Source: Splendidivirga corallicola (GTDB taxonomy: Bacteria; Bacteroidota; Bacteroidia; Cytophagales; Cyclobacteriaceae). Taken from it: a stretch of DNA of 64,000 bases. Of the stretch, positions 1-64,000 are shown piece by piece; within the stretch, counting starts at the first letter, position 1; each line of letters opens with the position of its first letter. The position numbers and the translations under genes are program-made. The DNA is taken from the NCBI GenBank assembly GCA_030442035.1, contig JAUJEA010000011.1:186001-250000 (forward strand), read 5' to 3'. The notes under the pieces are model-generated. The model was not told where the DNA came from, did not search any database, and saw only the letters and a program-made list of their open reading frames with translations.

Positions 1-671
1 AAAACAATTTTTACGGAGGTCATGGGATTGTCGGAGGTCAAATACCATTAGGAGCTGGAATCGCATTTGCTGACAAATACAAGAAAAATAACCATGTATG
101 CATGACATTCATGGGTGATGGTGCTGTGAGACAAGGTGCTTTTCATGAAGCTTTAAATCTTGCCATGACCATGAAATTGCCGGTAATCTTTGTGATAGAA
201 AATAATGGTTATGCTATGGGAACTTCTGTAGCAAGAACCTCAAATGTCACCGAGCTTTTCACTTTGGGAGAAGCTTATGACATGCCTTCCGCTCCGGTAG
301 ACGCTATGTCAGTAGAAGCAGTACATCTGGCTGTAGAAGAAGCTGCAGAAAGAGCCAGAAAGGGTGACGGGCCAACATTGCTGGAATTCAGAACTTATCG
401 ATATAAAGGACATTCTATGTCCGATCCTGCCAAGTACAGAACCAAAGAAGAGGTTGAAGAATATAAACAAAGAGATCCTATCGAAATGGTAAAGGCCACT
501 ATTCTCAAAAGTAAATTGGCCAGTGAAGATCAGCTATCGGAAATTGATCAGAAAATCAAAGATACTGTGGCTGACTGTGTAAAATTTGCCGAAGAATCTG
601 ACTTCCCCTCTGCGGATGAAGCTTTAAAAGATGTTTACGCTCAGCAGGATTACCCATTTATAACAGAGTAG
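1..671 (+). CDS. pdhA: Pyruvate dehydrogenase E1 component, alpha subunit (5' truncated by the window)
   Basis: This is the C-terminal part of the thiamine-diphosphate-dependent E1 alpha subunit, which decarboxylates pyruvate in the pyruvate dehydrogenase complex. The open frame runs in from the left edge (first whole codon at 3), where NNFYGGHGIVGGQ is visible. The ATG at 102 is therefore internal. The TPP/Mg signature starts at GDGAVRQGAFHEA and closes with IENNGYAMGTS. The region YRYKGHSMSDPAKYR, typical of E1 alpha, follows. The stop is at 669-671. The E1 beta and E2 genes are not next to it on this side. The identification is firm; only the missing 5' part is unknown. Confidence 0.95.
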   Translation, partial: NNFYGGHGIVGGQIPLGAGIAFADKYKKNNHVCMTFMGDGAVRQGAFHEALNLAMTMKLPVIFVIENNGYAMGTSVARTSNVTELFTLGEAYDMPSAPVDAMSVEAVHLAVEEAAERARKGDGPTLLEFRTYRYKGHSMSDPAKYRTKEEVEEYKQRDPIEMVKATILKSKLASEDQLSEIDQKIKDTVADCVKFAEESDFPSADEALKDVYAQQDYPFITE

Positions 672-770
672 CCCTTCAAAAGATTTAGGATCCAGTCATA
701 CATCCTGAGTAGCTCATTTTTGAAGGGAAAAGGATCATTGCTTTGTTTAGGCAAGATTTTAGATAAAAGA

Positions 771-876
771 AAAAATTACGATTTTGAATGACAAATTACG
801 ATTGATACCTAATAGAAATTTCTTTAACACTTTTTGAACTTCAATATTTCAACACCTAAGCACTTAAACACAATAC
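771..876 (+). repeat. Composite intergenic repeat (family B then family A)
   Basis: The 334-base gap between pdhA and the next gene holds no ORF. It carries a family B unit (about 771-806, AATTACG...TTTTGAATGACAAATTACG) followed about 15 bases later by a family A unit (821-876, reading ACTT-CAA-type phrases ending in CACTTAAACACAAT). The same two units recur in the same order elsewhere in this window (40083, 44345, 60426). Confidence 0.6.
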
Positions 877-978
877 CACTGACCTTTCTTCATAACAATT
901 TCATCTGCTCCTTTTTAAATGTATCCAAACTGATTTTAACGAAATCCGACAAGGTGTGTGTTTTTAACATATATTTTT

Positions 979-986
979 TAAATTTG
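979..986 (+). promoter_or_regulatory. Bacteroidota-type -7 element (TAAATTTG)
   Basis: TAAATTTG fits the TAnnTTTG -7 consensus of Bacteroidota housekeeping sigma factor promoters and lies 20 bases before the ATG at 1006. No clean TTTG -33 element stands at the expected spacing, so the call rests on the -7 element alone. Confidence 0.45.
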
Positions 987-1005
987 CGTCCGTAAATTTC
1001 TAAAG

Positions 1006-1713
1006 ATGGCAAAAAAGAAGAAAGGAACAACAAAATCTCAGCACGAATTGCTGGAGAATCCTGAGGCACTAGCAGAGCAGTTGTCTAAAACAGAAGCCTT
1101 TATAGAAAGAAATAAGACAGCAGTTTTAGGAGTGATTGCAGTGGTTATCGTGAGCTTGGCAGGCTTATTTTTTTACCGCTATTGGGTAGATGGACAGAAT
1201 GAAACAGCTCAGTTGGAAATGTTCCAGGCTCAATATTGGTTTGAGGCAGATAGTCTTGATCTAGCACTGAACGGAGATGGTAACCATTATGGTTTTTTAG
1301 AGATCATTGAAAGCTATGGTGCTACCAAAGCTGCTAATCTGGCCAAGTTCTATGCCGGGGTAAGCTATCTAAAAAAAGGAGACTTCGATAGCGCCATTGA
1401 ATATCTGAATGATTTTAGCTCTTCGGATCTGTTGATACAAGCCAGAGCCTATTCATTGATTGGGGATGCCCATATGGAAAAAGGGAATTTTGAAGAGGCT
1501 TTGAGTCAATACAGAAAGGCAGCTAATCACAATTCGACCAAATTTTTCAGTCCGCAATACCTTATGAAAGCAGCGACAGCGCAAGAAAAACTTGAGGATT
1601 ACAGTGGAGCAATTAAAACATATGATACGATTATTGAGGACTTTTCGGATTCCAGTGAAAAACAAGACGCACGAAAGCATAAAGCCAGGATAGAGCGCAT
1701 GGCATCAAAGTAA
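1006..1713 (+). CDS. Membrane-anchored tetratricopeptide repeat protein (YfgM-like)
   Basis: This 235-residue protein has a short basic cytoplasmic tail (MAKKKKG), one membrane segment at about residues 38-58 (VLGVIAVVIVSLAGLFF) and a periplasmic helical-repeat domain. TPR-like pairs are clearest at about 105-225 (KGDFDSAIEYL, KGNFEEALSQYRKAA, LEDYSGAIKTYDTII). The architecture matches YfgM-type ancillary proteins of the Sec/periplasmic chaperone network, but that role is inferred. It is followed by a strong terminator, so it is probably a single-gene unit. Confidence 0.75.
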   Translation: MAKKKKGTTKSQHELLENPEALAEQLSKTEAFIERNKTAVLGVIAVVIVSLAGLFFYRYWVDGQNETAQLEMFQAQYWFEADSLDLALNGDGNHYGFLEIIESYGATKAANLAKFYAGVSYLKKGDFDSAIEYLNDFSSSDLLIQARAYSLIGDAHMEKGNFEEALSQYRKAANHNSTKFFSPQYLMKAATAQEKLEDYSGAIKTYDTIIEDFSDSSEKQDARKHKARIERMASK

Positions 1714-1730
1714 AGTCCACGAAAAGCATT

Positions 1731-1770
1731 AAAAAAAGGGATGAAGCTTTGATGCTTCATCCCTTTTTTT
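1731..1770 (+). terminator. Intrinsic terminator, possibly bidirectional
   Basis: A 17-base perfect inverted repeat (AAAAAAAGGGATGAAGC and its complement) encloses a 6-base loop and ends in seven T's. It lies 18 bases after the TPR gene. The A-tract on the other side would let it act on the opposite strand too. ribH begins only 28 bases later, so its promoter must overlap this hairpin or some read-through must occur. Confidence 0.9.
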
Positions 1771-1798
1771 ATGTTTAAGTTTTATAAAAAATAACAAA

Positions 1799-2281
1799 AT
1801 GGCCACAGTTAATAAGAACCTTAGCGATTATTCTTCGGAGAATTTAATTGATATTACAAATAAGAGATTCGCTGTTGTAGTGTCAGAATGGAATGAAGAA
1901 GTAACAGAAGCCCTTTACGAAGGAGCCTATACTACATTAGTAAAACATGGTGCGGATGAAAAGAATATCATAAGAAGTAATGTGCCCGGAAGTTTTGAAC
2001 TAAGCCTGGGTGCTCAATGGATGGCTAAACAAGAAAATATCGATGCTGTGATTTGTATCGGTTGTGTAATTCAAGGTGAAACAAAACATTTCGATTTCAT
2101 CTGTAATGCAGTGGCAGAAGGAATTACCAATGTTTCTTTGAAATATGATAAACCCGTAATCTTTGGTGTACTTACACCTAATAATCAACAACAAGCCCTG
2201 GATCGAGCAGGCGGAAAACATGGTAACAAAGGAGATGAAGCTGCTATTACCGCTATCAAGATGCTTGGTTTCGATCAATAA
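1799..2281 (+). CDS. ribH: 6,7-dimethyl-8-ribityllumazine synthase
   Basis: Lumazine synthase joins 5-amino-6-ribitylamino-uracil and 3,4-dihydroxy-2-butanone-4-phosphate in the penultimate step of riboflavin synthesis. The 160-residue length is typical. Family motifs are VPGSFELSLGAQWMA (substrate pocket), GCVIQGETKHFDFICNAV with the conserved His, and FGVLTPNNQQQALDRAGG near the C-terminus. It probably assembles into the usual pentamer or 60-mer capsid. A 56-base gap separates it from the aspartate kinase; co-transcription is possible. Confidence 0.95.
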   Translation: MATVNKNLSDYSSENLIDITNKRFAVVVSEWNEEVTEALYEGAYTTLVKHGADEKNIIRSNVPGSFELSLGAQWMAKQENIDAVICIGCVIQGETKHFDFICNAVAEGITNVSLKYDKPVIFGVLTPNNQQQALDRAGGKHGNKGDEAAITAIKMLGFDQ

Positions 2282-2337
2282 ATCCAACAATGACACACAA
2301 CAACTAAATTTTAAAAGATCAGTTTTATTTATTAATC

Positions 2338-3666
2338 ATGAAAGTTTTAAAATTCGGAGGAACCTCTGTCGGAAAACCTGAACGAATGCATCAGGTAGCA
2401 GATATTATTACGTCCGGGGAAGACAGACAGATTGTGGTCCTGTCTGCCGTTTCAGGAACAACAAACGCATTAGTGGAAATTGGTGAAATGTTGGCATCGG
2501 GGAATAAATCCGGGGCTAAGGAGTTAAGTGCTACATTAAAGCTTCATTACCAGGACTTTGTTCAACAGCTTTATCATCAAGAAGACAGTCAAAGTAAAGG
2601 AAATGAAATTGTCAATGAACACTTTAATTTTGTCCAGGCGCTTATCGAGGGCGTATATAGTGAGCATGCTGAAAAGGTACTCTTAGCTCAGGGGGAGCTT
2701 TTGTCAACGAAGTTATTTTATGAATATCTTCGGGAAATAAAGGTAAGGGCTGCATTCCTGGAAGCACTTGATTTTATGAGTATTGATGAAAACCAGGAGC
2801 CTGAAATAGAAAAAATCAGCAAAAAGCTCTCGGATAAAATTTCTGAATATGCTGATTGTGAGCTGTTCATTACGCAGGGTTTCATCTGCAAGAACCACCG
2901 CCAGGAAGTAGACAATCTTAAGCGAGGAGGTAGTGATTATACTGCTTCACTGATCGGGGCCGCAATTAAAGCGGAGGAGGTACAGATCTGGACGGATATT
3001 GATGGAATGCACAACAATGACCCAAGAATTGTAGAGAAAACCTTTCCGATTGCTTTGCTATCTTTTGATGAAGCGGCGGAGTTATCTTATTTTGGCGCGA
3101 AGATTCTACACCCGGCATCTATTTGGCCTGCCCAAAAATTCAATGTTCCTGTTAGATTAAAAAATACCATGCAACCTGAAGCAAAAGGAACATATATCAA
3201 TAAGGAACATACTGATAGTGATATTAAAGCCATTGCTGCCAAAGACGGCATCACTGCCATAAAAATCAAGTCCAGCCGAATGCTTTTGGCCTATGGTTTT
3301 TTGAGAAAAGTATTTGAGATTTTTGAAAAATATAGAACACCAATCGATTTAATCACAACTTCCGAGGTGGCTATTTCTCTGACGATTGACGAAGATACCC
3401 ATCTGGATCAGATTACATCGGAATTGAAATCATTTGGCACTGTTGAAATTGATCGAGAACAAACTATCGTTTGCATAGTCGGATCGAGAGTTGTTGAGCA
3501 GCGTGGCATCGTGCGGAAAATTTTTGACAGCCTGGAAGATATTCCAGTCAGAATGATTTCTTACGGAGGAAGCAAGAACAACATCTCAATTCTGATCGAT
3601 ACTGATTATAAAAAACAAACATTGGATAAGCTTAATACAGGACTTTTCAGTTTGAATCTGTGTTAA
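2338..3666 (+). CDS. lysC: Aspartate kinase (monofunctional)
   Basis: This enzyme phosphorylates aspartate in the first step toward lysine, threonine, methionine and diaminopimelate. The N-terminal motif KFGGTSVG (residues 5-12) binds ATP. LKRGGSDYTASLIGAAI and VQIWTDIDG mark the catalytic core. The C-terminal part from about residue 300 has two ACT-like regulatory regions (IKIKSSRML..., IVCIVGSRVVEQRGIVRKIF). There is no homoserine dehydrogenase domain at 442 residues. Feedback inhibition through the ACT domains is expected from the family. Which amino acid it senses cannot be read from the sequence. Confidence 0.92.
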   Translation: MKVLKFGGTSVGKPERMHQVADIITSGEDRQIVVLSAVSGTTNALVEIGEMLASGNKSGAKELSATLKLHYQDFVQQLYHQEDSQSKGNEIVNEHFNFVQALIEGVYSEHAEKVLLAQGELLSTKLFYEYLREIKVRAAFLEALDFMSIDENQEPEIEKISKKLSDKISEYADCELFITQGFICKNHRQEVDNLKRGGSDYTASLIGAAIKAEEVQIWTDIDGMHNNDPRIVEKTFPIALLSFDEAAELSYFGAKILHPASIWPAQKFNVPVRLKNTMQPEAKGTYINKEHTDSDIKAIAAKDGITAIKIKSSRMLLAYGFLRKVFEIFEKYRTPIDLITTSEVAISLTIDEDTHLDQITSELKSFGTVEIDREQTIVCIVGSRVVEQRGIVRKIFDSLEDIPVRMISYGGSKNNISILIDTDYKKQTLDKLNTGLFSLNLC

Positions 3667-3932
3667 TTTAATGTCCATCGATTAATCCTCAAAATTCAGA
3701 CATTCACAGTTTATCCATAGAAATAACTTGCATGGAGAAGACTGTTTCAAGCTCGAATGTCTGATTAAAACCAGCCCTTCAACTAAAAACTTCGTTGTTT
3801 ATATACCCCAATTTGGGTGATTTCAAAAAATCAGACAACCAATTCTTTTATATTATCATTTATTAAGGCAATTCCTTTCATATATTTTTTTTAATTTTAG
3901 CGGCTTTTACTTGTTTAACAAATTCATAAACA

Positions 3933-4649
3933 ATGAATTTGGCCGTTGATCTGGGGAATTCTTTTATTAAGTATGGTGTATTTGAAGAGGACAAGCTGCT
4001 TCTTAAGAAAGAGAACATTTCCAGGGAAAGACTTGTTGAAAATATATTAAGCACCGACCCTGATAATATCATCATAGGCTCGGTGAGCGATGACGCTGAA
4101 GCGCTTAAGGAGGAGATAAGGACAAATGAAAATTGTCTGGTACTAAGTCATAAAACGCCAGTACCAATAAACATTAAATACAAATCTCCTGAAACTTTAG
4201 GTGTTGACAGGATTGCGGTGGCAGTAGGTGCGCAAGAGATCTTTCCAAATCAAAATTGTTTGGTAATTGATGTAGGTACCTGTATCACTTACGATTTAAT
4301 TGACAAGAAAGGAAATTATCTGGGGGGAGCGATTTCTCCAGGAATAGATATAAAATTACGAGCATTGCATAATTATACTGCCAAGCTACCCTTAATAGAT
4401 TTTGCAGTGTACGCCGAAATTGTCGGCACGGATACAAAAAGCTCAATATTAAGCGGTGTGGTAAACGGCACAATTGCAGAAATTGGTGAAATGATTCGGA
4501 TGTATGAACGTAAATTTGCACATTTGCAGATTATAATCTGCGGTGGCGGCTCGGAATTTCTTAAAGACAAGTTCATTCAAGAGGTTCATTGGCTTCCGGA
4601 ACTTGTTTTAGTCGGTTTGAATAGAATATTGCGATATAATGTGTCTTAA
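3933..4649 (+). CDS. coaX: Type III pantothenate kinase
   Basis: CoaX phosphorylates pantothenate in the first committed step of coenzyme A synthesis. The ASKHA-fold phosphate motifs are visible: DLGNSFIKYG at the N-terminus, TLGVDRIAVAVGA in the middle and VIDVGTCITYDLI around residue 110. At 238 residues it is of normal size. The 3' end overlaps the next gene by 11 bases. It is the first gene of what looks like a long envelope-biogenesis operon, an arrangement I know from other Bacteroidota. Confidence 0.93.
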   Translation: MNLAVDLGNSFIKYGVFEEDKLLLKKENISRERLVENILSTDPDNIIIGSVSDDAEALKEEIRTNENCLVLSHKTPVPINIKYKSPETLGVDRIAVAVGAQEIFPNQNCLVIDVGTCITYDLIDKKGNYLGGAISPGIDIKLRALHNYTAKLPLIDFAVYAEIVGTDTKSSILSGVVNGTIAEIGEMIRMYERKFAHLQIIICGGGSEFLKDKFIQEVHWLPELVLVGLNRILRYNVS

Positions 4650-5913
4650 AAGATATTTATTAATATTATTAATCAGTATCGTTTACTGTGGTGCCGATGC
4701 CCAAATCAGTATTTCACCATATACTGTTCATGGTATCGGAGATGTCCATTCTTCCGGTCTTACCAACAATATAGCCATGGGTGGCATAGGAGTAAGCAAT
4801 GGACAGAACTGGTATCTTAATCTCATCAATCCAGCTTTATTGGTCAAGAACAATTTCACCGTTTTTGAAGCGGGAATCGTATTTGAACAACGAGAACTTA
4901 CCAACAACTCAGATCTTTCTCAGAAAAATTCCGGTGGAGGTTTAAATTATATCGCATTGGGTTTTCCTGTCATGGCGGGCAGATGGAGTTCGAGTATAGG
5001 CCTTATGCCTTATAGTACTGTGAATTACAATATTCTGGAAAACAGTTCGGTAGTAGGAAATCCTGATGTACCGGTAGCTTATAATTATGTTGGTGATGGC
5101 GGACTTACCAGAGCTTTTTATTCCAATGGTGTTAGAATAGGTAAAAATTTCGCAGTGGGCGTCACAGCATCTTACCTTTTTGGATCCATCATGAAGGAAT
5201 CCAATTCCGCTATCGGAAATAGTACAACACCGGTAAATTACAGCTCTTCTATTATTGAAAGAACCAGTGTTTCGGATTTTATGTTTACAACGGGAGCTAT
5301 ATATGCACAACCTATTTCTGAGAAAACTGCTATCAATTTTGGGGTCACATATCAATTGGCTGCAGATCTTAGTGCAAAAAATTTCAGAAGAGGAGAATTG
5401 AGAGCGCCAACGATCATTGATCCCATTGTTGCCGATACTATTGTAAATAATGTTGATGGCACATTAGGATTACCCTCGAGTCTTGCATTTGGTTTATCTT
5501 TGGAAAAAACTTTTAAGTGGACCTTTGGTATTGATTTACACTTAAATAAGTGGTCAGAATTTAAGAACTTTGATGGCAGTAGCGATGGTTTGAAGGATAA
5601 TTATGTCTTAAATATAGGCGGTGAAATCACCCCCGATATTACTTCGGTTGACAGCTATTTTAAGCGGGTCACATACCGTGCCGGAGTCAATATTGAAAGA
5701 GCTCCGTTTGAAGTCAATGAAAATCAAATTAATGATTTTGGTATAAATTTTGGTGCTTCCTTCCCGGTCAAAGGAATATCAACGATGAATTGGACCTTTA
5801 AATTTGGCCAAAGAGGGACAACGAATGATAATCTGATAAAAGAAAACTATTTTAGAGTCTACTTTGGACTAACGTTCAATGATAGATGGTTTATAAGAAG
5901 AAAGTTTGACTAA
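4639..5913 (+). CDS. Outer-membrane beta-barrel protein, FadL/OmpP1-like
   Basis: The 424-residue product has a signal peptide (about residues 1-21, ending in CGADA before QISISPYTVHG). A series of amphipathic strands rich in aromatic and Gly residues follows, ending in Phe-rich YFRVYFGLTFNDRWF. This suits an outer-membrane barrel of the transporter type that follows coaX in many Bacteroidota. The motif SPYTVHGIGDVHSSGLTNN followed by MGGIGVSNG is typical of that family. It overlaps coaX and is 11 bases from the next TPR gene, so it is co-transcribed. The substrate is unknown. Confidence 0.75.
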   Translation: MCLKRYLLILLISIVYCGADAQISISPYTVHGIGDVHSSGLTNNIAMGGIGVSNGQNWYLNLINPALLVKNNFTVFEAGIVFEQRELTNNSDLSQKNSGGGLNYIALGFPVMAGRWSSSIGLMPYSTVNYNILENSSVVGNPDVPVAYNYVGDGGLTRAFYSNGVRIGKNFAVGVTASYLFGSIMKESNSAIGNSTTPVNYSSSIIERTSVSDFMFTTGAIYAQPISEKTAINFGVTYQLAADLSAKNFRRGELRAPTIIDPIVADTIVNNVDGTLGLPSSLAFGLSLEKTFKWTFGIDLHLNKWSEFKNFDGSSDGLKDNYVLNIGGEITPDITSVDSYFKRVTYRAGVNIERAPFEVNENQINDFGINFGASFPVKGISTMNWTFKFGQRGTTNDNLIKENYFRVYFGLTFNDRWFIRRKFD

Positions 5914-5924
5914 TTATATAAGTT

Positions 5925-7235
5925 ATGAAAGTGAAATTCCTTTTTAGTCTCCTAGTATTAACAAGCATGTTTATTACTATTCAAGCACAGGCTCAGACTG
6001 GCTGGAACTGGCCGGAAGATCCTCAGAAGCGTGAAATAGCCAAAGAGAAAAATGTGCTTTATGAAGATTCCAGAAAACAAGGAAATTTTAGGGCTGCTGT
6101 CGCACCGCTTCATTGGTTATTGGTAAACGTGCCAAATCTTAATTCATCCATTTATATCAATGGTGCAAAAATTTATGAAGCCCTCGAAAAAATTGAGAAA
6201 GATCCTGCACGCAAAAAGGTGTTACAGGATTCCGCACTTGTGATGTACGACCTTCGTATTGAACATTTCAATAAGGAAGGATATGTGCTCAACAGGAAAG
6301 CTGGTAAAGCTTATCAATATTACAAAAATCGAAAAGAGAAGTATCAGGAATTAATGGATCTGTTCAAGAAAGTATTTGAATTGAATGGAAATAATGTTCT
6401 TGACAATAATACGATTGCCTATTTTGATATTGTAAGAAGGTATAAACTTGGTGGTAATGATATTTCGGACGATGCAATTCTGGAAATATATGATCAAATC
6501 ACGGGCGTTATTGATTATAAGGCGAAACAAGGTAAAAATGTAAAGAGACTTGAGACCTATAAAAGCACGATTGATAATATCCTTGCGGAAATTGTTGAAA
6601 TCGATTGTGAGTTTATAGAAAATAACTTAGGTCCAAAATTGGATGAGAATCCGGATGATCTGAATATGGCTAAGAAGATCGTAAGTCTTGCCTTGAGTGG
6701 AAAATGTCTGGATTTACCATCAGCTATGAAAGCGGCTAAGATTGCTCATGAAAAAGAGCCTTCTTACGGTTTTGCAGTGCTGATTGCCAAAAAGACGGCC
6801 AAAGAAGGTGATTGCAACGAAGCCATCAAGTACTTCAAAGAAGCGGCAGAACTAACTGAAGACAATGCCAAAAAAGCGGAGAACTATATGGACATTGGCT
6901 CTTGTTATAGAAAAATGGGATCCAAGTCAAATGCAAGGGATTACTTCAAGCGAGCTGTTCAGGCGGACCCTAATAAGAGAGGAGCTTATACAGCGATCGG
7001 AGATATGTATTTTGCCAGTAACGAATGTATGAAAAAGGTGAGTAGGGTTGACGACAGAGCCATTTACATAGCCGCCTACAAAATGTATAAGTTGGCTGGA
7101 AACACAAAAAGAATGGCATCTGCAAAGGAACAGTTCCCTTCTGCCGAAGATATTTTTACTGAGAGTCGAGACGAGGGAGAAACTCTTACTGTTGGTTGCT
7201 GGATAAACGAAACCGTTACCCTTCAAAAAAGATAA
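5925..7235 (+). CDS. Secreted tetratricopeptide repeat protein (paralogue 1)
   Basis: This 436-residue exported protein has a signal peptide of about 23 residues ending in IQAQAQ. It is largely helical; clear TPR-type units lie at about 285-350 (GDCNEAIKYFKEAAEL, YRKMGSKSNARDYFKRAVQADPN kept here as one region). The C-terminus ends in VGCWINETVTLQKR. It is co-linear along almost its whole length with the product of 7887-9209, including the same Cys pairs (IDCEFIENNLG, SGKCLDLPSA, SNECMKKV), so the two are tandem duplicates flanking lptC. Two conserved Cys regions suggest disulfides in the periplasm. A scaffolding role for envelope assembly is a guess from context. Confidence 0.8.
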   Translation: MKVKFLFSLLVLTSMFITIQAQAQTGWNWPEDPQKREIAKEKNVLYEDSRKQGNFRAAVAPLHWLLVNVPNLNSSIYINGAKIYEALEKIEKDPARKKVLQDSALVMYDLRIEHFNKEGYVLNRKAGKAYQYYKNRKEKYQELMDLFKKVFELNGNNVLDNNTIAYFDIVRRYKLGGNDISDDAILEIYDQITGVIDYKAKQGKNVKRLETYKSTIDNILAEIVEIDCEFIENNLGPKLDENPDDLNMAKKIVSLALSGKCLDLPSAMKAAKIAHEKEPSYGFAVLIAKKTAKEGDCNEAIKYFKEAAELTEDNAKKAENYMDIGSCYRKMGSKSNARDYFKRAVQADPNKRGAYTAIGDMYFASNECMKKVSRVDDRAIYIAAYKMYKLAGNTKRMASAKEQFPSAEDIFTESRDEGETLTVGCWINETVTLQKR

Positions 7236-7247
7236 TTTCACAAAATC

Positions 7248-7285
7248 AAAACGAACGGATACTCAGGAGAGTGTCCGTTCGTTTT
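7248..7285 (+). terminator. Strong hairpin (terminator or attenuator) just before lptC
   Basis: AAAACGAACGGA, then a T, then ACTC, pairs with GAGT, G, TCCGTTCGTTTT across the four-base loop AGGA. That gives a 17-bp stem with a single U-G wobble. It starts 12 bases after the upstream stop codon and ends 6 bases before the lptC ATG at 7292. The A-tract and T-tract lie inside the stem. It could terminate a share of transcripts or act as a processing/stability hairpin between the genes. Confidence 0.75.
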
Positions 7286-7291
7286 ATAAAA

Positions 7292-7858
7292 ATGAAAAGC
7301 TTTTCATTTCTTTTACCTTTCACTACATCAATTAGCTATATCCTTATTGCGCTTTATTTTGTTTCATGCTCCAGCAAGGAACAAGCCATGCCTGGAAAAA
7401 ACCAGTACGAAGGCCCACTCACTGAAGCATATGATGTGGAAACACTTTACAGTGATTCTGCTGTTGTGATGGTAAAGATCGTAGGCGCCAAGCAAAATCA
7501 ATTTTTTAATGGAGACATTGAGTATCCTGAAGGGATCTTTATAGAATTTTATGATAAAATAAGCAAAAAGGTCACATCTACGTTAAAAGCAAATAAAGGA
7601 TTCTATAATAAAAAGGAAGACCTCTTCCGTGTCGAAGAGGACGTAGAGGTAATCAATTTTGAAAAAAATCAACGGTTGAATTCTGAAGAGCTTTTTTGGG
7701 ATCCAAAGAAAGAAGAGGTATATACTGAAAAATTTGTAAATATTGATACAGGAGATGATATTGTTAAAGGCACCGGACTGGTGGCAAAACAGGATTTTTC
7801 TTCCTGGGAGATCCTTAAACCAACTGGTGATATTTCGATAGATGACGGACAACTCTGA
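7292..7858 (+). CDS. lptC: LPS export ABC transporter periplasmic protein LptC-like lipoprotein
   Basis: LptC links the inner-membrane LptBFG transporter to LptA for lipopolysaccharide export. I start it at the ATG at 7292 rather than an upstream in-frame ATG at 7196, because this start gives a proper lipoprotein signal (MKSFSFLL... then ALYFVSCSSKEQ, with lipidated Cys about residue 22). The 188-residue product then has the beta-jellyroll pattern of the OstA/LptC family: SAVVMVKIVGAK, EYPEGIFIEFYDK, LKANKGFYNKKEDLFRVE, VNIDTGDDIVKGTGLVA. Lipoprotein LptC forms are usual in Bacteroidota. It sits between two paralogous TPR genes. Confidence 0.82.
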   Translation: MKSFSFLLPFTTSISYILIALYFVSCSSKEQAMPGKNQYEGPLTEAYDVETLYSDSAVVMVKIVGAKQNQFFNGDIEYPEGIFIEFYDKISKKVTSTLKANKGFYNKKEDLFRVEEDVEVINFEKNQRLNSEELFWDPKKEEVYTEKFVNIDTGDDIVKGTGLVAKQDFSSWEILKPTGDISIDDGQL

Positions 7859-7886
7859 AAAGACTGTTACTTTAATCTTTCCCGAA

Positions 7887-9209
7887 ATGCATAAAATAGA
7901 AGCTAGGTTCATACTCTTATTTTTTTCGATTACATTTTCGTTTAATCAAACCTTCGCCCAAAAACATCTTAAATTACCTTCTGATTCACTGAAGCAATTG
8001 GCTACCAGAGCGAACTATGCTTTATTCTCAGACCATTGTGCTCAAGGTAATTTTGAAGAAGCGACCGCACCATTGTATTGGTTACTTACCAACGCTCCGG
8101 ATGTGCACAACTCCATTTACATCAATGGTGTCAAAGTCTACCACACACTTGCCACTATGGAAAAGGTACCAGCCAGAAAGGAAATCCTACAAGATTCAGT
8201 GATGTTACTCTATGATCTGCGCATTCTATACTTTGGTGAAGAAGCTAATGTATTTAATAGAAAGGTATCCAAGGCATATGGCTATTACAGGAATAAAGTT
8301 GACAAGCTGCAAGATCTCAAAAATATGTTTGAGAGAGCCTTTGAATTAAATGGTAAGAATATATTCAATAATAATCTGGCTCCCTACTTTGATGTCATAT
8401 GCAAATACAAACATGCCGGGAATACTATCACTGATGAGGAAGTACTGGCCATATACGACCAATTAATGGCCATCATTGATCATAAAGTAAAAGTGGTCAA
8501 AAAAAATATTGAGGTGCTTGAGAAAAGTAAGGAGGTCATTGATAAAATATTTTCTGGCTGTTATCCAATAGATTGTGATTTTGTCCAAAATAATCTGGGA
8601 GATAAACTAAAAGCTGATCCAACCGACCTGAACCTGGCGAAAAGAATTGTAAGCTTTTGTTTAAATGGCAAATGCACTGATATACCAATATTCTTATTCG
8701 CGGCGGAGATCGTATTCGATAATGAACCTACTTATGGTTTGGGCAACTATATTGGTAAAAAAAGAGCTGCGCTCAAGGACTATAACATAGCCATTAGATT
8801 TTACAATGAAGCGATGGCGCTTACAGAAGACAAAGGTCAAAAAGCAGCGACGCTGATCGATATCGGAAAATGTTATACTGCAAAAGGTGAAAAAGTTGAG
8901 GCCAGAAAGAGCTTTAGAGCTGCAATCGAGCAAGATCCCACTCAAAAAATTGCCTATGAACTCATCGGTGATCTTTATCTTAACTCAGAAGAATGTTTTA
9001 ATAAGGAAGATGTTGTTGAATACAGAGCGGTATATATCGCCGCTTACAAAATGTATGCATTAGCGGGAAATACAACTAAAATGGCTGAAGTTAAAGAACA
9101 ATTTCCTTCGGCCTCTGAAATTTTCTTTAAGAAACTGGAGGTTGGTCAAAGCTTTACAGTCGGATGCTGGATCAATGAAATTATTACACTTCAAAAAAGA
9201 GAAGGGTAG
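7887..9209 (+). CDS. Secreted tetratricopeptide repeat protein (paralogue 2)
   Basis: The product is a close paralogue of the protein at 5925-7235, aligning from NFEEATAPLYWLL to VGCWINEIITLQKR with the same spacing of Cys residues and TPR units. I chose the ATG at 7887 because it gives a signal peptide (MHKIEARFILLFFSITF, ending near NQTFAQ). The longer frame from 7842 would overlap lptC and bury the signal. It follows lptC by 28 bases and is probably in the same operon. The function is unknown. The duplication points to two related periplasmic scaffolds or two specialised copies. Confidence 0.8.
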   Translation: MHKIEARFILLFFSITFSFNQTFAQKHLKLPSDSLKQLATRANYALFSDHCAQGNFEEATAPLYWLLTNAPDVHNSIYINGVKVYHTLATMEKVPARKEILQDSVMLLYDLRILYFGEEANVFNRKVSKAYGYYRNKVDKLQDLKNMFERAFELNGKNIFNNNLAPYFDVICKYKHAGNTITDEEVLAIYDQLMAIIDHKVKVVKKNIEVLEKSKEVIDKIFSGCYPIDCDFVQNNLGDKLKADPTDLNLAKRIVSFCLNGKCTDIPIFLFAAEIVFDNEPTYGLGNYIGKKRAALKDYNIAIRFYNEAMALTEDKGQKAATLIDIGKCYTAKGEKVEARKSFRAAIEQDPTQKIAYELIGDLYLNSEECFNKEDVVEYRAVYIAAYKMYALAGNTTKMAEVKEQFPSASEIFFKKLEVGQSFTVGCWINEIITLQKREG

Positions 9210-9344
9210 TATCAATCTCAAAAATATTTTGAGGTCCACATACTTATATAGAACGAGAATAAATTTTGGAATAATCAATATATCAACACAGGATAAACAA
9301 AATTTGATGAACTTTGTGAGACCATTGGAAACAAACTATAATAC

Positions 9345-9563
9345 ATGAAACTTAGTGCTATTATCATTTTTTCGCTTGCGGTAGTCCTATTTGTGATTGG
9401 TGTTCATCAGACAATCCTTTACGGTGTTGGAAATTCTTATTGGATTTTTATGTTTTCCTTTGGCTTATTACTTTTATATCAAATGAGGAAACAAAAGGAA
9501 GACGATCCGGCCAAAAAAGCAATGCCCAGGAAAAAGGTTAAAAAACAGCCATCAAAGCGCTGA
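9345..9563 (+). CDS. Small two-helix membrane protein
   Basis: This 72-residue protein has two hydrophobic segments (about residues 4-23 and 30-47) and a strongly basic tail (MPRKKVKKQPSKR). It lies 21 bases before the CNNM-family gene in the same direction. I do not recognise a named family, although small proteins of this shape occur at this position in related genomes as far as I recall. The inside-positive tail predicts a cytoplasmic C-terminus. Confidence 0.7.
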   Translation: MKLSAIIIFSLAVVLFVIGVHQTILYGVGNSYWIFMFSFGLLLLYQMRKQKEDDPAKKAMPRKKVKKQPSKR

Positions 9564-9583
9564 TTATTCGTAAAGAAAAACGC

Positions 9584-10870
9584 ATGTCAATTGATTATTT
9601 CATCATTATTATTATTGCATTAATATCCTCGGCATTATTCTCTGGAATAGAAATTGCCTTTGTTTCAGCCGATAAGCTGCACCTTGAGCTAAAAAGCAAG
9701 AAAGGTGTAAAGGCTGCTAAAATCCTATCGAGATTTATAAACAGATCTTCCTGGTTCATTGCCACTATGCTCATAGGGAACACCATTGCCTTGGTTATTT
9801 ATGGTATTTATATGGCACGACTTTTAGAGCCAATTATAGCCATGTATCTGCCAGACTCCATCAATGAATATATCGTGGTTCCTATTATTCAAACAATAAT
9901 AGCTACGTTCATTGTACTTGTTACTGCAGAATTCACGCCTAAGAGCATTTTTCTGTTGAATCCAAACAGGATATTATTGTTTTTTGCCCCAGTACTTAGA
10001 GTTATCTACTTTGTTTTGTACCCTGTCGTTTGGATCCTTGTGAACATTGCCAAATTCATTATCCAAAGGATTTTGGGACTAGAGTACTCTGAAGATAAAC
10101 CGATCTTTGGTTTGGTGGACCTTAATCACTATATAAAGACTACACTGGAAGCACCGGTCAAAGATCAGGAGGTGGATGTAAACACCAAAATATTCAATAA
10201 TGCACTGGAATTTAAAACTGTCAAAGTGCGGGAATGTATGATCCCACGTACCGAAATTAAAGCGATCGATATTGAAGACGGGCTTGATATGCTCAGAAAA
10301 GTGTTTATTGAATCGGGTCATTCTAAAATTCTTATCTATAAGGATTCGATTGATGAAATTATTGGTTATTGTCACTCGTTGGAACTTTACGCTCACCCCA
10401 AGGATATTAAAAGTATACTGACACCGATAATCATCGTACCGGAAACAATGCTTGCCAATGAGTTAATGATCCAGCTTATCACAGAGCATAAGAGTATTGC
10501 GCTCGTGGTAGATGAATTTGGAGGCACCTCCGGAATTGTCAGCATCGAAGATATCATCGAAGAAATATTCGGTGAGATACAGGATGAGCACGATGATGAG
10601 GATCTGATAGAACAGAAGATCAATGAAAACACCTATTTTCTCAGTGCCCGTCATGAAGTAGACTACTTAAATGATAAATATTCCTTTGACATTCCTGAGG
10701 GAGATTATGATACCTTAAGCGGTTTTATTCTATCCAAAACAGAAAACCTCCCCGAATTGAATGAGATCATTGACATTCCGCCCTTTAATATCACTGTCAT
10801 TTCAAAGGAAGAAACAAGACTTGGTAACCTTAAATTCAGAATTATCAAGGAAGAAAACAGAGAAAACTAA
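9584..10870 (+). CDS. CNNM/CorC-type transporter with CBS domains (hemolysin family)
   Basis: The 428-residue protein has an N-terminal CNNM (DUF21) membrane domain with about four hydrophobic segments (residues 5-160). A CBS-domain pair follows (about 205-325; VRECMIPRTEIKAID begins the linker). The C-terminal CorC/HlyC domain (about 340-425) ends near FRIIKEE. The DEFGGTSGIVSIEDIIEEIFGEI signature is characteristic. Relatives act in magnesium or sodium handling, and the gliding protein GldE belongs to this family. The neighbours here are lptC and a parvulin rather than gldD, so I do not assign GldE. Confidence 0.88.
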   Translation: MSIDYFIIIIIALISSALFSGIEIAFVSADKLHLELKSKKGVKAAKILSRFINRSSWFIATMLIGNTIALVIYGIYMARLLEPIIAMYLPDSINEYIVVPIIQTIIATFIVLVTAEFTPKSIFLLNPNRILLFFAPVLRVIYFVLYPVVWILVNIAKFIIQRILGLEYSEDKPIFGLVDLNHYIKTTLEAPVKDQEVDVNTKIFNNALEFKTVKVRECMIPRTEIKAIDIEDGLDMLRKVFIESGHSKILIYKDSIDEIIGYCHSLELYAHPKDIKSILTPIIIVPETMLANELMIQLITEHKSIALVVDEFGGTSGIVSIEDIIEEIFGEIQDEHDDEDLIEQKINENTYFLSARHEVDYLNDKYSFDIPEGDYDTLSGFILSKTENLPELNEIIDIPPFNITVISKEETRLGNLKFRIIKEENREN

Positions 10871-10962
10871 ATTTTCCCGCATACTTCTTCAATCAATTTA
10901 ATATGGCGCTATTATGGCTTTCAAAATCATAAAATTCTGAACAATAGCTATTTTGTTAAAAT

Positions 10963-10994
10963 TTTGATTTTAAGTGTATAAGTCACTATTTTTG
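10963..10994 (+). promoter_or_regulatory. Bacteroidota promoter for the parvulin gene
   Basis: TTTG at 10963-10966 and TATTTTTG at 10987-10994 are separated by 20 bases, matching the TTTG/TAnnTTTG consensus. The ATG is 30 bases downstream at 11024. Confidence 0.7.
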
Positions 10995-11023
10995 CGATCC
11001 TTTAAATTAATTTAATTGCGCGC

Positions 11024-13132
11024 ATGGCTCTAATAAACACTCTAAGGAACAAGATGGGTAAAGTGGTTGTGGTTGTTATATCAGCGGCTATTTTATCGTT
11101 TATACTAACGGACCTTCTTGGACCTAACTCTACCATTCTTGGTAACAACAGCAGAAATGTTGGTGAGATAGCAGGAGAAGATATCCCGATAGATTTGTAT
11201 CAGGCAAAAATTCAACAGTTAGAAAGACGATACGGCGGACAAATTACCGAAAATCAAAGGCATTCCATTAGGCAAACTGCCTGGGACGGTTTGATCTCGG
11301 ATATCGCATTTGGAAAAGAGTTTCAAAAATTAGGGATCGAAGTGAGTGATGATGAATTGTTTGATATGGTTCAGGGCAAAAACATGAGTGCCGGGATCAT
11401 ACAATCCTTTAGCGATCCTCAAACCGGTGAATTTAACAAAGATCAATTGGTAGCTTATCTAAACTACTTAGCCAATCTCTCAGTTGATCATCCTGATAGA
11501 GTAAATTGGTCACAATTTGAAAATGACCTGAGAACGGGAAGAAGAAGACTGAAATACGACAACTTGCTCGTATTGTCTAATTATGTTACCAACGACGAAG
11601 CAAAACTCAATTATGTTGACCAAACGGCTGTTGCGGAAATTAAGTATTTGTATGTTCCTTTTTACACCGTAAATGACTCTGCGATAAATGTGACAGATAA
11701 TGCTTTAAAAACATATCTCAACAATCACAAAGCAGATTTTAATGTTGATGAAAGTCGTTCATTGAGCTATGTTAATTTTCCCATAGTGCCTTCAGCCACA
11801 GACACTGCTGACTTTAACGCTGAAATAGAACAGCTTAAAATAGATTTTGCTAATGCCACCAATGACTCGCTGTATGCCAGAATTAATACAGACGGCGGTA
11901 TTTCTTACTCTCGACACCACATTGGAAATCTACCCCCAAACCTCGAAGGGATTGCTTCAAATCTGACAATCGGAGCCATCTGGGGTCCCTACCCGGACAA
12001 TGCCGGTCGATACAAGATTTTCAAGATATCTGATATTTATGAAGATACTGTTTATTCCGCTAATGTTAGACACATCTTGTTCAGAGCTGATGATGATACT
12101 GAAGAGTCAAAGAATGAAGCCAGAGCAGAAGCAAGGAAAATTCTGAGAGAAATTAAAAATGGAGCTGATTTCGCTGAGATGGCCAGGGAGCATGGAACTG
12201 ATGGAACGGCCTCCCGTGGTGGAGATCTTGGATGGGGTACCGAAGGCCAGTCTTGGGTTCCAAAATTTGAAGAACCAATTTTCAAAGCCAATAAAGCAGG
12301 TCTGGTAAATGATGTCGTTGAAACTGAATATGGTTTCCATATCATTGACATCGTGGAGCCCAAAACAAATGTAGGTTATAAAATAGCCACCATAGAAAGA
12401 GAGCTCATTCCAAGTGATGAAACAAGAAACGATATATACAGAAAGGCTGAATTCTTCGCCTATAACGCTAAGGATTATGATACATTCATCACAACCGCGG
12501 AAAAGGACACACTACAGGTAAATACAGCTGACAAACTTGGTAAAAACGATAGAAGAATCAATGACCTTTCAAATGCACGTGCTGTAGTACAGTGGCTATA
12601 TCGAGATGCCAGTATGAAAAAGGTTTCCGAGGTATTTGAACTTGATAATAATTATGTAATTGCTGTCATGACGGGAGAGACCGAAGAAGGGACAGCTGAT
12701 GTGGACGATGTCAGAGATCAGCTAACTGTAAAAGTTGAAAATGATCTAAAAGGTGATTTCATTGTAGAAAAGCTTCAGGGCCTAGAAGGTTCATTGGATG
12801 ACATAGCCAGTGCTTATGGCAGTGATGCCAATGTCTATACTTCCAGCGATTTGAAATTTAATACAAATTCACTCCCTACTGTTGGTTATTCACCGGAAGC
12901 GGTAGGAAGGGCTTTTGGATTAAAAGCAGGCGAAAGAAGTGCGGCTTTCAAAACTGATAATGGCGTGTTGATCATCGAAATGGTTAATTTTACGGATGCT
13001 CCTGAAATTGCAGATTATACAACCTATAAGGATCAATTGATCCAGGCAAAGAAATCAAGGGTATCTTTCAGTATCATGGAAGCCATCAAAGAATTTTCAG
13101 ATATAGAAGACGAACGATATCGATTCCAATAG
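11024..13132 (+). CDS. Periplasmic peptidylprolyl isomerase (SurA/PpiD-like)
   Basis: This 702-residue foldase is anchored by one N-terminal membrane segment (about residues 13-32, VVVVVISAAILSFIL), as in PpiD. An N-terminal chaperone region follows. A parvulin (PpiC) domain at about 346-450 shows NVRHILFRADDD, GTASRGGDLGWGTEG and VETEYGFHIIDI. A second, degenerate parvulin-like region may lie further on. It should assist outer-membrane protein folding at the inner-membrane surface. It has its own promoter and a terminator after it. Symbols ppiD or surA are both used for such genes, so none is given. Confidence 0.88.
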   Translation: MALINTLRNKMGKVVVVVISAAILSFILTDLLGPNSTILGNNSRNVGEIAGEDIPIDLYQAKIQQLERRYGGQITENQRHSIRQTAWDGLISDIAFGKEFQKLGIEVSDDELFDMVQGKNMSAGIIQSFSDPQTGEFNKDQLVAYLNYLANLSVDHPDRVNWSQFENDLRTGRRRLKYDNLLVLSNYVTNDEAKLNYVDQTAVAEIKYLYVPFYTVNDSAINVTDNALKTYLNNHKADFNVDESRSLSYVNFPIVPSATDTADFNAEIEQLKIDFANATNDSLYARINTDGGISYSRHHIGNLPPNLEGIASNLTIGAIWGPYPDNAGRYKIFKISDIYEDTVYSANVRHILFRADDDTEESKNEARAEARKILREIKNGADFAEMAREHGTDGTASRGGDLGWGTEGQSWVPKFEEPIFKANKAGLVNDVVETEYGFHIIDIVEPKTNVGYKIATIERELIPSDETRNDIYRKAEFFAYNAKDYDTFITTAEKDTLQVNTADKLGKNDRRINDLSNARAVVQWLYRDASMKKVSEVFELDNNYVIAVMTGETEEGTADVDDVRDQLTVKVENDLKGDFIVEKLQGLEGSLDDIASAYGSDANVYTSSDLKFNTNSLPTVGYSPEAVGRAFGLKAGERSAAFKTDNGVLIIEMVNFTDAPEIADYTTYKDQLIQAKKSRVSFSIMEAIKEFSDIEDERYRFQ

Positions 13133-13153
13133 GAATCGCCTAACGCTTTAAAC

Positions 13154-13180
13154 AAAAATCGGCTTTAGTAGCCGATTTTT
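13154..13180 (+). terminator. Intrinsic terminator after the parvulin gene
   Basis: AAAAATCGGCT and AGCCGATTTTT form an 11-bp stem around a five-base loop, followed by further T's. It begins 22 bases after the stop codon. Confidence 0.9.
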
Positions 13181-13241
13181 TTGTTTATACTAATCTTTGA
13201 GTAACTATAAGCCAATTGTCAACACAAAAATCATTTTAAAA

Positions 13242-13508
13242 ATGTCCAGTACAACATACGATGATTCTTTCCGGGAAAAGTTAGATAATGAGCATGATTG
13301 GCCGGATGTTTATATGTTTAAATTCATTGTCCCAAGAAGCCAGGAACAATCGATTAGAGATTTATTTCCATCGGATAAAGTTGAAGTAAAGGAATCAAGC
13401 AGCGGCAAATATGTGAGTGTTACTGCAACCAAGCTTATGCGATCCAGTCAAGAGGTTATTGATATCTACGTGGCGGCACACAAAGTTGAAGGTGTGATTG
13501 CACTTTGA
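13242..13508 (+). CDS. DUF493 family protein (YbeD-like)
   Basis: I start at the ATG at 13242 (MSSTTYDDSF); the frame upstream to 13197 begins in a non-conserved stretch next to a terminator. The 88-residue product has the ferredoxin-like alpha/beta pattern of the DUF493/YbeD family: WPDVYMFKFIVPRS, then KYVSVTATKLMRSSQEVIDIY. The role in Bacteroidota is unknown; the E. coli protein resembles an ACT-type regulatory domain. It converges with the next gene, leaving 9 bases between the stops. Confidence 0.85.
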   Translation: MSSTTYDDSFREKLDNEHDWPDVYMFKFIVPRSQEQSIRDLFPSDKVEVKESSSGKYVSVTATKLMRSSQEVIDIYVAAHKVEGVIAL

Positions 13509-13517
13509 GGCAGGCCG

Positions 13518-13958
13518 TCACTGACTTAAAACGTCATCGATAATTTGTTTGAGTTCTCCTCTTCTTTTTGAATCTTCTAATCCATCGTAAGGAGCAGTTA
13601 CAATGGCCTTTAACAGATCATTCACAATATGAGGTTTGAAGCCCAACATTTTGGCATATTCTGTTGTAACTTCCAACTCAATATCTTCTACCTCACCATC
13701 AAGATATATCATATAGACCAAATCATATACATGCTCCAGGGCCTCTTTTTCATCTGCAGGTTCAATAAATTTTACAGTTTCAGGCTTACCGATAAAACTA
13801 TACAACTCCTTCTTATCGATATCTAACTGTACTCCCCACTTAAAAATACAATCAATAAAATCCTCCTTCACATTTTCCATTCCAAGAAAGGCTGCAAAAA
13901 TATTGTAGAAGCTTTCTTTGATTGATCTATATTCTTCTTTGCCAAGTATAAATTCCAT
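13518..13958 (-). CDS. TerB-like hypothetical protein
   Basis: The 146-residue acidic, all-helical protein has no signal or membrane segment. VYMIYLDGEVEDIELEVTT followed by KMLGF resembles the TerB/DjlA-N helical repeat signature (DGE.x.E spacing). TerB-like domains occur in stress and envelope-associated systems, but no function can be assigned. It is a single gene on the minus strand, convergent with the DUF493 gene. Confidence 0.65.
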   Translation of the reverse strand: MEFILGKEEYRSIKESFYNIFAAFLGMENVKEDFIDCIFKWGVQLDIDKKELYSFIGKPETVKFIEPADEKEALEHVYDLVYMIYLDGEVEDIELEVTTEYAKMLGFKPHIVNDLLKAIVTAPYDGLEDSKRRGELKQIIDDVLSQ

Positions 13959-14193
13959 ACATGCTAAAATATTTTATGACTCATTAAGCTCATAATAAGT
14001 TCCTAATAAAAAGTTACATCACGCAACTTTTAACGTAATCTAACATTTTCTGTTTATTAACTTTTAACTCAATCATGGCATGTTTTTCTCTATTCCAAAG
14101 GTATGGGGATATAATTATGTCTAGCCAATTTTAAATGTGAGATATAAGTATTAAAATTGTTAAATTTTAATTTGACCATTCTTGGAGGACCAT

Positions 14194-14910
14194 ATGCGCA
14201 GAGCATCATTAATCATAAGTATATTGCTTCTTTTGGGTTGTAATGATCAAAACAAATCAGGCAATAACAATGGTGCTGCACAGGATAGCACAAAGGCCGA
14301 CCAAAGCAATACTTTAAAAGATCAAAATAATAGTACTCAAAACGCCAATAACTTCAGCAATCTTGTTGAAGAGTATGAAGACCCTAACAGGGTCAGATGG
14401 CAAAACCCGGATCTTGTTATTCAAAAAATGGGCAGCCTTAGAGGGAAAACCCTTGCGGATATCGGAGCGGGCTCAGGCTATTTCTCTTTCCGGCTAATCA
14501 ATATGGCTGAAAAAGTGATTGCCATTGATATTGATAAGAGATTTCTGGATTATATAGAAGAAAGGAAATCCGGATTGAATACTGCTATTGCCAGTCGATT
14601 GGTAACAAGATTGACAGATCCTGATGACCCCAAGCTTGACCCCGGTGAAGTTGATATCGTCCTGGTGGTCAATACTTATGCCAATATAGAAAACCGGAAA
14701 GATTATTTCGAAAAGGTACGAATAGGCCTGAAAGATAACGGCAAACTGGTTATTGTAGATTTTAAATTCGGAGATATTCCAGCTGGTCCACCGGACGAGT
14801 TCAAGGTGAATCCGGAAGATGCAAAAAATGAGCTTAGAGCTGCCGGCTTTGACAATATTCAGATTGATGACACGAGCCTGGAGTTCCAGTACATAATCAT
14901 AGCTGAGTAA
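14194..14910 (+). CDS. Lipoprotein with a class I SAM-methyltransferase domain
   Basis: The ATG at 14194 is preceded by GGAGG at 14184-14188, a rare strong Shine-Dalgarno in this window. The product opens with a lipoprotein signal (MRRASLIISILLLLGC; lipidated Cys16) and a low-complexity Asn/Gln/Ser linker. A Rossmann methyltransferase domain follows: motif I LADIGAGSGYFSFRL, motif II acidic VIAIDID, and VDIVLVVNTYANI. The total is 238 residues. The export signal is odd because S-adenosylmethionine is not expected in the periplasm. The substrate is unknown. The next gene is a pterin dehydratase 68 bases downstream. Confidence 0.8.
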   Translation: MRRASLIISILLLLGCNDQNKSGNNNGAAQDSTKADQSNTLKDQNNSTQNANNFSNLVEEYEDPNRVRWQNPDLVIQKMGSLRGKTLADIGAGSGYFSFRLINMAEKVIAIDIDKRFLDYIEERKSGLNTAIASRLVTRLTDPDDPKLDPGEVDIVLVVNTYANIENRKDYFEKVRIGLKDNGKLVIVDFKFGDIPAGPPDEFKVNPEDAKNELRAAGFDNIQIDDTSLEFQYIIIAE

Positions 14911-14978
14911 TTCAAATCCTTTGACCTTATTAGGAAACTGGTAAATCCATTTTATAATCATTTCAAAAGATATCAATT

Positions 14979-15209
14979 ATGTGGTCGGAAGAAGATAACA
15001 AACTGAAAAGAACCTTTGAATTCAAAAATTTCGTGGAGGCCTTTGGCTTTATGACGCAGGTAGCCATTTTAGCTGAAAAGATGGATCATCATCCAAATTG
15101 GAGCAATGTTTACCACCAGGTGAATATTGAACTATCCACACATGATGCCGGAAATATTGTTACAGAAAGGGACCGCAAACTAGCTGCAGCCATTGATCAG
15201 CTTGTTTAA
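14979..15209 (+). CDS. phhB: Pterin-4a-carbinolamine dehydratase
   Basis: This enzyme regenerates the pterin cofactor after aromatic amino-acid hydroxylation. The 76-residue product carries the family core [16 protein letters not shown] and LSTHDAG. The three expected catalytic histidines are His37, His38 and His55. It is somewhat shorter than the roughly 100-residue mammalian protein but starts at the usual FEFKNF strand. No aromatic hydroxylase gene is visible nearby, so its partner lies elsewhere or it acts in another pterin reaction. Confidence 0.9.
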
Positions 15210-15217
15210 TATTCGTA

Positions 15218-15925
15218 TTGCATTTAAAAAAAGAGTACTTGACGAGTCAGGAAGAAACACAACTGTATGTTGTTCCAACACCCATAGGTAATCTTGAAGA
15301 CATTACGCTACGAGCTTTAACCATACTTAAAAGTGTGGATAAAATCCTCGCAGAGGACACCAGAAAATCCGGTGTTTTATTGAAACACTTTGAGATCTCT
15401 AAGCCTTTGCAGAGCTATCATGTATTCAATGAGCATAAAACATTTAATCATATCATAGAAAAGCTTAAGGGAGGTGAAAAAATGGCCTTAATTTCCGATG
15501 CAGGTACACCGGCAATTTCCGATCCGGGTTTCCTGTTGGTCAGGGGCTGTATTGAAAATAATATTAAAATAGAATGTCTCCCGGGTCCAACTGCCTTCGT
15601 TCCCGCCCTCGTCAAATCAGGGTTACCAACAGACAGCTTCGTTTTTGAAGGTTTTTTACCTCATAAAAAAGGCAGGCAAACAAAACTCAAAGCACTGGCT
15701 GAGGAAGAAAGAACCATGATATTCTATGAATCTCCGCATCGGTTATTAAAGACACTGGAACAGTTTACATTTTTTTTTGGGAATGATCGAAAGGCGTCCA
15801 TTTCAAGAGAGTTGACGAAATTGCACGAAGAAACGATCAATGATACACTTCAAAATCTCAATCAATATTTTAAAGAGCAAAAGATCAAAGGTGAAATCGT
15901 GATTGTTGTAGCTGGCAAAAAATAG
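15218..15925 (+). CDS. rsmI: 16S rRNA (cytidine1402-2'-O)-methyltransferase
   Basis: RsmI 2'-O-methylates C1402 in the decoding centre of 16S rRNA. The tetrapyrrole-methylase fold is clear: YVVPTPIGNLEDITLRAL, LAEDTRKSGVLLKHF, ISDAGTPAISDPGF, LPGPTAFVPALVKSGLP and FYESPHRL. No ATG lies near the conserved N-terminus; TTG at 15218 or TTG at 15239 is the likely start. The exact start is uncertain by up to seven residues. It follows the pterin dehydratase by 8 bases and is probably in one transcript with it. Confidence 0.92.
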   Translation: MHLKKEYLTSQEETQLYVVPTPIGNLEDITLRALTILKSVDKILAEDTRKSGVLLKHFEISKPLQSYHVFNEHKTFNHIIEKLKGGEKMALISDAGTPAISDPGFLLVRGCIENNIKIECLPGPTAFVPALVKSGLPTDSFVFEGFLPHKKGRQTKLKALAEEERTMIFYESPHRLLKTLEQFTFFFGNDRKASISRELTKLHEETINDTLQNLNQYFKEQKIKGEIVIVVAGKK

Positions 15926-15933
15926 GTACTTTA

Positions 15934-16329
15934 TCAATTGAAATGATCTGCTTCAATTTTTCGAATCATATCAATGGTCATAGGCTTATTTAGGTAACCA
16001 TCAATATCAGGATATTCTTTCGCCTTTTGAATGTCTGTTTCTATAATGGAAGTGGTAAAAATCTTCAGAACAGTCTCTCTCTTTTTCTTCTCGTTAAAAT
16101 TGCGGTATTTATCAAGGAAATCCCAACCAGTCATAACAGGCATGTCAATATCCAGTAATATCAAATCGGGCATCTCTTCATCATTATCAATCAACTGTTT
16201 AACATAGTCGATCCCCTTCTGACAGCTACTAAAAAAAATTACTTCTGCCTCTATCCCGCTCAGTCGAATCAGATTTTGAATAATGAACAGATTAATGTCT
16301 TCATCATCTATTAAAAGTATCCTTTTCAT
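15934..16329 (-). CDS. Single-domain response regulator (CheY-like receiver)
   Basis: The 131-residue product is a stand-alone receiver. The acidic pair is Asp8-Asp9 (LLIDDED), the phosphoacceptor is Asp60 (LILLDIDMPVMTGWDF) and the conserved Lys is in LNKPMT. No output domain is present, so it probably passes phosphate to or from hybrid kinases, or acts by protein contact. No histidine kinase is adjacent. The 336 bases upstream to the next gene hold no recognised feature beyond AT-rich sequence. Confidence 0.88.
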   Translation of the reverse strand: MKRILLIDDEDINLFIIQNLIRLSGIEAEVIFFSSCQKGIDYVKQLIDNDEEMPDLILLDIDMPVMTGWDFLDKYRNFNEKKKRETVLKIFTTSIIETDIQKAKEYPDIDGYLNKPMTIDMIRKIEADHFN

Positions 16330-16665
16330 TTTTTCGTCCTTCTCAATAAAGCATGTAAAGATCCAATCAAAAAATGCTAATCACTGTGAATTCACCCAAT
16401 TTTGAATTTTACATGGCGGATCTTTCATACTAAAAATAATATAATTATTACAAAATAAAAGGATTTGCTTCCTTCAATTGGAAAAATATACTACGGCAAC
16501 CTTAACTTAATATAAGGGATTAAATGGATCATGAAGTGCATTGGAGAACCAAAACTCGTGATGATTTGATCTTTATTCGAAATGATAACACTTGAATGTC
16601 ACACTTTATATTTCCTTTTGGTACATTCGGGAAAATTTATCTTTCAAACCAATGAAACAAGTGCT

Positions 16666-17460
16666 ATGCTGATTTTTGAGGAAATCCTTCCAAAGGCTCT
16701 TGATCTTACAAAGTCAGTTGGAAAATTTATCCGAAAAGAAAGTCTGTCCTTCGACAGATCACATATTGAATTAAAGGGATTAAATGATTTGGTTTCTTAT
16801 GTTGATAAAAAGGCAGAGGAACAGTTAGTCAATGGTTTGAAAGAGGTCCTGCCGGAAGCCGGATTCATCACGGAGGAAGGGACTTCCAATGAGCAAAGCG
16901 AGTTATACAACTGGATTATTGATCCTCTTGATGGCACTACTAATTTCATACATGGATTACCTGTTTTTTCCATTAGCATTGCTTTGATGGCTAAAAGAGA
17001 AATTGTTCTGGGAATCGTTTATGAAATTAACAGGGATGAATGTTTCTATGCTTCCAAAGGGTCCGGAGCGTTTTGTAATGATCAAAAAATACAGGTTTCT
17101 GAAGTATCTTCTTTGAGTGAAAGTTTGCTGGCTACAGGTTTCCCATATTACAATTTTGAGCAAATGAATTCCTACCTTACTATATTGGATAAATTTATGC
17201 AAAAGACACATGGATTGAGGCGACTTGGAAGCGCAGCTGTAGATCTTGCCTATGTTGCATGTGGCCGTTTTGAAGGATTTTTTGAATACAACCTGAATGC
17301 CTGGGATGTAGCAGCAGGAACACTCATAGTCAGCGAGGCAGGTGGATTAGTAACAGATTTCGATGGTGGCAATAACTATCTTTTCGGAAGAGAGATCATT
17401 GCAGGAAATAAGGTCCAGCCGGAAATGCTGAATGTTATTCAAGCACAATGGAAACCATAG
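16666..17460 (+). CDS. suhB: Inositol monophosphatase family protein
   Basis: This is a Mg-dependent sugar/inositol phosphatase of the SuhB/CysQ superfamily. I use the ATG at 16666 (MLIFEEILPKALDL), giving 264 residues, the usual family size; the open frame to 16582 adds an unconserved leader. Metal-binding motifs are FITEEGTSNE, WIIDPLDGTTNFIHG and NAWDVAAGTLIVSEAGG. The substrate may be inositol-1-phosphate or another sugar phosphate. The symbol is by family resemblance only. Confidence 0.85.
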   Translation: MLIFEEILPKALDLTKSVGKFIRKESLSFDRSHIELKGLNDLVSYVDKKAEEQLVNGLKEVLPEAGFITEEGTSNEQSELYNWIIDPLDGTTNFIHGLPVFSISIALMAKREIVLGIVYEINRDECFYASKGSGAFCNDQKIQVSEVSSLSESLLATGFPYYNFEQMNSYLTILDKFMQKTHGLRRLGSAAVDLAYVACGRFEGFFEYNLNAWDVAAGTLIVSEAGGLVTDFDGGNNYLFGREIIAGNKVQPEMLNVIQAQWKP

Positions 17461-17630
17461 TCTTTACGTTTGGTTCCTGTGAAGGTTAAAAAATAGATTG
17501 TATATTGAAATTTATGTTAAGTAATATCTATTTTGACAATTATTGAGAATCATTGTTTCCAGCTAGTAAACATACTTTCACCAGGTGACAATTGTAATTC
17601 TTTCCTGGTATTTACATTAAAGCTAATAAG

Positions 17631-18854
17631 ATGATATTCAGAAAAGTTCTTTTGATAAGTTTTCTCATACTCTTTTCCTCTCTGGTAAAAGCACAACCAG
17701 GTTCTGTTCAACTTTCATCACAAGCTGAGATCAGTGTCATTACCGTCGATCCCGGACAAGAAGCGTTGTTCACCGTTTTCGGTCATAGCGCATTTAGAGT
17801 ATATGATCCCGTCAATCGATTCGACCTCGCCTATAACTATGGGATCTTTAGCTTTAACCAACCAAACTTCTATTTGAATTTTGCCAAAGGTTATTTGAAT
17901 TATATGTTAGGGGTTTATGATTTTCAATTATTTGCCGATCAATACGAGCCGTATCACCGTAGCATCTATGAACAGGTATTGGACCTCGACCAGGAACAAA
18001 AACAGCGACTTTTTGATTTCCTGCAGAATAATGCACTACCTGAAAACAGGTTTTATTATTATGATTATTTCTATGACAATTGCGCCACTAAAATAAAAGA
18101 TGTACTCAAAGAAGTTTTAGGTGATAATATCCAATTCCACGGCGGTTACGTTACAGATGATCGTAGTTTCAGACACATGGTGGATGACCTGACAGTCTAT
18201 AAGCCCTGGGGTGATTTTGGCATTGATGTTTGCCTTGGTCTGCCTATGGACAAGATCATGAATCCCGAAGAATATATGTTCCTTCCGGAATATATTTTTA
18301 AAGGAATGGAAAGCGCTACATTGGCTTCCGGAAATGGTTCAAAACCTTTGGTAAAGGCCTCAACACAATACCTTGATGGCGGAGAACCAATCATTCCAAA
18401 TGTTAATTTATTTACACCAAATGTGGTTTTTTGGTCTTTATGCATTGCGATAGGAATTGTGTCATTTTTAGGTTATCGTAAACAGAAGATCATCTATACC
18501 ATTGATGTTATAATTTTTGGAATAATCGGTCTTCTTGGTTTATTCTTACTATTGCTATGGATAGCTACAGATCACAAGGCGGCTGCCAATAACCTGAATT
18601 TGTTATGGGCCATCCCATTTCATTTTCCAATAGCCATTATGCTTTTGAAAAAAAACAAACACCAATTTCTAAAACAATATTTCTTCATTACCACCTGCTT
18701 AATGCTCACTTTACTTGTTGGTTGGTCCCTCATTCCTCAAGGATATAATGTTGCATTTTTCCCGATTATACTTATGCTGGGAATCAGAGCCTGGTATTTA
18801 TATTTCAATTTGAATAAAATCTCTAACAAGACAGTTTCCCATAAATTGGCATGA
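17631..18854 (+). CDS. lnb: DUF4105 / Lnb-like membrane protein (candidate lipoprotein N-acyltransferase)
   Basis: This 407-residue protein has a signal peptide (to about residue 21, VKAQPG) and a periplasmic papain-like domain. The domain carries FGHSAFRVYDP (His52) and YYYDYFYDNCATKIKD (Cys151), the two catalytic-type residues of DUF4105. Five or so membrane helices follow from about residue 270. This N-terminal domain is now named after Lnb, which to my memory is the Bacteroides enzyme that N-acylates lipoproteins in place of Lnt. The family match is strong; the enzyme activity for this copy is inferred. Confidence 0.72.
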   Translation: MIFRKVLLISFLILFSSLVKAQPGSVQLSSQAEISVITVDPGQEALFTVFGHSAFRVYDPVNRFDLAYNYGIFSFNQPNFYLNFAKGYLNYMLGVYDFQLFADQYEPYHRSIYEQVLDLDQEQKQRLFDFLQNNALPENRFYYYDYFYDNCATKIKDVLKEVLGDNIQFHGGYVTDDRSFRHMVDDLTVYKPWGDFGIDVCLGLPMDKIMNPEEYMFLPEYIFKGMESATLASGNGSKPLVKASTQYLDGGEPIIPNVNLFTPNVVFWSLCIAIGIVSFLGYRKQKIIYTIDVIIFGIIGLLGLFLLLLWIATDHKAAANNLNLLWAIPFHFPIAIMLLKKNKHQFLKQYFFITTCLMLTLLVGWSLIPQGYNVAFFPIILMLGIRAWYLYFNLNKISNKTVSHKLA

Positions 18855-18910
18855 TCTCCAATCCAGGATATCAATTGAATTTTAACTATTCAAAGCGTTA
18901 ATCTCAAAAA

Positions 18911-18938
18911 TTGTCCGGCAAAATGATTTTCGGTTGTC
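18911..18938 (+). promoter_or_regulatory. Candidate ECF sigma target promoter upstream of the DGPF gene
   Basis: TTGTCCGG at 18911-18918 and CGGTTGTC at 18931-18938 form a GTC-type bipartite motif about 43 bases before the start codon. ECF42-type sigma factors usually recognise TGTC-containing -35 boxes and transcribe the adjacent DGPF gene, so this may be an autoregulatory site. The match is by eye only. Confidence 0.35.
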
Positions 18939-18980
18939 ATAAAAGCAGTAAATTAATTAATCATTAAAAGTGATATTACC

Positions 18981-19319
18981 ATGAAAGAATTTATGCTTCT
19001 CATGAAAGGTGACAACTCTCAGCAAGCTTCACCGGAAGAAATGCAACAGCGCATGCATGACTACATGGGCTGGATGAAAAAAATGACAGAAAGTGGAAAA
19101 CTTAAGGCCGGCCAGCCGCTTGAACCATCCGGAACCTTATTGAAAGATAAGGAAACCATTCTTAGTGATGGCCCCTTTCTTGAACCCAAGGAAATTATTG
19201 GTGGGTATGTCATTCTATTGGCTGATGATATCAATGAAGCCACGGCGCTTGCTAAAGATTGTCCGCTGTTAGCACATTGCGAGATCATGGTTAGACCACT
19301 CATCAATGTCCCAGGCTGA
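18981..19319 (+). CDS. YciI-like DGPF-domain protein
   Basis: The 112-residue protein belongs to the YciI/DGPF family, with EFMLLMKG at the start and the signature ILSDGPFLEPKEIIGGYVI. These ferredoxin-fold proteins are routinely encoded beside ECF42-group sigma factors and are thought to be their targets. Its 3' end overlaps the sigma-factor gene by 14 bases, so the two are translationally coupled. The biochemical function of DGPF proteins is unknown. Confidence 0.88.
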   Translation: MKEFMLLMKGDNSQQASPEEMQQRMHDYMGWMKKMTESGKLKAGQPLEPSGTLLKDKETILSDGPFLEPKEIIGGYVILLADDINEATALAKDCPLLAHCEIMVRPLINVPG

Positions 19320-20580
19320 CCCTACACCACATAAAAATGAATTAAATACTTTAGTAGATCATCTTTTCAGAAAACAATATGGAAAGATGGTCTCTGTTCT
19401 AACCTCGATTTTTGGATTTCAACAAATCGAAGCTGTGGAAGATATTGTACAGGACACTTTGCTTGAGGCTTTCAACCACTGGTCCTATGGTTCAGTTCCT
19501 GATAATCCTGAGGGATGGTTAATGCAGGTTGCCAAAAATAAGTCACTGAATTATTTAAAAAGAGAGAAAAATAAATTGCGTGTATATTCAGATCACGCAG
19601 AAAATACAAGCTCGGAGTCCAGGATCAATCAGCTTTTTCTTGATACTGAAATCGAAGATAGTATGCTTAGAATGATCTTTGCCTGCTGTCAACCGATTAT
19701 TTCTAAAGAGGATCAGGTTGCCATCATTCTAAAAACGCTTTGTGGGTTTGGCAGTAAGGAAATTGCCAGTGCTTTGCTCATTGGGGAAGAGGCTGTTAAC
19801 AAACGTATCTATCGTGCCAAACAACAAATTATTGGTGAAAACATTCAACTGCAAGTGCCAATTGGTCAGGAGTTAAATCAGAAACTCGAAGTAGTATGTA
19901 CCAGTCTGTATTTGTTATTCAATGAAGGTTATAATTCGGATCATCCCGAACATCTTATTAGAAAAGACTTGTGCCTTGAAGCCATGCGGCTTTGCAAATT
20001 GCTGACCAGCCATTTCAGAAAGTCCACCAAGGTACACGCCCTGATGGCACTTATGTGTTTTCATGTAGCACGCTTTGAAAGCAGGCAGGATGAAAAAGGA
20101 GCTATTATCATTTTTGAAGAACAGGATCGTAGCACCTGGAACAAGGAATTAATTCAATCGGGGTTTTATTACCTCTCTGAGGCGGCTAAAGGAGAAGCCC
20201 TTTCAGCTTTCCATATCGAAGCCAGTATTGCCGCCCAACATTGCAGGGCAAAAGACATGGATTCAACCAACTGGAAGTTCATTCATACTTTGTATGAAAT
20301 GTTATATGAGTACAAACCAACACCAGTCATTAAACTTAATTTAGCCATTATTTCCTCCAAAATACATGGATTGGATATGGCTATTGAACAACTATTGAAA
20401 CTCCGCAACGAAAAAAAACTGCAAAGGTATTATTTGCTCTATGCAACACTCGGCGAGTTCTATAGACAAAAAAAACAAGAGAAAGCTGCTATCGAGAATT
20501 TTACAAAAGCGCTTTCTCTAACGAGCTCAGGAAAGGCCAAATCCTTTCTTCAAGAAAAAATAGAAATGTTGAAAGGATAA
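19306..20580 (+). CDS. ECF sigma factor with C-terminal helical extension (ECF42-like)
   Basis: At 424 residues this is an ECF sigma factor (sigma2 about 15-80, with VEDIVQDTLLEAFNHW; sigma4 about 120-170, with GFGSKEIASALLIGEEAVNKRIYRAKQ) fused to a long TPR-like C-terminal domain. That architecture, plus the DGPF partner, is the ECF42 group. Such sigma factors lack a classical anti-sigma factor; the extension itself controls activity. The inducing signal is unknown. It overlaps the DGPF gene by 14 bases. Confidence 0.88.
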   Translation: MSQADPTPHKNELNTLVDHLFRKQYGKMVSVLTSIFGFQQIEAVEDIVQDTLLEAFNHWSYGSVPDNPEGWLMQVAKNKSLNYLKREKNKLRVYSDHAENTSSESRINQLFLDTEIEDSMLRMIFACCQPIISKEDQVAIILKTLCGFGSKEIASALLIGEEAVNKRIYRAKQQIIGENIQLQVPIGQELNQKLEVVCTSLYLLFNEGYNSDHPEHLIRKDLCLEAMRLCKLLTSHFRKSTKVHALMALMCFHVARFESRQDEKGAIIIFEEQDRSTWNKELIQSGFYYLSEAAKGEALSAFHIEASIAAQHCRAKDMDSTNWKFIHTLYEMLYEYKPTPVIKLNLAIISSKIHGLDMAIEQLLKLRNEKKLQRYYLLYATLGEFYRQKKQEKAAIENFTKALSLTSSGKAKSFLQEKIEMLKG

Positions 20581-20583
20581 CAA

Positions 20584-21069
20584 CTATTTCCAGTTTGATT
20601 GACTCTTTTCTATAACGCCTTCGGATAAGGATTTCATCCAATTCTTTTTCATATCCTCACTATCAAACAGATATAATTTACCATTTTCAATTTGCCATAC
20701 ACCAGGATTGGTATTCGCGGTAAATCCTTTGCTCACGGCAAATGCACAATATCCACCAAACTGAGGAGCAAATTTTTCAGGATCAGTCTTGAACAAATTT
20801 AAATTTTCAGCAGAAGCAAATTGCCAGTTTGCTCCTTTCCACTCATATGCAAATTGCTCCGATCCTTTTTCAGCAGAACCTGACTGATGATAGGCTACAG
20901 GATCATATCCCTGAATTGCAACTTTGGAAGAGGTGTTCACAGAACTATGGAAACCAAGCGAAAGCGGATAAACTTTTTTTACTTTGGCAAAAACGATAAT
21001 TCCAACGATAAGTACGGCAAATACGCCAGCAATGATTGTCAACATTTTTTTTGTTTTTTTATTTTTCAT
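20584..21069 (-). CDS. YHS domain membrane protein
   Basis: I start at the ATG at 21069; the frame beyond it opens with TTG only. The 161-residue protein has an N-terminal membrane helix (about residues 8-29) and a YHS domain: VAIQGYDPVAYHQSG, FAYEWKGANWQFASAEN, and FAPQFGGYCAFAVSKG. YHS domains bind metals in copper ATPases and related proteins, and this stand-alone form is common in Bacteroidota and Proteobacteria. It is convergent with the sigma-factor gene, leaving only 3 bases between stops. Confidence 0.85.
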   Translation of the reverse strand: MKNKKTKKMLTIIAGVFAVLIVGIIVFAKVKKVYPLSLGFHSSVNTSSKVAIQGYDPVAYHQSGSAEKGSEQFAYEWKGANWQFASAENLNLFKTDPEKFAPQFGGYCAFAVSKGFTANTNPGVWQIENGKLYLFDSEDMKKNWMKSLSEGVIEKSQSNWK

Positions 21070-21840
21070 GTGTGTAACATTTATTTTCAATGGTCACATG
21101 GAATTCGATAAATTTTATTCATCCCTTGGTTGGCATATTTGAGATTTTAAAATTTATACTCATTTCATGATTTCAACAGACTTATTTTCCTGCATGACAA
21201 TCGATTTGCTTTAAGTCGGACAATTTTTGGAAAATTATTGTGGAATTATCTCGGGTTTGGAAACTGACGCAATGTCTGAATAAGCATTTCATGAGATTGA
21301 AAAAATTGAAATTTCAAGGTTTCAGGTTTTAGCTCTTAGGTTTCAGATCAAGTTCAAGGCAATTCCAACGACCAAAAACTGAAAGCTGACACCTAATGTC
21401 TGACACCTCTTAGCAATTGTTTACAAAATTCTTGATGAAACTATTATAAGAAATACCGGTGGAATAGGTACCTATAAAAATGATGTGAGCTTCGTTAACC
21501 ACCAAATGATACACTTTGATTGCAGAGGCTATAGGGCCAGATGGCATCGCTGATATGGGCTAAATGTAAATACAGTCTTTTTTTTAAGATTCTTTGTTAT
21601 GGTTTACAATAGCTACGGGCAAGATCAAAAATATAATTTCGTCCACTCCAAATAATTTGAGCGTATGACTCAAATTTGTCCAGATTATGTACGACTTTTA
21701 AAATAAAGTTTGGTCAGTCAATCCAAATGTTGAAATAACAATTCTCAACTGGTGATTTGGGAATTCATAATTGAATAACCCCACACAATCGAGCCTACTT
21801 TATCAGATGAAATAGATGTTAATATAAGAGTCATACACAT
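21070..21840. other. Long intergenic region with dispersed repeats
   Basis: About 770 bases without a supported gene separate the divergent YHS and DinB genes. It holds a family E unit (21379-21400, CTGAAAGCTGACACCTAATG) overlapping a family C palindrome (21397-21408, TGTCTGACACCT). The rest is AT-rich with no ORF, tRNA or clear promoter that I can support. A decayed gene is possible but no homology could be recognised by eye. Confidence 0.5.
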
Positions 21841-22413
21841 ATGAAAAACAACTATTTAGAAAGTATTATAAAACAATTTGAATATTATAAACAACTTGGA
21901 GAAAAAGCTATTGATCAGGTAAATGATGAACAACTCAACTGGCAGTTCAACCCTGAGAGTAATAGCATTGCCACTATTGTAAAACACCTGTGGGGAAACA
22001 TGTTATCGAGATGGACAGATTTTTTGAATACAGATGGAGAAAAAGAATGGCGGAACAGAGAAGCTGAATTTGACAATGATATTTCAGAGAGAAATGAATT
22101 AATGCAAAAATGGGAAGAAGGATGGGATTGTCTTTTGAACAGTTTGAATTCATTAAAGGAGGATGACCTGGAAAAAATCATTTATATCCGTAATCAGGGC
22201 CATACAGTAGTAGAGGCGATCAATCGGCAGCTGGCCCATTATTCCTATCATATTGGTCAAGTTGTTTTCCTGGCTCGAATGCTGGCCGGTGGGGATTGGA
22301 AGAGCTTATCAATTCCCAGGGGGAAATCTCAACAATATAATGCCCAAAAGTTTTCTCAAAAAAAGGGAAAAAGGCATTTCACTGATGAGTTCATCAACAA
22401 AAAGGATGAGTGA
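21841..22413 (+). CDS. DinB-superfamily protein (DUF1572)
   Basis: The 190-residue four-helix-bundle protein shows the DinB-type metal histidines in IATIVKHLWGNMLSRW and QLAHYSYHIGQVVFLAR. These match DUF1572 members, many of which have putative thiol-transferase or metal-dependent hydrolase roles. The substrate is unknown. It stands alone, with long non-coding stretches on both sides. A second, shorter DinB-type gene lies at 47308. Confidence 0.82.
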   Translation: MKNNYLESIIKQFEYYKQLGEKAIDQVNDEQLNWQFNPESNSIATIVKHLWGNMLSRWTDFLNTDGEKEWRNREAEFDNDISERNELMQKWEEGWDCLLNSLNSLKEDDLEKIIYIRNQGHTVVEAINRQLAHYSYHIGQVVFLARMLAGGDWKSLSIPRGKSQQYNAQKFSQKKGKRHFTDEFINKKDE

Positions 22414-22465
22414 AATTGAAAAGAGGTATTTAAATTATCTAAACCGTTAGATCTACTTTTGAAAA

Positions 22466-22483
22466 TTGAAAGCTGATAACTCC
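22466..22483 (+). repeat. Family E intergenic repeat (degenerate)
   Basis: TTGAAAGCTGATAACTCC matches the first half of the family E units at 21379 and 60521. It lies just after the DinB gene. Confidence 0.35.
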
Positions 22484-22676
22484 GGATATTTTTTACAACT
22501 TATTCGAAGGCTAGTATAAGTTTGAGAAAATCGAATGAATACTATCAAATTACCATTTTATTTTTTTTCTTCATGCCTGATTTCATTTTAAGAGAATTAC
22601 GAAATTGTAAATTCAGAAGTATAATAGTTTTTCTGGATCAAAACTTTTTTTATTTTATATCAAAATTTCGTTTCGA

Positions 22677-23312
22677 ATGAAAAGACTGGCCCTTATCATC
22701 ATCACAATCAGCCTGGTGGTCATTGCATATTTTCAGTATAAGAAACATCAATGGAAAATGAACCTGGTGGAATACGACTATGCAGTTTCAAAGAATATTG
22801 ATGCCAATTATTATAATCCGGAGCTGGTCCGGCAATACTATGACAATGTATTCAAATTGAAAACTTTCGTGAGAAGCCAGTGGAGAAACCATGGTATTGA
22901 TGTATTGCATCCAAATGATGATTCTGAAAGTCTGGATGCAGTGGATTACTTTAACAGGCTCCAAAGCCTTACAAAATCTATAGAAAGTAAATTGGAACAT
23001 TCGAAAACTCTAAAGGATCAGGGTTTTGATAATCTGGCCATTCAATATATTGCAGAGCACGGTATCTCACCCAAAAATTATGGTTTGATAAACAATCAGG
23101 ACTACATCGGTTTGCAGGCAGGTGATTTGAATGCCAACGTTTGGGAATTGCAAAAGATATTGATCAACCAAGGATATGATATACCAAAGGATGGGAAGTT
23201 TGGTCCTGAAACGGAAAGTGCACTGAAGGATTTACAGGAAAAAAATGACATGTTTCCATCGGGAATTGTTGACAGGAACACTTTAAAATTAATTTTGACA
23301 AAAAGGGAGTAA
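22677..23312 (+). CDS. Membrane-anchored peptidoglycan-binding-domain protein
   Basis: This 211-residue protein has an N-terminal membrane anchor (residues 3-21, LALIIITISLVVIAYF). A helical region follows, then a C-terminal PG_binding_1 domain (about 150-208; NVWELQKILINQGYD, DGKFGPETESALKDLQ). It may tether an inner-membrane complex to the cell wall. It is followed after 6 bases by a coiled-coil gene, so the two form an operon. It may belong functionally with the channel and GTPase genes further on, which is inference. Confidence 0.78.
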   Translation: MKRLALIIITISLVVIAYFQYKKHQWKMNLVEYDYAVSKNIDANYYNPELVRQYYDNVFKLKTFVRSQWRNHGIDVLHPNDDSESLDAVDYFNRLQSLTKSIESKLEHSKTLKDQGFDNLAIQYIAEHGISPKNYGLINNQDYIGLQAGDLNANVWELQKILINQGYDIPKDGKFGPETESALKDLQEKNDMFPSGIVDRNTLKLILTKRE

Positions 23313-23318
23313 AGCGTC

Positions 23319-23690
23319 ATGAGTAAAAAAGAAGAAAAAGAGCAAACCATAAAGGATCAGAATACCAATATGTCACAAGAAAGTATCGATCCGCGAATTG
23401 ATGCCATCAAGGAAATTATTTTTGGTGAGAATATTAAGGAATATGAGGCTGAATTCAAAAAGCTCAGGCAATATGTAGATGAGCAAAGGGATATTTTGGA
23501 AAATGCCGTGGATTCATTAAGAAGTGATGCTGAAAGATTACTGGAAGAATTAAGAAATGATTTTGATGAGACAATAGCCTCTCTTAAAGACGATATGCAC
23601 AAAGAAATCACCACATTAAATAAAGACAAGGCTGATAGAAAAAGACTTGGTGATTTACTGGAGGATATTGGCAGGAAATTGAAGGAATAA
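23319..23690 (+). CDS. Small coiled-coil protein
   Basis: This 123-residue soluble, highly charged protein is predicted coiled coil over about residues 30-115. Near its start, IDAIKEIIFGENIKEYEAEF resembles the N-terminus of the protein at 25744 (KLKEILFEQDRRAREEL). I recall similar short proteins, sometimes mislabelled fibrinogen-binding, near OmpA-type and small-GTPase genes in other bacteria. No catalytic motif is present. It is likely a structural partner in the neighbouring envelope/GTPase locus. Confidence 0.7.
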   Translation: MSKKEEKEQTIKDQNTNMSQESIDPRIDAIKEIIFGENIKEYEAEFKKLRQYVDEQRDILENAVDSLRSDAERLLEELRNDFDETIASLKDDMHKEITTLNKDKADRKRLGDLLEDIGRKLKE

Positions 23691-23726
23691 AAAAGAAAAA
23701 GGCTGCCCCATTACTGAAGCAACCTT
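23687..23726 (-). terminator. Terminator for the DUF3078 gene
   Basis: On the minus strand AAGGTTGC and GCAGCCTT form a stem (one mismatch) followed by a T-rich run. It lies 22 bases beyond the stop of the minus-strand gene ending at 23749. It may also serve the convergent coiled-coil gene, but no T-run exists on the plus side. Confidence 0.7.
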
Positions 23727-23748
23727 AAACCTCCATTAAATATTGGTT

Positions 23749-24684
23749 TTATTCAGATCCAATAGTGTAGGAAAGACCAACGCCAAATATTTGCTTGAAC
23801 TGTACCCTTGGTTTGGAACTAATCACATTCCCTGCATTATCAAGTTCATCGATTAAGATATCATCATCATACAAAAGTTGTGTGATCAGATTTGCCGACA
23901 ACCAATCATTTACTTTCATCAACAATGCATTCTGCCAGTTCACATCAATATTTCCGAAGTTTTCATCATAGCCCGTAAACAATTCCAGCCTTGATTCAAG
24001 ATTTACATTCTTAGCTATGTCTTTCTTAAAATTGGCAGTAAGGTATGTTCCTAATTCTACCCTGGTAGTCTTACCGGGATCTACCCCAAATGCTCCCAAA
24101 TCAGCAAGATCCTGATCCGATACAATGGTTATTTTTCCGGAAGTCGGTGAAAACATTACAGAAAAGAATTCACTGGGCTTATACTCCAGACCCGTTGAAA
24201 TCAGCAAGTAGGCAGGAGCAAACAAACCGGATATCTTTACCCTTTCAGCTCCTTCGGGAAAATTGAATCCATTGGAAAACTGTGTTTTGAAATCAAATAA
24301 AGTGCTCCAGAATAATTTGTTATTATCGGGATTCAACTGATAACCATATTGACTTGAGAAATTTATTTTATCATCACTTTTTCTAAAACCCACATCTCCC
24401 TGATCAACCAGTCCATAGCCCAGCTCAAGTGTATTTTTCCAGGTATTTCTTCCCTTGGCATAATTGGCAAACATATTCATAAAGGCATTGAGTGAAATGG
24501 AATTTTCACCTCCGGCCGACCAATTAGTCAAACTCACTTGTGAAAAGGTAAGCGTCCCTTTAGCTCCTCGTTGCCAGTAAGTTGTATCAGTTTGCGCTCT
24601 GAGCTTTTCCATTTTGATTCCCAATAGAATTAAGGAGATCAGAACAATAACAAATGATTTTTTAAATCTCAAAAACAGTTTCAT
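23749..24684 (-). CDS. DUF3078 outer-membrane beta-barrel protein
   Basis: The 311-residue product has a signal peptide (about residues 1-30, ending KLRAQ). The DUF3078 opening follows: YWQRGAKGTLTFSQVSLTNW, then AGGENSISLN. The remainder alternates strands and ends in an aromatic-containing strand (GVGLSYTIGSE), typical of barrels in Bacteroidota. The function is unknown. It is encoded 40 bases downstream of the MscS gene on the same strand, suggesting co-transcription. Confidence 0.85.
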   Translation of the reverse strand: MKLFLRFKKSFVIVLISLILLGIKMEKLRAQTDTTYWQRGAKGTLTFSQVSLTNWSAGGENSISLNAFMNMFANYAKGRNTWKNTLELGYGLVDQGDVGFRKSDDKINFSSQYGYQLNPDNNKLFWSTLFDFKTQFSNGFNFPEGAERVKISGLFAPAYLLISTGLEYKPSEFFSVMFSPTSGKITIVSDQDLADLGAFGVDPGKTTRVELGTYLTANFKKDIAKNVNLESRLELFTGYDENFGNIDVNWQNALLMKVNDWLSANLITQLLYDDDILIDELDNAGNVISSKPRVQFKQIFGVGLSYTIGSE

Positions 24685-24724
24685 CTTTCAATTGATTAAT
24701 TCGTGGGTATCTTCCTTAGAAATT

Positions 24725-25534
24725 TTATTTCTGATGATATAAGTGAATATCCCTCTGAGGATAAGGTATGCTGATGCCTTTAGCATCAAATGTTAGTTTC
24801 ACAGTCTCTTGTGTATCAAAAAATACAGCCCAATAGTCCTCTGAATTCACCCAGGCCCTTACCGTGAAGTTCACGGAGCTATCGGCCAGCTCCGAAACGG
24901 CGATAAAAGGTAAAGGTACCTTAAGAATCCGGCTGTCATTATCCAGAATCTCCATCAGAACATCTTTGGCTTTTTTAATATCATCTTCATAACCTATTCC
25001 AAAGGTCATATCAACTCTTCGATGCGGTTCGGTCGAATAGTTAATTAATGAACTTGTAGACAAGGGACCGTTGGGAATAAAAATTGTTTTGTTATCCACA
25101 GTGGTCATAATGGTATTGAATATCTGAATTTCCTTTACTGATCCGGTATACCCTTGCGCCTCGATGAAATCACCTACTTCAAAAGGTTTGAACAGGAGGA
25201 TCATTACACCGCCTGCAAAATTCTGCAGCGTTCCGGAAAGTGCCATTCCCACAGCCAGGCCGGCAGCACCTAATATCGCAATAAAAGACGTCATTTCAAT
25301 GCCCAACATGGTCATTACCGTAATTACCAGCATCACCTTTAAGAGCATTGCTATTAAACTTTTGAGAAATGGTTTGAGGGAATCGTCCACATTTCTTTTC
25401 TGCATTATTCTGACCGTACCTTTCACAATGGCTTTTATGATCCACAACCCGACGATCAAAACAATGATTGCATAAACAAGCTTCGGCCCATAAGCAAGCG
25501 CCAAGCTCGAAATTTGATCTAAATCAATGTTCAT
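24725..25534 (-). CDS. mscS: Small-conductance mechanosensitive channel (MscS family)
   Basis: The 269-residue protein has three membrane segments. The pore-lining helix is AAGLAVGMALSGTLQNFAGG (about residues 90-110), rich in Gly and Ala as in MscS TM3. It is followed by the beta domain (LFKPFEVGDFIEAQGYTG, TTVDNKTIFIPNG) and a C-terminal cage. It should open on hypo-osmotic shock. It is divergent from the GTPase operon starting at 25744, with 209 bases of shared upstream region. Confidence 0.92.
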   Translation of the reverse strand: MNIDLDQISSLALAYGPKLVYAIIVLIVGLWIIKAIVKGTVRIMQKRNVDDSLKPFLKSLIAMLLKVMLVITVMTMLGIEMTSFIAILGAAGLAVGMALSGTLQNFAGGVMILLFKPFEVGDFIEAQGYTGSVKEIQIFNTIMTTVDNKTIFIPNGPLSTSSLINYSTEPHRRVDMTFGIGYEDDIKKAKDVLMEILDNDSRILKVPLPFIAVSELADSSVNFTVRAWVNSEDYWAVFFDTQETVKLTFDAKGISIPYPQRDIHLYHQK

Positions 25535-25743
25535 GGTTGATAAATTAAGTGGTTAAAATCTATACAAATCCTGATGGTGGTGTGCCATCACTTTTCCCAA
25601 AACAAAAAAAGGAAGTGATATGCCTGGCCAATTTCTCTACCGATGGGATTATATACTCGATAAAATGATCAAAAAACGCTATGAGATGAATTCCACATTC
25701 TTTTAAAAAAACTCTTATATTTAATTATATAATCAAGTACAAT

Positions 25744-26550
25744 ATGGTGGAAGGCTACAGATTCAAAAAGCTGAAGGAGATATTATTTGAGCAGGACAGG
25801 AGGGCCAGGGAAGAGCTTCAGAGCAAATTGATCGAAATTGAGAAAGGTGTCAATACCAGAGAAGGCATGGAAGCCAGGGTTAACCCCATCCTGGAAGATA
25901 AGGTAACTTTTCTGCAGCAAAATTTTCCAACGCTTTTCGGCCCCGCAGTCACCCAGGCTATTAAGCGGGAGATTAAAGAATCACAGGATGAGGTGGTTGA
26001 GGCACTTTATCCTATCATTGGAAAAATGGTGAAAAAATATATTGTGAAAGAAATGGAGCTTTTATCAGAAAGAATTGACAGACAGCTGGATCTGGCTTTT
26101 TCATGGGAAGGATGGTTGAGAAGAATCAAAGGGTGGTTTGGTGGTGTATCTGAAAAAGACATCATCACACAACAATTAATGGAACCAACACTTGAGGAGA
26201 TATTTGTTATCCAGCAAAACTCAGGATTACTTATTGGAAGTTATTCAAAGAATAACACGATCGATCAGGACATGATTGCCGGAATGCTGACCGCCATTAA
26301 AGCCTTTGTCCAGGATGCTTTTAGCAGAGGGGGAGAAGACCTTGAAATGATTGAATATGAAACGTATAAATTGATTATTAGAAATTTTAAATCATTTTAC
26401 ATAACCGCTGTAATTTCGGGACCTGTAAATATGGAATTCAAGAATGAATTAGATCAACAGATCCTGAATTTTGCTGAACAGGTACTAAAACAGGAGGGGC
26501 AAATCCGTGAGGACAAAATGAAAGGTCATCTGGAACACTGGTTTAGTTAG
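25744..26550 (+). CDS. Helical protein with possible roadblock-like C-terminal half, partner of a Ras-like GTPase
   Basis: The 268-residue protein is cytoplasmic. Its N-terminal half is helical/coiled coil (KLKEILFEQDRRAREEL; VVEALYPIIGKMVKKYIVK). Its C-terminal half (about 155-255) reads IFVIQQNSGLLIGSY, DQDMIAGMLTAIKAFVQDAF, YKLIIRNFKSFYITAVISG. That strand-helix-strand order resembles roadblock/longin-type domains, which in MglB and Ragulator bind Ras-like GTPases. The N-terminal region resembles one I recall fused to OmpA domains elsewhere; no OmpA domain is present here. It is 14 bases before the GTPase gene. The roadblock reading is inference by eye. Confidence 0.6.
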   Translation: MVEGYRFKKLKEILFEQDRRAREELQSKLIEIEKGVNTREGMEARVNPILEDKVTFLQQNFPTLFGPAVTQAIKREIKESQDEVVEALYPIIGKMVKKYIVKEMELLSERIDRQLDLAFSWEGWLRRIKGWFGGVSEKDIITQQLMEPTLEEIFVIQQNSGLLIGSYSKNNTIDQDMIAGMLTAIKAFVQDAFSRGGEDLEMIEYETYKLIIRNFKSFYITAVISGPVNMEFKNELDQQILNFAEQVLKQEGQIREDKMKGHLEHWFS

Positions 26551-26564
26551 GATATCACTGATCA

Positions 26565-27050
26565 ATGGATATAACAAAAAAGGTCGTGTTAATTGGCAAA
26601 TTTGGTGTCGGTAAGACATCATTGGTCCAACGATTCGTGCATCAAAAGTTTTCAGATGAATATCTCACCACAATTGGTGTGAAAATTGATAAAAAGATTG
26701 TCGAGATCAATGGCAAAAAACTATCCATGCTAATTTGGGATATTGCAGGAGAATCATCACATCAAAAAATTCCATCATCTTATAAACTTGGTGCTCAGGG
26801 TATATTCTATGTTTTCGATTTGACCAGACCTTCTACTTTTGGTGACATGTCTGTAGAATTGAATGAATTGGAAAATATATTGTCGGGAGTTCCTATAAAA
26901 ATTGTAGGCAATAAAAAGGACCTGATTTCTCCCGAGTCTTTTGATGCTTTAAGAAAGCAACTTTCTCCAAATATTCTATACTGTAGTGCCAAAACCGGGG
27001 AAAATGTTGAAAAGGCTTTTTATGAGTTGGGCACAGAAATGTTAGCATGA
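26565..27050 (+). CDS. Ras/Rab-like small GTPase
   Basis: The 161-residue protein is a complete Ras-superfamily G domain. The P-loop is GKFGVGKTS (residues 11-19), the switch I Thr is Thr36 (LTTIGVKI) and G3 is WDIAGE (Asp59-Glu63). G4 is NKKD (116-119) and G5 is CSAK (140-143). The position of Ras Gln61 is Glu63, so intrinsic GTP hydrolysis may be weak and partner-dependent. There is no lipidation signal. The stop overlaps the kinase start (ATGA), indicating translational coupling to a histidine kinase. Confidence 0.92.
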   Translation: MDITKKVVLIGKFGVGKTSLVQRFVHQKFSDEYLTTIGVKIDKKIVEINGKKLSMLIWDIAGESSHQKIPSSYKLGAQGIFYVFDLTRPSTFGDMSVELNELENILSGVPIKIVGNKKDLISPESFDALRKQLSPNILYCSAKTGENVEKAFYELGTEMLA

Positions 27051-28981
27051 ACCTGGATCAACGAAAATCTTCATATCTCAACAGCCGGGTACAATTCGTA
27101 CTTATTGATGAAAAGGGCAAAGCAAAGGAATCTTGCAATACACTTTTTGAAATCTCGATTTTTGGAAGCAATCTCTATAAAAGTATACCATTCCTGGAGA
27201 GCATGGAGCCTGTTCTAAAAGGTCTTCAGGAAGAAGAGTTGTCCTTTCCATGTATCGAATTGGAAGTACGTGATGAATTAAAGTATTGCGATTTCATTTT
27301 TAAAGGAGTCAAGGATTCAAAAGAAACCGATCTTCTTTGGATCATACAGGATTTCACTGACCATTACCAAACACTGACTGCTTTACAACAACAACGTAAC
27401 GAAAATGAGATCCAGGCCGAGTTCATGGCCATTGAGCAAAAAAATATCTTGCTGGAAAAGGAGCTACTGGAATATAAAAACCAGGAGCTTGAGAGGCTAC
27501 AAAGATTTAAGTCAAAGTTTTTTTCTAACCTTAGTCACGAAATAAGAACCCCTGTCAACAGTATCATTGGCCTTTCCCACCTGTTGGGGTCTGACCAGGA
27601 CAATCAAAAGAGATTGGAGTACATTAAAACACTGGATGCCACAGCAAATCATCTCGTGGCTATTGTTAATGATGTACTTGATCTTTCCAAAATTGAAGCG
27701 GGAAAAATATCCCTCGAGATAACCAATTTCGAAATCGGAAACATCATACAAACGGTGGCAAGCTCCTTTTCAATGGTACGCCGATCGAAATTTGTATCCA
27801 TCCTTTGTGATATTGATAAATCTGTTCCAAAAATTTTAAGAGGAGACAAAACGAAACTCACTCAAATTCTCTTTAATGTGGTGGGGAATGCGGTAAAGTT
27901 CACCGAAAGAGGTACCATTAATATTTCTGTCGGACTTGTAAAATCCTTGAAAAATGCTTGTGAGATCTTTATTGAAATAAAAGATACTGGCATTGGGATT
28001 TCCAGTGAAAAACTGCGCCTCATATTTGAGCCCTTTGAGCAATTAATATTTTCCAATGAATACAAAGGCACAGGGCTTGGCCTGAGCATTGTTAAACAAT
28101 TGGTTGATTTACAAAAGGGCCAGATCTCGGTGACAAGTGAGGAAGGAAAAGGGAGTACTTTTAAAATCATACTACCATACGAGATACCATCAATTGTAAA
28201 AGTCATTGAGCCAAAGGAAAATACGGATCAATCAAAAATAAGGATACTGTTAGGAGATGATGACCCCACAACACTGGCAGTGATCAGCGGATTTCTGGAC
28301 AAGCGGAATTGTTTGGTGGATGTAGCAAGTGATGGCACTGAAGTACTGCGAAAGCTTAATGAGCAGCTATACGACCAACTTATCCTGGACTACCATATGC
28401 CCAAAATGAATGGCTATGAAACGGCGCTTCAGGTGCGCAACACGCTAAAAAACAGCAATCAATCTGTCCCTATCTTATTATCTACCGGATCCACAGATGA
28501 TAGAACAATAGCACTTATAAAAAAAATAGAAGGGGTTAGCGTGCTCAAAAAACCTTTCCTTCCGGAGGACCTTATGCTGAACATCAATCAGGTCTCGGAG
28601 CCATTGAGAACCAAAATGACCACAAAGGAAAACATTTCTTTGAAAATCGATTTGAGTTATTTAAAGGAAATCACGGACAATGATAAATCTCGTATGAAGG
28701 ATATCATCGATTTATTCCGTGAAAATACGCCCATCTATATAAAAAAAATGAGGGGAAACCTTCAAAACATGCAGCTTCACGAACTCAATGAAATTGTGCA
28801 CAAAGCCAAGGCTGGGTTCAGATATTTTGGTTTAAAGGAAGTAGAACGTTTTATGAGCGATTTTGAAATTAATATCTCCCATAAGGAAAACATAGATCAA
28901 TATGCTGAGATCTTGGATAAAATCGAGGATATTGCTAAGTTGGTTATGATGGATCTGTTATCTATAAAAGAAAGCCTGTAA
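27047..28981 (+). CDS. Hybrid histidine kinase (PAS-like, HisKA, HATPase, receiver, HPt)
   Basis: The 644-residue cytoplasmic kinase has no membrane segment. A PAS-like N-terminus (about 12-112, VQFVLIDEKGKAKESC, ending IIQDFTDHYQ) is followed by a coiled coil (115-155). HisKA carries the phospho-His164 (FFSNLSHEIRTPVNSIIG), then comes HATPase (NVVGNAVKFTERG, GTGLGLSIVKQLV). The receiver has phosphoacceptor Asp448 (LILDYHMPKMNGYE). The C-terminal HPt has His585 (EIVHKAKAGFRYFGL). It overlaps the GTPase gene by 4 bases and precedes a LytTR regulator by 7. The GTPase module may be its input. Confidence 0.9.
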   Translation: MNLDQRKSSYLNSRVQFVLIDEKGKAKESCNTLFEISIFGSNLYKSIPFLESMEPVLKGLQEEELSFPCIELEVRDELKYCDFIFKGVKDSKETDLLWIIQDFTDHYQTLTALQQQRNENEIQAEFMAIEQKNILLEKELLEYKNQELERLQRFKSKFFSNLSHEIRTPVNSIIGLSHLLGSDQDNQKRLEYIKTLDATANHLVAIVNDVLDLSKIEAGKISLEITNFEIGNIIQTVASSFSMVRRSKFVSILCDIDKSVPKILRGDKTKLTQILFNVVGNAVKFTERGTINISVGLVKSLKNACEIFIEIKDTGIGISSEKLRLIFEPFEQLIFSNEYKGTGLGLSIVKQLVDLQKGQISVTSEEGKGSTFKIILPYEIPSIVKVIEPKENTDQSKIRILLGDDDPTTLAVISGFLDKRNCLVDVASDGTEVLRKLNEQLYDQLILDYHMPKMNGYETALQVRNTLKNSNQSVPILLSTGSTDDRTIALIKKIEGVSVLKKPFLPEDLMLNINQVSEPLRTKMTTKENISLKIDLSYLKEITDNDKSRMKDIIDLFRENTPIYIKKMRGNLQNMQLHELNEIVHKAKAGFRYFGLKEVERFMSDFEINISHKENIDQYAEILDKIEDIAKLVMMDLLSIKESL

Positions 28982-28988
28982 TTCCCAA

Positions 28989-29681
28989 ATGGACAAAAAA
29001 CTTAAATGCATTATAATTGATGATGATCCCATCTCTCAAAAAATAGTAGAGGGATTAGTCCAAAAAACAGAGAGCCTCGAATTGGAGGGAATCTATGACA
29101 ATCCAATATCTGCCGTGGAAGTGATCAAAGAAGAGAATCTGGATCTTTTGTTTCTTGACGTGGAAATGCCTGACATGACAGGTCTGGAAATGCTGGGAAC
29201 TTTGAAAAATTCTCCGAAAGTTATCATTATCAGTAGTAAAGATAAGTATGCCATTGATGCATTCGACTATGATGTGGTTGACTATTTGGTAAAGCCTATT
29301 GAGAATTATGCCAGGTTTTTAAAAGCTGTGAACAGGGTATTTGAAAAGCAGGATGCTCCCAAATCAGAGAAAGATAACATCTTTATTAAAGTGGACTCCT
29401 TGTTGGTAAATTTTGATCTGCAGGATATTATCAGGGTGGAGGCATATGGTGACTATGTGAAAATTTATACTGAAGATAAAACACACACGGTATATAACAC
29501 CTTAAAAACAGTAGCGGAAAAACTACCATCAGATGAATTCATTCGTATTCACCGTTCACACATTGTCAGAATTGATAAAATCAAGAATATCGATAACACC
29601 AATCTGGAAATACATAACAAGATCCTCCCAATAAGCACCAAATACAAATCCGACCTGCTCAAAAGAATAAAAGTGTTGTAG
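28989..29681 (+). CDS. LytTR-family response regulator
   Basis: The 230-residue regulator has an N-terminal receiver (phosphoacceptor Asp57 in LLFLDVEMPDMTGLEML; conserved Lys in VDYLVKPIE). The C-terminal LytTR DNA-binding domain (about 130-228) shows IFIKVDSLLVNFDLQDIIRV, EAYGDYVKIYT, FIRIHRSHIVRIDKI and LPISTKYKSDLLKRI. It is the last gene of the four-gene GTPase/kinase operon. Its DNA targets are unknown. No LytTR direct-repeat site was identified upstream. Confidence 0.92.
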   Translation: MDKKLKCIIIDDDPISQKIVEGLVQKTESLELEGIYDNPISAVEVIKEENLDLLFLDVEMPDMTGLEMLGTLKNSPKVIIISSKDKYAIDAFDYDVVDYLVKPIENYARFLKAVNRVFEKQDAPKSEKDNIFIKVDSLLVNFDLQDIIRVEAYGDYVKIYTEDKTHTVYNTLKTVAEKLPSDEFIRIHRSHIVRIDKIKNIDNTNLEIHNKILPISTKYKSDLLKRIKVL

Positions 29682-29700
29682 TTGAAAAGTGTTGAAGAGA

Positions 29701-29790
29701 ATTACGAATGAATAATTACGAATTACAATGAATTGTAATTTGTCATTTGAAATTCGTAATTCATTCAAAATCCATAACTCATAATTAAAA
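29701..29790 (+). repeat. Family B intergenic repeat
   Basis: The region after the response regulator contains ATTACGAATG, AATTGTAATTTGTCATTTG and AAATTCGTAATTCATTC. It can fold on itself (AATTACGAATTACAA against TTGTAATT and AATTCGTAATT). Related units occur at 771, 36795, 41386, 44345 and 60426. Confidence 0.55.
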
Positions 29791-29932
29791 ATGCTTCTTT
29801 GGTTATCTAGCCAAGAGCATCATTCAACTAGTTTTTAGGGTATCCCACCGAATAAAAATCTGCTGAGGCATTGAACTGTTCATATTTGCTGAACAAAATG
29901 TAAATCACTTATTAACTCCTAAATCTGAACTC

Positions 29933-30373
29933 ATGCTAAACGAAATAATCAACAGCCTTAAAGGCTCAGCAGGCAATGAATTAGTAGAAAAATTTGGTCT
30001 TTCCAATGAAAGTGCAGATGGTGTTTTTGGTGCGTTAGGTGACTCAGCTACTGAAATAATTGGAAATCAAATAACCTCTGGAGGGCTGGATAATGTAATG
30101 AATTTATTCTCGGACCAACCGAATAATTCCTTCGCCAATTCAATTGTAGAACAACTCGGTGGAAATTTCTTTATGAAACTAACCAACAAACTGGGATTAA
30201 GCGACGGAACGGCTCGCGCTGTGCAGAATTTTGTTCTTCCCATGCTTGTGAACTTGATCACACAGAAGAACAATGAAACGCCATTTGATGATGCCTCAAG
30301 TATTTTGGACATGTTTGGTGGGGGAGGCAAGACAGGTCTTCTTGCAGGACTAGCAAAGAAATTTTTTAAATAA
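29933..30373 (+). CDS. DUF937/YidB-like protein
   Basis: The 146-residue protein is small-residue and Gly-rich with an alternating helical pattern: LVEKFGLSNESADGVFGAL, LTNKLGLSDGTARAVQNFVL, MFGGGGKTGLLAGL. The repeated GLS.x.A heptads resemble the YidB/DUF937 family, which is of unknown function. No signal or membrane helix is present. It is 34 bases before the DUF4332 gene and probably co-transcribed. Confidence 0.65.
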   Translation: MLNEIINSLKGSAGNELVEKFGLSNESADGVFGALGDSATEIIGNQITSGGLDNVMNLFSDQPNNSFANSIVEQLGGNFFMKLTNKLGLSDGTARAVQNFVLPMLVNLITQKNNETPFDDASSILDMFGGGGKTGLLAGLAKKFFK

Positions 30374-30407
30374 TTAACCCATTTTAAAACCATTAAAACC
30401 TAAAACT

Positions 30408-30812
30408 ATGGCTAAAATAGCTGAAATTGAGGGCATAGGCCCTGTGTATGCAGAAAAATTACTCAAAGCAAATGTCAAAACCGTAGAAGGTCTTTTGAAA
30501 GTATGCTGTGAGAAAAAGGGAAGACGTGAAGTGGCAAAAGCTTCCGGAATTGATGAAAAACTTATTCTAAAATGGACCAACATGGCCGACTTATTTAGAA
30601 TAAAAGGTGTTGCCAGTGAAATCTCTGAATTATTAGAGGCTGCTGGTGTGGATACTGTCAAAGAGCTGAGAAATAGAAACGCTACCAATTTGCACGGTAG
30701 AATGGTGGAAGTGAATGCAGAGAAGAGTTTGGTAAGACAGATTCCATCACTCTCACAAGTTGAGAGCTTCGTTGATCAAGCCAAAAACCTTGATCCGCTC
30801 GTCAGCTATTAA
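30408..30812 (+). CDS. DUF4332 helix-hairpin-helix protein
   Basis: The 134-residue protein begins with a helix-hairpin-helix unit (IAEIEGIGPVYAEKLLKAN) and has a second (LFRIKGVASEISELLEAAG), the DUF4332 pattern. These units resemble the DNA-contacting hairpins of polymerases and RecA-associated proteins, but a function for DUF4332 is not established. No enzymatic motif is visible. Confidence 0.82.
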   Translation: MAKIAEIEGIGPVYAEKLLKANVKTVEGLLKVCCEKKGRREVAKASGIDEKLILKWTNMADLFRIKGVASEISELLEAAGVDTVKELRNRNATNLHGRMVEVNAEKSLVRQIPSLSQVESFVDQAKNLDPLVSY

Positions 30813-30971
30813 AGTGGGTAAAATCTATCATCTCAATTTAGCGCAGAAAGTTTTATTCGATCAATTAAAATGTTGGAAAATGTGCGGATGAGTGAGGGCC
30901 TTTGGATCGATAAAATTTAAAAGGACTAATAATCTGAGCGCAAATTATCAAGCATTAGCACTGATGATAGT

Positions 30972-31000
30972 GGCCGGCCAAAAAGTCGGCCTTTTCTTTT
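30972..31000 (+). terminator. Hairpin with T-rich tail
   Basis: GGCCG (30972-30976) pairs with CGGCC (30987-30991), followed by TTTTCTTTT. It lies about 160 bases after the DUF4332 gene and immediately before the end of the convergent minus-strand hydrolase gene. The palindrome GGCCGGCC overlaps the left arm. Confidence 0.6.
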
Positions 31001-31001
31001 G

Positions 31002-31727
31002 TTATGAAAATACCTCCTCCAAAAAAAGGAGCATTCGCTCCCAAGCCATACAATGGACATGTTCATCAAAGGATGAACCTGCATTAGCAGACTTGGATTC
31101 CTTCGGGTTTGAAAAACCGTGTAGGGCTTGAGAATAAATGACAATCTCACAGGCAATATTACCGGATTTCATTTCATCATTGAAATCAGTAACATGTTCC
31201 ATGTTGACGTAAGGATCGCTGCCACCGTGCAATACAAGTACTTTCCCTTTGATCAGTTTTGCATTCTCTTTATGAGGTGATCCTACATCTCCATAAAAAC
31301 TTACCAATCCTTTTATATTTTCTCCGGTTCTACCCAATTCCATCACAGCACAACCTCCCAGTGAAAAACCTATGGCAGCAATTCTAGAAGCATCGACATT
31401 GTCCTGTTGTCTTAGAACATCCAACCCAGCCAGCATTCTTTCTCTGAGTAAATGTCTGTTATTTCTTAGTTCATCGGAAAGTGTTTTGGCCTCCTCATAG
31501 TTTTCCGGAACATTGCTTTTTCCATACAGGTCAACAACAAAAGCTGTATAGCCCCGCAATGCCAGAGCATCTGCATATTCAATTATATGGGGTTCTATAC
31601 CCATCCATTCATGAGCGATAATTATTCCCGGAGATCTTTGTGTGGCAAATGCCTGCCTACTCAAATAGCCCTCAAGAATAACCTCGTCATGGAAGTACTG
31701 AATTCTTTTTTGCAACGGTTCAGGCAC
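31002..31727 (-). CDS. Dienelactone hydrolase family protein
   Basis: The 241-residue alpha/beta hydrolase starts at GTG (31727). The nucleophile elbow is IGFSLGGCAVMEL, with Ser where classical dienelactone hydrolases have Cys. The acid is in VLHGGSDPYVN and the catalytic His in LHGFSNPKES. PGIIIAHEWMGIEPHI forms the oxyanion strand. The substrate is unknown; many relatives are broad esterases. It starts 10 bases after the GreA-like gene on the same strand. Confidence 0.85.
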   Translation of the reverse strand: MPEPLQKRIQYFHDEVILEGYLSRQAFATQRSPGIIIAHEWMGIEPHIIEYADALALRGYTAFVVDLYGKSNVPENYEEAKTLSDELRNNRHLLRERMLAGLDVLRQQDNVDASRIAAIGFSLGGCAVMELGRTGENIKGLVSFYGDVGSPHKENAKLIKGKVLVLHGGSDPYVNMEHVTDFNDEMKSGNIACEIVIYSQALHGFSNPKESKSANAGSSFDEHVHCMAWERMLLFLEEVFS

Positions 31728-31737
31728 CTTGTGTTAT

Positions 31738-32208
31738 TTAAGATATTTCCTCAATTATGAAGTCCTGCTTATTGAATTGGATTTTGTCCATAGCTTTTTT
31801 GCCGAGCATCGCCTGGGCAATAGGCGCTAAGGGTGAAATCACAAAAAACTTTTCATTCTTGATAGTTATTTCACCAATACCCACAGCCAGATAGAAATAC
31901 CCCTTGTTGGTTTTTATCAAACTTCCTGCTTCAACACTTTCATGTCGCTTATCCGGATCCAGTTGAAGAAGCAACTTTTTTACTTTTAAAGCTTCATCCA
32001 GTTGCTTGGCATACATATCCTGATCAAGATGGCCCATAGCCCTTGAAGTCTCGTATTTATCACCCACGGAACTCTTGCTCTCACCATTAGCAGATTGCCT
32101 GGCCCTGTCAACAGCCGCCTGAGCGTTGTTAATTCTCTTATCCAGTTTTTCCAGACAAGTGTTCCACAATGTTCTTTTTAACATTTCCTCGTTCATCGCT
32201 TCTATCAT
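31738..32208 (-). CDS. GreA/GreB-like C-terminal domain protein
   Basis: I use the ATG at 32208; an alternative ATG is at 32217 and a TTG at 32226. The roughly 156-residue product has a helical N-terminus and a C-terminal beta domain (VEAGSLIKTNKGYFYLAVG, FFVISPLAPIAQAMLGKKA) that matches the GreA/GreB FKBP-like domain. The usual acidic coiled-coil tip of a cleavage factor is not evident. Similar Bacteroidota proteins are often mislabelled 3-oxoacyl-ACP synthase. A role near RNA polymerase is inferred. Confidence 0.7.
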   Translation of the reverse strand: MIEAMNEEMLKRTLWNTCLEKLDKRINNAQAAVDRARQSANGESKSSVGDKYETSRAMGHLDQDMYAKQLDEALKVKKLLLQLDPDKRHESVEAGSLIKTNKGYFYLAVGIGEITIKNEKFFVISPLAPIAQAMLGKKAMDKIQFNKQDFIIEEIS

Positions 32209-32281
32209 TTTACACATCCTTTGCAAAACAAACCAAATGAAACTAATTTAAAGCAATATTTAACTATTCATTCCCAATATT

Positions 32282-33574
32282 ATGCAAAGACTGACCACCT
32301 TTTTAACAATATGCGGCCTCTTAGCAAGTACCTATGTCTATGGCCAAAAACTATCTTCTAAAGAAAAAAAGATCCTGGGATTAGTAGAAAAGTACAATGA
32401 GGAAGCGCTTAGTTTCCTGGAAGAGGTAGTCAATATTAATAGTGGAACGATGAATCACAAAGGGGTCAAAAAAACAGGAATGGCATTTAAAGAGGCCTTT
32501 GAAGAGATTGGTTTTGAGGCAAATTGGATTGACATGCCCGCAGAAGTGGAAAGAGCGGGCCACCTGTTCACGGAGATCAAGGGGAAAAAAGGAAAAAGAC
32601 TGTTGTTAATTGGCCATTTGGATACTGTTTTTGAGGAAGACAGCCCGTTTCAAAAATTTAAAAAACAAGATAGCATAGCCTGGGGTCCGGGCGCGAATGA
32701 TATGAAGGGAGGCAACGTGGTCATGTTATATGCGCTGAAAGCGTTGAAAGAGGCAGATGCTTTGGATAATGCCCAAATCATTGTGGCACTTCACGGAGAT
32801 GAAGAAGATACCGGAGATCCATTGGAAATTAGCAGAAGGGATATCATTGAAGCGGCTAAGAGAAGTGACATAGCACTTGGTTTTGAAACTGCCAGTGGAT
32901 TCGATTATGCCACTGTAGCACGCCGAGGATCAAGTGGCTGGAAGGTAGAGGTAACTGGGAAAAGAGCACATTCATCGGGTGTCTTTAGCCAGAGGGTTGG
33001 TGCGGGAGCTATTTTTGAAATGGCCAGGATACTCAATGCTTTCTATGAGGAAGTTCGTGGAGAGGAGTACCTGACATTTAATCCTGGTGTGATATTAGGT
33101 GGCACCTTCGTTGAATTTGAAGAGGCCCTTTCCAAAGGTGATGCCTTTGGCAAATCCAACGTTGTGTCCCAGACAGCAGTGGTTACGGGAGGTTTACGCT
33201 TTATATCGGAAGCGCAAAAAGAAAGAGCCAGAGCGAAAATGAGAGAGATCGTTAAAAATAATTTGCCAAATACGTCTGCCACAATCAGCTTTACGGATAG
33301 TTATCCTGCCATGCAACCAACCGAAGGGAATATGGAAGTTTTAAAAGTACTGAATCAGGTAAGCCTGGATCTGGGACAGGGTGAGGTGAAACCATATGAT
33401 CCTGGAAGAAGGGGTGCTGCCGATATTTCCTTCGTAGCAGAATATGTGGATGGCCTGGATGGCTTGGGAACCATGGGAAGAGGCGCTCATACACCGAATG
33501 AGTACCTTGACCTGCGCACCTTTGAAGCGCTTACCAAAAGAACTGCCATTTTAATTTACCGATTAACAAGATGA
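32282..33574 (+). CDS. M20 family metallopeptidase (carboxypeptidase G2-like), secreted
   Basis: The 430-residue protein has a signal peptide (about residues 1-20, ending TYVYG). M20 zinc motifs follow: LLLIGHLDTVFEED, GPGANDMKGGNVVML (bridging Asp), ALHGDEEDTGDP (catalytic Glu pair). The dimerisation-domain entry is ARRGSSGWKVEVTGKRAHSSG, and a C-terminal zinc region is GRGAHTPNEYLDL. Closest in plan to glutamate carboxypeptidase, it probably removes C-terminal residues from peptides or folate-like compounds in the periplasm. Confidence 0.9.
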   Translation: MQRLTTFLTICGLLASTYVYGQKLSSKEKKILGLVEKYNEEALSFLEEVVNINSGTMNHKGVKKTGMAFKEAFEEIGFEANWIDMPAEVERAGHLFTEIKGKKGKRLLLIGHLDTVFEEDSPFQKFKKQDSIAWGPGANDMKGGNVVMLYALKALKEADALDNAQIIVALHGDEEDTGDPLEISRRDIIEAAKRSDIALGFETASGFDYATVARRGSSGWKVEVTGKRAHSSGVFSQRVGAGAIFEMARILNAFYEEVRGEEYLTFNPGVILGGTFVEFEEALSKGDAFGKSNVVSQTAVVTGGLRFISEAQKERARAKMREIVKNNLPNTSATISFTDSYPAMQPTEGNMEVLKVLNQVSLDLGQGEVKPYDPGRRGAADISFVAEYVDGLDGLGTMGRGAHTPNEYLDLRTFEALTKRTAILIYRLTR

Positions 33575-33768
33575 TATAAAGTTTAGTAAGCGCTAAGGAA
33601 TCTAATTCCGCTTGGTAGCCATCGGAAGAGTCGGCCACTCAAAATAGTGAGGTATGCGCAGAGTACCTGGGAGGATACTTTATTTTGGCAAGATCTTTTG
33701 TTTTTTCCTCAATCCGGAAAGGCAAACAATTCTATCATAGAATCTGCTCTCTTTCAACATACAATTTT

Positions 33769-33807
33769 AACTTGAATACTTGAACACCTTAACACTTAAA
33801 CACAATT
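33769..33807 (+). repeat. Family A intergenic repeat
   Basis: AACTTGAATACTTGAACACC followed by TTAACACTTAAACACAATT is the clearest copy of the family A unit. It is built on an ACTT-(A/G)AAC-type phrase repeated every nine or so bases. Copies also lie at 821, 40105, 42881 (reverse), 44396, 51941 and 60475. Confidence 0.6.
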
Positions 33808-33823
33808 TCATTTATCTTTCCAA

Positions 33824-33862
33824 CAGCCTGCAACACTGACAGGCTGACGTTGTATCAGCCTG
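33824..33862 (+). promoter_or_regulatory. Possible alternative hairpins upstream of the GlsB-like gene
   Basis: CAGCCTG (33824-33830), CAGGCTG (33840-33846) and CAGCCTG (33856-33862) lie in a row. The middle copy can pair with either neighbour, giving two mutually exclusive stems. It lies about 90 bases before the ATG at 33951. No ligand-binding fold is recognised. Confidence 0.35.
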
Positions 33863-33950
33863 TTAAGTAGGATTACACATTTAGAGTCATTTTGTTTCAT
33901 AACTTTTTTATCTTAACTTACTCAGAACGTTAACCCTAAATTTTTGTAAT

Positions 33951-34190
33951 ATGGATTTTTTATATTTCATTATTCTCGGAGCTGTTGCAGGTTGGTTGGG
34001 TGGCCAAATTATGAGAGGCAAAGGTTTTGGTATTTTTGGAAATATTATTGTAGGGATTATTGGAGCCGTGCTCGGCGGCTGGATGTTTGGCTTGCTTGGT
34101 ATCGCTAAAGGGGGTATTATCGGATCACTGGTGACAGCCGTGGTAGGCGCGGTTGTGTTTATCTACATTGTCGGCCTCATTAGAAAGTGA
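33951..34190 (+). CDS. GlsB/YeaQ/YmgE-type small membrane stress protein
   Basis: The 79-residue protein has three Gly-rich membrane segments (FIILGAVAGWLGGQIM, IVGIIGAVLGGWMFGLLGI, GSLVTAVVGAVVFIYIVGLI), the signature of the transglycosylase-associated/GlsB family. Such proteins are induced by general or envelope stress; the mechanism is unknown. It is a monocistronic gene with a long upstream region. Confidence 0.9.
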   Translation: MDFLYFIILGAVAGWLGGQIMRGKGFGIFGNIIVGIIGAVLGGWMFGLLGIAKGGIIGSLVTAVVGAVVFIYIVGLIRK

Positions 34191-34312
34191 CCTGACCTAA
34201 TTAATTCATTTCCCTTTCATAAATAAGTCCAGCAACCATTTCAATAAGAATTGGCGATGGATAAGTACTTGCTTGCTTTCATTTAAGCATCACAACCTTG
34301 GTTAACAAATCA

Positions 34313-34804
34313 TTATTTCCATTCCACAAATCTGCTTCTTCTTTCCAGCAAAACAGTATCTCGCCAAATACCATTTCTTTGTCCGATCTTTTCCCGCCTG
34401 CCTACTTCCCGAAAACCATATTGCTGATGAAGTTGAACACTAGTGTAATTCTCAGGAAAAATTACGGCTTGTAAGGTCCAAATTCCTAAAGATTCGCTCA
34501 AAGTGACAATGTTGGAAAGGAGTCTTTTGCCAACACCTTTCCCCCAATGATGCTTATCTACATAGACTGTTACCTCCGAAACACCTCTATAAACTGGACG
34601 ATGAGAAACAGGGCTTAAAGACACCCAACCTATAATCTGATCTTTTTCCACTGCTACTAATCTTCTATCTTCAGGATGATTCATTTCCCAGGTTTCCCAG
34701 TCGGGAACCTTTGTTTCGAAAGTAGCTTCTCCAGTATCCATGCCCTCCTGATAGATCCTTGCTACTTCCGGCCAGTCTTCCTTTATTAGTGGTCTTATGA
34801 TCAT
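34313..34804 (-). CDS. GNAT-family N-acetyltransferase (Pat/MnaT-like)
   Basis: The 163-residue protein opens with IRPLIKEDWPEVARIY and has the acetyl-CoA loop VDKHHWGKGVGKRLL. The C-terminal GFREVGRREKIGQRNGIWRD is typical of the phosphinothricin/L-amino-acid acetyltransferase subgroup. It probably acetylates methionine derivatives or glutamate analogues. It is a single gene, divergent from gltX. Confidence 0.88.
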   Translation of the reverse strand: MIIRPLIKEDWPEVARIYQEGMDTGEATFETKVPDWETWEMNHPEDRRLVAVEKDQIIGWVSLSPVSHRPVYRGVSEVTVYVDKHHWGKGVGKRLLSNIVTLSESLGIWTLQAVIFPENYTSVQLHQQYGFREVGRREKIGQRNGIWRDTVLLERRSRFVEWK

Positions 34805-34914
34805 CTTGGAAAGTATCTTTTAATATAGTTAATGAGAAACAATCAATTTATCATGTAATGCACAAGAATCAAATTCACATCATTTAAAAGTAGGGGTAAA
34901 AAAATAAGATTTTG

Positions 34915-34922
34915 TAGTTTTG
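34915..34922 (+). promoter_or_regulatory. -7 element for gltX (TAGTTTTG)
   Basis: TAGTTTTG matches TAnnTTTG and lies 25 bases before the gltX ATG at 34947. A good -33 TTTG was not seen at the expected spacing. Confidence 0.45.
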
Positions 34923-34946
34923 CAGCGAATTGATCAAGACAACAAC

Positions 34947-36488
34947 ATGGAAAACGATATAAGGGTACGTTTCGCACCAAGTCCAACCGGAGCTTTACAC
35001 ATTGGGGGCGTAAGAACCGCTTTGTTCAACTACCTCTTTGCTAAAAAAAATGGAGGAAAAATGATCCTCAGGATAGAGGACACCGATCAAAGCAGATATG
35101 TTGAAGGCGCGGAGACCTACATCAAAGAAGCACTTGGATGGTTAGGCCTCAAAATGGATGAAGGTCCTGATGAAGGTGGTGAATCTGGTCCTTACAGACA
35201 ATCCGAGAGAAAGGCATTGTATCATCAATATGCCATGCAGCTGGTGAACGAAGACAAAGCGTATTATGCCTTTGATACCCCGGAGGAGCTTGATGCCATG
35301 CGAGAGAAATTAAAGGCGGCTAAAGTGGATAATCAGCAATATAATTCCATTACCAGAACCACCATGAAGAACTCAATCACTTTATCGGCAGATGAGGTGA
35401 AGGCGAGATTGGATTCAGGCGAACCTTATGTCATCAGGCTGAAAGTACCGACTAAGGAAGACATCCGTTTGAATGACATGGTAAGAGGGTGGGTAAAGGT
35501 ACATTCCACTGCTATTGATGACAAAATCCTGATGAAATCTGATGGAATGCCAACCTATCATCTGGCTAATATTGTAGATGATCATCTGATGGGCATCACA
35601 CATGTTATCAGGGGTGAAGAATGGCTCCCCTCAGCCCCGTTGCATGTGTTGCTTTATCAGTTTCTTGGATGGGAAGAATCCATGCCACAATTTGCTCATT
35701 TACCATTGATCCTGAAACCCAGTGGTCAGGGGAAATTGAGCAAACGTGATGCTGACAAACATGGCTTTCCTATTTTCCCAATCAATTGGCAAGATCCTGA
35801 GAGTGGAGAACTATCCACAGGATTTAGAGAAGAGGGTTATTTACCGGAAACTGTCATTAATTTTCTGGCACTGCTTGGCTGGAATCCCGGAACAGATCAA
35901 GAGATTTTTAGTATGGACGAATTAATTGAGGCATTTTCAATAGACCGTATCGGCAAAGCAGGTACCCAGTTTGATATTGAAAAAGCCAAATGGTATAACC
36001 AGCAATACATTAAAGAGAAACCATCAAATGAGCTTGCCGGATTCCTGCAGCAGGAATTGAAAAAAGAAAGTATTGCTTGTTCCGATGAAAAAGCGGCTCA
36101 AATTGCCAACTTATTAAGAGAGCGTATTACTTTTCCGCATGAGCTCTGGTCTTCGGGAAAATACCTTTTCTGCGCTCCCAAAGAATTTGATCAGAAAGTT
36201 GTCAAAAAAAGATGGACTGAGGAAGCAGTAACCATCTTAACTGGCTATCAGGACGCGTTGCAAAACGTAACCAATCTGGATGCTGAACAGGCTAGGGCTT
36301 CATTAAATGAGGTTTTGGAAAGAAATGATACGGTCATCGGCAGGGTCATGCAGGCCGTTCGTGTGGCTATTACAGGACTTGGTTCCGGGCCTGATTTAAT
36401 GGAGATTATTGAGATAATTGGTAAGGAAGAAACGATCAAAAGAATCAATTATGCGTTAGATACGTTAAATGAGTATGTAAAGGCATAA
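34947..36488 (+). CDS. gltX: Glutamyl-tRNA synthetase
   Basis: GltX charges tRNA-Glu. I use the ATG at 34947, since the frame beyond it opens only with TTG and the family N-terminus is MENDIRVRFAPSPTGALHIG. The HIGH-type motif is there (PSPTGALHIGGVRTALFN) and the KMSKS-type motif is KLSKRD. The product is 513 residues, the usual size, with the anticodon-binding domain in the last third. A small acidic gene follows 3 bases after the stop. Confidence 0.96.
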   Translation: MENDIRVRFAPSPTGALHIGGVRTALFNYLFAKKNGGKMILRIEDTDQSRYVEGAETYIKEALGWLGLKMDEGPDEGGESGPYRQSERKALYHQYAMQLVNEDKAYYAFDTPEELDAMREKLKAAKVDNQQYNSITRTTMKNSITLSADEVKARLDSGEPYVIRLKVPTKEDIRLNDMVRGWVKVHSTAIDDKILMKSDGMPTYHLANIVDDHLMGITHVIRGEEWLPSAPLHVLLYQFLGWEESMPQFAHLPLILKPSGQGKLSKRDADKHGFPIFPINWQDPESGELSTGFREEGYLPETVINFLALLGWNPGTDQEIFSMDELIEAFSIDRIGKAGTQFDIEKAKWYNQQYIKEKPSNELAGFLQQELKKESIACSDEKAAQIANLLRERITFPHELWSSGKYLFCAPKEFDQKVVKKRWTEEAVTILTGYQDALQNVTNLDAEQARASLNEVLERNDTVIGRVMQAVRVAITGLGSGPDLMEIIEIIGKEETIKRINYALDTLNEYVKA

Positions 36489-36491
36489 TTT

Positions 36492-36776
36492 ATGGCACGA
36501 AAAAAGAAAGTTAAAAGAAGCTTACCCAAAGTAAATCCTGAGTTGGAAGGCTTTGATATTAAAATTGATTCCTTTGGTGAAATCAAGAGTACATTCGGTA
36601 TTGAAAGGATCAACGATTTTTTGAATAAACAAGTAGACGACAAAAAACTGAGGGATCGTGATGACCTCGATTTTATCCGGGAAAAAAAGGAAGCCGAAGC
36701 CAACGAAGAGGATATTGTGGATGATTTCGATGGCGAACTTTTAGATCCTGATGATGACCCCTCGTTCCAAAGCTAA
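36492..36776 (+). CDS. Small charged hypothetical protein downstream of gltX
   Basis: The 94-residue protein has a basic start (MARKKKVKRSLPKVNPELEG), a central segment with IKIDSFGEIKSTFGIERIND, and a strongly acidic tail (EEDIVDDFDGELLDPDDDP). I do not recognise a named family, but similar proteins sit directly after gltX in related genomes as I recall. The 3-base spacing from gltX indicates co-translation. The function is unknown. Confidence 0.78.
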   Translation: MARKKKVKRSLPKVNPELEGFDIKIDSFGEIKSTFGIERINDFLNKQVDDKKLRDRDDLDFIREKKEAEANEEDIVDDFDGELLDPDDDPSFQS

Positions 36777-36794
36777 AGCTTTGGTAGTTTTTAG

Positions 36795-36895
36795 TTTTGA
36801 GTTATGAATTTTGAATTAATCAAGGGTATACATCCCTGCTACAGCTTACTTTCACCAATCGTAATTCTTAATTCAACATTCGTAATTATTTCATT
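36795..36895 (+). repeat. Family B intergenic repeat (degenerate)
   Basis: TTTTGAGTTATGAATTTTG, then CAATCGTAATTCTTAATTC and ATTCGTAATTATTTC belong to the family B pattern. It lies between the small gltX-linked gene and the AIM24 gene. Confidence 0.45.
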
Positions 36896-36961
36896 AGACA
36901 ATACCTTTTTTACAACAAATTCCCCATTGGTATAAAATCTGATCTGAAAGAATCCTGATTT

Positions 36962-36977
36962 TACTATATTCATAGTA
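36962..36977. promoter_or_regulatory. Inverted repeat upstream of the AIM24 gene
   Basis: TACTAT (36962-36967) and ATAGTA (36972-36977) are perfectly inverted with a four-base spacer, 34 bases before the ATG at 37011. It could be an operator; no regulator can be named. Confidence 0.3.
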
Positions 36978-37010
36978 TAACTTTTTTCAACTGGAAAACA
37001 CATTAATACT

Positions 37011-37781
37011 ATGAGATCTCATGAAATAGATTATAAAATTATTGGGGAAGATATTCAGATCGTGGAGGTGGAACTCGATCCGCGGGAAACTGTTATTGCT
37101 GAAGCAGGAGCCATGTTATATATGGAAGATGGCATACAGTTCGAGACAAAAATGGGTGACGGCTCCGATCCGGATAAAGGCCTGTTTGGAAAATTGCTCT
37201 CAGCAGGATCAAGATTGATCACAGGTGAATCGCTGTTTATGACACATTTCACTAACCATGGCCATCAAAAGCAAAAGGTAGCCTTTTCAGCCCCCTATCC
37301 GGGAACAGTGATTCCCATAGACTTAGCTCAGATGAGTCAAAATACCCTTATAGTGCAAAAAGATGGGTTTTTATGTGCAGCTTTAGGAACCAAACTTTCC
37401 ATACATTTTAACAAAAAATTAGGCTCCGGTTTGATAGGAGGGGAAGGTTTTATTCTACAAAAGATACAGGGTGACGGTATGGCCTTTGCCCATGCCGGCG
37501 GAACAGTCATTGAGAAAACACTCAATAACGAAAAGCTGAGGATAGATACAGGATGTGTGGTAGCCATGGAATCTACCCTCAACTTTGATGTCCAACGAGC
37601 CGGCGGACTACGTTCCATGATCTTTGGGGGCGAGGGTATTTTCTTAGCCACTATTCAGGGAACCGGAAAAGTCTGGCTACAATCCATGCCGATCAGAAAA
37701 CTTGTACAAGCCCTGGCTCCATATGGAAGCAACAGGGGTAAGGAAAGCAGCTCGCTGCTTGGTAGCTTCCTGGAGGATTAG
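37011..37781 (+). CDS. TIGR00266/AIM24-family protein
   Basis: The 256-residue all-beta protein has the tandem double-stranded beta-helix pattern of the AIM24/TIGR00266 family: [41 protein letters not shown] and [20 protein letters not shown]. Mitochondrial AIM24 shapes inner-membrane organisation; bacterial members have no agreed role. No membrane segment is visible. It is a single gene. Confidence 0.9.
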
Positions 37782-37819
37782 TGCAAAAGTGTGAGATGCT
37801 TTTTCAGATAGTCAAATAA

Positions 37820-37855
37820 ATTATGAGTTTTGAATTTTGAATGATGAATTAATAT
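37820..37855 (+). repeat. Family B intergenic repeat
   Basis: ATTATGAGTTTTGAATTTTG and AATGATGAATTAATATCATTC form a family B-like unit in the 367-base gap after AIM24. No ORF is supported in this gap. Confidence 0.4.
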
Positions 37856-37956
37856 CATTCGACTCAGTTTCCTTTTGTCTTAAGCCTTTCTGCTAGAATT
37901 TGATTTACGATTAGTATCCCAGACAAAATTATTGTAACCGAATGCCGCCTGTCCAT

Positions 37957-38039
37957 AAGGTGTCAGACACTTTAATTCACAAAGATGCATAGCAAACAAC
38001 CAGAGCTCAGTTATTTAATAAGAGAAGTGTCAGACACCT
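37957..38039 (+). repeat. Paired family C palindromes (GTGTCAGACAC)
   Basis: AGGTGTCAGACACTT (about 37958-37972) and AAGTGTCAGACACCT (about 38025-38039) are near-perfect inverted copies about 50 bases apart. Each centres on the odd palindrome GTGTC-A-GACAC. This layout resembles the paired REP sequences mobilised by RAYT transposases. A third, single copy lies at 21397. No RAYT gene is present in the window. Confidence 0.6.
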
Positions 38040-38148
38040 ATCAACCAATGCCTTCAAACCCTGAATCTCCCATAAAACAATCTATCATATTTCTCCAAAA
38101 ACAATCCTTAAAATCTGCCGGATATGGTAATTTTATTCCCAACACAAA

Positions 38149-39195
38149 ATGCCTATGATCAAAACCGCTATCATTTCTTTTGGAGTATCAGCCCAGACTT
38201 TTCACGCTCCGCTTATCAATGCCAACCCTAATTTTCAACTAAAAAAAATATTACAAAAGAAAGGCCATGAAGCACGCGAAAGGTATCCTGAGATTGTGCT
38301 TGTTCAGGAATACAAGGAAGTCCTGAATGATCCTGAGATAGACCTGGTAGTTATCGCTACACCAAATAAGCTTCATTTCAAAATGGCAAAGCAGGCATTG
38401 CTGGCACATAAGCATGTAGTGGTTGAAAAGCCTTTTACCGTAGAAGTGAACGAAGCGGAGGAGCTAATTCAATTGGCCAAAAAACAGGATAGGATCATCA
38501 CAGTATTCCATAACCGCCGATTGGATGGCGATTTCTTAACGGTGAAAAAATTGGTTGAGGATGGAACACTGGGGAAGGTGGTGGAGCTTGAATCACGTTT
38601 CGATCGATTCAGGAATTTTATTAAAAACTGGAAAGAAAAAGAAGGAAAGGGTCATGGTATTTTGTATGATCTTGGAAGTCATTTGATTGATCAGGCTCTT
38701 GCACTTTTTGGAAAACCCGGACAGATTGAAGCGGATATTCGAAAGCAAAGGGAAGTAAGTGTCATTGAAGACTATTTTGAGATCAACCTTTATTATGATA
38801 ATCTCAAAGTAATTCTAAAGGCGTCTATGCTTGCCAAGGAAAAAATGCCGAGATTCTCTGTATTTGGAGATAAAGGTACTTTCATTAAGTATGGACTGGA
38901 TCCGCAGGAAGATAGGTTAAAGGCAAATTTTCAATATGTGCCTAACATTGGCGAAGACACGGAGGAAGATTATGGTTTGTTGAATGTTGAAATAAACGGC
39001 CAGGACAAAAGAAAAAAGTTAAAAACCATCCCCGGAGATTATATGCAATTTTATGACAATCTATATCATGCCATTAAGCACCGGGAGAAGTTATTGGTTC
39101 CACCGGAAGATGCCAAAGCAGTATTAAAATTGATCGATCTTGCCTATCAAAGCAACCGGGAGATGAGAAGAATAATTGTTGACGAATGGACCTGA
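38149..39195 (+). CDS. Gfo/Idh/MocA family oxidoreductase
   Basis: The 348-residue NAD(P)-dependent dehydrogenase has an N-terminal Rossmann domain (TAIISFGVSAQTFHAPLINA, LVVIATPNKLHFKMAKQAL), the catalytic EKP motif (HVVVEKPFTVE) and a C-terminal substrate domain (GHGILYDLGSHLIDQAL). The substrate is probably a sugar, inositol or similar polyol. It overlaps the next kinase gene by 10 bases. Confidence 0.9.
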   Translation: MPMIKTAIISFGVSAQTFHAPLINANPNFQLKKILQKKGHEARERYPEIVLVQEYKEVLNDPEIDLVVIATPNKLHFKMAKQALLAHKHVVVEKPFTVEVNEAEELIQLAKKQDRIITVFHNRRLDGDFLTVKKLVEDGTLGKVVELESRFDRFRNFIKNWKEKEGKGHGILYDLGSHLIDQALALFGKPGQIEADIRKQREVSVIEDYFEINLYYDNLKVILKASMLAKEKMPRFSVFGDKGTFIKYGLDPQEDRLKANFQYVPNIGEDTEEDYGLLNVEINGQDKRKKLKTIPGDYMQFYDNLYHAIKHREKLLVPPEDAKAVLKLIDLAYQSNREMRRIIVDEWT

Positions 39196-40061
39196 AAAAT
39201 CATATAACATCACTGTTGAAAGATGCCATCGATCCGAAACTTGAGGTCTTTTCCATGAATACCCTTGGTGGGGGATGCATTAACCAGGCATCAAAAATAA
39301 ATACAAGTCATGGTCCTTTTTTTCTAAAGTCAAATGCACAATGTCCGCCCGATATATTTCTTCGGGAAGCTGAGAGTCTGGAAGCGCTGGCCAGGGCAGG
39401 TAGCTCTTTAAAAATACCGAAGGTATTAGTGAAAACATCATTGGGAGAAAATCCTGCTATATTGATCACTGAATACTTGGAAGGCCCGGAACATTATCAG
39501 GATTTAGATGGAGCCCTTGGACAGGGATTGGCAGAATTGCATCAATACACACATGATCAATTTGGTTTTTATCATGACAATTATTGTGGAGCTACCCTGC
39601 AAAACAACCAATGGAATAATAAGTGGCTTGACTTTTTTCTCCAACAGAGGATATGGTATCTGGTGGAAATGATAACGAAAAGGAGAAACCTTGGTGGTCA
39701 TGAAATCAAGTTATATGAAAAATTCATTCTGGAGCCTCCTTCCTGTTTGCAACATGGTCCGAAACCTTCCCTGATCCATGGAGATCTTTGGTCTGGTAAT
39801 TATATGCCAAGTAATCAGGGGCCGGCTATTATCGACCCGGCAAGTGCTTTTACAGACCGGGAATTTGAATTTTCCATTATGAACATGTTCGGAGGATTTT
39901 CTCAGAAAGTATGGGACACCTACGACGAGATTTATCCATTAACTCCGGAATGGAAAGAAAGAAGTGATATTTATATGTTGTACCATTACCTGAATCACTA
40001 TTACTTATTCGGAGGTGGATATGGTCAGCAGGCGACAAGTATTGTCAAAAGATATGTTTAA
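39186..40061 (+). CDS. Fructosamine/ketosamine-3-kinase family protein
   Basis: The 291-residue protein is of the aminoglycoside-phosphotransferase fold. LGGGCINQASKI at the N-terminus, the catalytic loop LIHGDLWSGNYM and the Mg-binding IIDPASAFTDREFEFS match fructosamine kinases. These phosphorylate sugars glycated onto amines, which then fall off. Coupling to the Gfo/Idh gene suggests both work on glycation products or related sugars, by inference. Confidence 0.88.
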   Translation: MDLKNHITSLLKDAIDPKLEVFSMNTLGGGCINQASKINTSHGPFFLKSNAQCPPDIFLREAESLEALARAGSSLKIPKVLVKTSLGENPAILITEYLEGPEHYQDLDGALGQGLAELHQYTHDQFGFYHDNYCGATLQNNQWNNKWLDFFLQQRIWYLVEMITKRRNLGGHEIKLYEKFILEPPSCLQHGPKPSLIHGDLWSGNYMPSNQGPAIIDPASAFTDREFEFSIMNMFGGFSQKVWDTYDEIYPLTPEWKERSDIYMLYHYLNHYYLFGGGYGQQATSIVKRYV

Positions 40062-40104
40062 TGTGAATTTTGGATGCTAGTTGCGTAATTTTAGATTACA
40101 ATTT

Positions 40105-40137
40105 CTCAACTTCAATACCTTAACACTTCAACACTTT
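40105..40137 (+). repeat. Family A intergenic repeat with a degenerate B unit before it
   Basis: CTCAACTTCAATACCTTAAC then ACTTCAACACTTT is a family A copy just upstream of the cupin ATG (40142). A GCGTAATTTTAGATTACAA stretch at about 40083-40101 may be a decayed B unit, keeping the B-then-A order. Confidence 0.5.
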
Positions 40138-40141
40138 AGAA

Positions 40142-40501
40142 ATGGACGTTATCAATTTGGAAGAAAAATATGAAAAATTCGGTGATCATTGGAATCCCAG
40201 GATCATTGGAGAGCTGAATGGTCAATATGTTAAAATTGCCAAAGTAAAAGGTGATTTTGTTTGGCATAGCCATGAAAACGAAGATGAACTTTTTCAGGTG
40301 ATCAAAGGAACCCTTATGATGGATTTCAGAGATAAAACGGTGGAAGTAAATCCTGGAGAAATATTAATTGTACCTAAAGGTGTTGAACATCGTCCACGAG
40401 CTAAGGAGGAAGTTCAAATTATGATGTTCGAACCAAAATCTACAGTCAACACAGGAGGAGAGGATAACGAGCTTACCAAAAAAGATCTTGAAACCATTTA
40501 A
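40142..40501 (+). CDS. Cupin-domain protein
   Basis: The 119-residue single-domain cupin has metal-type histidines and Glu in WHSHENEDELFQVIKGTLM and a second cupin motif in GEILIVPKGVEHRPRA. The substrate is unknown. It is separated from the fructosamine kinase by 80 bases including a repeat. Confidence 0.88.
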   Translation: MDVINLEEKYEKFGDHWNPRIIGELNGQYVKIAKVKGDFVWHSHENEDELFQVIKGTLMMDFRDKTVEVNPGEILIVPKGVEHRPRAKEEVQIMMFEPKSTVNTGGEDNELTKKDLETI

Positions 40502-40566
40502 TCCTTAATTTTTCTCATTGGATAAGAAGACAGGAGTTCCTATCTTTTGGCTCAATTGATTGATCC

Positions 40567-41358
40567 ATGAGTAATACAAATAGTATAGGTGTTATTGGAG
40601 CACCTTATGATAAAAATTCTACTTTTTTAAGAGGCCCAGCCTTGGCTCCGGCAAGAATCAGAGAAGCCCTATACTGCGAATCCGCTAATATGTCTACTGA
40701 AAGCTGTAGGGATTTAGGACAGGTTGATTCAATACATCTATTAGATGATCTGGAAATCCATCAATTCCCTGATGATATTGAAAGAGGGATTGGTAGTATA
40801 CTGGATAAATTCGATCGAGTCATTACTTTGGGAGGCGATCACTCCATTACTTATCCGGTCATAAAGGCATTTTCCAGGAAATATAAAAAACTGAATATCC
40901 TGCATCTCGATGCCCATTGTGATCTTTACCACTTTTTTGATAATAACCACTATTCCCATGCCTCACCATTTGCCAGGATCATGGAGGAACAATTAGCGCA
41001 ACGACTGGTCCAGGTAGGAATCAGAACCTTAACACCTCATCAAAAGGAACAGGCTGAAAAATTCAACGTGGAAATCATTGATATGAACCATTGGGAGAAC
41101 ATCGAAAACATTGTCTTTGATGGCCCGGTCTATTTGTCCCTGGATATTGATGTGTTGGATCCTGCATTTGCCCCGGGGATATCACATTATGAACCTGGTG
41201 GAGCCACTACCCGACAGGTAATACAGGTCATTCAAAATATAAAAGCCACCCTAGTGGGAGCCGACATTGTTGAACTAAATCCTGCCAGAGACATTTCTGA
41301 TATGACCGCTATGGTTGCAGCAAAATTTTTAAAGGAGATTATCGATAGAATGTTATAA
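40567..41358 (+). CDS. Arginase/agmatinase-family ureohydrolase
   Basis: The 263-residue binuclear Mn enzyme shows TLGGDHSITYPVIKAF, ILHLDAHCDLYHFF and LSLDIDVLDPAFAPGISHYE, supplying all conserved metal ligands. GGATTRQVIQ and VEINPA-type motifs (IVELNPARD) follow. Agmatinase-like activity is most likely given the length and the HYEPGG segment, but arginase, guanidinobutyrase and formiminoglutamase cannot be excluded. Confidence 0.88.
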   Translation: MSNTNSIGVIGAPYDKNSTFLRGPALAPARIREALYCESANMSTESCRDLGQVDSIHLLDDLEIHQFPDDIERGIGSILDKFDRVITLGGDHSITYPVIKAFSRKYKKLNILHLDAHCDLYHFFDNNHYSHASPFARIMEEQLAQRLVQVGIRTLTPHQKEQAEKFNVEIIDMNHWENIENIVFDGPVYLSLDIDVLDPAFAPGISHYEPGGATTRQVIQVIQNIKATLVGADIVELNPARDISDMTAMVAAKFLKEIIDRML

Positions 41359-41385
41359 GTACATTGTGTCGAAGTTATACCAGGT

Positions 41386-41412
41386 ATCGTAATTTGTCAT
41401 TTGAAATTCATT
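41386..41412 (+). repeat. Family B intergenic repeat
   Basis: ATCGTAATTTGTCATTTG then AAATTCATT is nearly identical to the core of the copy at 29735-29765. It lies 28 bases after the ureohydrolase gene. Confidence 0.55.
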
Positions 41413-41600
41413 CCCTTTACGATAATATAGGCTTCAACTATATAAGAACCATAATCCACCCCTTTCAACTTATTTCAAAAGCTTAGAGTCAATAAATTTT
41501 ATGTTCTTTGAAATAACCGGATGTATTAGGGCGTTAGTTCGTAGAACCAAATTGCATCTTATGACCCAACTTGTACTCCAAACAATTGTAGTAACAAACC

Positions 41601-42617
41601 ATGACTTTTTTAAAAGAACTAACCAAAAATGGCTTGTTGGGTCTGATATTGATAGGAGCAGGATTATTCGGAGTGATAGCTTGTTCCGATGACGAAGCCG
41701 CACCGAACCCTTTTATTAAAACCCCCGGAACCGGAGAGTTTTACAGAATAAGTGCCTTTGGTAATGTAGATGTGATTCCTTCCAAAAGACAGGTTCGTAT
41801 TTTGGCACGAGTAACGGATAGCTTACACTTTGGAGTGCCAGGATTAGAGAAATCCGATTTCGAGGTATTGGAGAACAATGAGGACAAGGTTTCGGATGTT
41901 GAAGCCAATACTAAAATTGATCCAGATAGCATTCCTTTTACTATCAAAACGGTATTGTTGTTAGACATTAGCAAAAGTCTTGAGGGTGAGATCAATAATA
42001 TTAAAACTGCGGTTAACAATTTGATCGATGCCAAAGTGGATCAGCAGGAATTTGCTATTTATACTTTTGATAGTAAGGTTAACATGATCCAGGATTTCAC
42101 AAGCGATGCCATTACACTTAAGAATTCGGTTAATGCACTGCCTGAATCCGAACTTGATGCCTCGACGAATTTATATAGAGCCATCATAGATGCTTCCAAA
42201 GCCTGGCAGGATAAAATCACTATTGATGAAATTCAGGAGGGTAGTATGATCATATTTACCGATGGCAAACACAACGCCGATCCAAATCTTAATTTGAATG
42301 CTGCCATTGGAGCCATTAAAGGAAAAAGTGTTTTTGTTGCTGCGCTTGACGGTCCAAACCTGGACGAAGCTAATCTCAAAAGCATTGTAGGAAATGAAGC
42401 CAGGTATCTCCTGGCAGATGACATCTCAAAGTTGGAGGAGGTTTTTCTGAGTATCCAGCAAAAGATTATCACACAATCAAAAAGCATTTATTATATAACC
42501 TATACAAGTCCGATATCTGTTTCGGGGACTCAGAACCTAAAAGTACTGCTCAAAAACAATAGAAACATCGGTGAGGATTGTATGGTTGAAAAAACATTCT
42601 CTACCTCAGGATTTTGA
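41601..42617 (+). CDS. VWA-domain lipoprotein
   Basis: The 338-residue protein has a lipoprotein signal (LILIGAGLFGVIACSDDEAA; the lipidated Cys is about residue 28). A domain of about 70 residues and then a von Willebrand A domain follow (about 112-300). The MIDAS motif is VLLLDISKSLEGE, and MIIFTDGKHNAD holds the distal Asp. Such proteins bind partners in a metal-dependent way at the outer membrane. The gene is monocistronic. Confidence 0.85.
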   Translation: MTFLKELTKNGLLGLILIGAGLFGVIACSDDEAAPNPFIKTPGTGEFYRISAFGNVDVIPSKRQVRILARVTDSLHFGVPGLEKSDFEVLENNEDKVSDVEANTKIDPDSIPFTIKTVLLLDISKSLEGEINNIKTAVNNLIDAKVDQQEFAIYTFDSKVNMIQDFTSDAITLKNSVNALPESELDASTNLYRAIIDASKAWQDKITIDEIQEGSMIIFTDGKHNADPNLNLNAAIGAIKGKSVFVAALDGPNLDEANLKSIVGNEARYLLADDISKLEEVFLSIQQKIITQSKSIYYITYTSPISVSGTQNLKVLLKNNRNIGEDCMVEKTFSTSGF

Positions 42618-42880
42618 TTGATATAAATCTCAAGCGCTCAAAAATAAACTTAAAGTGCATTAAACAGTGATTATGCTTTAAAAGCACGAAATCAATAAGT
42701 TATAAAATTGACAAATGATAAAAAAGAATAGGAAAAAATAGTAAAAGATATTTTCTGATTCCTAATTTTGAATTGGATTATAGATAATCCACATCTGCTT
42801 ATGGAGGGGTGGTCCTTATGGGTCATCCCTTCTTTACTTTCATATCAATTGACCTGAAGAGTTGGAGCAAATGGCAGTGG

Positions 42881-42918
42881 AATTGTGTTGATGTGTTCAA
42901 GTATTTAAGTTGAAATAT
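42881..42918 (-). repeat. Family A intergenic repeat, reverse orientation
   Basis: Read on the minus strand, ATTTCAACTTAAATACTTG then AACACATCAACACAATT is a family A copy. It lies in the 842-base gap between the VWA lipoprotein and DUF3179 genes. This is the only copy found on the opposite strand. Confidence 0.55.
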
Positions 42919-42967
42919 GGAAGATAGACTGTATACCCTTTATGGCAAATTTTATTAGACATTTTAC

Positions 42968-43030
42968 AATGCCGTAGGTATTTAATCTTTATAGCACATC
43001 GTAATAAATAGTCCTCAGTCCCGTAGGGAC
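42968..43030 (+). repeat. Family D intergenic element (CCGTAGG motifs)
   Basis: AATGCCGTAGG (42968-42978) and the hairpin-forming GTCCCGTAGGGAC (43018-43030) lie 40 bases apart. AATGCCGTAGG recurs inverted at 45153-45163. Sequences of this kind are scattered through many Bacteroidota genomes in my memory. Apart from this and the family A copy, the 842-base gap 42618-43459 holds only AT-rich sequence. Confidence 0.45.
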
Positions 43031-43459
43031 GGTATATCGCAACTACACCATAAAACCCTTTAACAACATTTTGTTTTTGCGAACATTGTAAAAATAAAAA
43101 TTAACTCTCCTCAGGTTTACCGACTGACAAATCAATTAGCACAATGTCCGAAATACAACGAAAAGATCAATGTCAGGATGATCAATTGAATCAGATAATA
43201 CACGATGTTTCTGTTTTTACCTTTCACATTTAGAAAATTTATTGGTAAAGAATCAACGATTACCAATCTGGTATTATTCGGCAGTAGAATCCCAGATATT
43301 CTAAAGTTGATCAATTCATTTGCATACCACGATTTTTTCTTAATTTAGTTTTTATTGTGATTCTTTCCACAAAGAATATTAAGCGAAATCAAAAATGACC
43401 AGTGCATTTTACGATTTGTTATTTAAATATTTGAAAAGCAAAACACTAATCATAAACCC

Positions 43460-44332
43460 ATGAAATCAAAATTTAGCCTGCTTTTTCTAATACTCCTGCT
43501 ATTGACCTGGGCATGCAATAATTCAACAGAAAGCCAATCAGGCAAAGAAGTAGCTGCAGCTGATGCAGCCAACGAAGAAAAACCAAAGAAAAGACCTGTT
43601 TCCGTAGAAAACGGAAAGTTCTTTGAAAAGGAGGGCAGAAAATATCTCTATGGTGGAGAAAGGGAAGATCAACACTTTGATATAACCGGTTACACACTGA
43701 AAGATGAACAATTTCACTATGGGATTGGTCGTGAAAAATTCCCGGCATTATTGGAGCCCAATTTCATCTCCGTGGAAATTGCTGATTCCATTTTCAGTGA
43801 TGAGGACCGGTTTTTATTACTAAAAATTGGTGAAGATGCCAGAGCCTATTCGATCAAAGATCTGGAACATCACGAAGTGGTAAATGATATGGTGAATGGA
43901 AAACCGGTAATGGCTGCTTATTGTATATTGGCAGATTTAGGCGCTATCTATGATCGCACTTTAGGAGATAAAGTTTTCACTTTCGCACTCAGCGGCTACA
44001 CCTATTATGACGAGGAAGTCTGGGATGGATTGGATGGTTTTGTCATGTGGGACAGGGAAACGGAAAGTTTGTGGTGGCCGCTGATTGGCAAGGCCGTTTC
44101 AGGTGCGATGCAGGGAACCGACATGAAGGTGCTGGACGAACAGCTCTGGTCGCAAACCACCTGGGGTATTATTAAGGAAAAGAATCCTCAAGCCATGGTA
44201 CTTGAGCCAGGGCAGGATTTTGAAAGACCCGCTACCTGGGCAAAGTATGAGGATATCCAACCCATTTCCTCTGAAGGCAAAGGTATTGCTCCCAGATGGG
44301 GTGAGAATGCGGATGAAGAGTCAGATGATTGA
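43460..44332 (+). CDS. DUF3179 lipoprotein
   Basis: The 290-residue protein has a lipoprotein signal (LLFLILLLLTWACNN; Cys about residue 19) and an acidic Ala-rich linker. The DUF3179 domain follows: ARAYSIKDLEHHEVVND, VFTFALSGYTYYDEEVWDG and RETESLWWPLIGKAVSGAM. The usual YCPLCG segment reads AYCILADLGAIYDR here, so one of the commonly conserved Cys is missing. The family function is unknown. Confidence 0.85.
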   Translation: MKSKFSLLFLILLLLTWACNNSTESQSGKEVAAADAANEEKPKKRPVSVENGKFFEKEGRKYLYGGEREDQHFDITGYTLKDEQFHYGIGREKFPALLEPNFISVEIADSIFSDEDRFLLLKIGEDARAYSIKDLEHHEVVNDMVNGKPVMAAYCILADLGAIYDRTLGDKVFTFALSGYTYYDEEVWDGLDGFVMWDRETESLWWPLIGKAVSGAMQGTDMKVLDEQLWSQTTWGIIKEKNPQAMVLEPGQDFERPATWAKYEDIQPISSEGKGIAPRWGENADEESDD

Positions 44333-44344
44333 GAGACCTGTTGG

Positions 44345-44437
44345 GAATTTTGAATCAATCATGAATTTCATATGACAAATTACAGTGCCAGGTACAACTT
44401 AAATACTTGAACACTTCGACACTTAAATACAATTCCA
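44345..44437 (+). repeat. Composite intergenic repeat (family B then family A)
   Basis: A B unit (44345-44383, GAATTTTGAATCAATCATG and ATTTCATATGACAAATTAC) is followed 12 bases later by an A unit (44396-44437, AACTTAAATACTTGAACAC, then TTCGACACTTAAATACAATT). It lies between the convergent DUF3179 and XRE genes. The next 40 bases contain GATAGCTAACAGC, which may be a remnant of family E. Confidence 0.6.
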
Positions 44438-44482
44438 CATAAGTGACCGGACCTTAGGTATCAGGCCCGATAGCTAACAGCT

Positions 44483-45079
44483 TTACTTTATAAAAGTAAA
44501 CTTTAAAGGATAAGACCGAATGCCTTTTCCTTTATAGATTCTCCACGCTTTGGATATCGGCAATACAACCAAAAACAAAAAAATAAATAATCCAAAAAAT
44601 ATCGCAGGACCTACAATCATATAAGGATTGGCAACACCATTTACTGTGGTGGCAAACATTCCCAAGACAACGAGTATAACGGTCAGAAACAGATAGATCG
44701 AATAGCTGATCTGCGCATTGATTAGGTCTTTACCTTGTTGATTGACCAAATTGATATGATCACGTTTGTACACCCAAAAAATAAACGGTCCGATTACGTT
44801 GCCACAGAATGGCAAAATAAAATATGCCAAAGTGCTTAAATGTAACATGGCCAGACTTCCCCTGTCTTTTTCAGGTGGTGGTGGGGTGAAGGCGTCCATA
44901 CTCACCTCCAATGCCTCGGCAATTACCTTAAGGGTATATAATCGAGGGTCAACCTCACCGGATTCTATTCTTTGTACCGTTCTGACATTCAGGTTACTTT
45001 TTTCAGCAAGTTCTTCCTGCGTCATTCCCTTGAGTTTTCTGAAATAAACAATTTTCTCGCAAACAAAATTTTTGTCCAT
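44483..45079 (-). CDS. XRE-type regulator with DUF4870 membrane domain
   Basis: The 198-residue protein has an N-terminal HTH (FRKLKGMTQEELAEKSNLN, then VRTVQRIESGEVDPR) and a C-terminal DUF4870 domain. That domain has about three membrane segments (LSTLAYFILPFCGNVIGPF, ISYSIYLFLTVILVVLGM, AIFFGLFIFLFLVVLPI). It is a membrane-tethered DNA-binding protein, a common fusion in Bacteroidota. The signal and targets are unknown. The 465-base region upstream is shared with the divergent subtilase gene. Confidence 0.9.
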   Translation of the reverse strand: MDKNFVCEKIVYFRKLKGMTQEELAEKSNLNVRTVQRIESGEVDPRLYTLKVIAEALEVSMDAFTPPPPEKDRGSLAMLHLSTLAYFILPFCGNVIGPFIFWVYKRDHINLVNQQGKDLINAQISYSIYLFLTVILVVLGMFATTVNGVANPYMIVGPAIFFGLFIFLFLVVLPISKAWRIYKGKGIRSYPLKFTFIK

Positions 45080-45143
45080 AAAAGTATATTTTGATCGTCC
45101 CTACAAATATGGTCGTTAATCAAAAACAATGTTACGGCAGCAG

Positions 45144-45166
45144 CACGACATTCCTACGGCATTAAT
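45144..45166 (-). repeat. Family D intergenic element, inverted copy
   Basis: CGACATTCCTACGGCATTAA contains the reverse complement of the AATGCCGTAGG at 42968. It sits in the 465-base divergent region between the XRE and subtilase genes, in which no ORF or clear promoter pair was supported. Confidence 0.4.
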
Positions 45167-45544
45167 GTTACATTGCTGTATATCAATATGTTACGAAAAT
45201 TGGAAAAACGTGGTCAGGATAAATGTAATTTATAATCAAACCCTCGTTCTGCAGGAAGGAATGTAATCATATTCTGTTCTCCAAGCTCTCCGCAAATCGT
45301 AAATCTGTGTATTTCAAAGAAATGCCAAGATTATATGTACTAAAAAATGAACATTAATTGGCTTATTTCGGTTACTTTTGAGGTTTAACAAATATTAACA
45401 ATTACCTCATATTAGGGTAAGATCTTATCAGAATTAAAGATTATTGATTATCACAAAAGACGGCCAGGACATCTAACAAGCAAAATATTTGGAGATTGGC
45501 CACATTTTTGATAATTATAACTTGAGAACTTAAACTTAACATAA

Positions 45545-47176
45545 ATGAAATATAACCTTGTTGCGATACTTGCTATATGTAGCGGTACTCTGCTGGCAGC
45601 CAAGCCAGATCATACTTTCTTACCTGATCCTATCTTAAATGATACGACACAAAAAACACCCAAAAACTGGCATCACCTCGACCCGGAAAAAGACCAATAT
45701 CCCGGAATTAGCACTGAACGTGCTTATAAAGAATTACTAAAAAATAAGCCATCAAAATCTGTTGTAGTAGCGGTAATCGATTCGGGAATCGACATCGACC
45801 ATGAAGATCTTAAGGATGTAGTTTGGATCAATGAAGATGAAATTGCTGGAAATGGTGTGGATGACGATAAGAATGGCTATATAGACGATGTACATGGCTG
45901 GAACTTCATTGGTGGCAAAAATGGAAATGTGGAGTTCGATACTTATGAATTGACAAGGGAATATGCCCGATTGTCTAAAAAATATCAAAATCTAAGTGAT
46001 AGCGAAAAAGCCAAGGACAAGGAGTACGAATATTTTCAAAAGATCGAAAAAGAATATACCTCTACCGTTGAAAGGATGAGAAACCAGTTCAATGGCTTTA
46101 AAGGTTATTTTGAAAATTATAGCTTGTCCAAGAAGTTAATGGAAGCTTATATCATGACTGAAAAGCTTGATGTTGCGTCATTGAAAAGCGTTGATTCACC
46201 GGATGAGCGCGTAATGGCTGCCAAACAATTAATGCTTTATGCGTTGGAAAACGGCCTGGACGACAAGCAATTTGAAGAAGGCTTCGACTATTTCAATACA
46301 GCATTGGATTACGGATACAATCTGGATTTTAATCCACGCGATATCATCGGTGATAACTACGAAGACTTAAGTCAGAGAGTATATGGGAATAATGATGTAA
46401 AAGGAGATTTCGCATTCCATGGCACACATGTGGCAGGCATTATTGCTGCGAAAAGGAATAATGGTCTTGGTATGGAAGGTGTTGCGAACGATGTAAAGAT
46501 CATGGTTGTACGCGCAGTTCCTAACGGTGATGAAAGAGACAAAGATGTAGCCAATGCCATCATTTATGCAGTAGACAATGGAGCAAAAGTGATCAACATG
46601 AGTTTTGGGAAATCTTTTTCTCCTAATAAAGAATTGGTAGACAAGGCTGTTAAATATGCAGAAAAGAAAGGCGTGCTTCTGGTACACGCTGCCGGAAACA
46701 GCTCAAAGGATGTAGATGTGAAGGATAATTTTCCCAACAGAACTTACTCAAACAATGGTGTGAAAGCCAATAATTGGCTGGAGGTTGGTGCAGTTTCCTG
46801 GGAAGGCGCTGAAAACATTGTAGCCAAATTCTCGAATTATGGCAAAAAATCAGTGGATATCTTCGCACCAGGTGTAGACATCTTTTCCACAGCTCCTGAT
46901 CAGGATTATCAAAATGCCAGTGGTACTAGTATGGCAGCCCCGGTTACCAGTGGGGTAGCAGCACTGTTATTATCTTATTTCCCACACCTTAGTACAACAC
47001 AGGTAAAAGACATCATCATCAAATCTTCTATCAACTACAAGAACCTTAAGGTTTACAAACCAGGAAGTGAAGAGTTGGTCAAGTTTGGTGACTTGAGTAT
47101 CAATGGAAGTGTTATCAATGTATATGAGGCTGTAAAAATGGCTCAGCGTATTAAAGCACCGAAAAAGAAATTATAG
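45545..47176 (+). CDS. Subtilisin-like serine protease (S8), secreted
   Basis: The 543-residue protein has a signal peptide (about residues 1-19, ending TLLAA). The catalytic triad is Asp79 (VVAVIDSGIDIDHED), His292 (FHGTHVAGIIAA) and Ser462 (GTSMAAPVTSGVAAL). The oxyanion Asn is in LLVHAAGNSSKD. The stretch between Asp and His is about 210 residues, much longer than in subtilisin, with a charged helical insert (about 130-240). No sorting domain is present at the C-terminus. It is followed by a terminator. Confidence 0.93.
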   Translation: MKYNLVAILAICSGTLLAAKPDHTFLPDPILNDTTQKTPKNWHHLDPEKDQYPGISTERAYKELLKNKPSKSVVVAVIDSGIDIDHEDLKDVVWINEDEIAGNGVDDDKNGYIDDVHGWNFIGGKNGNVEFDTYELTREYARLSKKYQNLSDSEKAKDKEYEYFQKIEKEYTSTVERMRNQFNGFKGYFENYSLSKKLMEAYIMTEKLDVASLKSVDSPDERVMAAKQLMLYALENGLDDKQFEEGFDYFNTALDYGYNLDFNPRDIIGDNYEDLSQRVYGNNDVKGDFAFHGTHVAGIIAAKRNNGLGMEGVANDVKIMVVRAVPNGDERDKDVANAIIYAVDNGAKVINMSFGKSFSPNKELVDKAVKYAEKKGVLLVHAAGNSSKDVDVKDNFPNRTYSNNGVKANNWLEVGAVSWEGAENIVAKFSNYGKKSVDIFAPGVDIFSTAPDQDYQNASGTSMAAPVTSGVAALLLSYFPHLSTTQVKDIIIKSSINYKNLKVYKPGSEELVKFGDLSINGSVINVYEAVKMAQRIKAPKKKL

Positions 47177-47198
47177 AATTCTGTTCATAACACCTGTG

Positions 47199-47234
47199 AA
47201 CCACGGAAGTGAAAGCTTTCGTGGTTTTTTTTGT
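47199..47234 (+). terminator. Intrinsic terminator after the subtilase gene
   Basis: AACCACGGAAG and CTTTCGTGGTT form an imperfect 11-bp stem and are followed by eight T's. It starts 22 bases after the stop. Confidence 0.85.
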
Positions 47235-47307
47235 TCTGGTTTTTTCAATCTTCGTTCCACCGGTATATATTTAAATCTCAGGATGACTATTAATCAAAAT
47301 CATTCAC

Positions 47308-47760
47308 ATGGTTCAAGCGGTACAGGAAAAACTAAACTTACACATTGAGGATCTACCTAACAGGATTCAGACAATATCCGAAGAGAAACTTAACCAAAAG
47401 CCAGCTCCGAATAAATGGTCGAAAAAAGAAATTCTGGGCCATTTGATTGATTCCGGAACTTATAACTTGCAGAGATTCAAAGAGGCACAATTTGCTGAAC
47501 AGCCCTATTTGGTCCGGAAATATGACCAAGACAATTTAGTCATGGTCAACCATTACCAGGACCAATCTCTGAATGAGATTTTATCATACTGGGTATTCAT
47601 CAATCGTCAGATCATCAAGACCATATCAAAAATTAGCCCTGATAAATTAAAGCATCCAGTGACCACTGATGGAAAGGAGATAGCCGGAAATCTTGCCTGG
47701 CTAATCGAAGATTACCTTATCCACATGGAACATCATTTTAGGCAGATATTTGGGGATTGA
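47308..47760 (+). CDS. DinB-superfamily protein
   Basis: The 150-residue four-helix protein has metal-type histidines in ILGHLIDSGTYNLQRF and YLIHMEHHFRQIFG, and NKWSKKEI before them (PAPNKWSKKEIL, the usual DinB_2 opening). The function is unknown; relatives include bacillithiol transferases. It is a single gene. Confidence 0.88.
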   Translation: MVQAVQEKLNLHIEDLPNRIQTISEEKLNQKPAPNKWSKKEILGHLIDSGTYNLQRFKEAQFAEQPYLVRKYDQDNLVMVNHYQDQSLNEILSYWVFINRQIIKTISKISPDKLKHPVTTDGKEIAGNLAWLIEDYLIHMEHHFRQIFGD

Positions 47761-47901
47761 GATTTGAAAGTGTTGGATTTATTCTACTACAATAAAAATT
47801 AGACCTGTTTTGGGTGATAAACCAAATGTTGTATTTTAGGATTTGAAGAAAAGAAATGAGCAACCGGCTTAGAGAAAATTAAGTTTTAGAAGCTAAAATA
47901 C

Positions 47902-47946
47902 AGTGGCGATAAACGTCACTAATGGTGTTTATGAGTTTGTTATGCA
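47902..47946 (+). other. Structured boundary sequence before the Mrr-TIR gene
   Basis: AGTGGCG and CGTCACT (47902-47908, 47914-47920) form a 7-bp stem with one wobble. The overlapping ATAAAC and GTTTAT (47909-47914, 47927-47932) can form an alternative. GTTATGCATAA follows at once. The position, just before a solitary accessory gene, suggests a recombination boundary such as a cassette end, but no matching copy was found downstream. Confidence 0.3.
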
Positions 47947-47979
47947 TAAATTCTCCAGAAACTTACGGATACTATTGCT

Positions 47980-49272
47980 GTGATAACTAGTGAAAAAATA
48001 AAAAAACTAAAAAAATCCCCAGAATCAATTTATGATTTGACACCTAGAGATTTTGAAGAAGTTATCGCAGAAATTCTAGCAGGATATGGATGGAACGTCA
48101 ATTTAACAAGTAAAACAAGAGATGGTGGATATGATATTTTAGCAATCAAGAGAGATGTTACTGGACTTGAGTCCACGTGGGTAATAGAATGTAAAAAATA
48201 CGATAAGTTCAGGAAAGTTGGGGTTGAACTTGTAAGGAATATTTATGGTGTAAAAAACCACATTGGAGTTTCAAATGCAGCGATAGTAACTACTTCAGAG
48301 TATACACAAGATGCTCAAAAATTCAGTGACACAAAATATGATATCCAATTAATAGACATTAACAAAATTAAAGAATGGATTAACTCATATATTCCTTCCC
48401 CTGAAAATAAATCATATTTAGCAGAGAATAGGTTCTATTCTTGTTTTGTAAGTTATAGCCACCTTGATGGTGAGTTTGCAGAGAAAATTACTAGCAGATT
48501 GAGAGAATCTGGAATTAAGGTTTGGTTCGCGCCAGAAGAAATGAAGGCGGGTGTAAAGATTCATGAACAAATTAAAAAGGCGATTAAACAATTTGATAAA
48601 CTTTTATTGATTCTCTCACCTAATAGTATGAAGAGTGAGTGGGTGAAATCTGAAATACGTAATGCAAGAAAAAGAGAACTTGAAGAAGGTGTACAAGTTT
48701 TGTTTCCGATATCCATTGTTCCGATGGAAGAAATTAGAAATTGGGAGTATTTTGACTCGGACACAGGAAGAGATTTAGCTGTTGAAATTCGCGAATATCT
48801 TATTCCCAATTTCTCTCAATGGAAAAATAAGACGTCATTTGAACAAGAGGTTCAGAAGGTTTTAGATGGATTGTATGCTGCTGATGAACAAAGGACAAGA
48901 GATATTAATATTGAATCAAAATTATCAATTTCTGGAACGTGGAAGGATTTAGCTGATAACGATGTAGCATTCTTTAAGCAGATTGGTAATCGGATTATTG
49001 GTTTCTACAATTATGATGGGCGTAATAGAATCGTAGGAATATATGATGGAATATTAAAGAATAACATATTTACATACAATTGGAAATGGATTAATGGTGG
49101 TCCTATTGGGCAAGGAAAAATGATATTGTCTTCGGATGGACGAAAGCTAGCCGGAGACTGGTGGTATGATGATTTACGTCGTGGCATTGAGCATGTTGGA
49201 TATGAAAAAGTATCAGAAGTTATGCCTAATTGGCTGAATGACAAAGATTTTAAGGTATATTTTAATCTATAA
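47980..49272 (+). CDS. Mrr-type nuclease / TIR domain / beta C-terminal fusion (candidate defence protein)
   Basis: The 430-residue protein starts at GTG. Residues about 18-137 are an Mrr-type PD-(D/E)xK nuclease, with GGYDI (Asp52) and WVIECKKY (Glu70-x-Lys72). TIR spans about 152-290: FYSCFVSYSHLDGEFAEK, IKVWFAPEEMKAG, and the candidate NADase Glu225 in SEWVKSEI. The last 110 residues are a beta-rich module (SGTWKDL, FKQIGNRIIGFYNYDGRN, GDWWYDD). TIR proteins in bacteria usually deplete NAD during phage infection. It is solitary and looks more AT-rich than its neighbours. Confidence 0.85.
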   Translation: MITSEKIKKLKKSPESIYDLTPRDFEEVIAEILAGYGWNVNLTSKTRDGGYDILAIKRDVTGLESTWVIECKKYDKFRKVGVELVRNIYGVKNHIGVSNAAIVTTSEYTQDAQKFSDTKYDIQLIDINKIKEWINSYIPSPENKSYLAENRFYSCFVSYSHLDGEFAEKITSRLRESGIKVWFAPEEMKAGVKIHEQIKKAIKQFDKLLLILSPNSMKSEWVKSEIRNARKRELEEGVQVLFPISIVPMEEIRNWEYFDSDTGRDLAVEIREYLIPNFSQWKNKTSFEQEVQKVLDGLYAADEQRTRDINIESKLSISGTWKDLADNDVAFFKQIGNRIIGFYNYDGRNRIVGIYDGILKNNIFTYNWKWINGGPIGQGKMILSSDGRKLAGDWWYDDLRRGIEHVGYEKVSEVMPNWLNDKDFKVYFNL

Positions 49273-49326
49273 ACAAAAAATTTACATGTAACAATGTATA
49301 TACATGGCCGTTGAAAAGCATTAAGC

Positions 49327-49773
49327 CTAATCTCCATGATACAATTTTATTTCGTGAGGATACGGTGTTCCCTTTCCCGTTTCCAAATATTGCTTTAGAC
49401 TCAATAGGTACACAGTCCATTTGGTTGAAAAATAGGATAGAGATTCAATATCATCATCAGGAATTTTCTGATGGGTTTGAGTCAGGAATATTTGATCGTC
49501 TTTTTCTTCTATATCAAAAATCAATTGTGTTTTATCCCACGATTTAAAACTGTCGAAACAGGTTAGGATCAATTTTTCATTGGGAGAGATCAAATCATAT
49601 TTGAACTTTAATGTAGTCAATTCACTAAATATTAGATGAAGTGTTCCGCCTTCTTCCACGTTTCCATTTGCACTTGTTGCCCACCATTCTTTTAATCCTT
49701 CAGGTGTTGAAATGGCACGAAACATTTCTTCCTTTGTAGTCTCGGCTCCAATAAAATGAATTGTCTTTTGCAT
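49327..49773 (-). CDS. SRPBCC/AHSA1-like domain protein
   Basis: The 148-residue helix-grip protein has TPEGLKEWWATSANGNVEEG, GTLHLIFSE and YFSTKWTVYLLSLKQYLETG, the pattern of the AHSA1-type START-like family. These bind hydrophobic ligands or act as HSP90 co-chaperone-like folds; no specific role can be given. It converges on the Mrr-TIR gene. Confidence 0.88.
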   Translation of the reverse strand: MQKTIHFIGAETTKEEMFRAISTPEGLKEWWATSANGNVEEGGTLHLIFSELTTLKFKYDLISPNEKLILTCFDSFKSWDKTQLIFDIEEKDDQIFLTQTHQKIPDDDIESLSYFSTKWTVYLLSLKQYLETGKGTPYPHEIKLYHGD

Positions 49774-49937
49774 ATTTTTAGGTATTGGCTACATTGCTAA
49801 ATACAAAAAGCGAAAATTAATGAATAAAATGAAGCGTTGGGGAGTAAAATCCCACTTCTAAGTTTATACAAGATTATTATGCGCAATTAACACAAATTAA
49901 TCTGCAGCTCTATTATTTAAAAGAATCCTCAACCATC

Positions 49938-50414
49938 ATGAAGAAAGATGCGGCTCATAACTCCATTTATCAAACATCTGATTTCATATTAATAGCAATC
50001 TTTATTGTAGGCGCTTTAATTGAATATGGCTTCCTCTGGCATTGGTCATTACCTATAGCAATCTGGATCAGGCTCATGCTGGGAATAATCTTTTTGATCA
50101 TTGGGATTTATTTCATCATGGCCGGCAAATCGGCACTTGATAAAGAAAAACAACCCTCAGAGCCTGGAAAGCCTACAACTCATATCGTTCAATCTGGCAT
50201 TTATAAGGTAACCCGCAACCCAACCTATCTGGGATGTTGTTTGCTCTTACTTGGCTCGGGAGTCACTTTTAATTTCATAGCATGGATGGCAGGATCATTC
50301 ATTTGTTTTTTGTTAATGCACCACTTTTTGGTTTTGCCTGAAGAAAAATACTTAATGTCTAAGTTCCCGGAGGCATTTTCCAGCTACGTAAGCAAAGTTA
50401 AAAGGTGGTTGTAA
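49938..50414 (+). CDS. Isoprenylcysteine carboxyl methyltransferase-family protein
   Basis: The 158-residue membrane protein has about four hydrophobic segments and the PEMT/ICMT signature: SGIYKVTRNPTYLGCCLLLL and LPEEKYLMSKFPEAFSSY, ending KVKRWL. It probably methylates a lipid or a small molecule using S-adenosylmethionine at the inner membrane. The substrate is unknown. Confidence 0.88.
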   Translation: MKKDAAHNSIYQTSDFILIAIFIVGALIEYGFLWHWSLPIAIWIRLMLGIIFLIIGIYFIMAGKSALDKEKQPSEPGKPTTHIVQSGIYKVTRNPTYLGCCLLLLGSGVTFNFIAWMAGSFICFLLMHHFLVLPEEKYLMSKFPEAFSSYVSKVKRWL

Positions 50415-50538
50415 CAGTTATTATCGTCCTAATAGTAATCAAACTTCTTTACATGAATACAATACCAAAAAAACTTGTTCGAAAAAAAATCAAGTCACTA
50501 ATTTGCAGATCACAAATCGAAAGCAAAAAACAATACGC

Positions 50539-51843
50539 ATGAGAATTTTTTCAGTACTACTTCTAATTTTTATTTTATCGAATTGCTCCACTCCAAAGAA
50601 CAACCAAATATTCGTTAATACGGATATAGAAAATTTTTGGATTGCCTTTGATAGTATTCGATCAACAAGCGACAGCGCTAAGCAATCCGAATATTTAAAC
50701 AGACTTTTTATTGATAAAGGTTCCGTCGGTCAAAAGGTGATGATGGAAGTGAGAAATTATACAGCTAGTGAATATTTAAATGCCATAAATAGCTATCCCG
50801 ATTTTTGGAATTCCATTCGTGATAATACCTTGAATACTGCAACATACAATTTAGAAATTGAGAAAGGTGTTCAAAACCTAAAAGGCATCTATCCTGATTT
50901 AAAGCCTTCAACTGTTTACTATACCATAGGTGTGTTTAGGTCACCAGGTACAGGGCTTGATAGTCTTGTTCTTATTGGCAGCGAATTTGCACTCGGAGAT
51001 AGTAATACCAACACAAAAGAGTTTCCACAAGAATTAGCACAGGCAAAAAATTACTATGAGATCAATCCAATTGAAAATATTCAGTTTTTAAGCGTTCACG
51101 AATATGTGCATACACAACAAAAGGAAATCGTCAATAATTTACTATCCCAAAGTCTGTATGAAGGAATTGCAGAATTTGTAACGATAAAAGCCACAGGACA
51201 GAATTCACCATGGCAGGCTTTTGTATACGGACCCAATAACAATGAAACGGTAAGGCAAAAGTTTGAGGACGAAATGTTCAATTTCAGAAAAACAAGGAAT
51301 TGGCTATGGAGTGGTAGGAACAATGACTTTGGAATAAATGATATGGGCTATTACATTGGTTATGCTATCGCTAAAAGGAACTATGAAAAAGCAAAAGATA
51401 AAAAACTCGCAATCAAAGAAATGATTGAGTTAGATTATACGAACGAAGCTCAAGTGGAACGCTTTGTGGATGGCTCAAAATATTTTTCAGCCACATTAGA
51501 AGAATTGTACAACAGATATGAGGAAAAAAGACCCAAAGTCTCGTCCATAAAACAATTTAAGAATGGCAGTCAAAACGTAAGCCCAAATCTTACTGAAATT
51601 ACCATTGAGTTTTCAGAAAAACTGGATTCACGGTACAAATCAACCGGTTTTGGTGAATTGGGAAAAGAATATTTTCCAAAGGTAAATTCCATTGATTTTT
51701 CGGAAGACGGACTGTCAGTTACTTATAAGGTGGATCTCGAACCCAATAAGCGATATCAGATCTTCCTTGAAAATGGCTATAGAACAAGCACAGATAATCT
51801 GCTAAAACCATATTTAATTGATTTTAAAACAGCTGCCAAATAA
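50539..51843 (+). CDS. Lipoprotein HExxH metallopeptidase with Ig-like C-terminus
   Basis: I use the ATG at 50539, which gives a lipoprotein signal (MRIFSVLLLIFILSNCSTP; Cys16). The upstream frame opens with TTG. FLSVHEYVHTQQKE is a zinc HExxH motif, with a downstream Glu in YEGIAEFVTIKAT as a likely third ligand, as in DUF2268-type gluzincins. The last 90 residues (VSPNLTEITIEFSEKLD, PNKRYQIFLENGYRT) resemble the bacterial Ig-like domain Big_5. It is 434 residues in total. The substrate is unknown. Confidence 0.8.
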   Translation: MRIFSVLLLIFILSNCSTPKNNQIFVNTDIENFWIAFDSIRSTSDSAKQSEYLNRLFIDKGSVGQKVMMEVRNYTASEYLNAINSYPDFWNSIRDNTLNTATYNLEIEKGVQNLKGIYPDLKPSTVYYTIGVFRSPGTGLDSLVLIGSEFALGDSNTNTKEFPQELAQAKNYYEINPIENIQFLSVHEYVHTQQKEIVNNLLSQSLYEGIAEFVTIKATGQNSPWQAFVYGPNNNETVRQKFEDEMFNFRKTRNWLWSGRNNDFGINDMGYYIGYAIAKRNYEKAKDKKLAIKEMIELDYTNEAQVERFVDGSKYFSATLEELYNRYEEKRPKVSSIKQFKNGSQNVSPNLTEITIEFSEKLDSRYKSTGFGELGKEYFPKVNSIDFSEDGLSVTYKVDLEPNKRYQIFLENGYRTSTDNLLKPYLIDFKTAAK

Positions 51844-51857
51844 CCAAACGATTGGCA

Positions 51858-51891
51858 CTTGACAAACTGCATTTCTCCGTAGTTTGTCAAG
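51858..51891 (+). terminator. Hairpin after the metallopeptidase gene
   Basis: CTTGACAAACT (51858-51868) and AGTTTGTCAAG (51881-51891) form a perfect 11-bp stem with a 12-base loop, 14 bases after the stop. The T-run after it is weak (ACATTTATTT), so it may be a terminator or an mRNA-stabilising hairpin. Confidence 0.6.
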
Positions 51892-51940
51892 ACATTTATT
51901 TGCTATTCCGGATTTGTTAGAACGCCATGAAGATTTAAGT

Positions 51941-51990
51941 CCCCTTTAACTCCGACACATAAACACCTCAACACCCACAATTCAAAATTT
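51941..51990 (+). repeat. Family A intergenic repeat (diverged)
   Basis: CCCTTTAACTCCGACACAT then AAACACCTCAACACCCAC and AATTCAAAATTT form a diverged family A copy between the metallopeptidase and pirin genes. Confidence 0.45.
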
Positions 51991-52088
51991 CTTTGATCCA
52001 ATCCATTTCGACTCCCTCCACTGGATTCTTCGAATTATCAAATTATATGTTGCAACATTTATTTTTTCCAGCCGTTTGATCCAGTACT

Positions 52089-52844
52089 ATGGCACTAACA
52101 ATATATCCAAAAGAGAAGCAGGCATACGGACAATTTGATGCCGGCGCTATTCTTGAAAACAAACCTATCGGCTTTCCGCATGAAGGCGGCGAATTAAGAC
52201 CTTATTCCAATCTGTTCTATTGGGCACATGCCTGGTCAGATAATGGCGGCCTGATCGGTGAACATCCTCACCAAGGCTTCGAAATTATGTCCTTTGTTTT
52301 GAAAGGTGAAATTGAGCATTATGATAATCAACTTGGCGCCTGGAAAAAACTTCAGGCAGGTGATGCACAGATCATCCGTTCCGGTAATGGTATATCACAT
52401 GCTGAAAAATTTCTGCCCGGTTCACACATATTTCAAGTGTGGGTAGACCCCAACCTACAGAAAACATTAAAAAAATCTGCTTCCTATAATGACTATCGTT
52501 CCGATTCCTTTCCGGTTCATCAGGAAGACAACATGACTATTAAAACCTTCAGAGGGGAAGGAGCACCTATGCAAATGGATGCAGAGGAAATAGAAATAAA
52601 ACAACTTGAACTAAACGTTGGAGAGCATGTTTTTAACCTGAATCCGGATAGGGTTTATTCTTATTATCTCATTGAGGGTCAGTTGGAAATTGGTGATCAA
52701 TATCTGAGAGCTGATGATTTTTTTCTGGTTAAGGACCTGAATATTCAGCGCCTGCAGGTTACCGAAAAATCAGTGCTTTTTCTGATTGAGACATCTGCCT
52801 TGGCTCCCTATACCACCTATGCTATGATGCAGGGCCTGAGTTAA
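52089..52844 (+). CDS. Pirin-family bicupin
   Basis: The 251-residue protein has the pirin N-terminal cupin with metal-binding residues in GEHPHQGFEIMSFVLKGEIE and GNGISHAEKFLPG, and a divergent C-terminal cupin (LNVGEHVFNLNPDRVYSYYL). Some pirins are quercetin dioxygenases or regulate metabolism by protein contact. It is a single gene just before the sulfur operon. Confidence 0.9.
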   Translation: MALTIYPKEKQAYGQFDAGAILENKPIGFPHEGGELRPYSNLFYWAHAWSDNGGLIGEHPHQGFEIMSFVLKGEIEHYDNQLGAWKKLQAGDAQIIRSGNGISHAEKFLPGSHIFQVWVDPNLQKTLKKSASYNDYRSDSFPVHQEDNMTIKTFRGEGAPMQMDAEEIEIKQLELNVGEHVFNLNPDRVYSYYLIEGQLEIGDQYLRADDFFLVKDLNIQRLQVTEKSVLFLIETSALAPYTTYAMMQGLS

Positions 52845-52892
52845 TAAAGGCAGATCGTAAAATCAACAACTGATTAAAAATTAATTTTGAAT

Positions 52893-52924
52893 TTTGGAAA
52901 CTAAATAATTAATGCCTACGTTTG
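52893..52924 (+). promoter_or_regulatory. Promoter of the sulfur operon
   Basis: TTTG at 52893-52896 and TACGTTTG at 52917-52924 are 20 bases apart, a textbook Bacteroidota promoter. Transcription would start about seven bases downstream, directly ahead of the SAM riboswitch. Confidence 0.8.
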
Positions 52925-52952
52925 TAGAATCAAGTCAATTATTTCATAATTG

Positions 52953-53057
52953 ATTTATAAAGAAGCGCGGAGAGACAGGCTCTGTGAAGCGCTAGCAACC
53001 TAACGGCTCATGTCAAGGTGCTAAATCCTGATCCCGATATAAAGGGAGAATATAAAT
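52953..53057 (+). promoter_or_regulatory. SAM-I (S-box) riboswitch
   Basis: The aptamer is recognisable by its conserved core: GCGCGGAGAGACAGGCTCTG, GAAGCGCTAGCAACC and AAGGTGCTAAATCC. The closing stem P1 is ATTTATA (52953-52959) with TATAAAT (53051-53057). GCGC/GCGC closes P2. It binds S-adenosylmethionine and normally lowers expression when SAM is abundant. The expression platform is unclear: no terminator follows at once. Instead a small ORF begins 10 bases after P1. Confidence 0.93.
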
Positions 53058-53067
53058 TAATTGAACA

Positions 53068-53205
53068 ATGAAAAAGAATTTAGCAACTTTAGTAAATCTC
53101 GGAAGATCACTGGTGAAAAAGACCAAAGAGCATTTTCTTAATTTTAATCCACTTTTCAACGTACAGTACAGCAAGTGTTGTTGTTACTGTTGTTGCTGTT
53201 GCTAA
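53068..53205 (+). CDS. Cysteine-rich leader peptide 1 (candidate Cys sensor)
   Basis: This 45-codon ORF starts at the ATG at 53068, 10 bases after the riboswitch, and ends in TAA at 53203-53205. The product is a 36-residue basic/amphipathic sequence followed by SKCCCYCCCCC, with eight cysteines in the last nine residues. The cysteine run ends exactly at the stop. No known family matches by eye. Its place ahead of sulfur genes suggests that ribosome stalling at Cys codons regulates the operon. A metal-binding or modified peptide is the alternative. Confidence 0.7.
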   Translation: MKKNLATLVNLGRSLVKKTKEHFLNFNPLFNVQYSKCCCYCCCCC

Positions 53206-53221
53206 TTGACACATGTCCTCC

Positions 53222-53263
53222 TGGGTATGATCAAGAGAGAAAAGCAAAAATAAGGTCAGCCCA
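53222..53263 (+). promoter_or_regulatory. Weak hairpin between leader 1 and the ferredoxin gene
   Basis: TGGG and GATC (53222-53232) can pair with GGTC and CCCA (53254-53263) around an A-rich loop. It is followed by A's and not by T's, so it is not a standard terminator. A second small stem (TTTAATCC / GGATTAAA, 53294-53319) lies just before the ferredoxin ATG. Confidence 0.3.
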
Positions 53264-53340
53264 AAAATTTCACATTTTACATCTTGAACAACATTTAATC
53301 CAAAATCATTGGGATTAAAACATAAATAAAAGACGAACAT

Positions 53341-53688
53341 ATGGCTATAATGATAACAGATGAGTGCATAAATTGTGGGGCATGTGAGCCGGAATGCCCA
53401 AACACCGCAATTTATGAAGGAGGTGCCGAATGGGCCTGGTCAGACGGGACAGATTTGAAGGAAGTAACACTGGAAAATGGTGATGTAGTGGACGCAAATG
53501 AAAGAAATGAACCTATTTCAGACGAGTTCTACTATATCGTTTCCGGAAAATGTACGGAGTGTACAGGGTTTCATGAAGAACCACAATGTGCTGCTGTTTG
53601 CCCAGTTGATTGCTGTGTGGAAGATCCGGATCATGAAGAGTCACAAGAAGCACTTATGGCTAAAAAGGAGCAATTGCATTTGAACTAG
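53341..53688 (+). CDS. 4Fe-4S dicluster ferredoxin
   Basis: The 115-residue protein carries two cluster motifs: Cys9, 12, 15, 19 (CINCGACEPECP) and Cys71, 74, 83, 87 (CTECTGFHEEPQCAAVCP), the latter with the extended spacing of the YfhL/Alvin type. An acidic insert separates them. As the first standard gene of the operon, it is a plausible electron donor to the sulfite reductase or APS reductase encoded downstream. Confidence 0.93.
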   Translation: MAIMITDECINCGACEPECPNTAIYEGGAEWAWSDGTDLKEVTLENGDVVDANERNEPISDEFYYIVSGKCTECTGFHEEPQCAAVCPVDCCVEDPDHEESQEALMAKKEQLHLN

Positions 53689-53706
53689 AGATAAAAATCA
53701 GAACGC

Positions 53707-54894
53707 ATGAATTTTGAGACACAGGCAATAAGAACACAAAATGATAATTCATTGTACAGGGAGCATTCCACTCCCATCTACATGACATCAAGCTTTGTGT
53801 TTGAAAATGCCGAAGAAGCCAGGGCCTTGTTCGCCGATGAAATTGAGGGCAATATTTACACGCGCTATTCCAATCCAACCAATAACGAGTTCGTTGAAAA
53901 ACTTTGCCTGATGGAAGGCACGGAGGATGGCATAGCCACGGCTTCAGGTATGGCGGCCATGTTCTCAAGTATCGCTGCGTTGGTGGAAAGTGGGGATCAC
54001 ATTTTGGCATGTCGTTCTGTTTTTGGTTCTACACATCAAATTCTGACTAAGATCCTTCCAAAATGGGGAATCAGCCATACATATGCTGATATCAATAAAC
54101 CGGAGGAATGGGAAAATCTCATTCAGAAGAATACTAAAATGATCTTCGTAGAGACACCTTCCAATCCGGGTTTGGATCTGTTGGATTTGGAGTGGTTGGG
54201 TAAATTGGCCAATAAACACAATTTGATACTCAATGTTGATAATTGTTTTGCTACACCATATTTGCAACAGCCTGCTAAATTCGGTGCTCATATTGTTACA
54301 CATTCCGCCACCAAGTTCATAGATGGGCAAGGCAGAACAATTGGTGGAGCCATTCTGGGAAGCAAGGAGCTGATCCAAGAGATCCGTTTCTTTGCCAGAC
54401 ACTCCGGGCCTGCATTGTCTCCATTCAATGGATGGTTACTTTCCAAAAGCCTTGAAACATTGGCAGTCAGGATGGAAAAGCATTGTGAAAATGCTTTGAA
54501 AATAGCAGAATACCTGGATAATCACCAGGAATTGGAATTGGTGAAATATCCATTTCTTAAGTCGCATCCAAAATATGAATTGGCTAAAAAACAAATGAAG
54601 CATGGAGGTGGTTTGTTGACCTTTGTGGTCAAAGGAGGTTTGGAAAGAGGAAGAAACTTTTTGGACAATTTGAAACTGCTTTCTTTGACACCAAACCTTG
54701 GTGATACCAGAACTACAGTTACACATCCTGCTTCTACCACACATTCAAAGCTCACCGATGAAGAGCGTCTCGAAGTGGGTATAGTTCCGGGATTGGTAAG
54801 AATTTCTGTCGGACTTGAAAATGTCAATGACATCTTAGAAGATATAGAAAATGCCCTAAGGGCCTCTAAAATAAAAGAAGCAGAATTGATTTAA
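53707..54894 (+). CDS. metZ: O-succinylhomoserine sulfhydrylase-like PLP enzyme
   Basis: The 395-residue Cys/Met-metabolism PLP enzyme has the PLP Lys203 in THSATKFIDGQGRTIGGA and Tyr/Arg phosphate residues in YTRYSNPTNNEFVEKL. The N-terminal IRTQNDNSLYREHSTPIYMT is typical of MetZ. It would add sulfide to O-succinyl- or O-acetylhomoserine to make homocysteine, linking the sulfide made by the downstream genes to methionine. Cystathionine gamma-synthase is less likely. The second leader ORF starts 1 base after its stop. Confidence 0.88.
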   Translation: MNFETQAIRTQNDNSLYREHSTPIYMTSSFVFENAEEARALFADEIEGNIYTRYSNPTNNEFVEKLCLMEGTEDGIATASGMAAMFSSIAALVESGDHILACRSVFGSTHQILTKILPKWGISHTYADINKPEEWENLIQKNTKMIFVETPSNPGLDLLDLEWLGKLANKHNLILNVDNCFATPYLQQPAKFGAHIVTHSATKFIDGQGRTIGGAILGSKELIQEIRFFARHSGPALSPFNGWLLSKSLETLAVRMEKHCENALKIAEYLDNHQELELVKYPFLKSHPKYELAKKQMKHGGGLLTFVVKGGLERGRNFLDNLKLLSLTPNLGDTRTTVTHPASTTHSKLTDEERLEVGIVPGLVRISVGLENVNDILEDIENALRASKIKEAELI

Positions 54895-54895
54895 T

Positions 54896-55012
54896 ATGCA
54901 TGCAAAGAATATCCATATGATTTATAAACTATTCAATAGGTGCTGTTATGTCTGTTGTTGCTGTTGCATGTGTTGTAAAAACTATTGCTACGTCCGTATG
55001 GGTAATTCATGA
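54896..55012 (+). CDS. Cysteine-rich leader peptide 2 (candidate Cys-responsive attenuator)
   Basis: This 38-codon ORF starts at ATG 54896, one base after the metZ stop, and ends in TGA at 55010-55012. It has ten cysteines, nine of them within CCYVCCCCCMCC (residues 16-27), then KNYCYV. An inner ATG at 54917 is an alternative start. A strong terminator lies 20 bases after its stop and the sulfite reductase gene 97 bases after it. This is the classical leader-peptide layout: abundant Cys-tRNA gives termination, scarcity gives read-through. Confidence 0.78.
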   Translation: MHAKNIHMIYKLFNRCCYVCCCCCMCCKNYCYVRMGNS

Positions 55013-55050
55013 AGATATTTCGATGAATGAAGAAAGCCTCAGCGGATGTA
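54989..55050 (+). promoter_or_regulatory. Candidate antiterminator stem
   Basis: TACGTCCG (54989-54996) can pair with CGGATGTA (55043-55050) with one G-U wobble. The second arm covers the top of the terminator stem and its loop, so the two folds compete. A ribosome stalled at the Cys cluster would leave the first arm free; one reaching the stop codon at 55012 would cover it. Confidence 0.45.
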
Positions 55051-55067
55051 CACGCTGAGGCTTTTTT
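55033..55067 (+). terminator. Strong intrinsic terminator ahead of the sulfite reductase gene
   Basis: AAAGCCTCAGCG (55033-55044) and CGCTGAGGCTTT (55053-55064) form a perfect 12-bp stem with an eight-base loop, followed by TTT. It stands within the operon and 43 bases before the next ATG, which only makes sense as a regulated (attenuator) terminator or as the end of one operon before a separate promoter. Confidence 0.93.
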
Positions 55068-55109
55068 ATTAAAAACGATATAAGAACTAAAAAAATAAAA
55101 CATAAGAAA

Positions 55110-57269
55110 ATGACAACAATTTCACTAGAGAATGTCTCAAAAGAAGCTAAAAAGGACATTATTGAGCTTCAGGAAAAAATTGAGAAATTCAAGAAAGGCA
55201 AGATTCTGGAGGAACGATTCAAAGCCTATCGTTTGACAAGAGGTGTTTATGGCCAGAGACAACTGGGCGTTCAAATGTTTCGTTTGAAGATCCCTTATGG
55301 TAAAATAACCACCGATCAGTTAATCCGGGTAGCTGAAATTTCTGAAGAGTATACCAATGGAAATCTTCATGCTACTACAAGACAAAACTTTCAAATGCAC
55401 TACGTCAAGCTTGAAGATTCGCCGGAGATCTGGACAAAACTGGAAGAGGCGGGTGTTACTGCCCGGGAGGCTTGTGGAAATACAGTTAGAAATGTTACCG
55501 CTTCGGCATTGGCTGGTATTGATCCCGAAGAACCCTTTGATGTGGCTCCTTACGCCGAAGAGTTGTTCCAGTATTTTCTGAGAAACCCAATTTGCCAGGA
55601 TATGGGAAGGAAAATCAAGATAGCTTTCTCTTCAAGTGAAAAAGACAGTGCTTTCACTTATATCCATGACTTTGGTTTTATTCCAAGAGTAAAGACCGAA
55701 AATGGCCAAGAGGTTCGAGGCTTTAAAGTGCTGGTTGGTGGTGGACTAGGTGCACAATCTATTATTGCCCCTACTGCATTCGAATTTCTTCAGGAAGATC
55801 AGTTGATCCCATTTACCGAAGCTGCTATCCGCGTCTTCGATCGCTATGGAGAAAGAGAGAAGAGAGGAAAAGCGAGGCTGAAATTTTTAATAGAAGAAAA
55901 ACGAGGTTTGGGGCTAGAGAAATTTCTGGAGCTTGTTGAAGAAGAAAGAAAAGCAATTCCAAACAAATCATATACGATCAATAGGGATATCATTGGGGAA
56001 ACAGTAGTTCCTGATGCTGTAAATACTCCTGAAGTAGAAATTACAGAAAAGGCAAAATATGAGCAATGGCTTCAAACAAATGTATTTGAACAAAAGCAAA
56101 AAGACTTTTATGGTGTTCATATCAAACTGTTGTTAGGAAACATTTCAAGTGAAAAAGCTAAAGAGCTGGCTGCTGTTGTAAAAGAATTGGCAGCTGATGA
56201 CATCCGCATTACAATTAATCAGGGATTGCTCCTGAAGTTTGTTCGAAAGGAAAGCCTGCCATACCTTTTCTATCGTTTGAATCATTTAAATCTTGCTGAT
56301 ACAGGATTTGGAACTATCGCGGATGTCACAGCTTGTCCTGGTACTGATACTTGTAATCTGGGTGTGACCAACAGCACAGGTGCGGCAGTTGAAATTGAGA
56401 AAGTTATCAGAGATGAGTTTCCTCATTTGATCGCTGACTCGAATATCAATATCAAGATCAGTGGTTGTATGAATTCATGTGGGCAGCATATGATCGCCAA
56501 CATTGGATTTCATGGAAGTTCGATTAAAAACGGAGCGTTGATAGTCCCTGCATTGCAAGTGGTAATAGGCGGTGGCATAGATCCGGAAGGGAAAGGTTTT
56601 ATTGCTGATAAAGTGATCAAACTACCTACCAAAAAAATTCCGGATGCTTTGAGGATTCTGTTGCACGATTATGAAGAAAACACTCAGGAAGGTGAATATT
56701 TCAATGACTATTATCAACGTCAGGGTAAGATATACTTCTATGATTTATTAAAATCATTGGGAGATCTTACTGCACTTGAAAAAACCGATTACATTGATTG
56801 GGGACATTCAGAGCAATTCATTCCGGAAATCGGAACCGGTGAATGTGCCGGTGTAAGCTACGATGTGGTAAGCACCATTATCACCGATGCTGAAGAAAAA
56901 TTGTATTATGCCAACGAGGCATTCGCTGAAAACAAGTATTCCGATTCTATTTACAATAGTTACAATACATTCGTTGTCGGGGCAAAAGCGCTTCTATTAA
57001 GTAAGGATGTTAATTGTAATACACACATTGGAATCATCAGGGATTTTGATATCCATTTTTATCAGACCGGAGAAATTCAATTGGATCAAAACTTCGAAAG
57101 CCTGACACTTCAGATTAATAAAAATGATCCGACGGAAGCGTTTGCTAAAGCCTATCTGGCTCAGGCAGAGGATTTCCTGCAAAAGGTTAAAGAGATAAGA
57201 AAAGGTCAGATTGAAGCATCGGGTACAGATGAGGAGAAACTGGTCATCAACAATTTTTACAAAGCTTAG
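55110..57269 (+). CDS. Assimilatory sulfite (nitrite) reductase with HEPN-like C-terminus
   Basis: The siroheme enzyme makes sulfide from sulfite with six electrons. The two half-domains are visible, and the siroheme/4Fe-4S ligands are Cys409, Cys415 (CPGTDTCNLG) and Cys453, Cys457 (GCMNSCGQH). FKAYRLTRGVYGQRQ and NGNLHATTRQNFQMHYV are N-terminal family motifs. The last 130 residues (about 590-705) are an additional all-helical HEPN-like domain (AEEKLYYANEAFAENKYSDS). Operon context favours sulfite over nitrite. It is 719 residues. Confidence 0.9.
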   Translation: MTTISLENVSKEAKKDIIELQEKIEKFKKGKILEERFKAYRLTRGVYGQRQLGVQMFRLKIPYGKITTDQLIRVAEISEEYTNGNLHATTRQNFQMHYVKLEDSPEIWTKLEEAGVTAREACGNTVRNVTASALAGIDPEEPFDVAPYAEELFQYFLRNPICQDMGRKIKIAFSSSEKDSAFTYIHDFGFIPRVKTENGQEVRGFKVLVGGGLGAQSIIAPTAFEFLQEDQLIPFTEAAIRVFDRYGEREKRGKARLKFLIEEKRGLGLEKFLELVEEERKAIPNKSYTINRDIIGETVVPDAVNTPEVEITEKAKYEQWLQTNVFEQKQKDFYGVHIKLLLGNISSEKAKELAAVVKELAADDIRITINQGLLLKFVRKESLPYLFYRLNHLNLADTGFGTIADVTACPGTDTCNLGVTNSTGAAVEIEKVIRDEFPHLIADSNINIKISGCMNSCGQHMIANIGFHGSSIKNGALIVPALQVVIGGGIDPEGKGFIADKVIKLPTKKIPDALRILLHDYEENTQEGEYFNDYYQRQGKIYFYDLLKSLGDLTALEKTDYIDWGHSEQFIPEIGTGECAGVSYDVVSTIITDAEEKLYYANEAFAENKYSDSIYNSYNTFVVGAKALLLSKDVNCNTHIGIIRDFDIHFYQTGEIQLDQNFESLTLQINKNDPTEAFAKAYLAQAEDFLQKVKEIRKGQIEASGTDEEKLVINNFYKA

Positions 57270-57272
57270 AAG

Positions 57273-58034
57273 ATGAAAGCAAAACTAACATTGGTAGGTG
57301 CAGGGCCTGGAGATCCGGAACTGATTACACTAAAAGGGGTAAAAGCATTGTCTTCAGCAGATGTAATTCTGTATGATGCACTGGTACACCCTGATTTATT
57401 AGAGCATGCTAAACCAACGGCTAAAAAGATCTATGTCGGAAAAAGATCCGGGAATCATAGCTATTCTCAGGATGAGATTAATCAGCTGATTGTTGATCAC
57501 GCATTATCCGATGGACATGTGGTACGACTGAAAGGTGGTGATCCATTCATTTTTGGTCGTGGTAAAGAAGAAATTGAGTACGCCGAAACATTCAACATAG
57601 CAACGGAAGTGGTGCTGGGTATTTCCAGCATCAACCTTCCCGGCTACTATGGCATACCGCTTACAAGGCGAGGCATTAACGAAAGTTTTTGGGTAGTTAC
57701 AGCTACTACCAGTGATGGCAAGCTCTCCAAGGATGCTGAACTTGTTGCCCAATCTTCCGCCACGGGTGTATTTCTAATGGGTCTCAAAAAGCTTAAAGAG
57801 ATCACAGAAGTTTATCAACGGCACGGTAAAGGCAACGTCTATGCGGCAATTATTTCTAAAGGCTCTTTGGAGGATGGCAAATTATTACTGGGCACAGTAG
57901 ATACGATCTACCAGCTCAAACAGCAAACCAAAGTAGCTTCACCAGCCATTATTGCTATTGGCGAAGCCGTTGGAACACATGAATATTTCTACGAGAATAT
58001 TCAAAACATCAATGAAAAACTGAAAGTCCTATGA
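57273..58034 (+). CDS. cobA: Uroporphyrinogen-III C-methyltransferase
   Basis: This 253-residue SUMT methylates uroporphyrinogen III twice to precorrin-2, the first step to siroheme. Motifs are LVGAGPGDPELITLKGVKAL, VVRLKGGDPFIFGRGKEE and GIPLTRRGI. The start is 3 bases after the sulfite reductase stop; the stop overlaps the next gene by 4 bases. Its place supplies cofactor for the upstream reductase. Confidence 0.95.
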   Translation: MKAKLTLVGAGPGDPELITLKGVKALSSADVILYDALVHPDLLEHAKPTAKKIYVGKRSGNHSYSQDEINQLIVDHALSDGHVVRLKGGDPFIFGRGKEEIEYAETFNIATEVVLGISSINLPGYYGIPLTRRGINESFWVVTATTSDGKLSKDAELVAQSSATGVFLMGLKKLKEITEVYQRHGKGNVYAAIISKGSLEDGKLLLGTVDTIYQLKQQTKVASPAIIAIGEAVGTHEYFYENIQNINEKLKVL

Positions 58035-58627
58035 ATCAAAAGAAGGCGCAGGGTAACGTGTTATTTCCTATATTCCTGAAAATAGATCAGTTACAGGTTC
58101 TTATTGTAGGGGGAGGGAACGTTGGATTGGAGAAATTGGAGGCATTGCTGAAAAATGATCCAAATGCACGTGTGAATCTTGTTGGTATTTCTATTAAAAA
58201 AGAAATTGTGGATCTGTCACATCAGCATCCTAATATTTCATTATCCGAAAGAGCCTTTCAAGAGCATGATTTGGAGGGGGTAGATGTGGCCATACTTGCC
58301 ACTGCGGATAGAAAGACTAACCTCGAAATCAAAAATCTGGCACGCGGGAGAAGAATACTCACTAACGTAGCTGACACACCGGACCTCTGCGATTTCTATT
58401 TAGGATCAACAGTCAAAAAGGGAGATTTAAAAATTGGTATATCTACCAATGGCACCTCTCCCACATTTGCTAAAAGATTTAGAGAAGTGTTGGAAGATAT
58501 TTTACCAGATGAAACCAATGCGTTACTTCAAAACCTGAGGGGTATCAGAGATAATTTAAAAGGTAATTTTTCCTACAAAGTGAAAAAGCTTAACGAAGTA
58601 ACATCATCACTGGTGAGCAATAAGTAA
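58031..58627 (+). CDS. Precorrin-2 dehydrogenase / sirohydrochlorin ferrochelatase
   Basis: The 198-residue protein is of the CysG N-terminal/Met8 type. It oxidises precorrin-2 with NAD and inserts iron to complete siroheme. The Rossmann motif is VLIVGGGNVGLEKLEALL (here QVLIVGGGNVGLEKLEALL). LTNVADTPDLCDFYLGSTVK and IGISTNGTSPTFAKRFRE follow. It is coupled to cobA by a 4-base overlap. Confidence 0.92.
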   Translation: MNQKKAQGNVLFPIFLKIDQLQVLIVGGGNVGLEKLEALLKNDPNARVNLVGISIKKEIVDLSHQHPNISLSERAFQEHDLEGVDVAILATADRKTNLEIKNLARGRRILTNVADTPDLCDFYLGSTVKKGDLKIGISTNGTSPTFAKRFREVLEDILPDETNALLQNLRGIRDNLKGNFSYKVKKLNEVTSSLVSNK

Positions 58628-58638
58628 ATGAGAATTCT

Positions 58639-59295
58639 ATGATTGATTATAATTTAATAAGTGATCATTATAAAACATTGTCCCCCAAAGAAAGACTGGA
58701 GGAACTGTTCAATGAATACGATCCTGAAAAGATATTGATGACCTCTTCTTTTGGAAGCACGTCGGTCATTTTGCTGCATCTGATCAGCCAGGTTCGCCCG
58801 AATCATCCGGTTTATTTCATTGATACCGGTTATCTTTTTGAAGAAACGGTGGCATATAAAGATTTACTGGCTGAAAAATTTAATTTGAATATACAAACAC
58901 TCAAAGCTTTGGATAACAGACACCGTTTCACCAAAGAAAATCAAAGCTGGAAATACAATAAAGATCTTTGCTGCTTCATTAACAAGGTCGATCCCGTCGA
59001 TCAGATCAAATCAAATTATGACATCTGGATCTCAGGGCTTTTAGGTTTTCAAAATGTCAATCGGCAAAACCTGAGAATCTTTGAACCAAAGGAAGACATT
59101 GTAAAGTTTCATCCAATTATTGATCTTTCAAAGGAAGACGTATCGCTTTATACGCATATCTATGATCTTCCAACAAACCCATTGGTGTTCAAAGGTTATG
59201 ACTCCATTGGCTGTACACATTGTACGCATAAAGGACAGGGTAGAGAGGGAAGATGGATCGACTCCAACAAAACGGAATGTGGGTTACATGTGTAG
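58639..59295 (+). CDS. cysH: Adenylyl-sulfate (APS) reductase-like protein
   Basis: The 218-residue protein is of the PAPS/APS reductase family. MTSSFGSTSVILLHLISQ forms the nucleotide loop. The double Cys in DLCCFINKVDP and the CTHC in IGCTHCTHKGQGREGRW would bind a 4Fe-4S cluster, indicating the APS (not PAPS) type. The catalytic Cys is in KTECGLHV at the C-terminus. It makes sulfite for the upstream reductase. The ATP sulfurylase genes are not in this window. Confidence 0.9.
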   Translation: MIDYNLISDHYKTLSPKERLEELFNEYDPEKILMTSSFGSTSVILLHLISQVRPNHPVYFIDTGYLFEETVAYKDLLAEKFNLNIQTLKALDNRHRFTKENQSWKYNKDLCCFINKVDPVDQIKSNYDIWISGLLGFQNVNRQNLRIFEPKEDIVKFHPIIDLSKEDVSLYTHIYDLPTNPLVFKGYDSIGCTHCTHKGQGREGRWIDSNKTECGLHV

Positions 59296-59302
59296 CTCCT
59301 CC

Positions 59303-60313
59303 CTACTTTTTACGATAATAATTTAAATCGAGATTGTCGGAGGTCTTAATCTCATCATCTTTATTGACAATGAGGCATTCGATGCCCTTGAGCTGATTGA
59401 TAAGGTTCAGGCCCTGTTTTTCTCCCAGAACAAAAACCGAAGTTGCCAAGGCATCAGCCAGTTCCGCATCAGGACAAATGATCGTAACACTTTTGGTTTC
59501 TGATACCGGGTAGCCTGTTCTGGGATCAATGATATGTGCATAACGTTTTCCGTCGAACATGACAAAGCGTTCATAATCTCCGGAAGTTACCACCGCCATT
59601 TCATTTATCGTAAGCCATGAAAATATCCCTTCCTTATCTTTAGGATTTGCAATACCAATTTGCCAATCAGAGCCATCTGCTTTTTTACCCCAGGCGATTA
59701 AATCTCCACCGGCATTTACCAAGCCATTTTGAATGCCAAGGCTAAGCATGATCGATTTGGCTTTGTTGGCTGCATAACCTTTTCCAATGGCTCCGAAACC
59801 TATTTTCATCCCTTTTTCTTTAAGGAACACTGTGCCTTTTTCAGGATCCAGCATGATGTTTTTAAAATCAATCCTGGCTACGGAGTTTTTGACCAGATCA
59901 GGGTCGGGTAATGTTTTCATGGAACCATCAAATTTCCAGATCTTGTCCATGGAAGCATAGGAAATATCAAAAGCACCGTCTGTGAGCGTGGATATTTTTT
60001 TCGCTCTATTGATTAAGTCAAAAAGCTCCTGATCAACCGCCACCGGTTTAATGCCGGCCTGACGATTCACCTCACTGGTTTGTGATGCCGGATCCCATGA
60101 GGAGATCAATTTTTCAATTCGACGGATTTCATCTATACCTGCTTTTACGGCTTGCACAGCCAAAGCTTCTTTTTCAGAAATCGCTGTGATCTCAAAACGT
60201 GAGCCCATCAGCTTCAGCACCTCGTGGTGGGTCTTAAGATTATCCTGCTGTTGGGACACAACAACAAAATTTAATTGAAGGAAAAAAAAGGAAAATATCA
60301 ATGTACACCTCAT
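59303..60313 (-). CDS. apbE: FAD:protein FMN transferase (ApbE)
   Basis: The 336-residue protein has a signal peptide (about 1-20) and the ApbE core: GFGAIGKGYAANKAKSIM, NAGGDLIAWG and HIIDPRTGYPVSE. It attaches FMN covalently to Thr/Ser of periplasmic proteins such as NqrC/RnfG-type subunits. It is convergent with the APS reductase gene with 7 bases between stops. Confidence 0.93.
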   Translation of the reverse strand: MRCTLIFSFFFLQLNFVVVSQQQDNLKTHHEVLKLMGSRFEITAISEKEALAVQAVKAGIDEIRRIEKLISSWDPASQTSEVNRQAGIKPVAVDQELFDLINRAKKISTLTDGAFDISYASMDKIWKFDGSMKTLPDPDLVKNSVARIDFKNIMLDPEKGTVFLKEKGMKIGFGAIGKGYAANKAKSIMLSLGIQNGLVNAGGDLIAWGKKADGSDWQIGIANPKDKEGIFSWLTINEMAVVTSGDYERFVMFDGKRYAHIIDPRTGYPVSETKSVTIICPDAELADALATSVFVLGEKQGLNLINQLKGIECLIVNKDDEIKTSDNLDLNYYRKK

Positions 60314-60425
60314 AATAGAAATCTACGAACCCGATTGCTATTGTTTATTTTACATGGTCCCAAGCTTTCGGATTTCAGTTTGCTATGCGTTGTTTTTGCT
60401 ATATTATAGATCAGATAAGGGATGC

Positions 60426-60542
60426 TAATTTTGAATTACGAATTTCAAATGACGAATTACGGTTAACAACGAAACTTTCCTACTTCAACACTTCAGCTCA
60501 GTTGTATGATAGCCAAACTGCTGAAAGCCGAGACCTAATAGC
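60426..60542 (+). repeat. Composite intergenic repeat (families B, A and E)
   Basis: Between apbE and the TrmH-type gene lie a B unit (60426-60464, AATTACGAATTTCAAATGAC), an A unit (60475-60500, CTTCAACACTTCAGC) and an E unit (60521-60542, CTGAAAGCCGAGACCTAAT), in that order. The E unit runs into the 3' end of the minus-strand methylase gene. Confidence 0.6.
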
Positions 60543-61071
60543 TAAATACCGTTTTACAATAATGATCCCAAACAACAATCCCGACACTCACTGAAATATT
60601 TAACGAATGTTTTGTGCCAAATTGTGGAATTTCCAGGCACATATCTGAAATATTGATCACCTCATCGTCCACACCAAAAACTTCATTCCCAAAAACAAAG
60701 CAATACTTCTCCTTTAGATTTGGTTGGTAGTCATTGAGCATGATGCTTTCATCGGCTTGTTCTATGGATACTATCGTGTAACCATCCTCTTTGAGTTGCT
60801 TGATCAGTGTCAAAGTACTTTCAACATGTTCCCAGGTAACCGAATCAGTGGCGCCCAAAGCCGTTTTATTAATTTCTCTATGAGGCGGTTTTCCGGTGAT
60901 GCCACATAAATAAATTTTGTCTATACAAAAAGCATCCGAAGTCCTGAATGCAGATCCTACATTATTTAAACTACGAACGTTATCCAATACAATTACTAAA
61001 GGAATTTTTTTCTTATTTTTGAATTCATCGATGGAAATTCTGTCAAGCTCTTCGTTCCGGAGTTTTCTCAT
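60535..61071 (-). CDS. SpoU/TrmH-family RNA 2'-O-methyltransferase
   Basis: The 178-residue protein has the SPOUT motifs VVLDNVRSLNNVGSAFRTS (motif 1), YCFVFGNEVFGVDDEVI (motif 2) and IPQFGTKHSLNISVSVGIV (motif 3). It lacks an N-terminal rRNA-binding extension, so it resembles the TrmL-type tRNA methylases. The exact target nucleotide is unknown. It is divergent from mutS with 71 bases between. Confidence 0.9.
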   Translation of the reverse strand: MRKLRNEELDRISIDEFKNKKKIPLVIVLDNVRSLNNVGSAFRTSDAFCIDKIYLCGITGKPPHREINKTALGATDSVTWEHVESTLTLIKQLKEDGYTIVSIEQADESIMLNDYQPNLKEKYCFVFGNEVFGVDDEVINISDMCLEIPQFGTKHSLNISVSVGIVVWDHYCKTVFSY

Positions 61072-61142
61072 TTTCTAAGAAAAATTTTTTGAACAGTTAC
61101 AAAAAACACCAAAGCTAACACAAAAAACAAGCAAATTACCTG

Positions 61143-63770
61143 ATGGCTGCAACCAAGACCAAAGATACGAAAGAGACTCCCCTAATGAAGCAGTACAATG
61201 CCATCAAAGCCAAACATCCGGGGGCTCTTTTATTGTTCAGGGTTGGTGATTTCTATGAAACCTTTGGTGAAGATGCTGTCAAGGCTAGTAAAACACTAGA
61301 CATAGTCCTTACAAAACGGGCAAATGGAGCTGCCTCTCACATTGAACTGGCTGGTTTCCCACACCATGCTTTGGATTCGTATTTGCCAAAATTAGTAAGA
61401 GCCGGAAACAGGGTAGCCATTTGTGATCAATTGGAAGATCCAAAGGCCACAAAAGGTATTGTAAAAAGGGGTGTGACGGAACTGGTCACACCGGGCTTGT
61501 CTTTCAATGACAATGTCCTGGACAAAAACAACAATAACTATCTCGCTTCGATACACTTTTCAAAAGATATTTTTGGCATTGCTTTCCTTGATCTGTCGAC
61601 TGGAGAATTTTTGACGGCCAGAGGCAATGCCGGGTATATTGATAAGCTATTACAAAGTTTTAAGCCGAGCGAGGTGATATTCTGCAAGTCCCATAGAGAT
61701 CAGTTTGAGGAGCTCTTTCAGGATAAGTATAACACATACTGTTTGGATGAATGGGTATTCGCCTATGACTATACTTATGAAAACCTGGTTAACCATTTTA
61801 AAACGAGTTCTCTAAAAGGGTTTGGGATAGAAAATCTTCCGGAAGGCATTGTCGCCGCCGGTGCGGTATTTCATTATTTAAAAGAGACAGAACACAAAGA
61901 AGTCAAACATATTTCCTCCATTTCAAGGATTGAGGAAGATCGATACGTTTGGCTTGATAAATTCACCATACGTAATCTGGAATTGGTTTATCCGCAACAA
62001 GAGGGGGGTGTTCCGTTGATTGATGTATTGGATCAGACGGTAACTCCTATGGGTTCAAGACTTCTCAAAAAATGGATCGTTCTTCCTATGAAGGAAAAGA
62101 CAACCATTGAGGAACGCCACACCATTGTTGAAGCGCTCGTAAATGATGAAGAATGCCTGGAAAGCCTTCTTAAATACCTAAAGCCTATAGGTGATTTGGA
62201 AAGGCTCATTTCCAAAGTAGCTGTGGGAAGGATCAATCCAAGAGAGATGTTGCAACTCAAAAAAGCATTAAGCAACATTGCTCCGATCAGGGAATTATTA
62301 CGGGCCTCACCCATTGAACCTTTAAAGAAACTCGCAGACCGGCTCAATCCTTGTGAGTTTTTGCTGGAGAAGATTGAAAAGGAACTAAAAGATGATCCGC
62401 CTTTACAAGCCAATCAGGGGAATCTTATCAAAGAGGGAATTGACGAAGAACTGGATGAATTAAGAAAGATCGCCTTTTCAGGTAAAGATTACCTGATCCA
62501 AATACAACAGCGGGAAACTGAAAAAACCGGTATCGGTTCACTGAAAATTGCCTATAACAAAGTCTTTGGCTACTATCTGGAAGTAACCAATGCACATAAG
62601 GATAAAGTTCCTGATGAATGGATCAGAAAGCAGACACTTGTCAATGCTGAAAGATACATTACAGAAGAATTAAAGCAATACGAAGAGAAAATACTGAGTG
62701 CAGAGGAAAAACTGGTGGTTATCGAACAGAAGATCTTTAACGATCTGGTTATCCATGCAGCAGATTTTGTCACTGAAATCCAGCAAAACGCCAGAGTACT
62801 GGCCATGGTGGATTGCCTGAGTTCCTTTGCTCAAATCGCTAAAAAGAACGATTACAGCAGACCAGCAATTGATGAATCTGCCATCATTGATATTGCCGAT
62901 GGAAGACATCCTGTTATTGAACAACAACTGCCATTGGGCGAGGAATATATTCCCAATGATGTTTACCTCGACAATGATTCCCAACAGATCATGATCATCA
63001 CAGGACCAAATATGGCCGGTAAATCCGCCCTTTTGAGGCAGACGGCTTTGATCGTCCTCATGGCACAAATGGGTTCTTTTGTGCCGGCTTCCAAAGCATC
63101 GATTGGCCTCATAGACAAGGTATTTACCAGAGTAGGTGCCTCTGATAACCTGTCAAAAGGAGAGTCTACATTCATGGTAGAAATGACTGAGACAGCCAGT
63201 ATTCTAAATAATTTAAGCGAGAGAAGCCTGGTGCTCATGGATGAAATCGGAAGAGGCACAAGCACTTATGATGGCATTTCCATTGCCTGGTCTATTGTTG
63301 AATTTTTGCATAATCATCAAAAGTTTAAGGTAAAAACACTTTTCGCCACACATTATCATGAGCTAAATCAGTTAGCCGGTGATTTTCCACGGATCAAAAA
63401 TTTCAACGTATCTGTCAAAGAAGTTGGTGACAAGGTCATATTTATGCGCAAACTAAAGAAAGGTGGCAGTGAACACAGTTTCGGCATACATGTGGCCCAG
63501 ATGGCAGGAATGCCAAATCAGGTGGTCATTCGGGCCAGCGAAATTATGCATCATTTAGAAAAGGATAAAATAAGAAACCGGACAAGTAAAAAGCTGGAGG
63601 AAGTTCCTAAGAATAATTTTCAGCTCAACCTTTTTGAGGCTGATCCTAGGTTTGAGAAAATACAAAAGCTTATTGAAGAACTGGATATTAACACCATTTC
63701 CCCTGTTGAGGCTTTGCTCAAATTGAATGAGATCAAGACAAATTTTGGTAAAGAAACCAAATCAGATTAG
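61143..63770 (+). CDS. mutS: DNA mismatch repair protein MutS
   Basis: MutS recognises mismatches and small loops. The 875-residue product carries the mismatch-binding Phe-x-Glu in [14 protein letters not shown] (about residues 36-41). Walker A lies at 621-628 ([15 protein letters not shown]), with Walker [17 protein letters not shown] and the late ATHYHEL motif. The position after GKS is Ala rather than the Thr of E. coli, which I have seen in Bacteroidota MutS. The stop overlaps the convergent next gene by 9 bases. Confidence 0.97.
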
Positions 63771-63983
63771 GTCTTTTCTGGTGATAATTAATGATTCAGG
63801 TCGAAAGTAATACTTGCACAATTTACCTCCTCGTATGGTTTCACATTCAACCAAAGTAGAATCTTCGTAGACAGATGAGATTCTCATTTCGCTACTTCCG
63901 GTTACAAGCTTTACAATATCTCCTTCTCTTAAATGTGTCATCGTTTTCATCTCGTTTAAGTTCTGTTTCCAATCATTTTTCAT
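63762..63983 (-). CDS. YodC-like DUF2158 protein
   Basis: The 73-residue protein resembles YodC (DUF2158): [18 protein letters not shown], followed by [16 protein letters not shown] and PESL. YodC-like proteins are small beta-barrels of unknown function. It overlaps the 3' end of mutS by 9 bases on the opposite strand. The window ends 17 bases beyond its start. Confidence 0.72.
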
Positions 63984-64000
63984 TTAGATCGATTTAATCT

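Follow-up and report, generated by a model that had tools for sequence, protein, structure and literature searches.

Ribosome-mediated attenuators of the trp and his type share a leader ORF rich in codons for the amino acid of the pathway, an antiterminator, an intrinsic terminator and biosynthetic genes downstream. In Actinobacteria, including mycobacteria, runs of Cys codons occur in short ORFs ahead of sulfur genes and are Cys-responsive where tested (PMC1262725, PMC4633059, PMC9031893), a literature that agrees with the first-pass annotation of our locus, which had pointed to Cys-rich upstream ORFs attenuating sulfur genes in mycobacteria. These actinobacterial leaders are leaderless, act translationally and have no terminator hairpins. 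The nearest precedent for Cys codons combined with an intrinsic terminator is the uORFC-8-2 motif upstream of cysS in Rhodobacterales, for which ribosome-mediated attenuation has been proposed; this alphaproteobacterial motif is found with cysS only, carries two tandem Cys codons (positions 14-15) and is conserved in RNA sequence and structure (PMC8632094). Within Bacteroidota, the main text of a study of Flavobacterium psychrophilum notes leader-peptide attenuation upstream of amino acid biosynthesis operons and contains no Cys leader or sulfur operon (PMC9723704). Two further systems tie a riboswitch to a second translational signal, namely a B12 riboswitch/uORF combination in M. tuberculosis (PMC11260477) and a SAM-I riboswitch in Xanthomonas that senses uncharged tRNA-fMet (PMC7270179). 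A search limited to the main text of open-access papers returned neither a Cys leader from Bacteroidota nor any composite of SAM-I with a leader peptide, consistent with the initial statement that no described example was known from this phylum.

Here we examine a sulfur operon of Splendidivirga corallicola that lies in the window, by which we mean the whole 64,000-nucleotide stretch of DNA that was analysed. Two Cys-codon leaders are found in this operon, leader ORF 1 before the ferredoxin and metZ genes and leader ORF 2 between metZ and sir. Leader ORF 1 and the SAM-I riboswitch in front of it are additional to the features listed in the first-pass annotation. The features, in order along the operon, are as follows:

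52894..52924, + strand: Bacteroidota-type promoter, TTG (52894-52896), 20 nt, then TACGTTTG (52917-52924); consensus match only
52952..53058, + strand: SAM-I riboswitch aptamer; Rfam RF00162
53068..53205, + strand: leader ORF 1, 45 aa, ending KCCCYCCCCC; start codon 9 nt past the SAM-I aptamer
53341..53688, + strand: 4Fe-4S ferredoxin; Pfam Fer4 families, NCBIfam YfhL-type above cut-off
53707..54894, + strand: metZ-like O-succinylhomoserine sulfhydrylase; Pfam Cys_Met_Meta_PP, best NCBIfam PRK08133, slightly below cut-off
54896..55012, + strand: leader ORF 2, 38 aa; conserved as Cys codons only
54985..55009, + strand: antiterminator strand with an 8-bp core (54989-54996), pairing with its own terminator arm
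55033..55067, + strand: intrinsic terminator, 12-bp stem, 8-nt loop and U tract; -24.8 kcal/mol
55110..57269, + strand: sir, siroheme sulfite reductase; Pfam NIR_SIR and NIR_SIR_ferr
57273..58034, + strand: uroporphyrinogen-III C-methyltransferase (siroheme synthesis); NCBIfam above cut-off
58031..58627, + strand: precorrin-2 dehydrogenase-like protein, CysG N-terminal domain; NCBIfam TIGR01470 above cut-off
58639..59295, + strand: cysH, phosphoadenylyl-sulfate reductase; NCBIfam PRK02090 above cut-off

The metZ stop codon (TAA) occupies 54892-54894 and the ATG of leader ORF 2 follows at 54896, so that the 38-codon ORF with ten Cys first proposed to start one base 3' of metZ matches base for base. 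Its product, MHAKNIHMIYKLFNRCCYVCCCCCMCCKNYCYVRMGNS*, ends at a stop codon at 55010-55012 and has no match in Pfam or NCBIfam; its Cys cluster spans codons 16-27 (54941-54976), with an additional Cys at codon 31 (54986-54988). The 12-bp terminator that had been placed within 20 bases of this stop begins 20 nt after it and consists of the 5' arm AAAGCCTCAGCG (55033-55044), the loop GATGTACA, the 3' arm CGCTGAGGCTTT (55053-55064) and a T run up to 55067; the folding z-score of the region is -3.1. Beyond the hairpin, Pfam identifies the expected siroheme sulfite reductase gene starting at 55110. Residues 590-667 of the sir product also match a HEPN domain (PF05168, above the Pfam cut-off). The competing pair noted at the outset, TACGTCCG (54989-54996) with CGGATGTA (55043-55050), is correct and comprises 8 bp with one G-U. 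The full antiterminator exceeds this core: the strand at 54985-55009 pairs with both the terminator 5' arm and the loop at -19.6 kcal/mol, an energy that none of 200 dinucleotide shuffles equalled and that is better than that of every swap with another locus.

Like the trp- and his-type attenuators, leader 2 thus has regulatory codons, an intrinsic terminator before the structural gene and a mutually exclusive antiterminator strand; it differs from them in its Cys codons, in its occurrence in Bacteroidota, in the position of the sir copy within an operon, 1 base past metZ, and in that tandem copies are often found. By description it falls outside uORFC-8-2 on account of its gene (sir), its Cys positions and its phylum, and in general the leaders described here have long Cys runs, no conserved sequence and sulfur assimilation genes downstream where that motif has a conserved sequence and cysS. 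Nor does it belong to the leaderless, translational polycysteine class of mycobacteria. A consensus search found no promoter in the gap between metZ and sir in the window, leader 1 follows a 107-nt aptamer, and the leaders before sir and cysM have conserved intrinsic terminators with antiterminators.

To place these leaders in the context of the host genome (7.77 Mb), we listed every in-frame stretch of four Cys codons and inspected its surroundings. Nearly all of the approximately 34 distinct runs are off-frame or antisense inside longer genes. Only three are intergenic, preceded by a start codon and followed by a gene on the same strand, and all three precede sulfur genes: the two leaders of this operon, before ferredoxin-metZ (53068) and sir (54896), and a third on another contig before a cysteine synthase gene. 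The third (L004/L195; contig C6, 94467-94487, minus strand) has seven Cys in the product MSKYMFPIAKSTACCCCCCCAFLSGRSLYE*, with terminator hairpins behind it and then a cysM-like cysteine synthase gene. This census was cleaner than a gene-agnostic search for six Cys codons across 391 genomes of the order, which was too noisy because its matches were mostly off-frame reads of repeats within genes, although a metY locus (L136) surfaced from it. A simple-repeat artefact was rejected as the source of the Cys runs because they mix TGT with TGC and are broken by Tyr, Met, Asn, Val or Trp.

The first-pass annotation had named orthologous gaps devoid of Cys codons as the observation that would tell against it; what we found is that Cys runs and terminators are conserved and that the remaining peptide is not. 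Sir orthologues were drawn from 59 related genomes and 80 named loci. A terminator lies within 200 nt at 65 sir loci, and 33 of these have an ORF with at least four Cys in 10 codons that ends beside it. Since a few of the 33 are likely chance matches, we put the count at approximately 30 sir orthologues preceded by a Cys-rich short ORF and a similarly spaced terminator, distributed over Cytophagales, Saprospiraceae, Chitinophagales and Sphingobacteriales. In the closest orthologues, those of Cesiribacter andamanensis, Fulvivirga kasyanovii, F. marina, Marinoscillum furvescens, Flexithrix dorotheae and many Saprospiraceae and Chitinophagales MAGs, the ORF and terminator lie immediately 5' of sir; an antisense-strand control for this comparison, run at an unchanged threshold, gave 0 of 78. 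The leader peptides have nothing in common but Cys: the runs range from CCC to eleven Cys, with shorter ones (CCC, CCCC, CCxC) in Pedobacter and Mucilaginibacter, and Cys spacing, length and the other residues are all unconserved. Leu and Val clusters counted in these leaders are probably off-frame readings (TTG, GTT) of the TGY repeat. The leader is missing at some sir orthologues, namely Spirosoma- and Runella-type loci and L017, whose metZ-sir gap contains neither ORF nor terminator while the same genome retains a SAM-I-linked leader upstream (L265). Of eight close cysM orthologues, seven carry the leader; it is absent from all 22 paralogues examined at greater distance.

Several variations on this arrangement were also observed. 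Eight loci (L023, L046, L047, L049, L052, L056, L108 and L198) carry two complete copies of the Cys leader and terminator in tandem before a single gene. Another leader type, seen at L022, L024, L028, L039 and L078, shares a motif with Cys and Trp codons (RRACWFWCC or CACWYWCC), which may reflect added Trp sensing or shared ancestry. Outside the usual set of genes, Cys-tailed leader ORFs precede an apparent membrane transporter (L270), uncharacterised proteins (L287 and L292) and a TonB-dependent-receptor-like gene (L123), all of which are possible further members of the regulon.

Attenuation would require the sequence that follows the Cys codons to pair better with the terminator arm of its own locus than with the arms of other species. 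Across 39 sir-type leaders, mean antiterminator pairing is -14.6 kcal/mol with the locus's own arm, -9.8 with swapped arms and -9.1 after shuffling. The own-locus total lies 10.5 standard deviations past the permutation mean and is reached by 0 of 20,000 permutations, and eight cysM leaders replicate the effect (P=0.00035); kinship among loci inflates these statistics, and the sir and cysM sets are separate from each other. The competition between antiterminator and terminator first proposed for the single locus is matched by locus-specific pairing in both sets. The layout is that of a classic attenuator: the pairing strand extends from approximately -21 to -2, counted from the stop codon, and the terminator follows the stop at a distance of 25 nt (interquartile 20-29). 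At this position, the strand would be covered by a ribosome finishing the ORF and left free by one stalled in the Cys run. In equilibrium folding of the full-length RNA with a ribosome held at the Cys codons, most loci continue to favour the terminator (0.81 vs 0.95); with the ribosome masked in this way 5 of 39 loci flip, and the window locus keeps its terminator. Since the switch is not visible at equilibrium in most loci, the antiterminator would have to act co-transcriptionally, before the 3' arm of the terminator is made.

Taken together, conservation confined to Cys codons, a locus-specific antiterminator and the lack of a consensus promoter between terminator and sir support the attenuation reading, and we estimate a probability of roughly 85% that 54896-55067 is a ribosome-mediated transcription attenuator sensing charged tRNA-Cys. 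From these sequence features we infer that the leader ORF is translated, that ribosomes stall on it, that transcription and translation are coupled, and in which direction the element responds. RNA polymerase would arrive by read-through, having started at the promoter ahead of ferredoxin-metZ and passed the SAM-I riboswitch there, with a ribosome following on the leader. When cysteine is ample, the ribosome would pass the Cys codons, reach the stop at 55010 and cover 54985-55009, so that the two arms of the terminator could pair and transcription would end before sir. Under a shortage of Cys-tRNA(Cys), the ribosome would stall in the Cys run and leave this strand free to pair with the emerging terminator 5' arm and loop, giving read-through into sir, the siroheme synthesis genes and cysH.

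Terminators between two genes are ordinary, and the hairpin could simply end the ferredoxin-metZ transcript, with sir expressed from a promoter of its own and the Cys ORF incidental; the existence of sir orthologues without a leader fits such an arrangement. However, the Cys ORF and terminator accompany sir even where the upstream genes differ between genomes, the own-locus antiterminator pairing would be left unexplained, and no consensus match to a separate sir promoter was seen. A copy of the Bacteroidota promoter element TAnnTTTG precedes the SAM-I riboswitch (at 52917, TTG lying 20 nt earlier). Across loci, the 5546 nt before leaders contain 11 copies and the 1860 nt from terminator to sir contain none, so that read-through past the attenuator is the simplest account of sir expression. 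We therefore regard a plain terminator as very unlikely. Still harder to credit is that the ORF product is itself a functional Cys-rich peptide that binds metal or senses redox state in the manner of a metallothionein or CruR. Cys clusters do bind metals, and the CruR nascent peptide senses copper via CXXC (PMC9426467), but the absence of any Pfam or NCBIfam match, the unconserved spacing, length and surrounding sequence of runs that vary from three to eleven Cys, and an antiterminator match for which a ligand-binding peptide does not account make this an extremely improbable explanation.

The remaining alternative is that the poly-Cys ORF gates translation of the downstream gene or access to a Rho site, as in mycobacteria, where polycysteine upstream ORFs control downstream translation (PMC9031893), and that the hairpin is secondary. 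Leader 1 lends this some weight, having no obvious intrinsic terminator, and the 90 nt that follow SAM-I-linked leaders are C-rich (C 0.25 vs G 0.16 over 30 loci, without a background control). For sir and cysM, the strong conserved intrinsic terminator with its matched antiterminator argues against it and we consider it unlikely there, whereas for leader 1 a translational or Rho-dependent route is the likelier one. At leader 2, then, we favour cysteine-sensing transcription attenuation.

Leader 1 is distinguished by what precedes it. The aptamer at 52952-53058 scores 77.3 bits against the RF00162 covariance model, above the gathering cut-off of 44.4. Folding of the leader 1 region found no intrinsic terminator (z = -0.1), and for this reason we claim no terminator mechanism for it; likewise, no intrinsic terminator was seen behind the SAM-I-linked Cys leaders inspected, whose ORFs end directly in Cys codons. 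We scored as a composite any short ORF with its ATG 5-15 nt past a SAM-I aptamer and at least three Cys among its last twelve codons. In relatives, this arrangement precedes ferredoxin-metZ at 10 of 10 loci, sir at 5 of 5 and metY at 16 of 21 (two of the 16 counted by eye), as opposed to metZ alone at 1 of 6, metH at 0 of 21, metX at 0 of 4 and metB at 0 of 2. Comparing ferredoxin-metZ, sir and metY with metH, metX and metB gives P = 5e-13 by Fisher's exact test, in which the loci are not independent. The carriers would be genes of the sulfide branch point, and the non-carriers metH, metX and metB. The best SAM-I matches across the class, which lie mostly before metH and have no Cys run, with CC at one metY locus (L302), agree with this gene specificity and say little about its breadth. 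At two loci before metB- and metZ-like genes (L225 and L255), SAM-I occurs without a Cys leader and a plain intrinsic terminator lies right behind the aptamer, indicating that two SAM-I expression platforms coexist.

In comparison to the M. tuberculosis and Xanthomonas systems, which also link a riboswitch to a second translational signal, the arrangement here places an ORF with terminal Cys codons 5-15 nt past a SAM-I aptamer, and it recurs ahead of metY, ferredoxin-metZ and sir. We consider the chances evenly balanced that in Cytophagales it forms a two-input element, in which SAM controls translation of the leader and Cys-tRNA controls stalling of the ribosome at its end, where it probably shields a Rho site. 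SAM binding would hinder initiation on leader 1, a ribosome at the terminal Cys codons would shield the Rho entry site, and repression would be lifted when SAM and Cys are both low. In the window, this composite is stacked with the separate Cys attenuator in one operon.

Overall, the element before sir is real and conserved and is most likely a cysteine-sensing transcription attenuator, and it would represent classic ribosome-mediated attenuation with Cys codons of a kind apparently undescribed in Bacteroidota. If so, Bacteroidota would regulate sulfur assimilation by cysteine itself, using ribosome-mediated attenuation. Bacteroidota ribosomes use Shine-Dalgarno sequences little, and transcription-translation coupling would be required at least in the leaders. 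Because the amino acid can be read straight from the codons, such elements identify the regulated sulfur genes in any genome. If the SAM-I and poly-Cys composite is indeed a two-input switch, it would be an unusual riboswitch that gates a codon-based sensor.
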